Position numbers and translations under genes: made by a program
In this document: positions 1-64,000 of the stretch, in pieces
How the letters are laid out: every line of letters begins with the position of its first letter
Position numbering within the stretch: the stretch's first letter is position 1
Source: Schizosaccharomyces osmophilus
Lineage: Eukaryota > Ascomycota > Schizosaccharomycetes > Schizosaccharomycetales > Schizosaccharomycetaceae
Reading direction: 5' to 3'
DNA: 64,000 nt
NCBI RefSeq assembly: GCF_027921745.1
Contig: NC_079239.1
Span: 461,501 to 525,500 of the forward strand
Notes under the pieces: model-generated
What the model was told of the DNA's origin: nothing
What the model saw: the letters and a program-made list of their open reading frames with translations, nothing else
Database searches by the model: none

Positions 1-1
1 T

Positions 2-982
2 TACAAAATGGCTGTCGGCTATGAAATGACGAGACGTGAGAGCCGTCAATTGACCAGAACGCTCAAAGACATTGGTCGTCTTGTTCCCTTCTCGATGTTT
101 GTCATTGTTCCTTTTGCTGAATTGCTTTTACCTATCGCTGTCAAACTGTTCCCCAACCTTCTTCCTAGCACTTTTGAGGATCCCAAGGACAAACAAGCAA
201 AGAAGGAGAAGCTCCGTAAAGTACGTTCCGACGTTTCCGGGGTACTTCGGGATACTATTAAATCTGGAAAATTCACATTTTCTGACGAAACCAGCAAATC
301 AAAGGAATTCCGTGATTTCTTTTTAAAGGTTCGTACTAGCGGACAATCTCCTTCTCGTCAAGAATTAATTAATGTTTGCCAATATTTCAAGGATGACATT
401 ACTCTGGACAATTTGTCTCGTGCCCAATTAATTGCCCTTTGTCGATACATGAATTTGAATGCTTTTGGTACTGATCCCTTGCTTCGTTACAACATTCGCT
501 CTAGAATGCGCCAAATTCGTCGGGACGATCGTGCCATCTACATTGAGGGCATCAACTCCTTGTCTGTTCCTGAACTCTTCAATGCCTGCAACTCTCGTGG
601 TATTCGTTCCCAAGGTCTTTCTCCTGCTAAGCTCAAAGACGAAATGTCTGTGTGGTTAGAAATGCGTATCAAGCACGGAATCCCATCTGTTATTTTGATG
701 CTTTCCAACGCTTTCTCTTATGGATACCATGAGGGTACTTATGAATCTCGCTGGGATGCTTTGCAGGATACACTTGCTTCAATCCCCGATGAACTCTACC
801 ACGAAACTGTTGTTGATATGCCTAGCGAAGAAATCTCAAATAAGCAACGCCTTGAAATTTTGAGAGAACAAGAAGAACTCATCGAGGAAGAAGCTGAAAA
901 CCCCGATGTTGCGAACAAGGTCAAGGATACTGCTAGTGGACCCTCTATGTCTGCTAAGCCCAAAGACAACAAAAAAGTATAA
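2..982 (+). CDS. mdm28: LETM1-family mitochondrial inner-membrane protein, 5' end outside the window
   Basis: 326 codons are visible. The frame is open to the left edge, so the real start and the mitochondrial presequence lie outside. The first visible residues carry the LETM1 signature TRRESRQLTRT, followed by one hydrophobic segment (RLVPFSMFVIVPFAELLLPI, about residues 25-44 of the visible part). The soluble LETM1 ribosome-binding-like domain follows, and the tail is acidic and coiled (REQEELIEEEAEN). LETM1 proteins support K+/H+ exchange and mitochondrial volume control and help translation and assembly of respiratory complexes. The internal ATG at position 8 is not the start, because the upstream codons continue the family motif. 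The next gene, msh1, converges on it. The symbol comes from family and from remembered S. pombe gene order (mdm28 beside msh1); a second LETM1 paralogue is the alternative. Confidence 0.88.
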   Translation, partial: YKMAVGYEMTRRESRQLTRTLKDIGRLVPFSMFVIVPFAELLLPIAVKLFPNLLPSTFEDPKDKQAKKEKLRKVRSDVSGVLRDTIKSGKFTFSDETSKSKEFRDFFLKVRTSGQSPSRQELINVCQYFKDDITLDNLSRAQLIALCRYMNLNAFGTDPLLRYNIRSRMRQIRRDDRAIYIEGINSLSVPELFNACNSRGIRSQGLSPAKLKDEMSVWLEMRIKHGIPSVILMLSNAFSYGYHEGTYESRWDALQDTLASIPDELYHETVVDMPSEEISNKQRLEILREQEELIEEEAENPDVANKVKDTASGPSMSAKPKDNKKV

Positions 983-1396
983 CGCTTTTTTGGTAACTTC
1001 ACAAGCATAAACTTACACTCAACCAATTAGAAAATATCAGGGGCATCAGTTGGAGAGCTCCTGGTCTCCCATCTCTCCTTTTTCTTGTATTATTTAAAGT
1101 TATGTCTTTCACAGTTCTTTTTGATTACTTCCGAGTTGTTAATGCATTTTCATGGTTACCTGCTTAGCGATTTGATTTCTACGTTAAAAAAGTTGTATAA
1201 ATACGATTTTCGAATTTTACAAAACGCATTGAATGTTACGATTAGTAAGTAGTAGATAAAACGCATTGGAGATTTAAAATGCTGGATATTTTTTGACATT
1301 AGACAAAATTTTTAATAGAGGGTATTCCTTCATTCTTCAGATTCGTAAATAATATATATATATATATATATGTAAATGTATAAAGAATGGTAGTAA
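983..1396. other. Convergent 3' region of mdm28 and msh1
   Basis: This 414-bp stretch separates two converging genes, so it should hold two 3' UTRs and termination signals. It contains a dinucleotide AT run near 1352-1372 and is otherwise AT-rich. I see no gene or RNA signature in it. Confidence 0.7.
1352..1372. repeat. (AT)n microsatellite
   Basis: An uninterrupted alternating AT run of about 20 bp lies between the converging 3' ends of mdm28 and msh1. It may vary in length between strains. Confidence 0.9.
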
Positions 1397-4287
1397 TTAA
1401 GGACTTGCGGTTTGTTGGAGAAGTTCATTAGCCGCTGCCAATACTTCTTTTGGGAGACCTGCATATTGTTAGTTTCGTAGACTTCATTGCCAAGGCTTAC
1501 CAGCTACTTCAGCTACTCTTAATCCGTGAGATCTCTTGTTAACACCCTCTCGAATCTTATAATCGAAAGTGAAGGTATTGGTTTTCTAATTAGTTAGCTT
1601 CCAAGTCGATTGGTTATACATAAAAAGCTTACCTCGTTAACAACGATATCAGTACAATAGCATTTGACGTTTTTATATGCTTTGAATTTCTCTGCTAACT
1701 CGTGTGCATGCGTAGCGAATAGTGTGCGAGCCTTATTAACATCACATAAATACTTCAAGCACCCATAAGCTAATGCTAAACCATCTCTAGCAGTAGTTCC
1801 ACGTCCCACTTCATCCATTATTATAAAAGACCGGCTTGTTGCATTCTTTAAAATGAAAGCAGTTTCCATCATCTCCACCATGAAGGTAGACTGTTGATGG
1901 TATAGGTTATCGGCAGACCCGATCCTACTAAATATTTGATCCACAATACCTATTTTTGCATAGCTTGCCGGTACAAAACTACCCATCTGTGCTAATATAG
2001 ATATAACTGCATTTTGCCTCAAAAAGGTGCTTTTCCCTGCCATGTTAGGACCAGTCAAAAGCCAGATATTGTCGCCGGAATTCCCAACCAAGCAATCATT
2101 CGGCGTAAACTGATATAATTTATTCTTAAGACCCTTTTCAACGATAGGATGACGACCTTGAATTATTGTATGTGATAGAGAATCATTCATAACTGGTCGT
2201 GAAAATTCACATTCGACAGCTAAATCTGCGAAAGACGTAGATATATCAAGCTCATCCAATAGGTTGGCAGTATCACGTATTTTTCTGTGTTCTTTTAGCA
2301 CTGTATCAATAATCATTTGCAGTACGCGAGCTTCTTCTTGATGAATGAACGATTTAGCGCTTTCAAGCTCTAAACCAAGAGAAGACCATTCTGAAAGTTG
2401 AACGCTAGCTGTAGTTTTGGTAGTATTAAACACCGTAGCCTTTGGAAAGATGGACGTAAATTCCTTCAGCATAAGGCTACTGGAGGACTTAATGTGCACA
2501 TAGTATAACTTTGAAGGACTTTTTCGTAAAGTTGCTTTGCTTTCAAATTTCTTATCCAAAGTATTTTGTAGCCTCTCGTAGGAAAGCAGCAGGCGTCCGA
2601 TACGCTTATGCAGAGTTTTCAAAGTTTCGTTGAACGTGGGTTTAACAATCCAAATATCAAAAAAATTTTGCTTAAAAGCATTTTCAGAAACGGGTAATCG
2701 TTTCCTAGCACCAGTGACGATCGGCTCGGATTCAGACAATTCTGTTGATTCAGCAGCGATATCCTCAGCTTCTTTTTCCTCTTCGTCACGTTTTTGCACC
2801 AAAGCACCTTCATTTAAAGCTTCTGAAATGAGGGAAGCTAAAGCGTCATGTTGATGAAAAGCATTTAGCAACGGCTTTAGTGTTTTGGAATTTGCCTCAG
2901 TAAGAAGACTTTCTATACTTTTTATAATAGAAAAATTATTGGAAAGTCCTAGCAAATCGTAAGCATTTCCACGGCGCATCAAAAGCCGCTGAAGTATTCT
3001 GTGTGTATCATTCGATCGTTTAAGTAAATGCCTAATATCTGTTCGAAGTTGGTCCTGATGAATGAATACTTCGACCAAATCGAGTCTTCTATTGATCTCA
3101 GCAATATCAGTAGAAGGAGAGCAAAGTCGCTGAGTCAGTAAACGAGACCCAGACTTAGTTACTGATCTTTTTATTGCATGCAGTAGACTGCCGGCATAGC
3201 GATTTTCCTGTAGGGATGACCTTATTTCAAGCCCTTTCATAGCAGAAGCATCTATCAACATGGAGTTTCGTAAAGAAACGTGAACCGGAGCGCGAAGGTT
3301 TGTATGTGAATTTACTAAACGATCAGACACATATGACAACAAAACAGAACCAGCTTTTCTTTCTAATTCAGAGCAATTCTCTGCATATGAGGAATCAATT
3401 TCTTTCTCTAAGTAAGAAGACCATTGCTGTAAGCTCCAATTTTGCATAGGGGTGTAAGATATAAAATATATATTTTGATCGATACTGTCCAGAATAGGGT
3501 GAGTGCTGCCGGCCTGTAATCGACTATCCAAAACAATCTCTTTCGGTTGGATACGTGCTAAATCTCCTGCTAAACGTTGGCTGTCACTAGTTTGAGAGAA
3601 AAATTCACCTGTTGACAAATCCAACCATGATAGTCCAATACGAAGACTATGAGACTTTCTATCTAAACCTCCAGAAGCGGTGTCTCCTTCAACAACATTA
3701 TGAACAGCATCTTGAGATATAATAGACATGACATAATTACTCTGAAAAGGGTCCATAAAGTTTTCATCAATGAGAGTCCCTGGAGTTATTACACGCGCAA
3801 CAAAACGAGTATACATATTTTTTGATGAAAAGTCATCAGCAGGACGAAGAACTTCTTCACTTAGTGCAACGCATCTTTTCAAATCTTCAACTAGAACTTT
3901 GATATACCTATCAAGCTTGAAGAAAGGAAATCCTGCCATAGAAACTTCATAATTGGAAGTCTTCTTTTTTGAAACTCTTAAATTTAATAGAGGACCTAGT
4001 TCCTCTGCTTGATCAAAGTACAATTCATAAAAATTACCAACTCTCGTTAGCAGTATGCAGTCGGCGAACTTCTTTTGTTGAAGCTTAACTTCCTTTAATA
4101 AAGGAGGCAAAATATTTTTTTCTTTTGGTTGAATCAGTTCCAATGGAGGCCCTAAAGCGCCTTGAAGCAATTGTACACCTTTTGCTTTTGGTGATTTGTT
4201 TGCAACACGACACCAAGTAAATCGTCGACAATTATGGAGAAATTTCAAAGAGCAAAACTGAATCCATCTATTTCTCCATACTAGCAT
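1397..4287 (-). CDS. msh1: Mitochondrial DNA mismatch-repair MutS homologue Msh1
   Basis: Three exons: 4287-1633, 1585-1501 and 1458-1397 (2802 nt, 933 aa). Both introns have GTAAGC donors and CTAAC/CTAAT branch points. The N-terminus is basic and hydrophobic, as in a mitochondrial presequence. The MutS mismatch-recognition motif GNFYELYF (the Phe-x-Glu element) lies near residue 85. The ATPase carries Walker A GPNMAGKST and Walker B FIIMDEVGRGTTA, followed by the ATHAHEL histidine element. The two small last exons supply the conserved end of the ATPase (KIREGVNKRSHGLRVAEVAGLP). Without splicing, the reading frame would stop just after the histidine motif. MutS homologues of this type bind mismatches in mitochondrial DNA and maintain its stability. 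The neighbour taf7 is transcribed in the same direction. Confidence 0.95.
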
Positions 4288-4708
4288 GCTTTTAGGGGAT
4301 TCCAGTAAGAATCTGGATTTTAGCAGTTCAGTAAAGGTTTTCTGTTTCCAGCCTGAGAGCGAAAAATAATAAGAATATTAAGCAAAAGAACAACAAAGGA
4401 TTGTAGAAGTACACGAACAAAGATTCAAGAACATGCGAAAATAAATTACGGCCCTTTATTTTCGATATGCAGTGGTTTAATGGGAAAATTTTAATCGTTT
4501 TGTTTCTAAGCATTTAAAGGACGTTTGAGACTCTCTATTTTCATTCAAACTATCTTGAATTGTTATTCCTCAAAAACTTCATTTATTTTACCATAGGATA
4601 AAGTACATACTGTTATCATCAAATTAAGTTCATTAACATACACGATACGCACAAAATCTTTTTAAGAGAAGAAAAATTTAAAACAAAAGCAAGGGTTTTA
4701 GAGCAAAA
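4288..4708. other. msh1 promoter / taf7 3' region
   Basis: This 421-bp gap lies upstream of msh1 and downstream of taf7 on the same strand. It is AT-rich and presumably holds the taf7 3' UTR and the msh1 promoter. I recognise no specific element. Confidence 0.6.
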
Positions 4709-6011
4709 CTATTCAATTTGCTCATCGCTTTCAACTAACTGGGTGCGCTTCAATTCTAATTCTGTAACCATACGATTGACATCGGCAAGGAAACGATTCC
4801 GTAAAATGGGATTCGTGGCCTCTTCCGCATCTTTTTTACGTTTTTGAATAGAAGTTTCCAATTCGGAAATGAATTCACGCACCAATCTTGTTTGTCGTTT
4901 GCTTTCGCGTGTTTCATCATCAGCTAAAGGTTCGTTAGCAAATAAGCCAGGTTCAAGTAATTCGTATAGAAACATACCTTCATTATCTTCTTCATCTTCC
5001 TCTTCTTCGTCCTCCTCATCGCTAACTGATTCCTCGCCAGCAAGTTGGGGCTCTGCAGTCGACTCTCTTGTATCCTGGCTAAGTTCAAGCATTCCTTGTT
5101 CGATTTGACCAGCCAAATCATCTTCATCCATCCCATCAAACATGTCACCAGGTATCCGTTGGTCTTGGTCACCCACACCAACGCCGGCTGATTGCATCGT
5201 GTCAAACGAAATATCCTCCGATAACGCAACACTGGAATCCCTAGCTAACATAGAGTGGTCTACAAGTTCGCTTGACGTGCTAATCGCTCTTTCATCCATT
5301 GTCAGCAGTCGATCTACTTCATTTTCCACAGCTTCTATGGTACGGTTGGATACGCGTTTACGGAATCGTTTTTGACGAACCCAGTGCATAGGAGTCGTAA
5401 GACCATGAGGATATACATAATCGGACTGTTTTAAGTGGGTATTCAGCACATCGTTTTCATGGTCTATGCGGCCAGTGACTAAAAGCATTTGACAGACATC
5501 AGCTGCTTTGAATATGACTTTTTTATCAAACGACTTGTTTGATTCTATAACGCACGGTAAATCCACTAATTTTGCTCCATACAAATGTCCATTGACATGA
5601 ACAACAGCACGTCGTTGATCTAAAGAAAATTATTAGCAAACTCAATCTTTCACGCACAAATACAATCTTCATACCTTTAAACTTCACCCACACATCGGCT
5701 CCCTTGCCTATTTCGCGATTTTCAATGGCTTTTCGAACATATTCACAGTCTTCGCCTGGCATCATTCGAAGGATGATTTGCTCTTCAATGCAAGGGTCTT
5801 CTTCTCGATCCGATGCTTCTGAATCATATCCCAAACCCGGCTCCCGGACACGTTTCAGGCGGATTTTTGTTAATCGCGGGCCCTTAGGCTCTCGCGCTTT
5901 GATTTTGATTTTAGGAATTGCCGTTGGGACTCCGCTCGCTGGAAGTTGCGGTTTCGGCTCCTCTGGTGGCGGCGGAGGAGGAGGACCCGTTCGAATCTTC
6001 AATTTTACCAT
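4709..6011 (-). CDS. ptr6: TFIID subunit Taf7 (Ptr6)
   Basis: Two exons: 6011-5675 and 5619-4709 (1248 nt, 415 aa). The single intron has a GTATGA donor and joins in phase 1. The N-terminus is a proline run followed by a basic linker. The TAFII55/TAF7 domain starts around residue 70 (IEEQIILRMMP) and crosses the intron (DVWVKFKG / DQRRAVVHVNGHLYGAKLVDLP), through LPCVIESNKSFDK and the THWVRQKRFR-type segment (here MHWVRQKRFRKR). A long acidic stretch (SDEEDEEEEDEEDNEG) and a C-terminal coiled coil follow. Taf7 is a TFIID component that contacts Taf1 and restrains its activity during initiation. The start is the first in-frame ATG that leaves the basic VKLKIR motif at the N-terminus. Confidence 0.94.
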
Positions 6012-7040
6012 TTTTATCCCCCCAATTCCAATGTTTTGTGAAATGCAGTTGGCAACCTCTGTTTGCCTACACCAAAGTCTCGCAAGCTCGCAAAAGCTCG
6101 TTATTCCATGCTTGAATAGTAACTTGTCGACGATACCTAAAAGCCTTGATATGAACAATAATATTATAACTATCATCGAAACGAGGTTATTCTTTCATTT
6201 TATATAGCAGTTTTAGTAAACATAAAGTACGAGAATTTTTTAATTTTTAATGATTGATTATTTACTTTTTCATTCGTACACAACTGGTCACTGGTTCAAT
6301 GGGTGATTTGGTATCTATAACAACTCTTGCGATGGAATCGTGAATTGAGTGAGCATTGCAACGATAGAAGAGATATGAGTAAAGTCAACATTTTTTATTT
6401 AGTTCCTATATGCACGACTATGTGGTAAAACCCTCATCAATATGCCTATTCCAAGTCTTGCATGGATATTTACAAGAAAAGCGGATACAGTCCGGTGGTA
6501 AAGACTCAATTCAAGATATATGAGCCTAGAGAAAATCCAGAAAACAAAAACAAAATAAATAACAAGGTTTTGTATCATCGTTAGCGAAGATAAGTGATAT
6601 AAAAACGATCAGATTCATTAGGATTTAGTATATTAAAAAAGCAATCGTGGCTATTCATTAAACTTGAAACGGAATAACAATGAACGTTAGTAGTAATGCA
6701 AAAGTAAAAACTTCCCGAAACATTACAAATTATCAGCGCAACAAGTTAGTATTAGCAAAACATTACGGGGAGTGGGAGGGTTCAAAACGTTAGGGGTTCA
6801 TTTCTCAATTTTTTATGAAAATAAATAAATGAAAGAAAAAAAAGGTAGTTAGTTGAGAAAGAAAGAATGGAAAGCTATTCATCTTTATTTTCATTATTAG
6901 AGGGGATTGACAATAACATAAAAAAAAAAAAAAAAGAAAAAAAAACATCATTAGCTGAAAACATAAGGGTAAGCAAACACCATTTTCCTTAAGGAAAACC
7001 CATAGTATTTTTAAGACTCACTCCAGGATGTGTAGATGCC
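6012..7040. other. taf7 promoter / gld1 3' region, no gene seen
   Basis: This 1.0-kb gap lies between taf7 (start at 6011) and gld1 (stop at 7041), both on the minus strand. It is AT-rich with an adenine run near 6920-6945. Short open frames show no family resemblance. It probably holds the gld1 3' UTR and the taf7 promoter. Confidence 0.6.
6920..6945. repeat. Poly(A) tract
   Basis: A run of A broken by a single G lies downstream of gld1 on the opposite strand, so it would read as poly(U) in the gld1 3' region. Confidence 0.85.
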
Positions 7041-8390
7041 TCAAGGATGGATATCAGATACATGGGGATGGTGACGAGAAGCGGGCAATTCAAAACTCTC
7101 GGTCCAGTTATTCTCCTCGCGCCATTTTTTGGAATAAGAGTCAACAGCCTTGATAGCATCTGCAATGTCTTGAGGAGTAAATTTTTTGGACATGTTGTGA
7201 ATACTCTCATCGGGACGTAAGGTAGCACGACCAATCATCAAGAGCTCTTCATCGGTAACAAAGGGAATACCGAGTTCTTCCAAAGTTACTGGGAGATGGC
7301 ACTTGGACATGAAAGCGACCATCTTGTAGTAATCTTCGAGAGGCCAGTTTTCCAAAATAAGCTGAGCCAAAGTTCCATAGGCAACTTTTTCGCCGTGCAT
7401 CAAGCGATGGATGTTTCCATGAGCGGTGGTAAGACCGTTATGGATGGCATGAGCAGCAGCCAAATTTCCGTTTTCAAAACCCAAACCAGAAAGCAAAGTG
7501 TTGGCTTCGACGGTATTTTCAAAAGCTTCCGTGCAAACACCACGTAAGTTGGAAAGGATACCAGCAACGGCAAATTTTTCAATGGTTTCCTTGCAAGCGC
7601 GAGCGATAGCAGCACCAGCGACGGTAGGGACACCACCGGCAAACGAGAGGGAGTGGGAACGGAGGACGCTTTCGGTTTCTACATACGTGGAAAGGGCATC
7701 ACCAATACCACTGATGAGGAAACGTACAGGTGCTTTAACAATGACATCGGTATCGACCATGATAAAGTTGGGATTGGTGGGATAAAAGCTGTACTTTTGA
7801 AATTCACCTTCGGAAGTGTAAATGACGGAAAGAGAAGCAGTGGCAGCATCAGAAGAGGCAGTCGTAGGAGCGATAATGCAAGGAACACGCATTTCGTTAG
7901 CCAAGTATTTGGCAGTGTCGATGGTTTTACCACCGCCGACGCCAATGACAATTTGCGAATCGGAAGGGCATTCGGCTTGCAAACGATGGATTTCCTTCAA
8001 ACTGGATTCGCCACCAAAGATAAGTTTGGTTACCTTCATGCCATTGGATTCCAAAGAGTTGACGATGGTGGGAGCACAAATTTTCCAGATATTGGGATCG
8101 GCAAGGACGACCGCGGAATCCGTAGCCCAACTTTTGACATAGGTAAAAGAACGGCCAAAAATATTGCGTCCTTGAGCATACTTTTGGGGGGAAGTAAAGA
8201 TACGATCGGTTGTAAGTTCCTTCTCCCAACCCATTTCCTTGGGTCGTTCCGATTCTAAAGGAGAATAAAATCGCTTGCCCCAACTAGCAGGGCTACAAAG
8301 GGAGCCTTGTATGGGAGCCAAATGGGCAAGCCTGCAAGGAAGATACTTGGGAAGCCCTTTGGCAAGGGATTGACGGTGCATGGAAAGCAT
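7041..8390 (-). CDS. gld1: Mitochondrial glycerol dehydrogenase Gld1
   Basis: 449 aa, one exon. The protein is a family III (iron/zinc-type) alcohol dehydrogenase that oxidises glycerol to dihydroxyacetone with NAD+. The dinucleotide-binding GVGGGKTIDTAKY motif is followed by PTTASSDAA and DTDVIV. The metal-ligand region has GIGDALSTYVE, then histidines in AAAHAIHNGL and TAHGNIHRLMHGEKVAYG. The first 28 residues (MLSMHRQSLAKG onward) are basic and lack acidic residues, fitting a mitochondrial presequence. I placed the start at 8390. The open frame continues upstream only through non-ATG codons, and 449 aa matches the S. pombe protein as I remember it. In S. pombe, Gld1 starts glycerol catabolism together with Dak kinases. 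Confidence 0.95.
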   Translation of the reverse strand: MLSMHRQSLAKGLPKYLPCRLAHLAPIQGSLCSPASWGKRFYSPLESERPKEMGWEKELTTDRIFTSPQKYAQGRNIFGRSFTYVKSWATDSAVVLADPNIWKICAPTIVNSLESNGMKVTKLIFGGESSLKEIHRLQAECPSDSQIVIGVGGGKTIDTAKYLANEMRVPCIIAPTTASSDAATASLSVIYTSEGEFQKYSFYPTNPNFIMVDTDVIVKAPVRFLISGIGDALSTYVETESVLRSHSLSFAGGVPTVAGAAIARACKETIEKFAVAGILSNLRGVCTEAFENTVEANTLLSGLGFENGNLAAAHAIHNGLTTAHGNIHRLMHGEKVAYGTLAQLILENWPLEDYYKMVAFMSKCHLPVTLEELGIPFVTDEELLMIGRATLRPDESIHNMSKKFTPQDIADAIKAVDSYSKKWREENNWTESFELPASRHHPHVSDIHP

Positions 8391-8749
8391 GGTTGGCAAT
8401 GAAAAAGTTTCCAGAAGAACAAGAACAAGAAAAAACCAAACCAAACCAAGAAAGGAGAATGAAATCCAAGCAGTTCAATCAAGAAAAATCAATAAAGAGG
8501 ATTTCTTGGAACAAAAACTAAAAGCCCACAAGGGTGTGGGAGGATTGTTAGTGATGATGCTAATGAAGGAAGGAAAATCCCAATAAATAGACAACCCTCT
8601 CGAGTCCTTTGTTTACATACAAGCTTATAGGTAGACAGTGACAACACAAACAAAACAACAACAGAACAACAACAGAAGGGTCGGCTGAATCAATCAAAAA
8701 GAATTATAAGAAAAAGAAAAAGAAAGAAAAGCAAAAGTAATTTTTTTTT

Positions 8750-8751
<2 letters not shown>

Positions 8752-8779
<28 letters not shown>
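8752..8779. repeat. (TA)n microsatellite upstream of gld1
   Basis: About 28 bp of alternating TA lie some 360 bp upstream of the gld1 start. The run may act as a nucleosome-poor, TATA-like stretch. Confidence 0.9.
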
Positions 8780-8787
<8 letters not shown>

Positions 8788-9623
8788 AAACTTTTTGCTT
8801 CCTATTACTGGAAATGATACACGACAGCAACTAGATACTCTTCCTAGTAGCAGAAGAGGAGGACGAGTCCAAACAAAACAAGAAAACCCAAACAAATTTA
8901 TACAACAGCTACTATAGCTTTGAGCAACGAATGGGTGAATGTTCCAGAAATTCCAAACCTCGACTTGGGGTATACAAAACAAAAGCGAGAGAGTTAGAAC
9001 TGAAAACGATGGATGATGAGAAAAAACTGGAAAACAACCGCAACAAATATAGCGCTAGACAATATGATGACACAAGAATCCCTCTTTTCAAAACAACTAA
9101 AGTTCAACAAATGAAACCATATAGGTCCAAATTGAAATCTTAAAACATTCTTGAATCGTATGCTCCTACAACGTCATGGAGGAAAGACAAGAAATGGAGG
9201 TGGGCGAGACCAAGGAAATAAGCTTAAGGTTTGTTTGCGGAGTAAAGCAGGTGAAAAGTCTGACATAATACGTAGAACTCGTGCACCCTAATTTCGTTGA
9301 CATACCCCATCAATCCATTCGTCAAAGAAGCTTTATTTACTAAATGAGGAGACCACCGTATGGAGGAAAGAATCATGCGCTCATCATCGTTCTCCATCGG
9401 ATGTATCCGAACAGTAACTTAAAGTTTAAACTCAACTGTTCTCCATTGGGGAAAAAATGGGCGACAACCTTGTAGTTACTATTACTCACCTTCACTCGCG
9501 TCACCACTGCAAAGCGAAGCTGCGCTTTTGGAGTTGGTGTCGATCGTGGTGGTGTCGTATTGGTTTGTAGTGTTCTGCAATGTTTCCCGGTATTTCAGTG
9601 CTACGTAATCCACGACACTATGT

Positions 9624-9653
9624 AGCATTGCATTGCATTGCACTGCACTATGC
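9624..9653. repeat. ATTGC pentanucleotide repeat just downstream of vta1
   Basis: GCATT units repeat three times and decay into GCACT units with 5-bp spacing. The repeat ends only a few bases downstream of the vta1 stop codon, so it should be transcribed as the start of the vta1 3' UTR. Confidence 0.75.
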
Positions 9654-9657
9654 CGCA

Positions 9658-11070
9658 CTAAGGTTCAAGTAAGCCCAAGGCACTTTTCAAGTGAAAGATG
9701 GCGGTTGCAGTGTCGTCGTAGTCCAAGGCACTGTAAGCATATCGCGCATGGCCTCGTGCCGCCTCTATGCTGTCGAGATGATTAATGTCGTTCAAATCGT
9801 TTCGAGCCACGGATGTTCCAGAGCTCATTGCCGGAAGGGTGGAGGATCCGATGGAGGATTGAGATGGCATTTGGCTGACCGGGAAACTAGGAGAAGAGGA
9901 AACCGCCGTGGTTGAATCATCAAGACTCTCTGAGCGTTGGTCCGTCAATGATGCATGTTCGCTTGGCAATCTCGCATGACCAGGCGATGGCACATGCAGG
10001 CTGCCTCTAGAAACTCCTCCTCTTTCCACCTCTTGTTGTCGATCAACTTCCCTTGGAGTCAATCTCGACAACGAGTCTTGCAACTCATCAAGGTCAAACG
10101 ATTTTCCTGCATTTGCTTGAGTGTTCTTTCGAGGTTCGTTTTCCAACGCTTTTTGCTCCAAAGGGGCAATCGAAGACGGTCGACCGGTCATCGTGGTAGA
10201 TAGTCCTAGCGACTCAAAATCAACCTCGGGTGATTTCACTGATTCTCTTGTCAGCATCTCTCTGTCTATTTGGGTCGATGCAGGTGTTTTCTCCGATGCT
10301 GATGCTGATGCTGGTGCTGGTGCTGGTGCTGGTGCATCCTTTTTCCCATCCGCTGACCCCTCCCTCGTAGACGACTTTCTCTTTGAACTCTCCACTGCGC
10401 GAAGCTTACAAAACTTGAGATATTTCCGAGTCTACCTTGTCAGCCATCTGTTTCCTTTTCCATCTGCCCTCCTCCAAAACCATTTCTTACCTGTTCGTCC
10501 AGAGGTCCCCAGACCTTCAAAAGATCAAAAAAGTCTTTGGCTGCCAGATACGCCAACATATCGGGCGTGTTTTGTTTGCTTTTTTCCTCCGCCTGTAATA
10601 ACACCTCCATAGCAAACGAATTTACATACACCTTTGCGCTTTCTTCGTCATGAACGTTTTCGTTTTCATTCAACTCTTTTCGTAGCTAATCACCGTGTAA
10701 GCTTTCCCACTTCCACGTTTCTCACCGTACCTCTTCTAAACGTTCTACTAAATTCAATAAAAAGTCCCGACAAGTGTTGGTTAACCCCGTCGAACTCGAC
10801 AAGCCCACTTGTGCTGCCCAATACAAACCTATACAATTAGCTCTCCATTCTCTCGTTTCCCGTATCTGTAAGAAGGATTTCTCCATCGACTCGTCTCTTC
10901 TCCCCAAAAAAAGAACCTCAAATGGATTCCTTTCCCTTCCACAAATTCATTATCCACTTACACCAATACGCAATGACAGGGTTGTACTTGCTTAGCTCGT
11001 TGTACCTTTGAACAAAGTTTCGAATCGATGAAAATTCTTTCGGTACCGTTTCCAACTCAATCGTACTCAT
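9658..11070 (-). CDS. vta1: Vta1-like ESCRT/Vps4 cofactor
   Basis: Four exons by hand: 11070-10962, 10828-10731, 10685-10491 and 10431-9658 (1176 nt, 391 aa). Exons 1-2 join as NPVIAYW/CLYWAAQVGL, matching the N-terminal Vta1 microtubule-interacting-like helices. Exon 4 opens with TRKYLKFCKLRAVESSK, continuing the DEQ-x-K-x-K-WKA helix of the family. A Ser/Pro/Ala-rich linker follows, including an alternating AP/AS run near residues 155-170. The C-terminus (IEAARGHARYAYSALDYDDT, then TAIFHLKSALGLL) is the conserved Vta1 dimerisation helix pair that stimulates Vps4. Vta1 promotes Vps4 assembly to recycle ESCRT-III on endosomes. The second intron uses a weak GTACGG donor, and its acceptor could also lie 12 nt downstream in frame. 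Confidence 0.86.
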
Positions 11071-11529
11071 TCTTTTGACAATACCAAATTATGGAATTTC
11101 ACGTACGTTTAGTATCCGAAGTTCGTAAAAAATTGTTTCAAAGCTTTTATTTCTTCAAATAAAAACTCTATGCTTGCTTCACTAAACCGTGATGATCTAT
11201 TCTTGTTATATTGCAATCGATGTTACGTTTTCGTACTAGTAGGAGCATATCCTCTTAAACCACTACACCATACCCCTTCGTTTACAGAATACAAATTCTT
11301 CTTCAAAATAAGCGGGTTCTATACTTTCTTTTATTTATTTCTATCAATTTTATAGTCCTCATTTCGTACAGGACCTTGGACTAGACATTTTTACCTTTCT
11401 TGGGCTTTTCACGTTTTTCTGTCTTTTCCTCGGCATCGTTCATCCATTTGATTCATTTCTTCTCTTCTAAGCTCTTTCAATTCTTACATTTACTTTTTGC
11501 TCTCCTTTTACCCGAACTCTATATCCGGC
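11071..11529. promoter_or_regulatory. Divergent promoter region between vta1 and the PDI-like gene
   Basis: 459 bp between divergent start codons. Pyrimidine-rich tracts precede the plus-strand gene, as is common just before fission yeast start codons. I recognise no defined binding site. Confidence 0.55.
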
Positions 11530-12621
11530 ATGCATATCAAAATCTCTACTTGGCTTCTCTTCTTCTTCTTTTTCTTTTCTCTTTCTTTTGCCGCTTCCTC
11601 TATCTTCGGCCCAAATACCGTAGAATTGGGCACCAAAACACTTTCCAAATTTGTTCACCAACGTGGTCCAACATTTGTTGTTTTCTACGCTCCTTGGTGT
11701 GGATACTGTAAAAAACTAGGTCCTGTTTTTTCCAAGCTCTCCAACAAATTGTATAATCTTGTTCCTTTTGCTGCCGTAAACTGTGATCTTGAAAGCAATA
11801 GGCAAATTTGCGCACGATATGAGGTCCAAGGATTTCCGTCCATCAAATTTCTTTTCCCTTCTCCACTACAACCTTCTACAGTCTTCAGCGCAAACTACGA
11901 AGGAGACCGTAGTTATGCCAACATGTACAAATTCGTTTCTCAAAACTACCCTGTTACCATTACCCCAATCAGAAATGATCCACAAATGAGAAAGTATCTG
12001 AATTCACGAAACAATGTTACAAAGGTGATCTTACTTACGGAGAAGTCAAAAGCTACAATTACATACAAAACCTTGGCAAATCACTTTTCCAAACTTCCGT
12101 TTAGTATTTGTTCACCGGACAAAGTTTCATTAGATTCTATTGGTATTGATCCAAAGGAAATCTCCGAGTTTCCTACCCTTTTATTGCAACATCCTGGTCA
12201 GAAATATCCAATAATTTATCGTGGTTCGATGGAACGTGATGCTATTAAAGTATTTGTTGAGCAGCAGTTAAAGGAATTTAGTTTCAGTGAATACCTTGAA
12301 TCTTTCTGCACTCGTCAAAACTGTCTCTTACATTTTTATGAAAATGAACACGAAAAAGAGGCCTTCCCTGTTGATGATATAACCAAAAAGTATCCCAAGT
12401 TACGTTTGGTGTCGCTTCCTGCATCCTCAGTATCATCCGAATTGTTCCGCAAATCTCTAGATCTTGGATATAGTGACGCTGTTCTGATTAATCTTTTAAA
12501 GTCGCATTACCTTGCAAAACCCTTTGGCACTCATGTGTTATTATGGCTCGATGATATTAAAGTTGGACAAGCAGGTAGTTTGACCTCCTTACCAAATAAT
12601 TTCATTCAAAGTATCTCTTGA
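11530..12621 (+). CDS. ER thioredoxin-domain protein, Mpd1/PDI-like
   Basis: 363 aa, one exon. A signal peptide (HIKISTWLLFFFFFFSLSF, cleavage near residue 22) is followed by a thioredoxin domain. The active site APWCGYCKK has cysteines at residues 57 and 60, and FPSIKFLFP supplies the cis-proline loop. Later cysteines (SICSPDK, FCTRQNC) and a second, CxxC-free thioredoxin-like half follow. The protein should catalyse disulfide formation or exchange in the ER. It ends in FIQSIS and has no HDEL/ADEL-type retrieval signal, so retention must work some other way or the protein leaves the ER. The start at 11530 is the first ATG and directly precedes the signal peptide. By remembered synteny it corresponds to S. 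pombe SPAC13F5.05. Confidence 0.9.
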   Translation: MHIKISTWLLFFFFFFSLSFAASSIFGPNTVELGTKTLSKFVHQRGPTFVVFYAPWCGYCKKLGPVFSKLSNKLYNLVPFAAVNCDLESNRQICARYEVQGFPSIKFLFPSPLQPSTVFSANYEGDRSYANMYKFVSQNYPVTITPIRNDPQMRKYLNSRNNVTKVILLTEKSKATITYKTLANHFSKLPFSICSPDKVSLDSIGIDPKEISEFPTLLLQHPGQKYPIIYRGSMERDAIKVFVEQQLKEFSFSEYLESFCTRQNCLLHFYENEHEKEAFPVDDITKKYPKLRLVSLPASSVSSELFRKSLDLGYSDAVLINLLKSHYLAKPFGTHVLLWLDDIKVGQAGSLTSLPNNFIQSIS

Positions 12622-12894
12622 TTCATCCTTAAAAGTTAAAGAATGGTTGAAGCATGTTTAAAAAGAATTAAAGATAAGAAAAGAAAAAGAAAATTGGATG
12701 GTTAAGCATATACGCATTGAAGAGGATAATGATATCTTTACATAGAATAAACATAAAAAAGTAGTTTTATTGTCATATTACGTCTTAGAGAGTAAGAAAT
12801 AAATAGTAAGAGATTATCAGAGGACTCATGAATTGCTACTAGGTAACAAAATCGTGCTGAAAGCATCTTTCAATGTAATCATATGCCAAAGATT

Positions 12895-15634
12895 TTAACT
12901 ACTCTTCGTAGAAATTAAAATATCCTCTTTATTTGTCTGCAAGCGCAAATCCTCTGGCAGATCAGAGCGTAGGCGCAAAACTTCATGAATATTCATATCA
13001 GTGAAACCGGCTTTTCGCTTGTCCTGCATTACCGCTGGTAAAACATCAGTCCTGACTTGTTAGCATCATCCGGGAAAGCATAACTTACTTGACCATTAAT
13101 AGGCTTAGCAATTGCTGTAAGGTTCTAAATTTATTGTTGACGATGTCGATACCCCAACTCTGTAAAACTGAATGAAAGAAATTTAAGTCACTAAATGTGT
13201 TAGAACCATAAAAAATAAATTTTTGATAATATGACTTACTCTTGTAGTAGCAACGCACCAGTTGGAGTGACTTTAGAGCGAAATGCATATCCTACTAATA
13301 CTGCCGCAAGATTAAGCGCAGCTTTCTTCTTCAAAGCAAACAGCGATGGATCCTTTTGGTCGAGTTTTTGAATAGACGACAGCAGTTGATCAAGATAGGT
13401 TTGTACCATCTTAGTCATTGACTGTCGTTGCTTTGGTGATATATCGATCTGTTCCTCTGACATAGCGTAAGAGATATTTTTATATGGGGCTAGAAGGAGA
13501 TCTAATCGGGAACTCAACACCTTTACAGAAGCATAGAACAAGCTGTTGACGCGATGTTCAAGATTTGTAATAGCTAAGCTCAAAGTATTGATCGTTTCTT
13601 TCCTCGAAGACGCGGTAAAACCTACAGAGGGTATAATTATAGAAGTAATATATGCGGAATAAAAACCCATTATCTTTTTGCATTCACGGATATCAATTAA
13701 AAAGCTCAAATCCAAGTCAGAGCGTTTGTCATATTGCTGGATATAGTTATAAACCGACAATAATGCTTCATTTATGTATCGATTGTTAACTAATTCGTCT
13801 AGTAATTTCACTAGAGAAAATAGGATTGTACTTATATCTTGCTGGGACATCATAAGGGAGGCTCGATTCAAAGCCTCGGCATGCCAGCCAATAAAAGAAT
13901 ATGTATTTTTTGAATTCAAATGACCTTCGTTTTCAGGTATAGATAATGTACTTTCAGAGACGACTGCGCCCGACTTGATCAAATTCTCGTCAATACCTGC
14001 TATTCTCAATAAATAACCTTCCGTTTTTGTACTAAAGCGGGTTTGTGAATCTGTTGACGGAGCTTTTGATTGCTGAATAGGGTTCATAAGTGATCTTAAA
14101 AGACCAGGCTTGGCTCGTTGCTTGAATGGATTCGCAACCAAAAACTTGTAAACATTCAACCAGAACATTGAGGTTAAAGATTGCCTCTCGCGGTTGAGGT
14201 ATTCATTTGGTTCTACATACGGAACGAGTAAATCTTCCAAATATTGATTTAATGCAAGGATCAAAGGGGAGTTATCAGAGACATTGAACCCGCGACGAGC
14301 CAGGATTTCTTTCAATTGAATCAATAACTCTTTTAAAGAAGAAACAACGGTCTGCAAGGATCTTAAATATGCCAAGTTTGTCTTGGAATGGGCAATTTCC
14401 ATAACCTCTTCTATACGATTTTGGATGGATTGCCCGAAAATTCTTTGACAGAGTGTTTGTAAAACAAGCTCTGGTTTTGGAAAAACACGTTTAATGACAG
14501 CACAGTCTCTGTCAACGACAGAGCATATTTCGTTAAAAAGGGAAGAAAGGCTATTAATAGAAGTCGGCACAGATTGGAAAGGGTCCTGAAGAGCGTTCCA
14601 AATACCATCTTCTTCCAATCCTTTTCTTGATTCAAGCTTATCCGCGGCTATGAAAAACTCATGTTGATTAACAAACTCGCGAATAACGGACGCCCCTCCG
14701 TTGAACTCTTGCAAAATTGTTCCGAAAGAAGCCATTCCTTTCCAGTTAGGCTTTCTATACTCATTGTTGAAAAATTTAAGAAAACTCGTTTCTAAGAATT
14801 CGGAAAATTTTTCGATGCGATTTAGTGTTTCAGAAGCTCCGGGCAAATCTACTTCATTTGCAAAGCCTAACAGTTGTCTGGTTCTTTGAGCGCATAAAAG
14901 CATTTTATCATGATTATTTGTACGAAAGAGATCCGAAAGAGATTGAGAGTTTCCCGAACGAAATTCCAAATAGTATTGAATCAAGTCGGCAGATGCCAAT
15001 ATCCTCTTCCGGTGATTCTCAGCAAGCTCTAATTCCTTCCCGACGTCTACAAGACCGCCTTTCATGTCTTCTACATTGTCGTTTAAGTGCCTTGAAAGGT
15101 CTAACACTTGAGAAAACTTGTCTCGTAGATGCTTGGATTTCTTTTGGTAGTCATGCTGAATATACTTAGATTCAGAGTCGTGTTTCTTTATTTTTTCTTT
15201 GAAGTTTGATCGTAAATTCGTCAATGCGGAGTTTCCTCTTTCAAATAACAAAATCGAATTTTCTAAGGTGAACACTGTTCCAAATTGTTAGTATAACTGG
15301 CAGTAGTAAGGAACCACAATTCAATGAGCTAAGGTTAAAGCAAATAAACTTCTTATAAGACATTAAATTCATTCGGCTCATAAACATGGAGTCAACACGA
15401 TCTTTGACTTATGATCAAACAAGCTTAAACTGAATTAAACAAACATACATTCATTAGGAGCGCTTTCTGAAAGAGTGTAGAGTGGCTTGGAGCACTGCTC
15501 AATAAAGTCAGTAGCAGACAAATCCGTCTAAAGTAAGATTCATTAGTCAACTGGGTAGAAAGGATGCTTCATACATTATCAGCGACACAGTTTAGCAATA
15601 CATCATCAAAAGTCATTTCATTATTAACAGACAT
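12895..15634 (-). CDS. sec10: Exocyst subunit Sec10
   Basis: Five exons: 15634-15575, 15527-15449, 15274-13240, 13157-13089 and 13051-12895 (2400 nt, 799 aa). The N-terminal part (exon 2, [17 protein letters not shown]) leads into a long helical coiled region, with the CorEx-like [16 protein letters not shown] segment early in exon 3. The family's all-helical rod follows, through [19 protein letters not shown]. The fourth exon joins as [23 protein letters not shown], and the last exon contains the [13 protein letters not shown] tail. Sec10 is one of eight exocyst subunits tethering secretory vesicles at growing tips and the division site. The intron-3 acceptor must be the second AG of a tandem CAGAG to keep frame. 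Size is close to the S. pombe protein. Lengths sum in frame at every junction. Confidence 0.92.
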
Positions 15635-16184
15635 GTCTACTCAAAAGACAATGTAGTTCGACTAGTGAATACTAGTAGGAAAGAACTTTCTCTCTTTTGA
15701 GAGCGAGCAAGTGGTGAGAAGTGAAAGCGAGGATAAACTGTAGATTGAGAAGCCCTATGGAGTGTGGTGGTTTACATACTATTTTCTTCATTTTCTCTCA
15801 ATTCTTGATTTCATTAAATTTCATTTTTGATTAAATTTTGCAGTTTCTTTGGAGAAATAAGCTACTTTGCCAAATTTACGCTTGGACGACAATTGAACTG
15901 CGTACGTATTCAAATGACAGTAATATATTTCTTTTTCTTATTGAAACCCGTACACTTTTTTTTGTTTTGTCTACAGATCTTGCTTTCCATGAATCTTAAA
16001 TTAAAGGATGGAAAATGCTTGGCAAAATTGCTAAGATATATATGAATCTATAATGTTTTTTCTTGTTTAGTGTTTTTCAATATAATATCAAAAGGGTTCG
16101 TTTGTCAAGAAGGAAGCAAAAATGAGTGTGTGGAGTTTATATTCATGAGAAAATGAGAAGAGTCGAAATCAAAAAGGTTAAGAG
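15635..16184. other. sec10 promoter / hpz2 3' region
   Basis: This 550-bp gap lies between sec10 and hpz2, both on the minus strand. It presumably carries the hpz2 3' UTR and the sec10 promoter. The open frame near 15827-16045 has no recognisable features. Confidence 0.55.
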
Positions 16185-16886
16185 TTAGTCTGAATCATAT
16201 TCTTCAGAGGAGTTTGTATATTCTGCTTCATCACCGGAATCACTCAAAACGGACTTCGTTGTGACATGATGGCGTTTTGTTTTGCGTGCAACCTTTGGAG
16301 GAACCATGGATTGCTTTTCATTGGGTTTTTTGCTTACAGCTGTGTTACCCTTTACTTCATTTCCTATCTTTCTGCTTTCTCGCTCGTCTTTCACATCTAC
16401 ATGGCCCTCTTGTACAGCCCGAATAATTTTGTCGATGCATTCATCTGGAAGAGCAGTGATTCCATCCAAGGTATTCTTCAAATCATCTTCACCAAGTCGA
16501 TTCTTTATGTTTTTTAACATGCGCGGCGTGACACAACCCCAATGCTTCCAAGCCCAACTCTGAAACCTGCCAGAGTCAACGAATGTACCGAAACGTACAA
16601 CACCTGCCGGAATTTTCGCACTATTTATTTGTTATTATCCGCTTTATGGGTAATTCAGGATCTCAAAAGTAAAACCCTTCTTGACGGTATCAGTCCCATA
16701 CCAATGATAAAACTGGATTATAAATGAACAGTCGCACAACGGGACGTAGACAACAGACAAGTTGCAATTTCATTAACCTCTTTGAGAATCTTCTCAGGAA
16801 ACTTACCGACCACATAAAGACCCTTTACACTTAGAACGGCTATTAGCGGCAATTTCAACACGGTATCCGCTTCCACCCTGTTCCAT
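16185..16886 (-). CDS. hpz2: PARP-type zinc-finger protein Hpz2
   Basis: Two exons: 16886-16807 and 16620-16185 (516 nt, 171 aa), joined in phase 2 across a 186-nt intron with a GTAAGT donor and TAG acceptor. The spliced N-terminus is a compact PARP-type zinc finger. It runs YRVEIAANSRSKCKGSLCGR / AKIPAGVVRFGTF, then SWAWKHWGCVTPRML, giving the C-C-H-C ligand set. A region with ALPDECIDKII helices and a basic, serine-rich tail (KVARKTKRHHVTTK) follows. PARP fingers bind DNA ends or nicks. Hpz2 is one of the small PARP-finger proteins that fission yeast keeps although it lacks PARP itself. The intron splits the finger, so an unspliced annotation would miss the domain. Confidence 0.9.
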
Positions 16887-18232
16887 AATATTTAAAAACG
16901 AAATCCAACAATAGTACTTAAAAAAATGAAATTAAATGATTCAGGCTCAATCTGGTTTCACAATCCTCACAAATGAAATGTACAAGCTAAAATATTCTTT
17001 CTCGTTTTGGTCGATTCCAGCTCCTAAACAAATTAACCAGTTTCGAGAATTTACAAGATTGGAAAGCATACTTCTAACAAAGCCGAATATTCCTGTTCAA
17101 TCAATCAAAAGTCACAACGTTTCTTGGGCTTTTCCATTCATGATGTTCATAATTAGATAGGAATGTCCTGTGAGCTGAAGTTAGTACAGCCTCCCTCCCT
17201 GTTTTGAAAAAGCACGACGAAGGGTACACGAAAAGTTTCATGTTTATTTTTATTTTTTAATTTTTTTCAAAAAAAGAAGAAAAAAGTAGTAGAATCTTAC
17301 AAGACAACACAACCCACATTTTCAAAGATCTGTGCATTTGAAATCAAATAAAGAATCTGCCAGAGGTAACATTTCTCGTTAGTATAATAGATTCTCAAAG
17401 ACGACTTTTGTTTCCAAATAAAGCAGAGAATAAGTCAAGAACCTTTACTAAGGAGGAATATCAATGAAAGATCCAGGCTGCTTGGTGTATTTCTTCTCAA
17501 TTGTGTGTTTGCGTTACTTCATATGATAATTTCTAAGTAACGCTTCTGAAAGTCGAAGAAAATTGTTGTCTCTCCAATAAAAACTAAAAAAGCAAATATC
17601 TTAAGCATCTAAACAGTGAAAAATAAGATAACTGATTCTCTAAATAGCTGGTTTGTTCGCTGAGTCCTTTTGTGGTCTCTCGTTCATCTCGAAAGTAGCC
17701 GCCATTTCGTTCTACCAAATCTACCAAATTGAGATCTTACTCATCTAAGAACATTGTAAATATAGCATAAAGTAGACATGGTAAATTCCTATAGACTCAT
17801 ATTAATTTCTTTTATTTACATTTTGCTTGTTTCTTTCATGCATTTTCCGAATCCATCTTCCATTTTGGTATTTGATATAACGAGCTTCATCATACAACGC
17901 TGACGAAATGAGAATCAGATAATGGATTATCAGATATTTTACTTGCCTTGAACAATACACCAGAAAATTTAGCAGGAAAGAACATCATTGTGTCTGTTTT
18001 CCTATTTATTTAAAATTCTACTTTTAGCTATTTAGTTGAAAAAGTAGTCTGTGATTTGTCACAAAAAGATTTTCTAATTAATTTTTCATAAAGGCATGTA
18101 TATTATAATTGTGAAAACTATTTAAGCTGCTTTTGTTGCTATTTAAGATTTTCTCTTATTCTACCTTTTTACCTAGTATTTATTGGTTTCCTGACTTCGT
18201 TTATTTTTGGGTTTTGGTTCTGGTTTTGGGAA
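16887..18232. other. 1.3-kb divergent intergenic region, no gene assigned
   Basis: The region separates hpz2 (minus) from the FAD-reductase gene (plus). One ATG-started open frame at 16936-17160 (74 codons) has no family resemblance, begins 50 bp from the hpz2 start and is probably chance. The rest is AT-rich with homopolymer tracts near 17240-17285. I found no tRNA or snoRNA signature I could defend. A non-coding RNA or long promoters are possible. Confidence 0.5.
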
Positions 18233-19996
18233 ATGTTCCGAGGATCTGTTCAGACTTCTTTTGGTGTATGTCAATCATATTTCAAAAATTATCCTGGAAA
18301 TGAAACATGTTCAATTATTACACGAAGCCTATTTACGTTTCCGGTAAGTGAAAACTATTCAATTAGGACGGGTGTAAGAGCCTGCCGCCAATATTCTAGT
18401 CGGCGGAAGTACTCTACAGCAAAACGGTTTTTGAGTCACATTTCATATCACTTGTCTCAAGGGAAAAGCCTGTCAGGCTCATCTCATTCCGCGTCCAATA
18501 TACTACCCTCTTTTTTCTCCGTAAACGAGCAATTGCAGACGTTGCTGCGGAATCCTCCCTTTCAAAATCTTCATATCAAGCTTGATGAACTAAAATATGA
18601 TGAATGTTTTTCTAATCTAACACCCAGCCCCGATAAAAAAGTTTCATTTGCTCCTTCTACCGTTAATTTTGCTTCTCCCGATCCTCTTCTTTCCGACAGT
18701 CCAACAAATCCCCATCCACCTTCTTTTGTTCAGCCTCATCCTCCATTTCACGTTTTTGCCGCCCCCATATTAGATGTTCGTTCCTTAACCAATCCTGGCG
18801 CTATAAAGCGTACATACAATATCACATTAGATATCTCAAAATACCCTTTGAAAGAAGGAAATGATTGGAAGATTGGTGGATCCTTTGGTGTTATGCCACC
18901 TAATCCCGATAATGAAATATTCCGTTTAGCTCATCTGCTGAATCTCCCTTCAAACGATTTGTATGCCCCCAAAACCCTCTATACTTCTGGTGGACGATGG
19001 CCCACTATTTGGGGAGAGGAAAAACCTCGCTCATTGACAACTTCTATTTATCATATACTAAAATGGTGTTCAGATTTTCTTTCAAGGCCGCCGTCCAAAG
19101 ATCTCTATCGCCTTTTAGCAAAATATTCAAAGAATCCGGTTGAGCATCATATTCTCCTTGGACTTTCGAATTGTTCTCAAAATATATGTTCTGAAAATGT
19201 TTCAGTTTTAGACATTCTGGAAGCATTTCCGAACTCGCGTCCATCCATAGATGAAGTTATTTCACTGCTCCCTCAGTTAATGCCAAGGTGGTACTCTATA
19301 TCCAATGACCCTGATCTCGGAAATGGAGTCTTGGAAATGGCATTCACGGTACAAGAGTTTACTGGTCCGGGTGGTCAGACACGTACCGGTGTTTGTTCTG
19401 GGTTTCTAGAGAATGTGGCTTTGGATTATCTTAAATCTGTGCAAAGTGACACCTCAAAAAATAAAAAGTTCGCGTTACCGATGTTTCGTGGTGTTCAGCA
19501 AAATCCATTTGCAAAGGAATTCCACAACGACGGACCAATGTGCCTGATAGGTGCAGGAGTTGGTATCGCTCCATTTCGTGGTTTTGTTCAAAGACGTCTT
19601 GCAAACGCAGCCTGTACAGGAAAGGTTTGGATTATCCAAGGGTGCCGTGATCAAACATTGGATGAACTCTACCACGGCGAATGGAACACCATACCTGGAC
19701 ATCACACCAATCCAAAGTGTCGTGCGAAAAAATTGGTAGTTGAATCGAGAAATGGAAAACGTGAGTATGTTCAGGACGCAGTTCGCAGACATGGAAAAGT
19801 TATTTGGGACGTCATAAATCATAAGAATGGTCGTATTTATCTTTGTGGTTCCGGAAAGGCCTTTGCCCTTGAAATTGAAAAAGCTATCATGGACGTTACC
19901 ATGAAATATGGTGGTTGTACAAAAGAGGAAGCAGCTCGTCAACTAAAGTATTGGCAAAGCCCGATAAATTACAAGTTTGTCAAAGAAGTCTGGTAA
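18233..19996 (+). CDS. Mitochondrion-targeted FAD/NADPH oxidoreductase of the diflavin-reductase family, without an FMN domain
   Basis: 587 aa, one exon. The first 60 residues are rich in Arg, Ser and Tyr and poor in acidic residues, like a presequence. From residue 180 the protein follows the cytochrome P450 reductase/sulfite reductase FAD module: YNITLDIS, then RWYSISNDP (FAD R-x-Y-S motif) and GVCSGFLENV. The NADPH module has GAGVGIAPFRGFVQ, then IQGCRDQ and IYLCGSGKA, and a C-terminal Trp as in P450 reductase. No flavodoxin (FMN) domain precedes it. Residues 60-170 are low-complexity instead. It would pass electrons from NADPH through FAD to an unknown acceptor. By remembered synteny it matches S. 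pombe SPAC1783.01, an uncharacterised FAD oxidoreductase. The function is inferred from motifs only. Confidence 0.85.
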   Translation: MFRGSVQTSFGVCQSYFKNYPGNETCSIITRSLFTFPVSENYSIRTGVRACRQYSSRRKYSTAKRFLSHISYHLSQGKSLSGSSHSASNILPSFFSVNEQLQTLLRNPPFQNLHIKLDELKYDECFSNLTPSPDKKVSFAPSTVNFASPDPLLSDSPTNPHPPSFVQPHPPFHVFAAPILDVRSLTNPGAIKRTYNITLDISKYPLKEGNDWKIGGSFGVMPPNPDNEIFRLAHLLNLPSNDLYAPKTLYTSGGRWPTIWGEEKPRSLTTSIYHILKWCSDFLSRPPSKDLYRLLAKYSKNPVEHHILLGLSNCSQNICSENVSVLDILEAFPNSRPSIDEVISLLPQLMPRWYSISNDPDLGNGVLEMAFTVQEFTGPGGQTRTGVCSGFLENVALDYLKSVQSDTSKNKKFALPMFRGVQQNPFAKEFHNDGPMCLIGAGVGIAPFRGFVQRRLANAACTGKVWIIQGCRDQTLDELYHGEWNTIPGHHTNPKCRAKKLVVESRNGKREYVQDAVRRHGKVIWDVINHKNGRIYLCGSGKAFALEIEKAIMDVTMKYGGCTKEEAARQLKYWQSPINYKFVKEVW

Positions 19997-20214
19997 AGTA
20001 TTGGTTATTAAAAGAAACGATAAAAAATTATATGCTTGCCACTACTAACGACTTTGATGATGAATGCATGTTTTTATTTATTCCATATATTCATGAATAA
20101 TAGTTCCTATAAAATAAGTAACTGAGTAAGTAACTAAGTAGAATTAAATGATTCAGTTCTGTAGTGATAATATACTAATGGCATGACACGTAGAAAAAGA
20201 GACCATAGTATTCG

Positions 20215-21397
20215 TTAATCATATTTCGTAGATTTGGCCTCCAGATAAATTTGCTTTTCAACCAAATCGAGATTTGTAGCTCGTGTGCGACCTAGTTTAC
20301 AGAGTTTGTCTAAGACATCGTCGGTTACATTGTTACAGTTTTTTGGTATTTCAGGCTCCGCTGACATTCGAGCACGAGTTTCAAAAGAAGTGGTCAGTAA
20401 AATGGAACTGATAAATGTCAACACGGATGGAATTGAAAGGGTAATCGCCGCAGGTAGATAACGAATATATAAACAGAATATGCGATCAGTACTTCCAGCA
20501 GATTCAAGGCATTTGGTTAATTTACATAATCCTCTACCATTAGTGGTGGAACCCTAAGCAAGTAAACAGTTAACATCATTCCATCAAAAAACTATGAACA
20601 AAAGTAAAGTAACATACCTCTGGGAATAGTATGACGACCTTGCCATTCTTGGTGGCATCTTTGCAAATTTCAGAGAGTGGTCGAAGATCCCTCTTTGGGG
20701 GAGAAAGCATTAAGTTTAGTCTAGAAAAGCACGAAAAGAAAGCAGTAATGGAAGAAACTGGAAGAACATTTGATGACTTACAATTCGCTTGGACGAATAC
20801 ACAATCAAATAACGACGAAACACTTAAGATATCTACAGGGCTTGTATGGTTGACAGCAACAATATCTCCGGCCTGTAAACTATCCCCTTGAACAAATGTT
20901 CTAGTAAATTAGCTTTTTGCATTAAGACTCTGTTGACATACCCAACTAGCGTATAGGAAAGTCGGAAACAACCCAAAGAGAACAATAATATTCGTGAAAA
21001 CGAACGTTCAAGAAATCCAGAAATAGATGGTTGAAAACTGAGTAGATTTTTTAGGAACGCAGACCATATTACTAAGTAAAGCAGGCCGAAAATGATACAT
21101 AAAGGGATGCGAATTAAAGCTAGCAGTAAGATTACCAGCCATTTTAAACTAGTAATCGAAGGTTTCTCTGCATAAATTGGATGGAACGGAGCAATGCCTG
21201 TGCCAGCGTCTAAAGAAAGTGATCAATTAGTTTCGGAAAATGAAGATATGCAAGTCTTCAGTTTCAGCAAGGTCCTTTCGAGAAAAGAAAACTTTATGAA
21301 GTTAAGATTTATGAATCAAAAGGTACAATGATAGACCTAGTTTGAATGATAAAGCCCGCATTCGGTTCTTACCTCTCCAACGGGTGAATTTCTCCAT
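20215..21397 (-). CDS. vps66: Lysophospholipid acyltransferase Vps66/Loa1-like
   Basis: Four exons: 21397-21373, 21209-20942, 20900-20618 and 20553-20215 (915 nt, 304 aa). Exon 1 is only 25 nt (MEKFTRWR). A hydrophobic hairpin (LVILLLALIRIPLCIIFGLL) anchors the protein in the ER or lipid-droplet membrane. The acyltransferase block I is NHTSPVDIL (H-x4-D). The substrate motif is FPEGSTTNGRGL, and an intron lies exactly between FPE and GST. A C-terminal segment (LTFISSILLTTSF) follows, then a ubiquitin-binding-CUE-like helix region (DDVLDKLCKLGRTRATNLDLVE). The family acylates lysophosphatidic acid or related lipids. Exon 3 contains a perfect GTAAGT that is evidently not used, since reading through it keeps the family sequence. 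Confidence 0.88.
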
Positions 21398-21656
21398 TCG
21401 AAACAAATACGAGAATAAACTTTTATTACTTTCAATACGTTGACACTTGAAAAGTGTTGTGAACAGGCAATTGGCAAATTCAATTGAGGTGCTACAAACT
21501 GCTGTATGCTCGGTAGGTTGAGCTAATGTACCTTAAAGATGAAAACAGTTAGGAACCTCTTTCTTCTGCTGAAACTATAAATTTCATGGATATTTTTTGT
21601 TGTTAAAATCAAATTGAATTTGTTATTTTTTCGTCAAATGCTACTAAGAGACCAGT
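21398..21656. promoter_or_regulatory. Short divergent promoter vps66 / fta2
   Basis: 259 bp separate the divergent start codons of vps66 and fta2. This is the only space available for both core promoters. I see no defined element. Confidence 0.5.
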
Positions 21657-22691
21657 ATGACAAGTCGACGATTCAGCCAGATTTCTCAAGAGGATAACAG
21701 TAGCAGTGAAGAAGAAACTCCCGTTATTAAAACTGTTGGAAATGCTGAACTAGCTACTAATTTCACGAGCAAGAAGACTCGGAACGTTGAAGATACACCG
21801 GGTGAAGAGAAGAATACATCAGAACCACAAACCTGGGAAAAGAAGACGCTTTTAGAAAGAAGGAATCAACTGTACACTCAGATATCTTTGTTGGAGCAAG
21901 ACGTTGAACGACTCCATAAGCAAGCTTCAAATCCAGATGCAGAGAAACAAGAGCACCAGATGCTCAAGGAGCTTGTTGGGTTATTCTTCGAGACTCCAAA
22001 GGCTGAAGATAGGCAGCCTACTAAGGATAGCGGCCATTCTATTTATATTCCTTCTGCTGCACCTAATATCAATCGTCCAGTCTGCGTCTCTTTTTCAGGA
22101 CTACGGATTCTCACCTATCAGTCCACGGATGCAAGCGATATTCAGTGCATATATAAATTCGAAGGATTTTCTGAATTTTTTCCATCTCTTAACTTTCAAA
22201 TGAACATAAAAGTTCGTACGGCTGATTATGCTGTCCTTGAAATGTTTATCATGGTAGCATCCTTTGCAAGAAACGAGCTCCAGGACGTAATAGAAAAAAC
22301 AGTAAATGCGAGAGATGTAGTGGCAGCATTAAGAGCAGTTTCGATGTTTGGTTACTATAGTGCAATCCGTTCCAACGATTGGGTGCATTTCATAAACAAA
22401 TTTGATGGTATAGCGAGAGTCGATTTAACATCTACTTCTGAGTTACATATTCAAAATAGACTATACAAAATTTCGTTACAGTATAATATCTGCTTTGACG
22501 AGTTTGGATTTGCCAAGACGGCATATAATATTTTATTTAGACCAAAACAGGTACCCCAAAAGAGCGAAGAGTCTATATCATTACTTACAAAAAATATTAA
22601 ACATCGGTTCCATGAATTGATCAGCCTTTTTGGATTTCGGAAAGGGTCCGAAACCTTACTGGAGGTATTGTTTAAGCCAGCCAACAAATAA
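21657..22691 (+). CDS. fta2: Inner kinetochore protein Fta2 (CENP-P / Ctf19-like)
   Basis: 344 aa, one exon. The N-terminus is acidic and unstructured (QEDNSSSEEETP). A coiled coil around residues 60-110 (LLERRNQLYTQISLLEQDVE) is followed by the tandem-RWD-like CENP-P domain (VCVSFSGLRILTYQST onward). CENP-P/Ctf19 pairs with CENP-O/Mcm21 (Mal2 in fission yeast) in the COMA complex, which links centromeric chromatin to the outer kinetochore. The identification rests on domain layout (coiled coil plus RWD) and on position between vps66 and hst4, as I remember for S. pombe fta2. Sequence motifs in this fast-evolving family are weak. Confidence 0.8.
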   Translation: MTSRRFSQISQEDNSSSEEETPVIKTVGNAELATNFTSKKTRNVEDTPGEEKNTSEPQTWEKKTLLERRNQLYTQISLLEQDVERLHKQASNPDAEKQEHQMLKELVGLFFETPKAEDRQPTKDSGHSIYIPSAAPNINRPVCVSFSGLRILTYQSTDASDIQCIYKFEGFSEFFPSLNFQMNIKVRTADYAVLEMFIMVASFARNELQDVIEKTVNARDVVAALRAVSMFGYYSAIRSNDWVHFINKFDGIARVDLTSTSELHIQNRLYKISLQYNICFDEFGFAKTAYNILFRPKQVPQKSEESISLLTKNIKHRFHELISLFGFRKGSETLLEVLFKPANK

Positions 22692-22798
22692 AATCAGGGT
22701 ATAATTATAGGGAACGGATTGATCAGATCAGAAAATCACGAATTAGAAAATACAGTGCTCATAGAATACAATGAAGGCCGCATCAAAAAATATGCACT

Positions 22799-24127
22799 CT
22801 AAGAATGCTTCGAAAAGCCGGAGTACTCCACCTCACGTTTCACGTCTGTTTCCGACATCTGGACAGGCTCCATCGCTCTGTTTATTGATTCCAGCGGAGA
22901 CCTTTCCTTTTTCATTTTTTTTGAAGGAGATTGGGTCTTTGTAATCTTGGTGGAAGCAGTGAGTTTTGCTTGTCCTGAAGTCCGTTTCTTGGCAGTTGAA
23001 GATGTGGTTGAATGAACCTTTGGTCTCCACCTGGGAGCTTCTAAAGAGGGTTTCATTGTACGAATAGCGTCCTGGCAGTCTCCTTCAATGATGATATCAC
23101 ACAAGTTGGCAAACTCTTTTGTAGGAGCATCATGATTCAGCCAAATTACGGAGCCTTTTTGACGGTGGACACAGTTGCTCATTTCCTTTATAATTCTTTT
23201 GACACCGGGAATTTTGCAGGAGGTGCCTGCAATGATTAAACAATCAGGCCTCGATTTCAAATCTTGCGAACAGACAGCTCCAATTGCCTCTGAGTCCGGA
23301 TGCCCTTCGTTGTAAAGTACAATTCGTGGACGTAAACATCCTTCCATGACCAGTCGTTTTCCGGCAATGCGGCGGACTTCATTTTGAGTTCTGCATTCAG
23401 GGCAAGCTGTCAGACCATCTTTTTCAAAAAGACCAGGATGGAAGGGCCGAACAAAGGGACATCTCGTGCACCCGGCGACATCTAATGTCCCATGGAGCGG
23501 TATAGACGTAGGCCAAGGTGCTGTGTGAGGTAAAGGGGTGCACGTTTGCAAACCTTCAAGCCGCGTTTCAAGAAAATCTATATTTTGAGTATATAAACGA
23601 AGAAGTTTGGAATCTTTGGCTAATTTTGACAAAAAGTTATGAAAGTCAGTAGGAACAGCATTATCTGAAAGTTCATGAAGCTTTTTGATCATCTCATGAA
23701 ATATATTTACACTTCTCAGATCTCGATATACTGCTCCATCAAACAATTCTTTTCCAGAACAATTTAATTTATATTCTGACCGGAGAGAAGAAAAGAGTCC
23801 GTCAGAGGACCGAAAATCGGGAATACCTGCTCCACATGAAATGCCAGCACCTGTTTAAAGAATTAGAACACACCTGAAAAAGCTATATAATTTGCCTTAT
23901 AAACCTATACTGTAGCAGATGAAAAATAACATACCAGTGACGATGACTATTCGTTTTGCTTTTCTTAAAGCGGCAATTGCAGGATTAAAATTAACTGCAT
24001 CTGAAGAGACTTGAATCTTAATGGGAGCATCAGCAATTTGTTCATGGCTTTTTAGTTCCATGTTGCTGGATCGTAAACTTCTCTTCTTTGACTCATCCTC
24101 AATGGGGAGCAGCTCTTCCGGCTTCAT
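22799..24127 (-). CDS. hst4: NAD+-dependent histone deacetylase Hst4 (sirtuin)
   Basis: Two exons: 24127-23935 and 23850-22799 (1245 nt, 414 aa), joined in phase 1 inside the NAD-binding motif (IVIVTG/AGISCGAGIPDFRS). Further sirtuin hallmarks are YTQNIDFLE (residues 151-159), the catalytic His in PLHGTL near 184, zinc ligands CTRC and CPEC (192/195 and 214/217), the GTSCKIPGVKR loop and VIWLNHDAP. The C-terminus is a basic low-complexity tail (KKRTSGQAKLTASTKITKTQ). Hst4 deacetylates histone H3 K56 and supports centromeric silencing and genome stability in S. pombe. Its stop lies 108 bp from the converging fta2 stop, so the transcripts probably overlap. Confidence 0.95.
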
Positions 24128-24427
24128 ATTTTTAACCAAGAAGAAAAACGATATAATTCGTTTTATTGTAGATTTTATGAAATACTCCGAAGAATCGACA
24201 TTTAGGGAACTTTCCCGATATTTTGAGAATTTTGGGGTATGTGATGGTGATGTGTATTCGACAGAACTAAGAGCCAGGAACTGAGAAATCTCCTCTAGGG
24301 GAAGAGTTCATTAGACAGCAGCTCATAAACATACGTTGTATAAACAAAACAAAGAATGCAACAGCCTTAAGATGGTAAAGCTAGGAAGTTTAAGGATTTA
24401 TTACTGAGGAATATGATGATTTTACTA

Positions 24428-24445
24428 GAAGAAGAAGAAGAAGAA
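24428..24445. repeat. (GAA)n trinucleotide repeat
   Basis: Six GAA units lie in the hst4-hrp1 intergenic region, just beyond the 3' end of the small minus-strand open frame at 24456. Confidence 0.85.
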
Positions 24446-24455
24446 CAGAAGATGC

Positions 24456-24671
24456 TCATAAATATTTTACTATAACATTTCTGCCAGTATGGAGCGGCCC
24501 CTCTAGGTTAAAAGCAATCAATTGTAGAGCAATTTTGTCCCAGTCTTCTTGCTCTCTAATATCCAGAATCAGTCGGACTAATCGATTTAATTCAATAAGA
24601 AGAGTTAATTTTACTTCATCTGTTATTACCAATATCAACAAGGTGGGAGATATTTGCCAATGTTGCTTCAT
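24456..24671 (-). CDS. Possible small protein, unrecognised (71 codons)
   Basis: An ATG-started frame reads MKQHWQISPTLLILVITDEV and then a leucine-rich, helix-like part (LLIELNRLVRLILDIREQED). It ends in EGPLHTGRNVIVKYL. I recognise no family. A competing model starts four bases upstream in another frame (MHEATLANISHLVDIG) and splices from a GTAATA site to an ATTAG acceptor, rejoining the VRLILDIREQEDW part. Either could be chance in a 1.4-kb gap. No gene is placed here in the S. pombe order I remember. Confidence 0.25.
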   Translation of the reverse strand: MKQHWQISPTLLILVITDEVKLTLLIELNRLVRLILDIREQEDWDKIALQLIAFNLEGPLHTGRNVIVKYL

Positions 24672-25566
24672 GCATCAGTGGGAATTTGGGCTACAACTGA
24701 ATTCAAAGGATAAGTGTTGAATAAACTATATTGAGTTTGTTAAGAGTTTGCTATGATTCTTCTTCATCATCTTTTTGCACTTAAAAATTGTTCGTACGCT
24801 TTGTTTACATCTGATTTTGCAAGGTACAGAGTTGAAAATCAGGTTTTGCATATATATTCGTATTTTTTATTTTTGAATTCCTGAGAAACTTGCTATAAGT
24901 GTTAGTACTCTTGATAGAATTAGTGTTCACTTCAAATATCAGATTTACTTTGGGCTCACTCATAAAGTCAGATATTTACAGGAGGAAGAACGTAAATTTG
25001 GTCTTTTTAAATAAATAAGGAAAATACAAATACATGGGCAATGAAAACAAGCCGTTCTTTTGCATAGTAGTAGGAACTTGATAAAAGTGAAACAATCATT
25101 AGCCAAAAAAGAAAAAACTGGCAGTGTTTAACATAAGTGAAAAAACTAATTAAAAAAAATTTAAAATTCTACCAATTCTTCAGTTCATGGGCCTATAAAG
25201 GTAGGTTTAGGTTAAAGGGAAAACCAAAAATAGAAGCTATAAAATAGCCATGTTTCATCTCTAAAAGTGTTTTGAAGTAATTAGAACACCTAAACACGCC
25301 AAAATGACCTGAATTGCTGGTTAAACTTTTTTGCATACTAGTGGGATTCTGCCGACAGCGCAACAAATACAAGCAAACAACATACCACTGCTTGAACTAG
25401 CCTACACCGAGGTTTCCTCTGGTTTTCTTGGTGTATCTCAGTAAAAAGAAAAAGGAAAACCCTTTGAGGTTTATTAAGACATTGAAATCGAAATTTACAA
25501 GAGGAACAGTTAGTCTTCTGGGCGCCCTTAAATCAGTCTTGCCATACGCTGGGTGCAAGGGAAATC

Positions 25567-28500
25567 ATGAGCTCAAATCAGACCAATGGTATTGAGGAGT
25601 CTAATGATATAGTAAAGACGCAAGTCGCAGGTGTAGCGCAACCTCATATGCAACCTTCCATAGAATTGCCTGTTCTGTCTACTGAAGGCCCTAATTATTT
25701 AAGCAATTCATCTTCACACCCTTCTCAGACTTCTTTAACTTCCTATGCTGATACTGAAAATGTTACCAGCACAGCCGACAGCACTGTGGTATCTTCAGCC
25801 TTGTCGACGCCTCACGTCGAAGACTCTGCCAGCTTCGATGAACTTAAGGTTGATGGTACTAGACGTTCAGGACGTGTGAAACGTTCTGTTTATCCAGAGC
25901 AGTCTTTCTTTGATTTTGACGAACAAGAGATTCCTAGCTCTAAAAAGAGGAGAAGCAGGGTGGCACCGGTACAAAGAAAGTCATCTGAAGAAAGTGAAGA
26001 TGAGGCTGATGCTTATGACCGCCAGCATAGAACTAGTTATGTTCCTACTGAAGTTCGAACTTCCGCTCGATCCTCAAAGGGCGGAGTAAACTATAATGAG
26101 CAGAATCTCTACGGGGATTTGGATAACGAAGAAGATGAAGAAATGGAGGAAGAAGTTGAAGAAGAGTACGATCCTGCCATCGATTTTGTTTTGAATCATC
26201 GTAAGCGCGAAGATGCTGAGGACGATGATCCCAAGAAAAGTTATCAATACCTTATAAAATGGCAAGAGTTGTCTCATCTGCACAACACATGGGAAGATTA
26301 TGCCTCGGCTACTTCTGTTCGTGGTTTTAAGAAAGTTGATAACTATATAAAACAAAACATAATCTATGACCGTGAAATTCGGGAAGATCCATCAACTACA
26401 TACGAGGATTTGGAGGCACTTAACATTGATCGGGAGCGAAAGAATATGGTATACGAGGAATACAAAATTGTTGAACGGATTGTAGCCTCTGAACCTAATG
26501 AAGAGGGCAAAACAGAATATTTTGTCAAATGGAGACAGCTGCCTTATGATAATTGTACTTGGGAAGATGGTAATTTAATCTACAGTATGGCTCCCAATGA
26601 AGTGTTTCAATTTCTCCAAAGAGAAAACAGCCCATATTTGCCAAACAAAGGTGTATTTTATAATACAAGGCCTCCTTACCGTAAATTAGAAAAGCAACCC
26701 TCCTATATTAAAGGAGGAGAGATTAGGGATTTCCAATTAACAGGAATTAATTGGATGGCTTATTTATGGCACAAGAATGAAAACGGTATTTTGGCTGATG
26801 AAATGGGTTTGGGTAAAACTGTCCAAGCCGTTTGTTTTCTTTCCTATCTAGTTCATTCCTTAAGGCAACATGGGCCTTTTTTAATCGTTGTTCCACTTTC
26901 CACAGTACCAGCTTGGCAAGAAACCTTAACAAATTGGACTCCAGATTTAAACTGTATTTGCTACACTGGAAATACCGAATCTCGAACAAATATTCGAGAG
27001 CACGAATTTTTCATGTCTTCCAATAATCGAAAGCTCAAGTTTAACGTCCTTTTGACAACTTACGAGTACATTTTAAAAGATAAAAATGAGCTCAATAACT
27101 TTCGATGGCAATATCTTGCAATTGATGAAGCTCATCGTTTAAAAAATAGCGGATCTTCGCTTTACGAAACTCTCTCCCAATTCAAAACTTCCGATAGACT
27201 CTTAATTACTGGCACTCCGTTGCAAAATAATTTAAAGGAGCTGGCATCCTTGGTTAATTTCCTAATGCCTGGTAAATTTTATATCAAAGAAGAACTAAAT
27301 TTCGATCAGCCTAATGAGGACCAGGAACGTGATATTCGCGATCTTCAACAAAGACTGCAACCATTTATTCTCCGACGATTAAAAAAAGATGTGGAAAAGT
27401 CGCTGCCATCAAAATCAGAACGTATCCTGCGGGTCGAATTATCAGACATGCAAACTCAGTGGTACAAAAATATTATTACAAAAAACTATCGTGCTCTTAT
27501 TGGTAGTACTGATGGAAGAAACCAGCTATCTTTATTGAATATTGTCGTTGAGCTCAAGAAAACCTCCAACCATCCCTATCTGTTTCCAGGAACGGAAGAG
27601 AAATGGATGACTGGCAGAAAAATGACAAGAGAAGATACCCTTCGTGGTATAATTATGAATAGTGGAAAAATGGTTTTGTTGGATAAATTATTACAAAGAC
27701 TTAAACGAGATGGTCATCGTGTTTTAATTTTTAGCCAAATGGTTAAAATGTTAAATATCTTAGCAGAGTACATGTCTCTACGAGGTTATAACTATCAACG
27801 TCTTGATGGAACAATTCCTGCATCTGTACGAAGAGTATCGATTGATCATTTCAACGCGCCTGATAGTCCTGATTTTGTTTTTTTATTGAGTACTAGAGCA
27901 GGTGGTCTAGGTATAAATTTAAGTACTGCAGATACGGTTATTATTTTTGATTCTGATTGGAATCCTCAAGCGGATCTTCAAGCAATGGCACGTGCTCATA
28001 GAATTGGGCAAAAAAACCATGTAAATGTTTATCGCTTTTTGTCTAGAGACACAGTTGAAGAAGATATTTTGGAGCGTGCTAGAAGGAAAATGATTTTGGA
28101 ATATGCTATCATTTCTTTAGGTGTCACTGAGAAGCCGAAAACGTCTAAAAATGATAAGTATAGTGCTGAAGAACTTAGTGCTATTTTGAAGTTTGGTGCA
28201 TCGAACATGTTTAAAGCGAATGAAAACCAGAGAAAATTAGAAAACATGAATCTAGACGATATCCTAAGTCATGCTGAAGATCACGATTCGTCCAATGATG
28301 TCGGTGGAGCTAGCATGGGAGGCGAAGAGTTTTTAAAGCAATTTGAAGTTACCGACTATAAAGCTGACGATCTCAAATGGGATGACATTATACCCGAGGA
28401 TGACTTGGAGAGAATTGAAGAAGAAGAACGAGTATTAGCTGCTCAAAGAGCCGAAGAAGAAGAACGCGAACGAAGAGAAGAAGAGATGCGAGAAGCTGAA

Positions 28501-29643
28501 GAAGAGCAAACTTCTCGTGCGTCAAAACGAACTACCAAGTCCATCACGAAGCGTCAACAACGTCGAGAAGAAGCAATACGGGAGAAGGAAGTTCGTCAAC
28601 TCTATCGTGCCATGATCAAATTTGGTTTAGTCGAAGAACGATTTACTGACATCGTGAAAGAGGCAGAATTGGAAGCTACTGATCCCAAACGAATTTTGCA
28701 AGTTTCATCTGACATCGTGAAGTCATGTGAGAAGGCTGTTGAACAAGTTGAAGCGGAGGATATAAAAAACAAACAACCTCGTAAAGCAATTTTGATTGAA
28801 TACCGAGGGGTAAAACACATCAATGCGGAAACGATTACCCAGAGAGTAAAAGACTTGACCTATTTGCATCGAGCGTATAAGGGTTTAGACCCGCTAAAGC
28901 AACGTATTGGCTATCCTATTCGAAGTGTCCATAGCTGGAATTGTACATGGGGTATAAAGGAAGATTCTATGTTGCTTGCTGGTATTGACCGACATGGATT
29001 TGGATCGTGGCAGGCAATTAAAATGGATTCTGATCTAGGACTGCAGAACAAAATATTTTTAGAAGAAGCTAAAAATGAGAAAGATTCTAGAAATGTCCCA
29101 AGCGCGGTACATTTAGTACGCCGAGGAGAGTATTTATTAAGTGTTGTCCGGGAGCATCCTGACCTCTTTAAGACAAAGTCAGATCAAGCGACGAAGCGGA
29201 AATATACTCGTAAAAACAGCGGCACTAAAACTTCTGGACGACAAACTACTTTGGATGATTCCGTTGCATCCAAAAACAAAAATCGTGGAAAGAAGCAGAC
29301 ACAAGATGATGACAATACAGAAGGTGAAGGAGAAGGAGAAGGAGAAGCCTCGCCTGATGGAACAGTCGGGGAAGAGGAAATAGAGGAGGAAGAGGAAAAG
29401 CCAAAGCCTAAAGCTCCCAAGAGAGCATTGCGTTCCAATAGCGGTGCTAAACCACAAAGAACAAGCCGACGGACTACTAGGAATTCTTCAAAAGCACCGT
29501 CAGCGATGGATACCCTTACAGCGGCTGCTGGTTTAGATGCTGAGTTGGATACTCAATCTTCGAAGGAACCAGTAAAAACGGAAACTGAAGACAATTCAAT
29601 TGAAAAAGAAAAAAAAGATTTTTCAGAAGCAGTATCACCCTAA
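25567..29643 (+). CDS. hrp1: CHD1-type chromatin remodelling ATPase Hrp1
   Basis: 1358 aa, one exon. The N-terminus is acidic with basic patches (SSKKRRSR). Tandem chromodomains lie at about residues 200-270 ([18 protein letters not shown]) and 290-350 ([18 protein letters not shown]). The SNF2 motor starts near 388, with [15 protein letters not shown] at about 519, [20 protein letters not shown] near 775 and ARAHRIGQ near 805. A charged linker and the SANT/SLIDE-like DNA-binding region ([20 protein letters not shown]) follow, then a basic/acidic tail with (GE)n. CHD1 proteins space nucleosomes and, in S. pombe, help load CENP-A. S. pombe has two paralogues, hrp1 and hrp3. I chose hrp1 because it lies between hst4 and atg12. 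Confidence 0.93.
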
Positions 29644-29926
29644 AGACCGAAAGAGAGAAAGATATACGGATTTAAGGATGTTTTTTGGCTAGAATGTGAT
29701 GTTTCTCGACGTAAATATGAAAAGTTTTTCAAATAGATATCTATTTCAGTATAATAAACTACTATTGATAACGTAGGTTTTTTATCTGCATATAAATATC
29801 GTTTCTTTGCGCAAGGAATATTTATTTGATTAAGGTTGTCACATACTGTTCATTTTAATAATGTAAGAATAAGAATACTCATAAGTTGTATCAAAGAAAT
29901 AGGAAAGTAGACGTAGAGCAGTAGGA

Positions 29927-30421
29927 TTATCCAAAAGCGACATTCACACAATAATAAATGAGAAGATATCCGTCAATACTAAAGTTATCATATAAATTGC
30001 CAATAATTTCATCAGGAGCAGGAGCAAAACAGTAGTTCACATAGAGTAACTAGATCCGAAAAGTTAGGCACCGTACTAAATAAAAGGGAACTTACCAAGG
30101 ATGAATCAGGTTGTAAACTGAGCTCCTTTTTTAAGAACCTAATGACTTTGTCAAAGCGATGACTTGCATTAATAGCAAATACGTTTTTACGAAGCAAAGG
30201 AGTTCTTCCAATGGCCTTGAATCGTAAATTCACTGAAGAAACCAGTTAATTCAAGTCTAATTGGAAAGAATTAATTACCAACCTTTTCGATTTTCTTTTT
30301 CGTTATAGCTGCTGATAATTTCATTGACTTTTTCTTGTAGATGATTTGTTTCTTCTCCTGTGTGAAGGGACTCTAACTTTTTACTCAGTCGATCTTCAAC
30401 AGCATTTGAGGAAGAAGCCAT
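29927..30421 (-). CDS. atg12: Autophagy ubiquitin-like protein Atg12
   Basis: Three exons: 30421-30283, 30232-30096 and 30049-29927 (399 nt, 132 aa). The N-terminal extension (DRLSKKLESLHTGEETNHLQ) is followed by the ubiquitin-like fold KVNLRFKAIGRTPLLRKNVF, FDKVIRFLKKELSLQPDSSL and YVNYCFAPAPDEIIGNLYDNF, then DGYLLIYYCVNVAFG. The chain ends exactly at the glycine that Atg7/Atg10 conjugate to Atg5, so no protease trimming is needed, as for the family. The first intron must use a GTTGGT donor. The adjacent GTAATT site gives the wrong phase. Atg12-Atg5-Atg16 acts as the E3 for Atg8 lipidation. The gene converges with hrp1 (stop 283 bp away). Confidence 0.95.
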
Positions 30422-30990
30422 TGCGTTTATGAATAGTCACGAAAACTTCTAATCATTCTTCTACTTTGTCGTAGTTACGCTGACGGTTTATGTACCTCGC
30501 TGCAGTACTTGTTGAGTTTGCCTCGTACAAAGCATAATGATATGTATATTTCGTACGTTAATAGATAAATAATGTTAAGTCTCTGTAACAGTGCTTTTGT
30601 CCTTCGCCCTTGGTTTGCTTGTGATAAATTACTATTTATATCAGACTCTACTTTTTTCTCTCCGGCTATCTCACTCCGACCCTTATAAAAACATTCATTG
30701 AAGAGTTTGAACTTTTCCTTTCAATCCTAAGAGAAATATTCTAATCAAATCAAAAGCCCCTCTAGCACAATTATTATTAATTAAACAAATCTTAAAAACA
30801 AATCTAATAGAAAATAGACAAGCGTCCATTGTAAGGCTAACATTAATTAGCAAACAGAACAAAAAGGTATGTCAGTTTCTACCGACAAATTTTCTCAAGT
30901 ATAACATAAAGAAACTATATTTTCGTTGACCCCTCGCTTCATAACCTTATTGAAAACGTTGAAACCCTAGCTTCTTCATCAGTAAAGTAT
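30422..30990. other. atg12 promoter / pap1 3' region
   Basis: This 569-bp gap lies between two minus-strand genes. It presumably holds the pap1 3' UTR and the atg12 promoter. It has AT-rich stretches near 30760-30850, and I recognise nothing else. Confidence 0.55.
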
Positions 30991-32715
30991 TTAAAGCTTC
31001 CCTAATGTCTGATCCACCTCTTGTTGATCAAGCACAACACCTGAAGCTGAGCATTTTGCCTTTTGTTTCAGCTTGCTACATAAATCATCAATGTCGATTT
31101 GCGAAAAGTTCGGATGACTCATTATCTTCGACCAAATTTCGGGACACTTAATATAATTCTCTTCCTTAAATGGAACAACTTCATCTTCTGCATTAACTTC
31201 GCCATCCTGGGCTGTACCGTTACTAGGTTGTTTATCTTGTACCTTGCCTCCATCAGAGGCAGCAGCATGAGAAATATAAGATAAATCAATGTTAGTGTAT
31301 TCAGGAGGCACGCTACGCAAGTCGACAGAAACATCCTTCTTAATATCCCCTTGGTTAGCGAATGCTTTTTGTTCATTAAAAAAGTTCAAGGAATTAAGCG
31401 TGTTATCTCCAACGCCAAAAATTGGAAAGTCATCACCCTGATCCTCATCAACATCCCTAAAATATGTCCGAAACATGCTATCCGTATCGCCCTCGTCATT
31501 AAAATAGTCTTTATCCAGGTTTTCAGTGGGTTCTCTCCAGGTAGAGAACAAGTCTGCCACAGCATCCCCTTCATAATTTTGAGCATTATTAATGTTGCTG
31601 TTTGGCTCAAAAATAGTGTCATAATCAGGTAAATCATTACCAGCCAGTTCCGCCATATTTTTGGATGCTTCAAATTTCGACGTTTCATCAGGATACCAAG
31701 ATTTGGAGAATGGCTTCAAGGCTGGCTTCTTAGAACCTAAAGATTTTGGATCCGTTGAAGTCTCAACGAAATCCAGAGGACCATCTTTTTGACCCACATC
31801 GCCAAGAATATCAACACTGGCACGATGAGGTGTATTATTAGTTAACATGGAACAAGCAATGGAACCACATGCTGAAGACAACTTTTGGCAAAACTGCTTT
31901 CCATCCATAGAAGGGTTATGATGGATGAAAAAATCATCTTGATATGGTGACAGTGAAGCAGAATTCCGTTTACGTTCATGTGGCTGCAACTGCTGTTGAG
32001 GAGAGTCGGAAGAAACCGGAGTTTCAGGAGACAAGGTGCCTCGCATTGAACTATTAGATTCTACCAATCCAGGAACTCCATACTGATTACTTTTCGCTGA
32101 CGTTGAATCCTGATTTGAAGAAGAATTTGAGTTGTTTTGAGTTAGTGGCGTAGTATCATATGCACTACTTTCATATTGGTCTGCAGCAGGAGCATACATG
32201 TTGTTAGGGGCAGAAAGAACAGCAGGGTCTCGATGCTGCATATTCATTTCAAAAGTAAAAGAACCCTTCCTCGTATTAACAAGTTCATCTTCCAATTGCT
32301 TAACTCGCCTCTTCAATTCGTCATTCTCTACGTTTGTCGTTGAGTTGAGCTGCTGAAGGCTAACCACCTGAGTTTCTAAAGTCTTCAAATGGTCTTCCTT
32401 TCTTTTGCGAAAAGCACGTTGTGCAGCCCGATTCTGGGCTTTTCTCTTGGACTGGGGTTCATTCTCACCCAACTTTCGACCATACTTTTTGGGCTTTTCT
32501 TCTGAAATATCGTCTTCTAAATCTGGAAAATATTGGTTTTCATCGGACGATGATCGTTCGACACTCACTTTATCTACAATGGGTCCTCGTTTTTTTGACA
32601 TGTTCATCTCCAAAGACGCATTTTGATTAGAGATAGCGGCAATAGAATCAGGAACATCTTCCTTTGAATACAATGAGGAGTATAAAACAGGCAAGCTTTC
32701 GGTATTAGTAGACAT
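30991..32715 (-). CDS. pap1: AP-1-like bZIP oxidative-stress transcription factor Pap1
   Basis: 574 aa, one exon. The bZIP lies at residues 85-147: SKRKAQNRAAQRAFRKRKED (the Yap/Pap-type QNRAAQRAFR contact helix), then a leucine zipper with KRRVKQLEDEL. A low-complexity central region follows. The n-CRD has Cys276, Cys283 and Cys288 (FCQKLSSACGSIAC). The c-CRD has Cys524, Cys546 and Cys555 (IKCPEIWS, DLCSKLKQKAKCSAS), with an exportin-type leucine/isoleucine pattern between them. Spacings match the redox cysteines I recall for S. pombe Pap1, but the most N-terminal one (Cys259 there) has no counterpart. Peroxide forms a disulfide that masks the nuclear export signal, so Pap1 accumulates in the nucleus and induces antioxidant and drug-efflux genes. 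Confidence 0.96.
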   Translation of the reverse strand: MSTNTESLPVLYSSLYSKEDVPDSIAAISNQNASLEMNMSKKRGPIVDKVSVERSSSDENQYFPDLEDDISEEKPKKYGRKLGENEPQSKRKAQNRAAQRAFRKRKEDHLKTLETQVVSLQQLNSTTNVENDELKRRVKQLEDELVNTRKGSFTFEMNMQHRDPAVLSAPNNMYAPAADQYESSAYDTTPLTQNNSNSSSNQDSTSAKSNQYGVPGLVESNSSMRGTLSPETPVSSDSPQQQLQPHERKRNSASLSPYQDDFFIHHNPSMDGKQFCQKLSSACGSIACSMLTNNTPHRASVDILGDVGQKDGPLDFVETSTDPKSLGSKKPALKPFSKSWYPDETSKFEASKNMAELAGNDLPDYDTIFEPNSNINNAQNYEGDAVADLFSTWREPTENLDKDYFNDEGDTDSMFRTYFRDVDEDQGDDFPIFGVGDNTLNSLNFFNEQKAFANQGDIKKDVSVDLRSVPPEYTNIDLSYISHAAASDGGKVQDKQPSNGTAQDGEVNAEDEVVPFKEENYIKCPEIWSKIMSHPNFSQIDIDDLCSKLKQKAKCSASGVVLDQQEVDQTLGKL

Positions 32716-34385
32716 GATGAATGATCGTAAGCAATATTAGATAGGCAATTAGAAAAGAACAATTGATGAGTTTCGAACACGAGCGAATAAGAGAAATAAA
32801 AAAATCTAAAGCGGTATAAGAGAAGAAAGAATACAACAGAAAAATAAAAGTCTAAAGCGATGCAATGAAAATAGAAGAAAATGTTAAATAAATCACAACG
32901 GAAGAAAGAAGTAAATGATACTAAATCAAATTTATCTCCTTTTAGACACAAAAGATATCCGGGAAGTGAACGAACGGGATAAATTAATTTGAAAATTATC
33001 AGATAACGGATCCAAAGAAATATAGCACAACGCGTTCAGTGAGTATTTTCACAAACAAGCAGTAACCTTATAACTTGTAAAAACGCGTGTAACTATATAC
33101 AAGTAAAGCGGGCAGTAAGGATTTTCGTAGTATTGGTAGTAGGTAATAATAATGCACGACTATATGCCGAAACAAATGCAACAGCACTCAAATTTTCTGA
33201 AAAGAGTACAATTCAATCACATTTACACCTCAACAGCACCTACTGATATAAAAGTAGGCTTGGCGGCAAAAACAATCGTAGAACACTGAAGTTTAGGAGA
33301 AGGGTTCCAGAAAATCCTCAAATGTGAAGCAAACCTACTAATTCAACCGCTTTAACCGATTTCTTAGACAAAAAAACACAATATATGTTTCCCTAAAAAT
33401 TGAGCTTGTTTCAATTCAAATATCTCAACTCAGGTGGAATTGCGGTAATTGCGAAAGACAGGTTCGGAGTCCTATAGAAGTCGGCATACGCAACTACAGC
33501 AATGGCGTGACGCCAACCCTTATTATAGAGTTTTCTAGGCTTCGTCTTATTAAGGTACTTTACCGATGCTTAACGTTTTCTTATAAATTTTACTGTGTCT
33601 TTACGAACCTCAAGACATTTGAGGCAATTTGCAATATGAGGGTACTTGTGATTTATTGTAAATTTGTTTGTTTATTTACATATTTTTGTTAAATAAAAAA
33701 AATTTATGAAGCATGCTCTTATTTTTTTTTTCTTTTTTTCTTTTTCTTTTTTTTATAATTGCTCTGTGCGTTCAAAAGGCTTTTTTGCTAGACCAATTTT
33801 TTTAATGGAGTTGGCTTGAAATATTCCAAATGTTTTCACTACAAAAAGACAAAAGGAGAGGCAGACAGAGAGAGAGAATGAGTAAATGTATCATTGAATT
33901 CTATTCTAAAAAACAATAAGCGATTGGAAGAATTGCCAACAGAAACCGAAAAACCAATAAATCCGAATTTACAAGCTGGGATACCAAGTCTTTTAACATG
34001 TGCATTTGCAAATAATAAAATGATATTTCCCACACTAGCATTTCTACAATATACTCGTATTTAATTATTTTCTGGCAAACAAGTTTCTGTCAGCAGCTTC
34101 TCTCAACGAACAACAAAACTTCGATTGTCTTTAAAGACAGCTGAAACTCCATTACCATGTCTCACATCTACTCAGATGAAAATTGCCCAAAAATAATCCC
34201 TGACAACATAAAATATGCTGGGCTTTGGTTTTGCTAGGTCTTTTACAAAATCTACAAGTTGAAGAATAAGCTATACAGCAATCTTGTACTTCTCTACTGT
34301 CTCATAAAACTTTTCCAATTGAACCTGAAACTTTGGATTGTACCATTTCTCTAAGCCAGAAAATACAAAGACAAAATCACCCACC
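32716..34385. other. Long pap1 upstream region and rpl15 3' region
   Basis: This 1.67-kb gap lies between pap1 and rpl15, both on the minus strand. It includes two ACGCGT-containing sites near 33029-33036 and 33082-33089 (MCB-like) and a long T-rich tract at 33722-33755. The open frames here are short and unrelated to known families. It should contain the rpl15 3' UTR near 34385 and a long pap1 promoter or leader. Confidence 0.55.
33722..33755. repeat. T-rich tract
   Basis: T runs broken by single C and A lie between rpl15 and pap1. On the minus strand they read as an A-rich, nucleosome-disfavouring sequence. Confidence 0.8.
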
Positions 34386-34991
34386 TTAACGGTATCTGCG
34401 AAGAGACAAGGTGTTGTGACGGAGCCAGGTGGCATATTGGGGAGAGTTGTTGAAACGGTGACCCTTGGCGATACCACGAGACTTCTTACCAATAGAGGTA
34501 AGACCACGAGCCTCACGGTGCTTGTGAACAGCGTTGCAGATCCAGTTAATGCGAGGATCACGGCGGACGGCCTTGTGAGAGGGGTCGACGCAGATAACTT
34601 CGTAGAACTTGTAGGTAGCGTCTTGGTTAACCCAGTAAGAGTTGAGGACACGCAAGTTAGCGCAACGACGGCCGACACGCTCTTCAGCAGTGCAGCGGAG
34701 AGAGCGTTGGTACTTGAGGTGGTTAACACCCTGGTGGACGGGCTTACCGTAGACTTGACCCTTAGGAATAGGGCGCTTACGGCCACCGCGACGAACACGG
34801 ATGCGGTAGACAACGTAGCCTTGCTTGGCCTTGTAGCCCAAACGACGAGCCTTGTCAGGACGAGAAGGGCGGCTAGCGCGGTGAACAACGTTCATTTGAC
34901 GGTATTCCCAAGCGCGAACACGAGACAAGAACAAGTTCACATCAGACTGCTTCTTCTTAGAAAGCTCTTCCAAATACTTGTAAGCACCCAT
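34386..34991 (-). CDS. rpl15: 60S ribosomal protein L15 (eL15)
   Basis: 201 aa, one exon, the usual eukaryotic L15 length. Family landmarks are [79 protein letters not shown] and the C-terminal [10 protein letters not shown]. The protein sits deep in the large subunit, contacting 25S/5.8S rRNA. Codon use is strongly biased toward CGT, AAG, GGT and GTC, unlike the neighbours, as expected for a very highly expressed gene. A HomolD-like box lies 83 bp upstream of the ATG. Fission yeast carries two L15 copies. Position next to pap1 points to the counterpart of S. pombe rpl1502. Confidence 0.98.
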
Positions 34992-35615
34992 TGTTGTTTT
35001 TTTGGCTTCCTACGAAATGAGCAAGATGGAAGTTTGTTGTCACTAAGAAAAGTTTCGACCTGCACTACCCACTCGTGACTGTTTTTTACCATTTTTTCTT
35101 CCACCCAGAGAAACGTTCCCTTTACCAAATGATGTACATAGAGCGAAATGAATAAATTAATTGCTTTTATAATAAATCGTAAACACTCAAGATCTACGGT
35201 TTTGAACTATTTCTGAACTAGTCATGATCAGAACAATAACAAATAATAAACGCTTCTTAAAGAACTTTATAAAACATACATTTTCAAACTTAAATACCAA
35301 ATATTGCTGTCCTATTGACCACCCAAACCTAGGATTATGTACATATTAAAAGTCAAGACTTACAAAACCATAATGACAACCAAAAAAAAATAATAAACAA
35401 AAGTCAACGAACAAATAGAGTTATTGATGCATCGGAATGTTTTGAAATCCGAACATAAAGAAGGTATAAGTACTTAGTAATTTTTCACCGTATCCGTTTA
35501 ATATGTGCAGTTTTCTTAAAAAAGGACAACCGATCGCCAAAACCGGAGCGTCCCATTCTTTAAAATAGCAAAATGGGGATTAACACGCTGATACTACTGA
35601 AAGTAAAACAAATTT
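34992..35615. other. rpl15 promoter and 3' region of the Zn2Cys6 gene
   Basis: 624 bp between two minus-strand genes. Its rpl15-proximal end carries the HomolD/HomolE-like pair. The remainder is AT-rich without coding signs. Confidence 0.6.
35064..35081 (-). promoter_or_regulatory. HomolD/HomolE-like ribosomal-protein promoter element of rpl15
   Basis: Read in the gene's direction, 35081-35074 is CAGTCACG, one base off the HomolD consensus CAGTCACA that replaces TATA in S. pombe ribosomal-protein genes. A GGGTAGT block at 35070-35064 resembles half of HomolE (AGGGTAGGGT). The distance to the start codon (about 83 bp) suits a core promoter. The match was made by eye and not tested. Confidence 0.55.
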
Positions 35616-38600
35616 TTAACCAGCAAAAGAGACATTCCACCCAGGGTTTCCGGTAGCGTATGCTACCAGACTATCAATAGTTGATTCTTGATAGTTTCGT
35701 AAATCATCCGATGGCCAAAGACCATTCCACTGATTCCAATCAGCATTCTTCGGTAATCCAAAGTGAGACATCAAATCCGAAGAATAAGTTTCTTGAACGT
35801 TATGATTGGCAACCATTGGAGACTCAGCTATATACATAAAATGCTTCTCCAAATCTAACATTTTTTCTTCATCAATAGGCTCATTTGCAACAGTGTCATT
35901 AGCAGTAGAACCAGAGGATGTACGTTGTACCCAGTCAGCCCAAATTTCAGACATTCTTTCGCACAAAGCTCCGATAGAGCCCCAATAATTTTTCATTTCC
36001 AACATTAATCTCAAATCAATTTCCAAATTATGCCTAGCCGTAGATGCCGCCAATACATTCAAACCGAAAGCAGCTTCAGTTTGAATACAAAAAGCTGTAT
36101 AAACACCTGAAGCAATAAAAGGGGAAGTCAAAATTACATTGTGTTTCCTACAATCATCAACAATCATTGATATTGCATTAGCACACCGTAAACACATTTC
36201 GCGTGCAGCTTTATGTAAACGCCTTGCTGCACTATTGACATGGCTTTCTGGCTTTTGTTCAGCTTGAAATTCACTATTATGAGACTCATGAGGATTGTGC
36301 CACACTGGCGAGAAAAAAATAGTATTTCCTGTCAAAGATACCGTGCTTGATGTTCTCGACAACTGATTGTTTTCGGACTCGCCAATGGAACGGAAAAGCC
36401 ACATCAACGTGTAGTGATAAGCTAAATGAAGAAATGCATACTGAGCACCTTGTTGTATAGATAGATGATTTTCCAATCCTACCACAGAGTACCTCAATCT
36501 TTGAGGAAGTCCATCAGCCCATTTATAAAGAGCCTCACTTATTTGAGTGAAATCGGAATTTCTATGCCAGTATGGATGAGGATCCCTTCGTCGACCATCG
36601 TGCTTGAAATACTTGACAGCTCTTCCCCAGATTGCTATAATCTTGACAATGTAAGCAGCTACACCCATGTTTTCCGTAGTATCCGAAGGAATTACAATAC
36701 TCGGTACACCTTCCAAAATTCTTCCATCCAGAGTCTGAGTAACTCCAGCAATTTGTTTGGTAAATAACAACTCGTGTACAGGAAGTTGTATCCCAATGTC
36801 GTTTTCATCCAAAAACTGCAAATGCTCATGAGAAGAAATACATCTGTCCATCAAAAAGCATGACCAAAAGGTACGACGTCTAAGTTCACGCTCAAGAAAG
36901 GAGATCCGAGGACCAGAGTCAATATTATCAAGATCCAGTGGATTGCTTCCTTGCTCACAATTAAGTTGCAATGCAGCGGCCATGCGAAGGGCCATGCCAC
37001 CGTACATCCAACTTTTGCCGTTCTCCCCCGTCCCAGAATCATGCAAAGACAACAACAGGAGGGCTGCAACCAGTGACAGATCAGGTCTATCAAAATTGTC
37101 TAACGCTAGTCGACGAGCCTCTCTAGCAAATTGTTCACCGGCCATATAGGGAGGAGAATACTGATCATGCATACGTGAGGAGAAGCGCGCGGAAACGGCG
37201 CAAATAGCATAAACAAGTACCAAAGGAATTGTATTATTATTTAGAGATTCAAAAAAAGTGGGTCGGTGAAATAAATTATAAGCTTGACCATGACAACAAT
37301 GAAAGAATACCTCAGCCAAGTGGATTCGTAATTCCAAAGGTGGCAGTTCCGTCACTGGAGTGGATGGCATGGTGAGACTAGCCAGAGGATCAGGCAATTT
37401 ACCGTCAATGAGAGCCGCTTCTCGTTCGCTTTCATCTTTTTCATTAGAGGACTTTGTATTGAGAGTGTAATTGCTTATTGCAACAGGTTGCGTCATGTTG
37501 GACACATCTGAATACGTTGAGGATGGAAATGAGTTGCCTGCTTTGTTGTCAAAAAAGGGAAACTGAGGTTTTGGAGAATATCCGCCATAACTAGAGTAGA
37601 GAGGATACTCACCAGCGGAAAGCGACGGAATTGTATTTACAGGAAACAATGAATTGTCGGTGGCAGTAGGATGAGAAGGAACATACGGTAAAGGATCTGG
37701 AGGAGGAATAGATGTAGCCGCAGGCGTAACAGGGATTCTTGTTGGTTGCTGCGATTGGTATTGGACTGCGGGACTAAGGGGAACTGGAGCGGCAACAGAA
37801 ACAGGAGTTGAGTTGGAGGTGTTTGTAGGAGCAATAGGTAAAACGGAACTGACGTCTGAAGGCATGTTGCCAGAAAAACTCTGGCTTTTTGGAACAGAAG
37901 GATTCGTAGCGGAAGGGACATACATAACTTCAGAAGGGTAAACATTATTACTAGAGATGGGATTGGAAGTTGATTCGGGTGAAGCCGAATTTGAATCATT
38001 TTGGTCGAGAACAAGATTCTTAGAAAGTGAAGCAGACATCATTGACACTTGTGGATTACTAACGGGTACCCGAGAATTCAACATGTACGGATATGTAGCA
38101 GGAGAATTCAAAGACGGAGAACTTCGTTGTTTCGGTATATTCATATTTATAGACGAAGACGACGAAGAAGGGGCCGAGTCACGAGGACTACCGATTTGAG
38201 TTAACGGAGTTTGTTCGGATAACGACTCTTGCGAGTGAGAGCCAGAGGCATTTGCTGTAGCAGCAGCAGCGGCACGGTTTTGCTGCTGCTGAAGATACCA
38301 CTGTTGATGATGGTGAATCTCTTCATGTCTTGAATGGGATCGTCGTGGATTCGACTTGTAAATGCAAGATGTATTATGTTTTAAGCATTGATCACATGAT
38401 GGACGTTCTCCTGAACATTTAATTTTCTTTTTTCTACATGACTGGCAAGCAAGAGGTAATCGTTTTCGTTCTTTTCCTGCTTTTGTTTTTTCATGAATCC
38501 AACTGGGAAGGGAAGGTGAATTCGGTTTCGAGTCATCCGTATTTGTTTCCACGCCTCTCTGTCCATCTTGCTGGTTCGTCATATTTACTCTCGTCTGCGT

Positions 38601-38639
38601 TGCATTCGGAAGTATCGGTGCAGGACTCGATTGTTGCAT
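35616..38639 (-). CDS. Zn2Cys6 fungal-type transcription factor
   Basis: 1007 aa from the ATG at 38639. A second in-frame ATG, 19 codons in, is also possible, and the frame upstream of 38639 has no ATG. The binuclear zinc cluster spans residues 65-92 (CQSCRKKKIKCSGERPSCDQ, then CLKHNTSC), with spacing C-x2-C-x6-C-x6-C-x2-C-x6-C. Basic NPRRSHSRHEEIHHH and Gln/Ala repeats follow, then a Ser/Pro-rich region. From about residue 450 comes the fungal-specific transcription-factor homology domain (FNLFHRPTFF-like YNLFHRPTFFESL, LRMAAALQLN, RELRRRTFWSCFLMDR). Such proteins bind CGG-type half-sites and are often controlled by nutrients or drugs. I cannot name the target pathway or the exact S. pombe orthologue. 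Confidence 0.9.
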   Translation of the reverse strand: MQQSSPAPILPNATQTRVNMTNQQDGQRGVETNTDDSKPNSPSLPSWIHEKTKAGKERKRLPLACQSCRKKKIKCSGERPSCDQCLKHNTSCIYKSNPRRSHSRHEEIHHHQQWYLQQQQNRAAAAATANASGSHSQESLSEQTPLTQIGSPRDSAPSSSSSSINMNIPKQRSSPSLNSPATYPYMLNSRVPVSNPQVSMMSASLSKNLVLDQNDSNSASPESTSNPISSNNVYPSEVMYVPSATNPSVPKSQSFSGNMPSDVSSVLPIAPTNTSNSTPVSVAAPVPLSPAVQYQSQQPTRIPVTPAATSIPPPDPLPYVPSHPTATDNSLFPVNTIPSLSAGEYPLYSSYGGYSPKPQFPFFDNKAGNSFPSSTYSDVSNMTQPVAISNYTLNTKSSNEKDESEREAALIDGKLPDPLASLTMPSTPVTELPPLELRIHLAEVFFHCCHGQAYNLFHRPTFFESLNNNTIPLVLVYAICAVSARFSSRMHDQYSPPYMAGEQFAREARRLALDNFDRPDLSLVAALLLLSLHDSGTGENGKSWMYGGMALRMAAALQLNCEQGSNPLDLDNIDSGPRISFLERELRRRTFWSCFLMDRCISSHEHLQFLDENDIGIQLPVHELLFTKQIAGVTQTLDGRILEGVPSIVIPSDTTENMGVAAYIVKIIAIWGRAVKYFKHDGRRRDPHPYWHRNSDFTQISEALYKWADGLPQRLRYSVVGLENHLSIQQGAQYAFLHLAYHYTLMWLFRSIGESENNQLSRTSSTVSLTGNTIFFSPVWHNPHESHNSEFQAEQKPESHVNSAARRLHKAAREMCLRCANAISMIVDDCRKHNVILTSPFIASGVYTAFCIQTEAAFGLNVLAASTARHNLEIDLRLMLEMKNYWGSIGALCERMSEIWADWVQRTSSGSTANDTVANEPIDEEKMLDLEKHFMYIAESPMVANHNVQETYSSDLMSHFGLPKNADWNQWNGLWPSDDLRNYQESTIDSLVAYATGNPGWNVSFAG

Positions 38640-39388
38640 CCTAAATCGGCATCCAGCGAGATCAAGCCTTTCAATTCTATCCAATCTAGTCCCCAATCTT
38701 GTAATTCAACTACGTTTTCAATCCTGAGTTATATCCAATATCTCTAGTGGCGTGCAAAGGACAACTTCAGTGTCTCATCAATGTAAGGGAAGCAGTAGAA
38801 TACGGTGCAGCGTCCTTCTTCATCGCTAAAAAGTTATTAACAGACAACAACGATGGAAAAAGCATATGTGAACATTGTTTTTAAATATTTTAGAGTGCTT
38901 CTTTTTCGTTTTGTGAAGATTGTTAGAAATTTGTCTTTCTTTTAACAGATGTCCTTGGTGGAGGTCTCAAAACGAAATTTGTATGGTCGAGAACGGGCAC
39001 ATTTGTAAACGAAGAACTTGCCCAAATTGTCAGCATCCTTTTTCTACCTGAAGCATTTTTATTTTTGTATTCAATCCAAATATTTGTTTAAATTTGTAAA
39101 AGGTTTCTAATAATCAATTCTCTTGACGATTCCTTTCGTACTCTCGCTTTTTAGAACCTAGTTGTGTTCGCATTTTATGCAAAAATAGACAGCTCTTTAG
39201 AAGTCCACACATTTTGCAATACGTAAAGAAATGAAATTATATATTTTTTTGTTTTAGATTTTATTCTACATCAATTATATTCATATTCATATTTGGAAAA
39301 AAAAGGAAAGATAATAAATCCAGAGAATCATACTTAAAACTCATGTATCTTTAGCGTATGGATCTGGTACATTAAAAACATCGCTCTT
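38640..39388. other. Promoter of the Zn2Cys6 gene / 3' region of the CHI-fold gene
   Basis: 749 bp between two minus-strand genes. I see no coding sign. T-rich runs lie near 38880-38950 and 39230-39260. Confidence 0.55.
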
Positions 39389-40171
39389 TTAGGCATTCAA
39401 AGAACCATCCATGATTCGTCGTAAACTCATACAAATAGATTGACGCGCTTGTTCACTGTTTACCTTGTTTCCAACAAGGTACGATTGAAGAAACAGATTG
39501 GAAAGTTTCAGCCCTTCATCCTGCATGCTGCCAATCTCACGATCTTCGTGTTCAAATAGCAATTTTTCTTTATCCGTCAAGGTGATGGAGAGATTGGTGG
39601 ATCGAAGACAAGTTCCGGTTCCAGGGAATGTGTTTCGGAAGCTTTGAATCATACGCTCTTCACGTTCGTCATTGTGATTTTGGCGCAAAAGCATCGCTTT
39701 TGTAAATCCACCCTTTAAATGCTTAAAGTTGGTATTTCGTGCAGGCAAAATTCGAACTGCATATTGGATTTTCCGTTTTAAGAGTTCTTCAATGATACGG
39801 CTTCCGAGTTGAGCTTCCTTCAAGCTCATTTCCACTCCCATATTGTGGTCCACATGCTCATTCAGGACTTTCTGAATGGAACGAAAATCTTGTTTCCGAA
39901 CATAAAGCTCAACATCATAAACGTAAATCCCCAAAAATGAAACATACCTTGGTCCCGATCCAAGTAAAAACATGCTTTTACGGCTGTCATCCTTTGTTAA
40001 ATTGTATTCATCAGCAAGAGTTGCCAATTTTTCCACAAAGCTTTCACATTGTACTTTTTGAGTTTTCATTGCTGTTCCAACCGCAGCAATAGAAGTCAAG
40101 GCCATAACCGCTGGCCGCTTCCAAATCCAGTTTTGACAAAATTTAAACGAAAATGCATAAGGTCCAAACAT
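39389..40171 (-). CDS. Mitochondrial chalcone-isomerase-fold protein (Aim18/Aim46-like)
   Basis: 260 aa, one exon, starting at the ATG at 40171. The frame stays open upstream, but only with non-ATG codons. The N-terminus (MFGPYAFSFKFCQNWIWKRP) and a short hydrophobic stretch (AVMALTSIAAVGTA) suggest mitochondrial import and inner-membrane anchoring. The body carries the fungal CHI-domain landmarks: LLGSGPRYVSFLGIYVYDVE, the VRILPARNTNFKHLKGGFTK core and SLRRIMDGSL at the end. Fungal members are not chalcone isomerases in the plant sense. They lack a known flavonoid substrate, and the yeast relatives affect mitochondrial inheritance. The biochemical role is unknown. Confidence 0.85.
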   Translation of the reverse strand: MFGPYAFSFKFCQNWIWKRPAVMALTSIAAVGTAMKTQKVQCESFVEKLATLADEYNLTKDDSRKSMFLLGSGPRYVSFLGIYVYDVELYVRKQDFRSIQKVLNEHVDHNMGVEMSLKEAQLGSRIIEELLKRKIQYAVRILPARNTNFKHLKGGFTKAMLLRQNHNDEREERMIQSFRNTFPGTGTCLRSTNLSITLTDKEKLLFEHEDREIGSMQDEGLKLSNLFLQSYLVGNKVNSEQARQSICMSLRRIMDGSLNA

Positions 40172-41056
40172 TATGAAAGAATAACTACTAAATTCCCCGA
40201 TGGTTTGAGGTTCTAATTGGTTGGTCACTGCAGGGAACTAAAAGTAGATGATTTAGTCTCTACAGGTATGCCAGCTCTTTATAATTATATTCAAGTGGAC
40301 TGGATACTCATTACGTTTATTGTATCATCATATAGAAATACATGTTTTATTCAGATAAAACCAAAATAAACTAAAAAAAAAATAAAAAAAAAATTGAGAA
40401 ACAAGGAAGGAAAAAGATATTCATCAAACCGCTACACGGTCATGTACTCAATACCATCTCATATCGTTTCAGATGGCCCGATTTGTAAAGCTTCTAGGTT
40501 AAGATTAGCAAAACTTCTAAATAGTTGCTTGTTCGGCAAACGAACAATGGACAAATAGCATCGAAGAGTTTCCTCATGAGCCTTTTAAAGGGGTTTCTTC
40601 TGTCTCCTAACGGTCCATAGCTTTGACAAAGATTCAGTTAGATACTGTCAATTCAATGAATCGTTCTTCGATATTATATTTTCATAGTTAAATTCATAAA
40701 TTCAGTGCATTAGTATCCATGTCATAGCAAGCATTGCTATTTTCTTACGTCCATGACCTTTTCCTTTTCACACTCATGTTGCCATTTCTAGACACAGCGA
40801 CTTTTTCTCTGACAAGAGTCATCAATGTATTCGCACCAATAGCTAGTTGTTACTGAAGGAAACAGTTGGTTAGTCTTTTGGTAAATGATTGCATAGGAAA
40901 TAAAAAACCAACCAAGACTGCGGGAAAGTCAACGTAAAGGCAGTAGCTCCTTTATATATAGCTATAGTCATCATAAAAAAACTTTCGTATAAATTTTGTT
41001 TTCAATGAGAAGCAATATAATTCATTCTCTGTATTTTCAGGTTTTTGCCAATGTAA
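40172..41056. other. Region downstream of chp1, no further coding sequence
   Basis: 885 bp between the CHI-fold gene and the chp1 stop. I read both strands for continuation of Chp1. No frame longer than about 60 codons exists, and no donor/acceptor pair extends the chp1 frame. It holds an A-rich tract near 40370-40395. Confidence 0.65.
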
Positions 41057-42310
41057 TTATTCAGCAAGCGCATCTGTTTTAGGCATCTCTTGCCATACAT
41101 TATTGACAGTGGTCCACCTACTACCCGGAACTTTCAGGTCGTTCTTTGGCTTTCTAGGAGACGTACTCTTACTTTTCTGTAATTTGAAATTCGACTTCGA
41201 GCTTTCTTTAGACAGTCTTTTAGATGAGGATGCTTTGAAGTATTTTCTATTCTCCAAGGGATCTGATAGTGTACCGTAGACATCGTCCTTTGCCAGAGCA
41301 ATACGCCAAATTGGATGTCCTTTTCCATAAGCGATTTGAGCACAATCAGCTGAATCGAATTTGACATAAGCTACATCACTAGCTGAACTATGGCCTCTAT
41401 AAACCCGTACATCCAGCTTTGATGGGATAAAAGCAAAATACGAAACTATGTCTTTCTCAGCAGTACTTTTCGTAATATCGCTGATAATAATTGTATGCGA
41501 AGTCACAGAAGGATCCGCTTTCTTCATGCTTGATATCGAGGTGAACGTTGGTTTTTGTTCCAAAGAGTTAGGCCATAAGTAATCATTAACAGAAGCATTA
41601 AATGTATTTGCTCCTACGGATTTTTCATAAATGGTTCCTATAGAAGAAGTCAGAGTCGGAGATCCTATTGAGAAATCCCCAGAGTAAGGGTTATCGCCAT
41701 TGACTTCAGGAATCTTTATACAGGAAATTGAAGGAGAATCCGACAGGGATTCACTTTGACAAAATGAAGGGGTATCATCTCGATCAGCACATTTTTGTTT
41801 CTTTTCAGTGGATGACCAAATTGTAACTTGCTCATTACCTGACTCCGTACCAGATACTTGAGGACAGCATCTGCGTTTCGTAACCCTCTTTTGTGATACT
41901 GCTGTTTGAGGAGACTTCGGGCTCGTTTTGGATTTTGTTTTAGATTTTGCAGCAGGTTGCGTAAGAGGTTCATTAGCGTTCGAGTTAAAATCTGGGGAAT
42001 ATACTCCTCCCTTTTTCCTTTGTTCCCACTCTTTTTGTTGAATTTCTTCAAAGGTATAAGGTTGTAATAGGCCAGCTGCTATAAGGCCTTTTTTCTTTTG
42101 CCAGTCTTTTAGAGCCATAGAGGCACCAGTGAGATTTTCCTCTGGCTCCCAAGTATTATCGCGTGAATCGTAACCAACCCATTTAATGTAGTACTCATTT
42201 TTACCAGATATATTAACGCGATCTGCGAGAATGCGCTCAACTTCATACACGTCTAGCTGTACATTCCTTTTGCTTTTAGGACGCTTTGTGGATTTTTTGG
42301 AATTAGCCAT
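41057..42310 (-). CDS. chp1: Chp1-type chromodomain/RRM heterochromatin protein, short form
   Basis: 417 aa, one exon, from the ATG at 42310. The chromodomain at residues 21-72 ([20 protein letters not shown], then [20 protein letters not shown]) is closely similar to S. pombe Chp1. It keeps the aromatic cage (Tyr22, Trp44, Tyr47) for methylated H3K9. A low-complexity linker follows, then an RRM from residue 272 ([20 protein letters not shown]), also Chp1-like. The chain then ends after a basic Ser/Lys stretch with [16 protein letters not shown]. pombe Chp1 is about 960 aa, and its C-terminal half binds Tas3 and holds a PIN-like domain. That half is absent here. Position beside ypt3 supports orthology. 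A Chp1-derived paralogue is the alternative. Confidence 0.85.
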
Positions 42311-43884
42311 AGAAATAGAAAAGATGTAATAATCCTGATTAAAAATATTAAGTGATATAAAATAAATACGGAGACAAAAACGTTTGAATGAATTCAATGA
42401 TTATTCGTAAGGCATCCGGGATAAATGAGTGCAAATTTATTTTCAATAGAAACAAACTTGCTTTTATAAACGCGTCTTCATCGGCCTAATCCGATAGCTA
42501 GGGATTTTGTTAAGGATCTATGTCTTGGCACCAGGATTCGCTGAATGGGGTACCTAAAGAAAGCAGTGAGTGCTAAGGAGCACAAGGTAAAGTCGATATA
42601 TGATACTCATGAATACATGAGCGTTATTTGTTTCTTCTTTCGTAATAGAGAGAAATCTCTTTCAGGTCGGTGTTGTTGAAGGAATGAAAGTGACACAATG
42701 AATCGTATGTACTGATGCAGTAGTTCTTTTCAGTACCTTGGAATTGTCTTCTAAATATAGGAAACCCTTTTGAAATTACAATGACAAGACTTTTACTTCA
42801 GAAGAGTAGACTCATTTGATTCCATAGCTACCCTGGGACATCCATTTAGCTTTTGAACTGATCAAGAATACTGACTGTAAACAAGACTTGGTACCCGCCT
42901 TTTTTAAAATCATGATGCTGGGAGTTTATGAGTCATAGGAAAAAACCTTGTATGTGTGAAATTGGCAACTACTCGTCTTTTTTGTCTATCTGTTTGATAC
43001 AATCTTTTTGCACTATATGTAACTAATACCCTTTAAGGAAGTAGGCAGCAAAAGCACCGAGAGTACGTTGAGTTTCTTTTTTATTTATACTTCCTAACCA
43101 TAAGACTTTTGGCATAAACTTTTATCTTGAAATTCGGTTGCAAATGTTTGTTTTTCTGCATCTTATAGTTCATATTCTCTTTAATACGATGCCTTTTGTA
43201 TGATGGTTACCTGGTTGATGAATATCCTGTGTCAAAGGTAAAGCAAAACATGTAAAATGTATGTATTCCTCCACGTATGTAATCAAAAACTCTCAAACCA
43301 TTAAGCTCAAGTTAGAAACCCTTCGAAAATAAATTTGCAACGTGCTTTGAATGTATCAAAAAGTTGTTGAGCAAAAGTTTTGTTTTTATACAATCGAAAC
43401 AACAATCGCATCAAATTCATATTCCAGTTAGCTTTTATTCATATAAGCTTACATTTTACTTACAGTATAATTACAAAACCAACGATTTTTTTTTGTCTCC
43501 ATAGTACGCCTTGCCCATGAGAATTGTTTGTTTACTATGAGGATCTTCAAAAATAGTATAATACCCTATACTTCACTAAGTAACACTAACACACTATAAG
43601 GTATGCTTCACAAAAGTATTTAATGAGAACTAAAATCCTTTTTTAATTTTGGTTTTAAATTCGTTCCTATTCGCTATATGAACCAGCATAAAGGATTATT
43701 GTGGGTAACTGTCAATAATGGGTCCTTTAGGACTTGACTACAACAAACTACGATCTGCTAGAAACATTTACCGCTAATAAAGCGACGGAAACGAAGAGAA
43801 AAAAGGGTAGGTGAAGAAGAAAAGTTGAAGGGAAATTGGTTTGCTGACAATAGGAAAGTAGATACTGAGTGAAGAAAACGAACG
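42311..43884. other. 1.57-kb divergent region between chp1 and ypt3
   Basis: The region holds the upstream sequences of both genes. An ACGCGTC (MCB-like) site lies near 42479. I found no open frame with family features and no tRNA or snoRNA I could defend. A non-coding RNA cannot be excluded. Confidence 0.5.
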
Positions 43885-44693
43885 ATGTGCCAAGAAGACG
43901 AATATGATTACTTGTTCAAAACTGTATTGATTGGTGACAGTGGAGTCGGTAAATCGAATCTTTTAATGCGTTTCACAAGAAATGAGTTTAATATCGAAAG
44001 CAAGAGTACCATTGGTGTGGAATTTGCTACTAGAAACATCGTATTAGACAACAAGAAAATCAAAGCCCAAATCTGGGATACAGCCGGTCAAGAACGCTAC
44101 CGTGCAATTACGTCTGCATATTATCGTGGTGCCGTTGGTGCTCTCATTGTTTATGATATTACCAAGCAATCATCCTTTGATAACGTTGGCCGCTGGCTAA
44201 AGGAATTGCGTGAGCATGCTGACAGCAACATTGTTATTATGCTTGTTGGAAACAAAACAGATTTGCTCCATTTGCGTGCTGTTTCCACTGAAGAGGCTCA
44301 AACCTTTGCGGGTATGTATTCATTCAATTTCCAATTAGCGTCGTCAGCCCCGACGAACCGAAACTAGTTGGGCTACCACTGTTTCATTGTTTTTCTTTTT
44401 TTCGTTTACTAATTTGTTAATAGCTGAAAACAATTTGTCATTTATAGAGACTTCCGCCATGGATGCCAGCAACGTAGAAGAAGCTTTTCAAACTGTCTTG
44501 ACTGGTATGGGAATGATTGTAATCTTTTTCTTATTCAATACTAACATTGATTTTAGAAATCTTCAGAATTGTTTCGAATAGATCTCTCGAAAGTGGTGAT
44601 GAAGGTGTTCATCCCATGGGTGGTCAAACTCTTAGTATCACTCCTACTATGAACGATACGAACAAGAAGAAATCTTCTTCTCAATGCTGTTAA
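43885..44693 (+). CDS. ypt3: Rab11-family GTPase Ypt3
   Basis: Three exons: 43885-44311, 44424-44504 and 44557-44693 (645 nt, 214 aa), with both junctions in phase 1. GTPase motifs are [11 protein letters not shown] (P-loop), TIGVEF (switch I), [10 protein letters not shown] (switch II), GNKTDL and ETSAMD, the last coming from exon 2. Exon 3 gives [20 protein letters not shown] and the C-terminal SSSQCC geranylgeranylation signal. The protein is nearly identical to S. pombe Ypt3 over most of its length. It drives trans-Golgi/endosome traffic, secretion to growing tips and septation. Without splicing, the protein would lose the guanine-base-binding ETSAM motif and the lipid anchor. Confidence 0.98.
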
Positions 44694-45218
44694 GTTTTTT
44701 CCGGGACTCCTCGTTGCATCTAATTCGATTTGATTCCTTCTCTACCTACCTTCTTTCAAGGTTACTTTCACGTTTGCTCCTTATGATTTTTTAAGATGGT
44801 AAGTTGAGTACTCTTCCACTTTCATAGCACACCCTCTTATTCTATCCTCGTGTCACTTGCTTATGACAAAGAGGTTTATATAATTAGCCTAGTATGTTGA
44901 ATTACACGAATACCGAAGACTTATCATGAAAGGTACCCTCTCACCTTTTTATACAGCATTCCCTCATTCCTGGCTTCTACAGTTTATCCAGCATTAGTGT
45001 GATATAATTCATTTTGTTTAAAGAGAAAGCAATAATTTGCAGCAGAAAATCACTAACGAAACGCTCGTAAAGTAGGGATTCTTTGACGATTAGCTAAAGT
45101 TCAACTAAAAGTACTATACATCGCTAACAGAGTATAAAAACGAATATGAATTACTATATCATTATATTATTTATAATTCATCTGTTCAAAATACCAACTT
45201 CCACACAGTCTTACAATT
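44694..45218. other. Convergent 3' region of ypt3 and shm2
   Basis: 525 bp between converging stop codons, with AT-rich sequence and no coding sign. It should contain both 3' UTRs. Confidence 0.6.
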
Positions 45219-46814
45219 TTAAATAGGAAAGTCAAACTTGCTAGCCCATTGACGAACTTGTTCTTTCAACTTGAATATTTCTGGATTTTGACTTCCGTCA
45301 CCAACATAGCTTTTAAATTCTTTGAGTTTGGTCTTACCATTATCCTTAGCTTGTTTGTTCAACTTGACAGTTAGGTGAACAACTTCGTCAATAAGGTCAA
45401 CAATTCTTACAAAATCTTGTTCATTAAAGCCCCGTGTAGTACAAGCTGGAGTACCTATACGCAAACCATGGGGAATAAGTGCAGACTTGTCTCCAGGAAC
45501 AGTGTTCTTATTAGCTGAGATATTGATCAACTCCAAAACACGCTCAACCCTAGCTCCGTCGATATCTTTGTTGGTCAAATCGACAAGAACTAAATGGGTT
45601 TCTGTACCACCGGAAACCAATTTGTAGCCTTTTTTGATAAATGCATCTGCCATTGCTTTAGCATTCTTGACAACATTCTTTTGATATTCAATAAACTCAG
45701 GAGTTTTTGCTTGACCTAAGGCTACAGCCAAAGCGGTAATTGTGTGATTATGAGGACCACCCTGGTGACCAGGAAAGACTGAAAAATTAATTTTGTCTTC
45801 CAATTCATAATAAACAGGGTTGCCTTTCTTGTCGTGTTTGCAAAGACCACGACGGAAGAAAATCATAGCTCCTCGAGGTCCACGAAGAGACTTATGGGTT
45901 GTGGTAGTAACAATATCGGCATATTCAAACGGAGAAGGAATGACACCGGCGGCAACAAGACCAGATATATGAGCCATATCACAAAGCAAATAAGCATTAC
46001 ACTCATCGGCAATTTCACGCATGCGTTTATAATCAATTAAACGTGAATACGCACTTGCACCTGCAACAATCACCTTGGGACGGAACTGCTTAGCAGATCT
46101 GCTCAAGCCGTCATAATCAATAATACCAGTTTCGGGATTCACACCATACGGCATAGTACAGAAATATGTGGAGACTGCGGAAATTGATTTCTGAGGTGTA
46201 GCAAATCCATGAGATAAGTGCCCTCCATGAGGCAAATCCAAACCCATCAAACGATCATGGGGTTTCATAACAGCTTGATAAGCTTGAAGGTTAGCAGGCG
46301 AACCTGAATGAGGTTGTACATTAACACCCCATAATTCCGGATTTAAATGAAAAGCTTCAAGGGCACGCTTTTGACATAAAGACTCGGCCTGATCGATAAT
46401 TTCATTACCTCCATAATATCTGGCTCCTGGGTAACCTTCACTATACTTATTTTGCATCACACTACCAAGGACGTCCATAACGGCCTTGGAAGTAAAGTTT
46501 TCACTGGCAATTAAACCTATCGACTCCTTTTGTCGTTTCTCTTCAAATTTTAAGATTTTGCCAACCTCAGGGTCATATTGAAAAACCGAAGATTGAAGAA
46601 GCTATTCTTGTTAGTAATTAGTTTTGCAGTATCGCCATGTGCTTTCGAAGCTGGGGTTGAAAGACAATTTTTTCACTAAAAATATCAAAGACTGCCAGAC
46701 AGTCAATTATTTGAACAATTTGCATACCTTTTTTTGCTCGCTTGGTAAAGCGTAAAAACGCTTGAAAACCAAACTGATTCCTGTTCTTCTAGGAATCTGT
46801 CGTGTCAATGCCAT
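45219..46814 (-). CDS. shm2: Mitochondrial serine hydroxymethyltransferase Shm2
   Basis: Two exons: 46814-46728 and 46601-45219 (1470 nt, 489 aa), joined in phase 0. Exon 1 encodes only a 29-residue presequence ([20 protein letters not shown] and following) rich in Arg and lacking acidic residues until its end, so this is the mitochondrial isozyme. Exon 2 carries the fold-type-I PLP enzyme: [33 protein letters not shown], the PLP-lysine motif [14 protein letters not shown], and [13 protein letters not shown]. It converts serine and tetrahydrofolate to glycine and 5,10-methylene-tetrahydrofolate, feeding mitochondrial one-carbon metabolism. It lies in tandem with gcn1 (570 bp). Confidence 0.97.
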
Positions 46815-47382
46815 GGTGGTAAGTAATGAAAAATCTAGTAGCTGAAAGTAAAACAGAAACGAGAAGAGAATGTTTAAATTTGTCAATTATTGTACTGCTT
46901 TAATTGACATGAGTAAGCTTTATTATCTTTATTTCTCGCGAAAAATCATATCCGACTTATTTCACAGGTACAGCAAACCAATAAATTACACTTGCAATCT
47001 TTGCTCCTTCGTTCCCTCTTTTTAAGTAATTTGATCCTCTTAAAATTCACTCAGCGATGTTTCCCTACTTCATCTGTGATATGAGAAGCTTACATGTATT
47101 CTTAAAATTACCTTTGTAGCATTTATAAACACTTTTACTAAAAAGGAACTTCTTGATAATCCAAAACCATACAAATTGAAATTTACATCAAACTCTATAT
47201 ACACATTTATATAGTTTTTCATAGATCAAAACAAATCAGTAGTCGTCAACTCTTTGACGACATTTCGACTTTTGAATATTACAGCTTGCTCCTTGTTTGA
47301 TCCAAATATTAACGACCAAAATAAATGAATAAGTTAACCTTCATCAACCAAAAAGGCTGAAATTTTTCGTTCAACGGCATGA
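46815..47382. other. shm2 promoter / gcn1 3' region
   Basis: 568 bp between two minus-strand genes, with no coding sign. It presumably contains the gcn1 3' UTR and the shm2 promoter. Confidence 0.55.
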
Positions 47383-50300
47383 TTACCATGACTCATTGGA
47401 GACAACCTCATTATCTCTGCCAACAGCTGTAATTTCAGCCAAATCCTCTCTCTCTTCCAATTGAACTCTGCCACTTCCGGAGGCAATACGATCGCGCTCA
47501 CCAGCTGCCAATTTAAATGCAACACGACGAGTGTAATCACTAAAGCTTCTAGCACGATTTCCTTCCAAAGTTTCCATATACTTGTTAATAATTGAGTCAT
47601 CATCAACAAGTTTAAACATTGCTAAGAATGCGGCTTCTGAAGCAAGTTTAATAGGAATAGTAATAGCACGAATACAACTGAAAACAGCAGGGGCAAGGAC
47701 ATTGAGATGAGGTCTAACAATATCATATTTTTCTTTAGACAAGATCCGAATAATTACCAAAGATAGACGCTTCGCATCTTGAGAACCAGATGGACTCACC
47801 TCAATGCTAACTCTCAAAGCTTCAAATAAAGTCTTAGACTCATTAAAGTTTTGAGGAATATCTGCAAGAAGGGCTTTACCGGCAGCCAAAACGGCGTTCT
47901 CCGTAATATAGGTTTCTGTCTGCTGACATGCATCCGATATGGCTTGACAGACACTTTCGCTCAAGCCCAAGTCAATAATCTTCTTCGAACCATACTTGAT
48001 AACTGCATTGAGTACCAATATTGAGTACTCGTCCAAAGCTTCAACACTGAAAACCTTAGTGTCAAGCAGTTGTCTAGCACGAGTGTCCGTAAGTTGATTA
48101 AACAAAGCCCCGTACATTTTGGCACATATGATCATATATTCATTTGTTTCAGAGGAGAGTTCTCGTAGCAATTGATCCACAGAATCAGCAGAAGCTTCAT
48201 TCATGTTTTGACCAGACTTGGAAACCACTGCAAATAATGCATTCAACATAGCCTTGCGTACGCCAGCATCAGGGGTACGAGCACCTGATACCAATTCTGT
48301 AACAATAGGAGCGAGACGAGTTTGCAAGGTAATAAGAGTACCCAACGCTGTAGCTGCCCTACTGCGAATAACTTCACTCGAAGGATCACCCAAACACTTA
48401 GCAAACGTACGTTGTAATTGAGGCAAAAAGGGACGTAAAAATGTAGGAATTTTAGAGAGGATAATATTGAGAGTATACAAAATCGCACTCTTGACTTCAA
48501 CTGGGAATCTTTCACCAATGATACGAATCAACGGACCAGTAATCTGTGTGACATAAGGGCGAAGTTTATTGGACTCAGTACGTGTTACTATATCTGCAAC
48601 ACCTAGAGCAGATTGTTCACGCTGCTCATTTGTACCATGCATCAAACCGTGTAGGAAGATTGGCAAAACTGAGCTAATACCTTGAGGAAGTTCAAACGCA
48701 GGCAATGTGGTATCATGTACACCAACATCGTGTAGCGATTTGTATGTAATACTAATCACTGATTCAATCCTGTCTTTACGCATTGAAGATGTTAGAGCGT
48801 TCTGAGCAGCAACAGCAGCTGCAATAACCTCGCTGCTCCTGTCTTCAAACAATCTAACAAGGTGACTAATCCAATCAGGTACAAAACGGAAATAGTCAAG
48901 TTTTGAGTTTTGAAAGAATGTAAGCATGTGCTTGGCGGCAAACAAACGTTTCTTGTAATCTTCATTCTCAGTAAACGAGTAAAGATGAGCCATAAGCACT
49001 GTGAGTCCTTCTTGATCTTTAATAGATAATATGATGGTGTCAACTGATTCTTCTAAGCTTTGCAAAGTATCATCCTTTGCAACGAGTATTGATTCCATAA
49101 GAGCATTAAGAATCGACGGCAATCTTCTGTTTAATGTAGAACCTGCTGCTTGCGCAAGGGAAGCTAAAGCCCGAGCATTGAATGCAGTGATAGGTTGCTT
49201 AATGAGAGTGGGAATAAGGACAGGGAAAATCGAAGTGGACCGACGAGCAATAATTTCTTTCAGTGCGGACAAAGCATATTCGGATTTATCATCTGATTCA
49301 AGCAGTTTAAGCAATTCAGGCAGAACTTCATCTACCGCCCGATCACCTACTACTGTTTGAAGAGTATCAAACGCTTCAGCTGCAGCTTCTCTTACTTCCA
49401 AATCTGAGTCCATGAGTGCTTCACGTACAGAATAAACGAATTGGCCACTGTAAATTACAAGCTGATCCTGAGAAGTACTGGAGATCAATTCTTGTAAGGC
49501 AATGCAAACACCAATTCTATTTTGTCTGTCAGAAGACTCTAAGCCGTCCTTCAGTGAAGGAAGAAGTTGAGACAAAACATCAAATCCAGCCTTCTTAGAT
49601 AAATCACCTAAGCTCTTGACACACATAGCACGTCGATCATTTCCAGTGCTGTTCAAGTTGCCGATAATAAGAGTTGTCAACGTAGATATGATGTCTCTAA
49701 CAGTTCGGGGAGTATTTACAACAATATTCTTCCAAATCTGTTGAGCATGAGTCCTAACCGCAGCAGCAATATCTTGACGGAGAATATAAAGTGAGGACAA
49801 CACACGGTCATGGCGCTCAGAACCAATAGTCTCCAACAAGGCTTTACGGTTAACATCAGTGCGAGCTCCTTCTTCGCTTTCGTCAGTTTCTTCTTGCAAG
49901 GTCTTCTTGTTAATACCAGCAAGTTTATAGATGAGGTCCCCAACAAGTTGTACTGAAGACAATCTGATGCGCCAATTATCATCAAATAAGCCTTTCTCAA
50001 GTTCAGGAAGAAGCAAATCGACAGCACGGGTGGCATAATTATTAACAATCATCTTAGCAGCTCGTAATGAAGCGGTCTGAACAAGTTCAGATTCATCAGC
50101 TAAGCCAGAAAGAATAGGTGGAATTGCACGAGCAAGGTATGGTTGGAAACGAGCTCCAAACGTAGCTGGCAAATAGATAAGAAGAGAAATAAAGCTTTCT
50201 CTGATATAGGCAGTAGGACTTGAAGTATTTTGTAAGATTTCGGGCAAAACATCTTCAAGGCGTGTCAAGCCCAAACCAGAGAGAACCTCAGACAAACCTT

Positions 50301-53300
50301 GAGCAGCACCTTGTCTATCAACTTCACTACATTCACTTCGAAGGACATTGAACAATTCAGGAATAAGGGTTGGGAACTTAGTTTCACCCAATTTCTCCAT
50401 CAATGAACCTAAAGCCTTAGCTGCAGTTGCACGAGTATCAGGAACAGGGTCAATAAGCACTTCCCGTAGTCTGGGCATTAAGGGGTCTAAATAAATTGCA
50501 AGATTTTCAGGCTCAGTTAAGCTTGCCATCAATCCAAAGATCTTAGCAGACTGCCGTTTAGTAGATGCATTGCGTTCCCTCATACCATACTGAATAATGG
50601 GTATGACCAAAGCCAATGAAGGAGAATCCAAATAATGAACGAAAGCAGTCTTAAGAATGGCAGATAATGCATCATCAGTATAACGTGTGCAATCACTCAA
50701 AGCATTGAGAAGAACAGGTACAAGGTTTTGGATTTCAGGATTTGATATGACTTCACCAAAACGCAACAAACTGTTATTCGCTGTATTGCGAACCTGAGAA
50801 TGTGAATCAGTCAAAACCTCTGTCAACTTAGGAACAATAGTAGGTAAAGACACCGAAAGCTGTTTGGGTGCCATGTAGGACATCAAGCCAAGAATCTCAA
50901 CAGAAGCACGCTTAGAGCGCCAGTTGTAATCATTCAAACCTTCCAATAAGCTAGGAAGCAATAGCTTAACTCCATAGGCGCTAAGTTGACTCATTATATG
51001 TTTTACGGCTTCCAAAGTAGCTTCTCTAACTTCATTTGCACTGTCACCAAACGAAGAAAGCAATAAAGGGAGTAAATCGGGCAAGTATGGCTCGAAATAG
51101 ATACCTAACGTACGCGAAAAAGCTTCCACACAAAACAGAGCACCTTGTCTAATTGCTGGATTTTGTCTGTTCGTCATTGATTCGCGTAATTGGTCCATAA
51201 TATCGAAATCCTTAAAAGCTTTTATACCCAAACCCTTAATCAAACCAGCTAGACCGTAAGCTGTTCCTTTTCTCTCTGCAAAAGATGAAGCATTCATTAA
51301 GCTGTTTGCTAAATGATCATAATATTCCTTTGCTTTAGGAAGTAACTTTTTGATCAATGGTGATATACATGAAGCGACTGCTAATTGCACACTTTCACTA
51401 GGTGTGGATAAGGCGGAAATTAAATTTTCCAGGACCACAATTAATCGCTGATCATTCTCTTGCAAATGTTGGGCAACAGTTCCAAAAAGTACCACAGTTG
51501 CCTCACGTAATCTATCATTGGCCTCAGTTGGTAAAGTATCAACGTTGAGTTTAGTTTCGAACAACTCCATCAGAGCCTCCACTTGATAGGAACCAAAAGC
51601 AATGATAGATTGTTTACCAGCTTCCAACATGTTGGAAGCTACGATAAATGAACTATCAGTAACGGGGATCTGAGCATCTGACTGAACGGAGGATAGCAAA
51701 AATTCCAAACATGGTACTAATAAATTCGAAGAAACATACTGCGAAATATGCACGAATACTATACTGACACCTTCTCTGGTAACAATACCTAAATCCCGGC
51801 CGATAGTTTCTTTCTTTATTATACCGTACTCATCATATTCGGGAGGTGAAGGTAAAGCGTTCTTGTTATACATTTCCATCAATTTTTTTGGTAGAACGCT
51901 TGAGAAATCTTCAAACTCATCAATCAAGTCAACGAATGATTTTCCTACAAGAGTGTGAAGGTAGTTGGATTTAACATTAAGCAAAGGTAAAAGTTCGGAA
52001 TAAGAGTCTTCATTCGCATCCAATCCATTCTGCGTCGAAATCTGGTGAGCAGCGGCAGCATTAGATTCGTTTTCGTCGTAAAGCTCCAAGAAAATTTCCT
52101 TAATGAAGCTAAATTGCGTTAAGTCCAAAACTTGCAAAGACTGCAAAACGGCAGATCGTACAGAACTTTCGTTGTGACAAGTATGTTCCAAAAGAGTATT
52201 TAATTCGCTATCAGTGTAAGACGTATTTATACCTTGTACAAGAGAAAGCAATGAGTTCTTTACGTCCTGATAATGAGCGGGAACAGTTTCAAGCAAATGT
52301 AAAAGTGCTCTCAAAAAAATTGCCCTCATTCCCCTCAAGGAGGAAGAATAAGGTGCTTGAAATCCCAACATCTCAATTGCTAACAACAAACGCTCAGTTG
52401 ATTTTTCGTCATCCTTAGTTGCGTTTTCATAGCAAAGCTTATTGATTAACGGGAAAATGCAAGAGAACGTTTCAGGCTCAAAATATGCTTGTTCGGTAGC
52501 AAAACGTACCTTATAAAGGAAAGAATCAACGACATCTTCGTTTACATTAGAACTAGTGTTTAGAGAATTAAGAAGGGTTAAAGCTAATGAATCAGAATAT
52601 GCAGATTCTCCCAAGCGAGATGGAAGACCAGAGGCAGTTACAACCAACTTGAAGACTTCTAAAGCCAAATTTCCAGTAAATGGTGTACTCGATTGCAAAA
52701 TTTTACCAAAGATCAGCACATCAACAGCTTCCTCAATCCATAATCCAGGAAACAACTGAACAGCCATTCCCATGCTCTGAATAATCTCAAGACCACGTTC
52801 AAGAGATGCAACAAGGTTATTCACAGACTGCCTGATTCTAGATTCCTTTTCAAGTTGAGAATCCACCAATGCTTGCTGATCTTTATTCAGCTTCATAGGT
52901 TTCCTCTCAGCCTGCTTAGCTCGAACTTCGGCTTCCCAACGCTTAGTTTCGTAATCCTTCGTATTCTTGTCGATTTTGTTTGATTTCTTTTCTAAAACGT
53001 TATCCCAAAGAACTCCATTAGGCGTCTTCCAGATTTCATATTCCATATCTGAGACATTTGTCAATTTTAGATTAACAAGCTGATCACGGAAAAGGCTGAC
53101 GAAAAAAGGAGTGGCAGTCTCTGGAGCAACGAAAAGAATCATCGAAATAGAAGAAATCATTGCTTTTTCCTTTTCAGACCTGACATTAGTAGATAATGTA
53201 GTTTCAATATAGTTCACAATATCGTGAACCCGTTCAGTGACAAGCGTGGCAGGATCTCTATGTGAAAGTTGGCATAATTGAATCCAATCAAACTGATCAA

Positions 53301-55448
53301 CGTAAGCAAAAGAAAGGAATAATAGCTCAATCAGATAACAGTCATAATCAACAAGTTCTTTTGAACCTACGTTAGAGACGTCAGAAGAAATTGCTAAGAG
53401 AATTGATTTCAATAGCTGAATCAACTTTTTATTAGAATTCTCATCAAACTTCTCGTCCTTTTTAGCGGATTCAGCTTGGTAATGCAAATTCCATAACTGA
53501 GAGCAAATGGTTTTGCGCAAACCAGGATTGACTAGTACTGCGGTCCTCAATGCTTCAAAAGCAACTCTGCTGGTCTGGTTGCCTGAGAAGTTAAATAGAT
53601 TAATTAGTGATTGAAACCATGAAGATGCTAAGTCGTCAGTTAGGTCCTTATCATAAGCGCTAGCAAAAGTACAGAGACCACGAATCCACCATAACTTTGC
53701 TTGATCAGTGGTTAGTTTATTCGTAATTTTGCTTGAAAAAAGAATACTTTCTCCATTTGTGGAACCGACAAGTCCATTAAGCAAGGTCTGCAAATCGCCG
53801 GCAAATTTAAGTTTGGTAATGTCCTCATCAGTTTGCTTCTTGTTCATTAAACATAAATAGACGACGGGAGCCAAAATGCTTCCATTCTGTAAGGCAATAG
53901 TAGAATTGCTCAAGGCCGCTTGGCTTGATTTATTTAAATGCTCAAGGTAAAAATTAGTAAGTTCCAACTGAGAGGATTTGTTGGCTTGCAAATCCCAAAC
54001 CAAATCAGCCAAAACTAAAATCCAATGCTGACGTTCGTATGCAGCTGGCTTATCTAATGATTTAGAAAGAAAATCGTAAACGCTTTTATCCAAAGAACTA
54101 TTTGACAATAGAAGTGATTTGATATTCCTTATAACCACGGCTGCTAAGTGATAGAAACTGCTTTCTTGAACCTTCATGAACAAAGGCAAGACTTCCTTAA
54201 GTAAAGAAGCAGAATCTACTTCTTCGACAGAAAGATGAGAAAGGCACTCGATATAAAGATTGCGATGTTCATTCGAGGTAACTTTGTTCGTTTTCAAAGC
54301 AAATGCCAGTTTTAAAGCCACGTCCATAAGCACCTTGGGATCCTTAGCATGCTTACAGAGGACTGAAAATGTTTGAAAGCAGTTTTGTCGAACAGTTGCA
54401 TTTGAACTCTTCAGGTTCGAAGCAAAGGCATCATGAAGTTTACTCAATAGTATAGAAGAGGCATCTTTTCCGGAATCGGAGAAACCGATGGCCAATGAGG
54501 ATAGAATACCAGCAAAGACAAGTTCTGGAGAACGTAGTAAAGCCTTTTCGATAGAAGGCAATAAATCGTTGGATAATTTATCTAAAGATAACAGCAATCC
54601 AATACTATAACAGAACCCCTCAACCGAAGAACTAGGCAACGCGGGCTTTGCTGCAAGGACGTGTTGAGGGATCATTTTCACCAAAAAGTCAATGTTCTCT
54701 GATGCCAAAGTGCGAGGGGCTGAAGACAACTGGAAAAAGTAACAGGTGCCCAATATGACACCATATAACGGCAAAGCTTTTGGAAGGACAAGAGCTGTTT
54801 TAGTTTCATTCAAAAGAAAAGGAATAAAGGAGGACAAGTCATTGAGCTGAGATAGGAATAAGGATCGGTAACAGCGACGTGTAGTCTGCAAAGCGCTACG
54901 AACAATCGCGGGTTTACCATTCTGAACAACAGCATTCAAAAATTGACTTTGAATAGGAAGAAACTCCAACATCCAATACTTCATCTCATTGGAAGGGAGA
55001 TTTGAAAGGATACAGTTCACCCATATCAAAGCATTAAAAGACACTGAAATAGAACTGCTTGGAATGCGCTCCAAGCGGGTGGAAGTGCCTTGAAGACGAT
55101 GCAAAAGTGTCGTAAGAGCAATGGAAGGAGATAACTTTGTTATGTGTACAAGTGTAGCACATAGTTCTAAGCGACATTCGCGCGAAACATTTCTAGGCAA
55201 AACTTCCATAATATTATCTATGATAGCAACAATACTTTTTTCATCAATGTCTATAAAAATACTATTAGCTTCAAACAACTTATAAATTCATTGTACGTAC
55301 CATTGATTTGATTTACATGTCGTAGAATGTCCAGCATAACCTTTTTCGTACCAAGAAAAGCAACAACCGTTTCACTACTTATCAAGGTAGAATAAAGCGT
55401 TTTCTTTTCATTCTGAAACGCTTCCATTCCTGGTCCTTCGACCGTCAT
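47383..55448 (-). CDS. gcn1: Translational regulator Gcn1
   Basis: Two exons: 55448-55301 and 55250-47383 (8016 nt, 2671 aa), essentially the S. pombe length as I remember it. The chain is almost entirely HEAT/ARM helical repeats. The eEF3-like core lies at about residues 1300-1800 ([66 protein letters not shown]). The C-terminal third holds the region that binds the RWD domain of Gcn2. Gcn1 sits on stalled or collided ribosomes and, with Gcn20, activates the eIF2-alpha kinase Gcn2 under amino-acid starvation. The 5' intron is placed with a GTACGT donor, a CTAAT branch point and an ATAG acceptor. A 35-nt intron nested inside it would also keep frame. Confidence 0.97.
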
Positions 55449-56194
55449 GGTTAATACCGGTAATATGAGGTATGGTGGTTATGGAAAGGTGAAAGGTTCT
55501 TTTTTGCGAACGAAAATTGGGCACTTATCGAAGAGAAGCGATATGTAATTTAATGTCGTAACGCAAAATTAAATTTTAAAAAAAGTACAAGCTAAGTAAA
55601 AGTAAATTACCAAATAAGTCGGCCCTTTTATTTTTTTTTTTTTTTCCACGAAATGAATGTCTAACAACAAAAAATCCTTAAGAACTGTAGGATGGTTTCA
55701 TATAATCCAAAAGAGAAAGATTCTTACACTAGAATGAATAGAAATTAAAGAATAGCGACTGTTTCAGCACTAGTTGACAAAGCACCGTACGATTCACTTG
55801 TTTCTATTGATATATCAACCTTCGTTGCTTCAGCAAAGGGGATCGTTAAAAAAATAATTTAAAAAAGTTTCCATCAAAATCTTTTTAGTTGAAACGACTA
55901 GTGAATATTAGCTGATGCCTAAAGCAAGATTACAATCATTTTTCCTTTTTGAGAGACTTTATTATTTATTTATTTATGTTCGTTCTTTAATTGCATTATA
56001 TTTATTTACACAGTCATTATAGATCAGTATAGTAAGGATATGATTGTGCACAAAACTGCCCAAAAGTGGGTTCCGATTCACTATATCAAAATTCGACCTT
56101 TCACTGTACAAGGACAGCCTTGTAAGAACCATCTCTGCTACATTATTTTTCAACAGAAAAAGTCCTATTTTTAACAAGGGAAGACTTCTTCATC
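55449..56194. promoter_or_regulatory. Divergent promoter region gcn1 / utp11
   Basis: 746 bp between divergent start codons. It contains a 15-bp T run at 55631-55645 about 190 bp upstream of gcn1, a typical nucleosome-excluding element. No other defined site was recognised. Confidence 0.55.
55631..55645. repeat. Poly(T) tract
   Basis: Fifteen consecutive T lie in the gcn1-utp11 divergent promoter. On the gcn1 strand this reads as poly(A). Confidence 0.9.
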
Positions 56195-56944
56195 ATGGTA
56201 GCAACATTCAAAAACGCTGGACAGCGACAAAACCATCGCGAACGTGCTCAACCTAATGAACGCCGAAAATTGGGATTGTTGGAAAAACGAAAAGACTATG
56301 TGTCTCGAGCCCAGGATTACAAAGATAAGCAGAAAAAAATCAAGCGTATGCGCGAAAAAGCTCAAGAGAGAAATCCCGATGAATTTTACTATGGAATGAC
56401 TCATAAGAAGACGAAGAATGGTGTCCCTCGTGAAGAACGCGAGGATTCTTCTATTGATATGGATACCATCAAAATCTTAAAGACACAAGATATTGGATGG
56501 ATTCGTCATCATCGAGAAATTGAACGTTCAAAAATTGAAGAACTAGAACAGCAAATGCACATGGTAGGAGCTCAGCGCTTCAAGTCAGAGCCTCGGAAAC
56601 ACACGGTGTTCGTTGATGGTAAAAAAGAAGCTGTTAACTTTGATCCTGCTGAACATTTTCAGACAAGCGCCGAATTGGTCAATCGAGCTGAAAATCGCTT
56701 ACGGGTTGATCAAATAGGAGAAACTAATATGAAGGTAGAAGATTTTTCAAGCCGCCTCCATAGAAAATTAAAAGAAAAAACGGCTAGAGAATTGCTTTTG
56801 CGGAAAAAGCGGGATTCCAAGCTTGCAGCTGCTGAAGAGCGTGTTCAATTGGATCGGTTGTTACAAGGAAAAGGAGGCCGTCAGAAAAAGAAAACAGTAG
56901 ACGGGAAACCCATTTACAAATGGAGAAATGAGCGTAAAAGGTAA
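56195..56944 (+). CDS. utp11: U3 snoRNP / SSU-processome protein Utp11
   Basis: 249 aa, one exon. The N-terminus has the family signature (MVATFKNAGQRQNHRERAQP, then ERRKLGLLEKRKDYVSRAQD). A lysine/arginine-rich helical region with DEFYYGMTHKKTKNGV and a C-terminal basic end (GRQKKKTVDGKPIYKWRNER) follow. Utp11 belongs to the small-subunit processome and is needed for early cleavages of pre-18S rRNA in the nucleolus. Its 3' neighbour mra1, converging on it, also acts in 18S rRNA maturation. Confidence 0.97.
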   Translation: MVATFKNAGQRQNHRERAQPNERRKLGLLEKRKDYVSRAQDYKDKQKKIKRMREKAQERNPDEFYYGMTHKKTKNGVPREEREDSSIDMDTIKILKTQDIGWIRHHREIERSKIEELEQQMHMVGAQRFKSEPRKHTVFVDGKKEAVNFDPAEHFQTSAELVNRAENRLRVDQIGETNMKVEDFSSRLHRKLKEKTARELLLRKKRDSKLAAAEERVQLDRLLQGKGGRQKKKTVDGKPIYKWRNERKR

Positions 56945-57354
56945 GATCAATTCGCTACGCAAACATCGTTTGCCACTTAATAAATTTGAGTTGAAAGAAC
57001 GGATGTGACAAATTTCGTACTTTTTAATGTTTGGGAAATATCTTTTTCGAGTCTTTTCCTTGGGTTTGGTTTTTTTGCATAATGGGTATATGTTAATAAA
57101 ATGAATATATTGTACCTAAACCATCGTATACATTTCCCATTAATTAGTATTGATTGATGTATCTAACAATGCTTGTGTTCATATTAACCCAAAAAAATAA
57201 ACCACTCTTTTGTTTTGTTTTGTTTTCTCACTGAGCTCCAAAGGCACTTTCAGGGAACTGAGACATGCTCATTTGGCCAAAATCTAAAATAAAATGAAAC
57301 TGAACTGTACCATAAGCATCTAGACGATACTAGACGCACTCCTTCACACAGTGT
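56945..57354. other. Convergent 3' region of utp11 and mra1
   Basis: 410 bp between converging stops. It includes a TTTTG pentanucleotide repeat near 57208-57226 and no coding sign. Confidence 0.6.
57208..57226. repeat. (TTTTG)n short tandem repeat
   Basis: Nearly four tandem TTTTG units lie in the shared 3' region of utp11 and mra1. Confidence 0.8.
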
Positions 57355-58434
57355 TTACACAACTCCTAAAAAGTCTTCCATGGAATGGATAAATTTAGAG
57401 CATGCGATACTTGCACTCAAAGGGTAATCACTGATACTAATCTTCTCGTCCACCCAACCATCGGAAAAATCATCCGGACCGTGAGCCATGGCACCAATGG
57501 CAATGCAAACTGATTGATTTGGTTCTAATTTTTCCAAATAGTTACGAGTGGGGACGGTGGGTGCGTCAAAAGACAAAGTAGCTTTACGGCAATTAGGGGG
57601 AAGATAATCGGTGACGGGGTTTTTTATAACCTTTAGTAACTTCTCATTGCCATTCACACTTCGAATAGAGAGCTTGTGGAGAAGTTGAACCATCAAACCA
57701 GAAAAACGCTTAAACGTACGGGGAATACGCACAGAAGGATTCACTTCAACGAGAACCTTCTTGGCTGTATGAATATAAACCTGAAGACGCCCGGCCTTGT
57801 TAAGTGGTGAATCCAATAACGTTAAAAGGCATTGGTGAGTAATATCGGGACGTGCTTGAGCAATATTTCTGTTCAATTTCTTCAAGATGCCTTGGTGGTC
57901 ATCACAATTCAATAGCTGGTATTTTGCATCCTTTGCCTTTCCAACCTTGTAAATCTCCAAACACGCCTGGTCCAAAACGACAATCAATCGTTGGGTATTG
58001 GTATTATGTGAGTTGAGAGGACGAGCAGGCACTGGAGTTAAATGACTAGTAGTTCTGTGAACAGATCCAGCAGGAAGAGGATGATTTCCAGTATTACGTT
58101 GCTGTGTTGCTTCCTTTTCTAAATTTTCTTCCTTCTCCTTTTCATCTTCTCCATCTACCAATCCTGCTGGAGATGCTTCGTCATTTGACACTGGCTCTTT
58201 CTTTGAAAACTCTTCAATAACCCTTTGATTCTCGCGTAATCTTTGCAGTTCTTCATCCTCAAGCTTCTCGCCATTGTCTGGAACAATTGTTTCTTCTATG
58301 ACTGTCTCTTGCTCGGGTGAATTATCATTACCATTTTTTTCAGTTTGAACAGTCCGCTTAACAATTTTTGGCTGATTTGACTTCTCTGAAACCTCCAAGG
58401 AGGACCTTGACTTTCTTTTAGAATATGCTGGCAT
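57355..58434 (-). CDS. mra1: 18S rRNA pseudouridine N1-methyltransferase Mra1 (Nep1/Emg1)
   Basis: 359 aa, one exon, starting at the ATG at 58434. The upstream extension of the frame begins with a non-ATG codon. About 150 residues of charged, low-complexity N-terminus precede the SPOUT-family Nep1 domain: [78 protein letters not shown] and [11 protein letters not shown] (SAM-binding knot). The chain ends near [20 protein letters not shown]. Nep1/Emg1 methylates the hypermodified pseudouridine of 18S rRNA and has a structural role in 40S assembly. In S. pombe, mra1 was first found in a Ras1-pathway genetic screen. Confidence 0.96.
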
Positions 58435-60104
58435 GAATTCTAAAGACAGCAAACTTTAATGGCAGTTGGCTTTTGTTGAGTTGTACCTTCGAGAAAATCG
58501 ACTCACCCTTGTTGTAGGACGCTAAAGTACATTCGGATATCTGATAGCGCACTACGGAAAGTTACACAATCTTATATCCTCTATCAAATTCCCACTCATT
58601 TTTATGCACAATTCCGTGCAATCTTCTATATTTTATGGTTGGTATACAATAGACGGGTGGATACATAAGTCACTTTTGCTCTCTACAGAATTACTTACGG
58701 CAACAATGTTGTCCTACTCATAGCACACACACACACATATATAAATATACGGAAATGCTTTTATTCGCTGCTGATGTCTACTTTCTAGCAATCACTAAAA
58801 GCAGACCGACTCCTTTGAAAGGGGAACAGCAAAAGAAACATTAAGCTAATATTCAAAACGCCTGTATTCAATGTTCATATCATTAATGACACAACACCAG
58901 ATACATACATTTAGAAAAGAGATTTTAAGCTATCCAACTGCTAATCACAATCAGAATGGCTTAAAAGGAAAATCCAAAGCGGAGTTGGAGTGCAAGAAAA
59001 TTGCATATTCGGACGTTGAATAATAATAATAATATCTGCAGTAGACTTCTTTAGTGTAAAAAACATCACCACAGAAAAAAACCACTACCTTCGTTCACCT
59101 TTTGCCAACTGTTAAAAAAAAACATTCAGCAATTAATTGGGCTTCCGTCGTCGTAATATTATTTACATTACCGACCATAATCATCTTAAAAAACAGCTAT
59201 CCTTCGATGCACGTTTAGTTTATCAAAAGGCCGCTGGTATTCATGGGAAAAGGAAGTAAGAAGGAATTAAAAAATTTAATAAGAACTATTCTTAGACACG
59301 CATCAAACATATGCAAAAATGCCATTGAGCGTTCGATGCGCATAAAAATAGTAGAGGAGAACGAAAAAAAAGAACGAAGAAATGAGGATACTCAATATAA
59401 AAAGTTAACCTCATTCAAAGCTCTAAGAATGAATTAATTAAAACACATAAAACCAGTCAGAATAATTAAAACAGCAAAGAATATCATAAACCAAATTCAT
59501 TGGAAAATATTAAGGCAGATCCAATCAATCTAAAAAAGGCACGCCAAAAATAAAACCCCTCATGGATCAAAAATGACATAAGGAGACAAGAGAAAAAAGA
59601 GTCGCCCATTTGTTCAATAAGATGCTTGATAGTATATACGGCTGACCGAGTATGAACTCGAATATATGGCACAACATCAATATCGTACATGAACATAACG
59701 AAACAAGGAATAAATAATGAGTCCCGTCGTAAAGAACCAATCTATTAATTCGTAACAATCGTAAACGACTCCGCAAAAAGTTAGAAAAGACGCGACACAG
59801 ATATTACGTGAAACATCGCAAACCAAAAGACTCGAAGAAAAACCACTCTTTCGTTCCAAAAATAACAGGAACATAAGTGACAAGAACAATATAGAGAGCA
59901 GAGGCCATTTCTGGAGTGTTTTTCTTTGGCGGAGGTTTTGCTGAAGAACACGGCAACAACTAAAACCAAAGGAAGAGATGTACAAAAAGGATGTAAAGGA
60001 AGCAAATGGTAAGTAGAATGGGAACCGTACCAGAAAAGCCGGTGTAAGCAAGAATGAAGTAAGGATGAAAGAAAAATAACTATACACGTTAAATAAACAT
60101 CTTC
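58435..60104. other. 1.67-kb gap between mra1 and edc1, no confident gene
   Basis: The region upstream of mra1 and downstream of edc1 (both minus strand) contains a CA repeat at 58724-58737 and AT-rich sequence. A plus-strand frame at 59243-59437 (64 codons, MGKGSKKELKNLIRTI start) is lysine-rich and unrecognised. Minus-strand frames at 59677-60087 are hydrophobic, start without ATG and overlap the edc1 3' side. I assign none of these. A long edc1 3' UTR or a non-coding RNA would explain the space. Confidence 0.5.
58724..58737. repeat. (CA)7 microsatellite
   Basis: Seven CA units merge into an AT-rich run upstream of mra1. Confidence 0.85.
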
Positions 60105-61073
60105 TTATGCACTTCCATGATGGAGCATGCGGAAAAGACGCTGTTCACGATCACGATGAAATAGCAAATCTAAAGCTGAAGTGGAATGGCAATGTAAGCC
60201 ATCAACTGGGGAATTAGATTGAAAACGAGAAGGTGAAATTTGTCTATAAGATGCATGATCGAACATAGGAATCCCTTCTTGCAAGGGAGGAGTAGAAGAA
60301 CAATGGGTCATACTGGGTACAGCATGATTATTAATATAATTATCAGACACAGAGCGTCCACTCGCGGTAGGAGAATACCAACCCTTGTTGGCTACGGGTA
60401 CATGCGTCGTGGTCGGAAGCTCCTGGGAAGGAGTGGAAGACAAAGAAGCATATACTTGTTGACTAAACAAAGGTGAAGCAGTTGTAGTCATCGACGAGGC
60501 ATATTCAGGCTTCTCAGCGGCATCAGAAGCATTAAGGAACGTAGGGATAGGGAGATTAGACGCGGCAGGAGAATGGGTAAAAGTAGGACCAGCATAAAGA
60601 GAAGAATTAAGTTCGGAAGAAGAAGTGCTTAAAGAAGCAGTCGACTTTGCACTACTTGGAGGCTTTGGCAAGGAAAAATATCCGTTGGATTCTTCAGCAC
60701 CATTCGCCACATTCATGTGGTTATGGTGTTCGTTCTTTCCCGGACTTTGATTTTTCCCACGGCCCGAAGAACCGTTACTGTTCTTACGAGGACGGCCGGA
60801 ATTGCTGCCATTTGGCTTTGGCTTTCGACCGTAACCGTTACCGGCATTGCGAATCTTTTCAAACAGCAAATTGTTTTCGGCTTCGCTCAAGCCAAATGGA
60901 ACACTCTTCGGCTTCGTTGCTTTTGGGGATACTGTTCCCTTGTCAAGGCGAGACGAAGCCAATGGCGAATCCAAGCTAAATTCTACATCGTGGGAAGAAA
61001 CCATTCCACCACCAGAACTAGCTTTGTTAAACTTTCTGTTACGTTGAATTCTATGTCCAATTCGTTTTTCCAT
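60105..61073 (-). CDS. edc1: mRNA decapping activator Edc1 (PNRC-like)
   Basis: 322 aa, one exon, mostly disordered and rich in Ser, Asn, Pro and Gly. Residues 56-76 (KSVPFGLSEAENNLLFEKIR) form a short predicted helix. The functional signature lies at 160-179: YAGPTFTHSPAASNLPIPTF. Its YAG activation motif stimulates Dcp2, and its proline-rich SP-x4-LP-x-P-x-F element binds the Dcp1 EVH1 domain, as in Edc1 and mammalian PNRC proteins. The protein should promote 5' cap removal in P bodies. The remaining C-terminal 140 residues are low-complexity with no motif I recognise. The symbol rests on this motif and on remembered synteny (SPAC18G6.09c). Confidence 0.88.
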   Translation of the reverse strand: MEKRIGHRIQRNRKFNKASSGGGMVSSHDVEFSLDSPLASSRLDKGTVSPKATKPKSVPFGLSEAENNLLFEKIRNAGNGYGRKPKPNGSNSGRPRKNSNGSSGRGKNQSPGKNEHHNHMNVANGAEESNGYFSLPKPPSSAKSTASLSTSSSELNSSLYAGPTFTHSPAASNLPIPTFLNASDAAEKPEYASSMTTTASPLFSQQVYASLSSTPSQELPTTTHVPVANKGWYSPTASGRSVSDNYINNHAVPSMTHCSSTPPLQEGIPMFDHASYRQISPSRFQSNSPVDGLHCHSTSALDLLFHRDREQRLFRMLHHGSA

Positions 61074-61680
61074 TTTTGTTCAGTTCAAAATTTGCACAAT
61101 CCCTGATACTCATGAAATTCGTGTAGAGATGATATTGGTAAAGGATAACTTCCAAAACCACTCGTTAACGCCCCACTATACGTTAGCAATGGGTGAATTT
61201 CGTAGTCGTCTGTTCTGCGCTACGTCTCCCTAATTATATCCACTTCACTACTACCAATATTTTTGCCACCTGCTTATTTGTTTACGAGGTGTTCGAAAAG
61301 GCCCTTGGATTATTTTTTTCTTTGATCTTACATCAACTAAAGTTGATTGACTGAGACTCGCCTACATAGATTTGGTTCCCGTATGACCTCAGCTTGAGAG
61401 GCGTATTTATGAAAAGTAAACAAACCAAGTAAGCGAATGCGCTACCTTGAATACCTTTAGACCATCAGTTTCACCTTTCTGTTTCTGTTTCTTTTCAGAG
61501 AGAGGAACGCCTCTTTTTTAATTTGTTTTCTATCTTTCTCTTTTTCTCTCGTGCTGGATCCCTGCTGTATCAAGGTGAAATACAAAAGCGAAAAAGAAAA
61601 TTCCTTCTTTTAATATAGTTCCTGCAGTTATTCGATTGACCGACACTTGTGCTCGTGGGTTATCAAAATCTTCTATTATA
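61074..61680. promoter_or_regulatory. Divergent promoter region edc1 / lem2
   Basis: About 600 bp between divergent starts. Pyrimidine-rich sequence near 61465-61550 precedes lem2. No defined element was recognised. Confidence 0.5.
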
Positions 61681-63729
61681 ATGGATCAGTGGTTGGAGCC
61701 TGACTTCAACCTTAGGTCCCTTCGGGTTGCGGATTTAAAAAGGATTTTACAAAATGCAAGTGTTGAATATCCCGTTTATGGCAGAAAAGCAGACTACCTA
61801 CAACTTGTCGACCGGCTACGTAGACGAAGGGTAAATAATGGCGACAATAAAAGTTCTACCAAAAGTATTTCAAGCAATTTTTCCGGTAGTTCTTCAGCAA
61901 GTTCCAATCTCAACTCTGATAACGAAAATGCACCACTTTATTCCCGGGCGAGTACTTCCTCCTTAAAATCCGCCCAACCTTCCAGTACGAGTCGTAGCTC
62001 CTCAACTCAAACCAATCCTCCTATTTCTCGATCCGCCTCATCTTCTCCCCCCACAGATACGGAAGAAACAGTTCGCATGTCTTCATTCCCTGCTGACTTT
62101 CCACTTCCCCAGGCCTCCAAAAATAATAGCTTTCAGTCTTCGATGCTAGAAGATAACCCAAATGTCGAAACTTCTATCACCTTGACTAGCCCTCCCCCAT
62201 TGTCCTCTACCCCAAAGCTTCGTCCTCATGGCTCACCCCGCGAGAGCTTTCCTATATCGTCCATTGATAGTTCTACTTTGCAAGGTTCACCAAGGGTCAC
62301 GCGAAAACTAAAGCCTCTTTCTTCAAGTAGCCCAAGAAAAACTCCACTAAAGTCGGTCGCGAGCCCTCGTCGTTCTCTTCCATCCCCATTTAATGGTTCA
62401 TTATCTCATCGAAGCCAACGGCCCTCTGCTCAAGAAGCACAGTCCACTTCCCGAAAGTCTAGAAAAGATCATCCGCTCTCATATTTAGATGAAAATTCAG
62501 ACACTTCTGAAGATGATACCCTTTTTGAAGATTATATACGTAAGCAAAACCAGTATACCCCTACAAAGCGTTCTTTCTCGTCAAACCTCGCCCAAAAGGC
62601 TTCTCGCTTTTATTCTAAAGTGACAAGTAAAAGTTTCTTTTTCCAGTGTCGTGTCCATCCTCCGCATGTCTTGACAATCTTACTTGGTGTTTTAGTTGCA
62701 GTTTTCTTGACTTTATGGAGAGATGAGGTCTATCGTGCCGGATATTGTGATGTACCTTCTGAGGGCTCCACACTTCTTCAGAAAGTTGGGCTTAGTGCTT
62801 CGTGTACTCCTTGTCCTCCTCACTCCACAGGTTTGCCTAACTTTCAACTTCGGTGCGATTCTGGTTACATTTTAAATGAGCCTTGGTATTCTAAAATTGG
62901 TCTATGGCCAAGGAAGAATTGTATTAGTGATACAAATAGAGAAGAAAGCGTGATAATTTTCTATGAAGAATGTTTAGACGTTTTACGAACATGGAATTCA
63001 ATATTCCAATGCAGTCGATTGCCCGATGAATTAATTGAAAAAAATAAAACGCTTTCAAAAAGGGATCCATATGTTTTTGAGGGATTTAAAAAATCTAAGA
63101 CAACACATTATCCCTTGTTTTCTATAGCGTTGTTACGACATGCACTGTTAGAAAAAAAATCTCCAAGTCTCTCTTTAGGCATGTTTAATGATTTGTTTAA
63201 AGCAGCTTTATATCAGCTTGCTAATACTGAAGAAATTGAAATAAATGAAGAAAATATCGGCTCCTGCAGTTGGGCTAATGTACCATTAAGGTGTCGTCTC
63301 CGTCGACAAGTTTATCGAACAATATGGAAGTACAAATTTATCCTTTTACTTTTTACCCTAGTCATCGCTTGTCTTTGGAAAGTTTGTACCTATTTTACCT
63401 TGCGCAAAAAGACTCAAAGATATTTACCTTTTGCTTCGCGTTTCTGTATCGATACGTTAAAGCGACAGAAGGCTTTGTATCAAAGTTCACGTACTTCTCA
63501 GCCTGTAGTTCCATTGATTGAAATGCACGATTTATTGCTTCATTCACATGGTGTATTGGAGCAGTCTAGTCTCACTGAGAAGGAAAGTCGATTGCTATGG
63601 GATTCAGTCGTCAAAAAAGTCGAACAAGTCGGAAGTATACGGACTCGTGAAGCTGAAGTAGATGGTGAATGGACTCGTGTTTGGGAATGGGTGGGAACGA
63701 ATCCTCTTGATTCTTTACCATCGCAGTAA
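61681..63729 (+). CDS. lem2: Inner nuclear membrane protein Lem2 (Heh1/MAN1 family)
   Basis: 682 aa, one exon, starting at the ATG at 61681 (codons upstream in frame have no ATG). The N-terminal HEH/LEM-like helix-extension-helix spans residues 1-50 (WLEPDFNLRSLRVADLKRIL, VYGRKADYLQLVDRLRRR). A long Ser/Pro-rich nucleoplasmic linker follows, then transmembrane segment 1 at about 328-347 (VLTILLGVLVAVFLTLW). A lumenal domain with paired cysteines follows (SCTPCPPHS), then transmembrane segment 2 at about 551-573 (FILLLFTLVIACLWKVC). The C-terminal MSC (MAN1-Src1p) winged-helix domain ends in GEWTRVWEWVG. S. pombe Lem2 tethers centromeric and telomeric heterochromatin to the envelope and, with Cmp7, guides ESCRT-III in envelope sealing. 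Confidence 0.95.
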   Translation: MDQWLEPDFNLRSLRVADLKRILQNASVEYPVYGRKADYLQLVDRLRRRRVNNGDNKSSTKSISSNFSGSSSASSNLNSDNENAPLYSRASTSSLKSAQPSSTSRSSSTQTNPPISRSASSSPPTDTEETVRMSSFPADFPLPQASKNNSFQSSMLEDNPNVETSITLTSPPPLSSTPKLRPHGSPRESFPISSIDSSTLQGSPRVTRKLKPLSSSSPRKTPLKSVASPRRSLPSPFNGSLSHRSQRPSAQEAQSTSRKSRKDHPLSYLDENSDTSEDDTLFEDYIRKQNQYTPTKRSFSSNLAQKASRFYSKVTSKSFFFQCRVHPPHVLTILLGVLVAVFLTLWRDEVYRAGYCDVPSEGSTLLQKVGLSASCTPCPPHSTGLPNFQLRCDSGYILNEPWYSKIGLWPRKNCISDTNREESVIIFYEECLDVLRTWNSIFQCSRLPDELIEKNKTLSKRDPYVFEGFKKSKTTHYPLFSIALLRHALLEKKSPSLSLGMFNDLFKAALYQLANTEEIEINEENIGSCSWANVPLRCRLRRQVYRTIWKYKFILLLFTLVIACLWKVCTYFTLRKKTQRYLPFASRFCIDTLKRQKALYQSSRTSQPVVPLIEMHDLLLHSHGVLEQSSLTEKESRLLWDSVVKKVEQVGSIRTREAEVDGEWTRVWEWVGTNPLDSLPSQ

Positions 63730-63957
63730 TCTATTCACTATCCACTTTATTTCACGAAAATGTAAATTATTGATTTTAAATATTTTAATAAAAAGCATAT
63801 ATATCAGTAAATTGTCACATTCGTGTAATAACTCCAAAATTTTGTATCCTTATATTGGATACAAAAATCATTAATCACAATTATATATTCAAATGCGTAA
63901 GGAAGAATTAGAATGTTTATGATGATCGTATGCTAAACTTCTATCCCGCAAACCTGC

Positions 63958-63999
63958 TCAGACGTTCAATTCACCATTGGTATCCCAAATTTTATTAAG
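63958..63999 (-). CDS. Possible C-terminal end of a gene running in from the right edge
   Basis: The last 13 minus-strand codons before a TGA read LNKIWDTNGELNV and stay open to the window edge. A minus-strand gene (rrn3, as I remember) follows lem2 in S. pombe, so this could be its end. The stretch is too short to identify. Between 63730 and 63957 I see only the AT-rich lem2 3' region. Confidence 0.2.
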   Translation of the reverse strand, partial: LNKIWDTNGELNV

Positions 64000-64000
64000 C

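What the first reader, a model, noticed from the sequence alone, without database searches (positions are those of the whole stretch)
41057..42310. Syntenic Chp1 orthologue ends after the RRM and lacks the Tas3-binding C-terminal half
Seen: a 417-aa protein with a chromodomain and RRM both strongly like S. pombe Chp1, next to ypt3 as in S. pombe, with a clean stop and no further coding frame in the 885 bp downstream. Known: S. pombe Chp1 is about 960 aa. Its C-terminal half binds Tas3 and has a PIN-like domain, joining Chp1 to Ago1 in RITS and to telomeres. Inference: either RITS is wired differently here (Tas3 contacts another surface, or the missing half is a separate gene), or this Chp1 works without RITS as a plain H3K9me reader.
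Basis: partly seen in the sequence, partly recalled or inferred. Interest (0 to 1): 0.75.

Follow-up and report, generated by a model that had tools for sequence, protein, structure and literature searches.

The report
Shortened fission-yeast Chp1 lacking RITS platform
This fission yeast keeps only the histone-reading and RNA-binding front half of the silencing protein Chp1; the back half that docks it into the RNA-interference complex is gone, an inherited loss shared with its sister species that is, as I recall, already described for two of them.

Summary
Window 41057-42310 (-) encodes a 417-aa Chp1 orthologue with a chromodomain and an RRM that stops before the SPOC-DomII-PIN half. S. octosporus (400 aa) and S. 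cryophilus (462 aa) Chp1 records are equally short; S. pombe (961) and S. japonicus (1078) are long, pointing to one loss in the short clade's ancestor. Two of three contig lengths identify S. osmophilus. Full-length S. pombe and S. japonicus queries hit only the front half and other chromodomain genes; Pfam SPOC and PIN find nothing. tas3 is missing from its expected apc15-rpl43 interval; Ago1, Dcr1, Rdp1, Stc1, Clr4-like and Swi6-like genes are present. The short protein keeps aromatic-cage residues, the RRM and a motif, GSxWTx[VI]N, shortly before its stop; all three short forms have lost N35, W49 and the basic post-chromodomain stretch. Best reading: a Chp1 uncoupled from RITS, an H3K9me reader with an RRM, kept by selection. 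The truncation and Tas3 loss are, from recall, published for S. octosporus and S. cryophilus (Upadhyay 2017, not held). Apparently new: the S. osmophilus case, the motif, the coordinated erosion.

The parts
41057..42310 (-). short chp1, complete ORF of 417 aa including stop codon
   Evidence: orthologues P0002 and P0003
42086..42253 (-). chromodomain (residues 20-75); Y22, W44, Y47 kept (their role as aromatic cage is recalled); N35 and W49 of S. pombe are S and S here
   Evidence: loop residues from PMC4849473 passage
41291..41494 (-). RRM (residues 273-340)
41093..41125 (-). conserved tail motif [11 protein letters not shown] (residues 396-406), ending 11 residues before the stop; G396, S397, W399, T400 and N403 are identical in all five Chp1 proteins compared, W406 in 4 of 5
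40229..41056 (.). downstream gap where the SPOC-DomII-PIN half would follow; no coding remnant detected
39389..40228 (-). downstream neighbour, chalcone-isomerase-like protein (synteny marker)
43885..44367 (+). ORF with the main part of a Ras-family GTPase gene at the ypt3 position (synteny marker)
45219..46478 (-). serine hydroxymethyltransferase gene (synteny marker, shm2 position recalled)

Best explanation
Shown: this is the orthologue of Chp1, lacking the SPOC-DomII-PIN half as do the S. octosporus and S. cryophilus proteins, with tas3 also gone from its expected place; the remaining protein is intact and conserved. [quoted passage not shown] Inferred: the protein is no longer part of a Chp1-Tas3-Ago1 RITS complex. 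It works as an H3K9-methyl reader carrying an RRM and a short disordered peptide motif, bringing an RNA or a partner protein to already methylated chromatin, while Ago1 and Stc1 with the Clr4 complex carry the small-RNA-guided step without a Chp1 tether.
For: Three of three clade members seen are short (400, 417, 462 aa) and two of two outgroups long (961, 1078 aa), so the loss falls between the splits dated about 108 and 29 million years ago in PMC10085805 (passages). The C-half was not found in the genome: full-length S. japonicus and S. pombe queries return at this locus only residues 9-406 and 17-477, plus other chromodomain genes; Pfam PIN and SPOC 0 matches. tas3 interval: apc15 (Pfam Apc15p, 31.7 bits) and rpl43 are 858 bp apart, with no plus-strand frame over 50 aa in 8600-9420 of L023. 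RNAi and heterochromatin genes present: Piwi, RdRP, Dicer, Stc1, chromodomain-SET, chromodomain with chromoshadow. Constraint after truncation: invariant in the three short proteins are 48/56 chromodomain, 48/68 RRM and 12/20 tail residues, against 38/160 and 16/50 in the two linkers. RITS-linked chromatin contacts eroded together: N35 and W49 lost in 3/3 short and kept in 2/2 long; net charge of the stretch aligned to S. pombe 56-140 is +18 and +8 in the long forms, 0, -4 and -1 in the short ones. In S. pombe, a Tas3 mutant that separates Ago1 from Chp1 and Tas3 still permits maintenance of heterochromatin (PMC2965749 abstract).
Against: I saw no functional data from this species. By recall, Upadhyay 2017 found that truncated Chp1 failed to localise to heterochromatin and to silence in S. 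pombe, which could mean it is weak or defective rather than rewired. Absence of Tas3 was shown only at the expected place; no Tas3 sequence was available to query the genome, and the S. pombe order used is recalled. N35 and W49 are single substitutions; S. japonicus also differs from S. pombe at R31 and N33, which the short forms keep; its chromodomain helix (S. pombe 56-78) has the same net +1 as the short forms. The charge comparison beyond residue 78 rests on an alignment with many gaps. The short lengths in the sister species are those of database records; their DNA was not inspected.
Confidence: 0.62

Rival explanations
1. Relaxed selection: the short Chp1 is a relic on its way out, made redundant by Cbp1-family (CENP-B-like) silencing, as I recall Upadhyay 2017 proposing.
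For: Loss of half the protein and of tas3 from its place, loss of core-contact residues and positive charge. S. octosporus, S. cryophilus and S. osmophilus each have six Cbp1-family genes (PMC10085805 passage). Recalled: truncated Chp1 does not work in S. pombe.
Against: Chromodomain, RRM and tail motif remain strongly conserved between species that split about 29 million years ago (48/56, 48/68 and 12/20 invariant residues; date), with full-length records in three of three. A decaying gene would not keep two domains and a motif selectively.
Confidence: 0.2
2. Two-part RITS: the retained front half still joins Ago1 directly, through the tryptophan-containing tail (GSxWTTVNNxW in this species) acting like an Argonaute hook, so Tas3 and the C-half became dispensable.
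For: The tail has two tryptophans seven residues apart with small polar neighbours, is predicted disordered (blocks 391-417 pLDDT 36-38), and is the densest run of residues identical in all five proteins outside the two domains (5 of 8; permutation p about 0.0001 over 237 linker and tail residues); the stop falls just after it. S. octosporus has a literal GW there. Ago1 is retained.
Against: The motif is also in S. pombe and, without the second tryptophan, in S. japonicus, so it does not specifically replace Tas3. Tryptophans in TNRC6 Argonaute-binding sites are ten or more residues apart (PMC9262622 passage). Of the four pocket residues mutated in worm ALG-1 (PMC5147811 passage; the human equivalents P590, F659, K660, E695 are recalled) only P590 is identical in this Ago1, and of the pocket-3 residues C691 and P700 only P700, by my reading of the alignment; S. 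pombe Ago1 was not available for comparison.
Confidence: 0.12
3. The C-half persists elsewhere, as a separate gene too diverged, too intron-rich or in unassembled sequence.
For: Searches are by sequence, frame by frame without introns; the two rDNA-distal contigs described in PMC10085805 are not among the three contigs searched.
Against: S. pombe and S. japonicus C-halves are 37% identical and score 379 bits, so a clade member should be found; none in this genome nor among the database proteins scored.
Confidence: 0.04

Closest known systems
S. octosporus and S. cryophilus short Chp1 (P0003, P0002; named chromodomain protein Chp1 in NCBI)
   Same: Same architecture, 400 and 462 aa, 65% and 62% identity, end within 11-15 residues after the tail motif
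   Different: Species-level sequence differences; S. cryophilus keeps longer linkers and a different last stretch
S. pombe Chp1 (P0017), RITS subunit
   Same: Chromodomain, RRM, tail motif GSSWTTVNNDW; recalled synteny with ypt3
   Different: Has SPOC, DomII and PIN domains (PDB 3tix), N35 and W49, a basic post-chromodomain stretch, and Tas3 as partner
S. japonicus Chp1 (P0015)
   Same: Chromodomain, RRM, GSSWTAVN motif
   Different: Long, with SPOC, DomII and PIN; chp1 deletion mutants could not be recovered in S. japonicus (PMC8912903 passage)
Human HUSH complex (MPP8 and TASOR)
   Same: There too the chromodomain (MPP8) and the SPOC, DomII and PIN modules (TASOR) are on different proteins (PMC7532188 passages)
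   Different: In HUSH both proteins exist and interact; here no second half was found

Membership tests
Chp1 orthologue | N-terminal Chp1-type chromodomain with aromatic cage | tested here: met
   Top PDB hits are Chp1 chromodomain chains; Y22, W44, Y47 identical in all five (cage role recalled)
Chp1 orthologue | Central RRM followed by the GSxWTx[VI]N motif | tested here: met
   Pfam RRM_1 score slightly under cut-off
Chp1 orthologue | Chromosomal position next to ypt3 | tested here: met
   Neighbouring families; the S. pombe gene order itself is recalled
RITS-type Chp1 (Tas3-binding) | SPOC-DomII-PIN C-terminal platform | tested here: not met
   Absent from the protein and not found in window or genome; DomII model not searched in the genome
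RITS complex | Tas3 present | tested here: inconclusive
   Absent from the expected apc15-rpl43 interval; whole genome not searchable without a Tas3 sequence
RITS complex | Argonaute Ago1 present | tested here: met
   Piwi 341 bits, single locus; PAZ, Mid, L1, L2, N domains
RITS complex | Physical association of Chp1 with Ago1 | not testable with these tools
   needs co-purification
HUSH-like split architecture | SPOC-DomII-PIN carried by a second protein | tested here: not met
   none found

The most novel reading that the evidence does not exclude
The Chp1 front half has become a self-sufficient silencing adaptor: in a clade with Argonaute, Dicer and RdRP genes but without the RITS scaffold, the conserved tryptophan peptide at its very C-terminus is an unrecognised docking motif, present also in S. 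pombe Chp1, that binds Ago1, Stc1 or the Clr4 complex directly and so replaces the Tas3 bridge.
Probability: 0.15. Interest if true: 0.75.

Novelty: new member of a known kind. Interest (0 to 1): 0.42.

Why it matters
RITS is the textbook link between small RNAs and heterochromatin, yet a clade tens of millions of years old keeps the RNAi genes (shown here for one species) and a conserved Chp1 front half without the RITS scaffold. S. octosporus and S. cryophilus have H3K9me2 heterochromatin at outer centromere repeats (PMC6538654 passages). Finding out what the short Chp1 still does would separate what Chp1 does by itself from what it does as a RITS subunit, and the retained motif gives a small peptide that can be tested in S. 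pombe too.

Tried and rejected
Second full-length chp1: the nine chromodomain matches in the genome are this gene (1), two genes with paired chromodomains in frames of 1321 and 1385 aa (4; CHD type by recall), one chromodomain-SET protein (1), one ABC protein (1; EF3 by recall), one with a chromoshadow domain (1; Swi6-like) and one weak unresolved match (1). None resolved is a second Chp1.

Remnants of the C-half: tblastn with S. pombe and S. japonicus C-halves against 40229-41056 and 42311-43884 gives E 0.56 or worse. Hidden exon: the gap has no frame longer than chance. Consensus 5' splice sites exist before and after the stop, but no coding sequence was found beyond to splice to.

Tas3 by PDB sequence: the apc15-rpl43 interval, read in one plus-strand frame only, has no credible hit (best E 0.61, a carotenoid dioxygenase). 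Tail packing on another domain: the S. osmophilus tail is predicted disordered; the S. pombe model is poor overall (mean pLDDT 42) and decides nothing. Ago1 tryptophan pockets: inconclusive, leaning against. Rfam scan of the window: 0 matches. A first Pfam scan of the Stc1 locus in a guessed frame gave 0 families; in the frame of the match it gives Stc1, 62.4 bits.

Literature: eight searches. The key paper (Upadhyay et al. 2017, Mol Biol Cell 28:1132) was seen only as a reference entry; its content is recalled. I take PMC3131103 to be Rhind 2011; it was not held. In the S. osmophilus genome paper 'chp1' and 'tas3' occur 0 times in the main text; its supplements were not read. Passages of PMC11662645 and PMC4121317 say nothing on Chp1 length in other species. 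From the other papers I saw passages only, except PMC2965749, of which I saw the abstract and outline.

Full report
Identity of the genome. The two largest contigs of the genome are 5,565,604 and 3,504,162 bases, exactly the chromosome 1 and 2 lengths given for S. osmophilus CBS 15793 in PMC10085805 (passage); the third is 2,342,500 against 2,346,755 in the paper. The window lies on chromosome 2 at 461501-525500.

The gene. The ORF at 41057-42310 on the minus strand encodes 417 residues. Pfam finds a chromodomain (58.9 bits) and an RRM just below its cut-off (19.5 against 20.7 bits). AlphaFold2 with five sequences gives a confident RRM fold at 273-339, a poorly modelled chromodomain and a disordered tail (mean pLDDT 46 overall). 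Foldseek's best matches are RNA-binding domains, with the S. pombe Chp1 chromodomain at rank 25. Neighbours are a chalcone-isomerase-like gene, a Ras-family GTPase and serine hydroxymethyltransferase, which matches the S. pombe chp1 neighbourhood as I recall it.

Orthologues. A search of 5.8 billion proteins with the 417-aa protein returned 14 proteins including itself; the only ones aligned over the whole query were S. cryophilus Chp1 (462 aa) and S. octosporus Chp1 (400 aa). S. japonicus Chp1 is 1078 aa and S. pombe Chp1 961 aa. Pfam shows Chp1-like SPOC, Chp1 domain II and Chp1-like PIN in the S. japonicus and S. pombe proteins and none of these in the S. cryophilus and S. octosporus ones. 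With the dates in PMC10085805 (passages: S. japonicus-S. pombe split 207, S. pombe-S. octosporus 108, S. octosporus-S. cryophilus 29, S. osmophilus-S. octosporus about 16 million years ago), the simplest history is a single loss in the ancestor of the three short-form species.

No C-half found elsewhere. Full-length S. japonicus Chp1 against the genome at E up to 1 gave 3 matches: residues 9-138 and 318-406 at this locus and the chromodomain-SET gene. Full-length S. pombe Chp1 at E up to 10 gave 4 matches: residues 17-133 and 291-477 here, the chromodomain-SET and the chromoshadow genes. The front-half matches are the positive control. The S. pombe C-half alone and Pfam PIN and SPOC gave 0; those three have no control of their own, as the tool itself warns. 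The protein database search with the S. japonicus C-half gave 1 protein, S. pombe Chp1; only the 7,996 candidates sharing most words were scored. Pfam domain II was not searched against the genome.

Tas3 and the RNAi core. Around one of the two rpl43 copies the order is an EH-domain gene, rpl43, apc15, an RNA12 gene and a mitochondrial-type L36 gene, which matches the S. pombe SPBC83.01 to .06c order as I recall it, with tas3 (SPBC83.03c) expected between rpl43 and apc15. That gap is 858 bp (8527-9384 of L023; the first apc15 exon, 8437-8526, was assigned by eye), and plus-strand frames in 8600-9420 are at most 50 aa, too short for Tas3 (about 549 aa, recalled) unless it has many small exons. 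The other rpl43 copy has a tubulin gene and no tas3-sized unknown frame beside it (tubulin recognised by eye). Ago1, Rdp1, Dicer, Stc1, a chromodomain-SET protein like Clr4 and a chromodomain-chromoshadow protein like Swi6 are present.

What the short protein kept. In the five-protein alignment, of 66 residues identical in all five, 31 of 56 lie in the chromodomain, 18 of 68 in the RRM and 6 of 20 in the tail 391-410; the rest are 1 of 19 at the N-terminus, 3 of 15 just after the chromodomain, 4 of 22 just before the RRM, 3 of 160 and 0 of 50 in the two linkers and 0 of 7 at the end. The tail reads [11 protein letters not shown] here, [11 protein letters not shown] in S. octosporus, GSRWTTINNIW in S. 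cryophilus, GSSWTTVNNDW in S. pombe and GSSWTAVNSSQ in S. japonicus. Among the 237 linker and tail residues the best window of eight holds 5 of the 9 invariant ones (permutation p about 0.0001; this ignores alignment uncertainty and relatedness). The three short proteins end 11, 11 and 15 residues after the second tryptophan, at similar but not identical places, as expected of an old stop codon. I found no description of this motif in the passages seen, but did not search for it specifically.

What it lost besides the C-half. S. pombe chromodomain residues mutated to test nucleosome-core binding are R31, N33, N35, W49, Y50, D51 and N52 (PMC4849473 passage). N35 and W49 are changed in 3/3 short and kept in 2/2 long proteins; Y50 is changed in 2/3 short and kept in both long; D51 and N52 are kept in all five; R31 and N33 are kept in all short proteins but changed in S. 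japonicus. The stretch aligned to S. pombe 79-140 is shorter (32, 32 and 42 against 62 and 56 residues) and its net charge falls from +12 and +7 to -1, -5 and -2. In S. pombe the positively charged chromodomain helix was proposed to tether nascent RNA (PMC4849473 passage); that helix itself is net +6 in S. pombe but +1 in S. japonicus and in the short forms. So chromatin- and RNA-tethering features seem to have eroded together with the Tas3 platform, while the methyl-lysine cage residues and the RRM stayed.

Mechanism. I favour a Chp1 uncoupled from Ago1 that still reads H3K9me and holds an RNA or a partner through the RRM and the tail. Support from S. [quoted passage not shown] Against easy function: as recalled, the truncated protein did not localise or silence in S. 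pombe in Upadhyay 2017. Both are compatible with a protein adapted to its own clade, but only tests in that clade can decide.

Novelty. I could not open that paper; it is in the reference lists of PMC10085805, PMC8912903 and PMC8954937. The S. osmophilus case, the retained C-terminal motif and the correlated chromodomain changes were not seen in the listings and passages reached from my eight searches; they may be in papers or supplements that are not held.

Noticed in passing
window 41093-41125 and P0017 residues 458-468: A tryptophan-containing motif between RRM and SPOC (five residues identical in all five Chp1 proteins, second tryptophan in four) in otherwise unconserved disordered sequence; no function known to me.
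   Followed up: partly
window 42086-42253 (chromodomain): N35 and W49, nucleosome-core loop residues in S. pombe Chp1, are replaced in all three short Chp1 proteins.
   Followed up: partly
G000 C1, L023 8527-9384: Interval between apc15 and rpl43, where S. pombe (recalled) has tas3, holds no gene-sized frame.
   Followed up: yes
G000 C2:365535-368690 (L005): An ABC protein (EF3-like by recall) carries a chromodomain match (44.8 bits), so chromodomain counts in this genome overstate histone readers.
   Followed up: partly
G000 C1:868752-868841: A weak chromodomain match (30.8 bits) in a 44-aa open frame with a stop, possibly an exon of a Chp2-like gene; not resolved.
   Followed up: no
window 42311-43884: A 1.57-kb intergenic stretch between divergent chp1 and the ypt3-position gene without Rfam match or C-half remnant.
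   Followed up: partly
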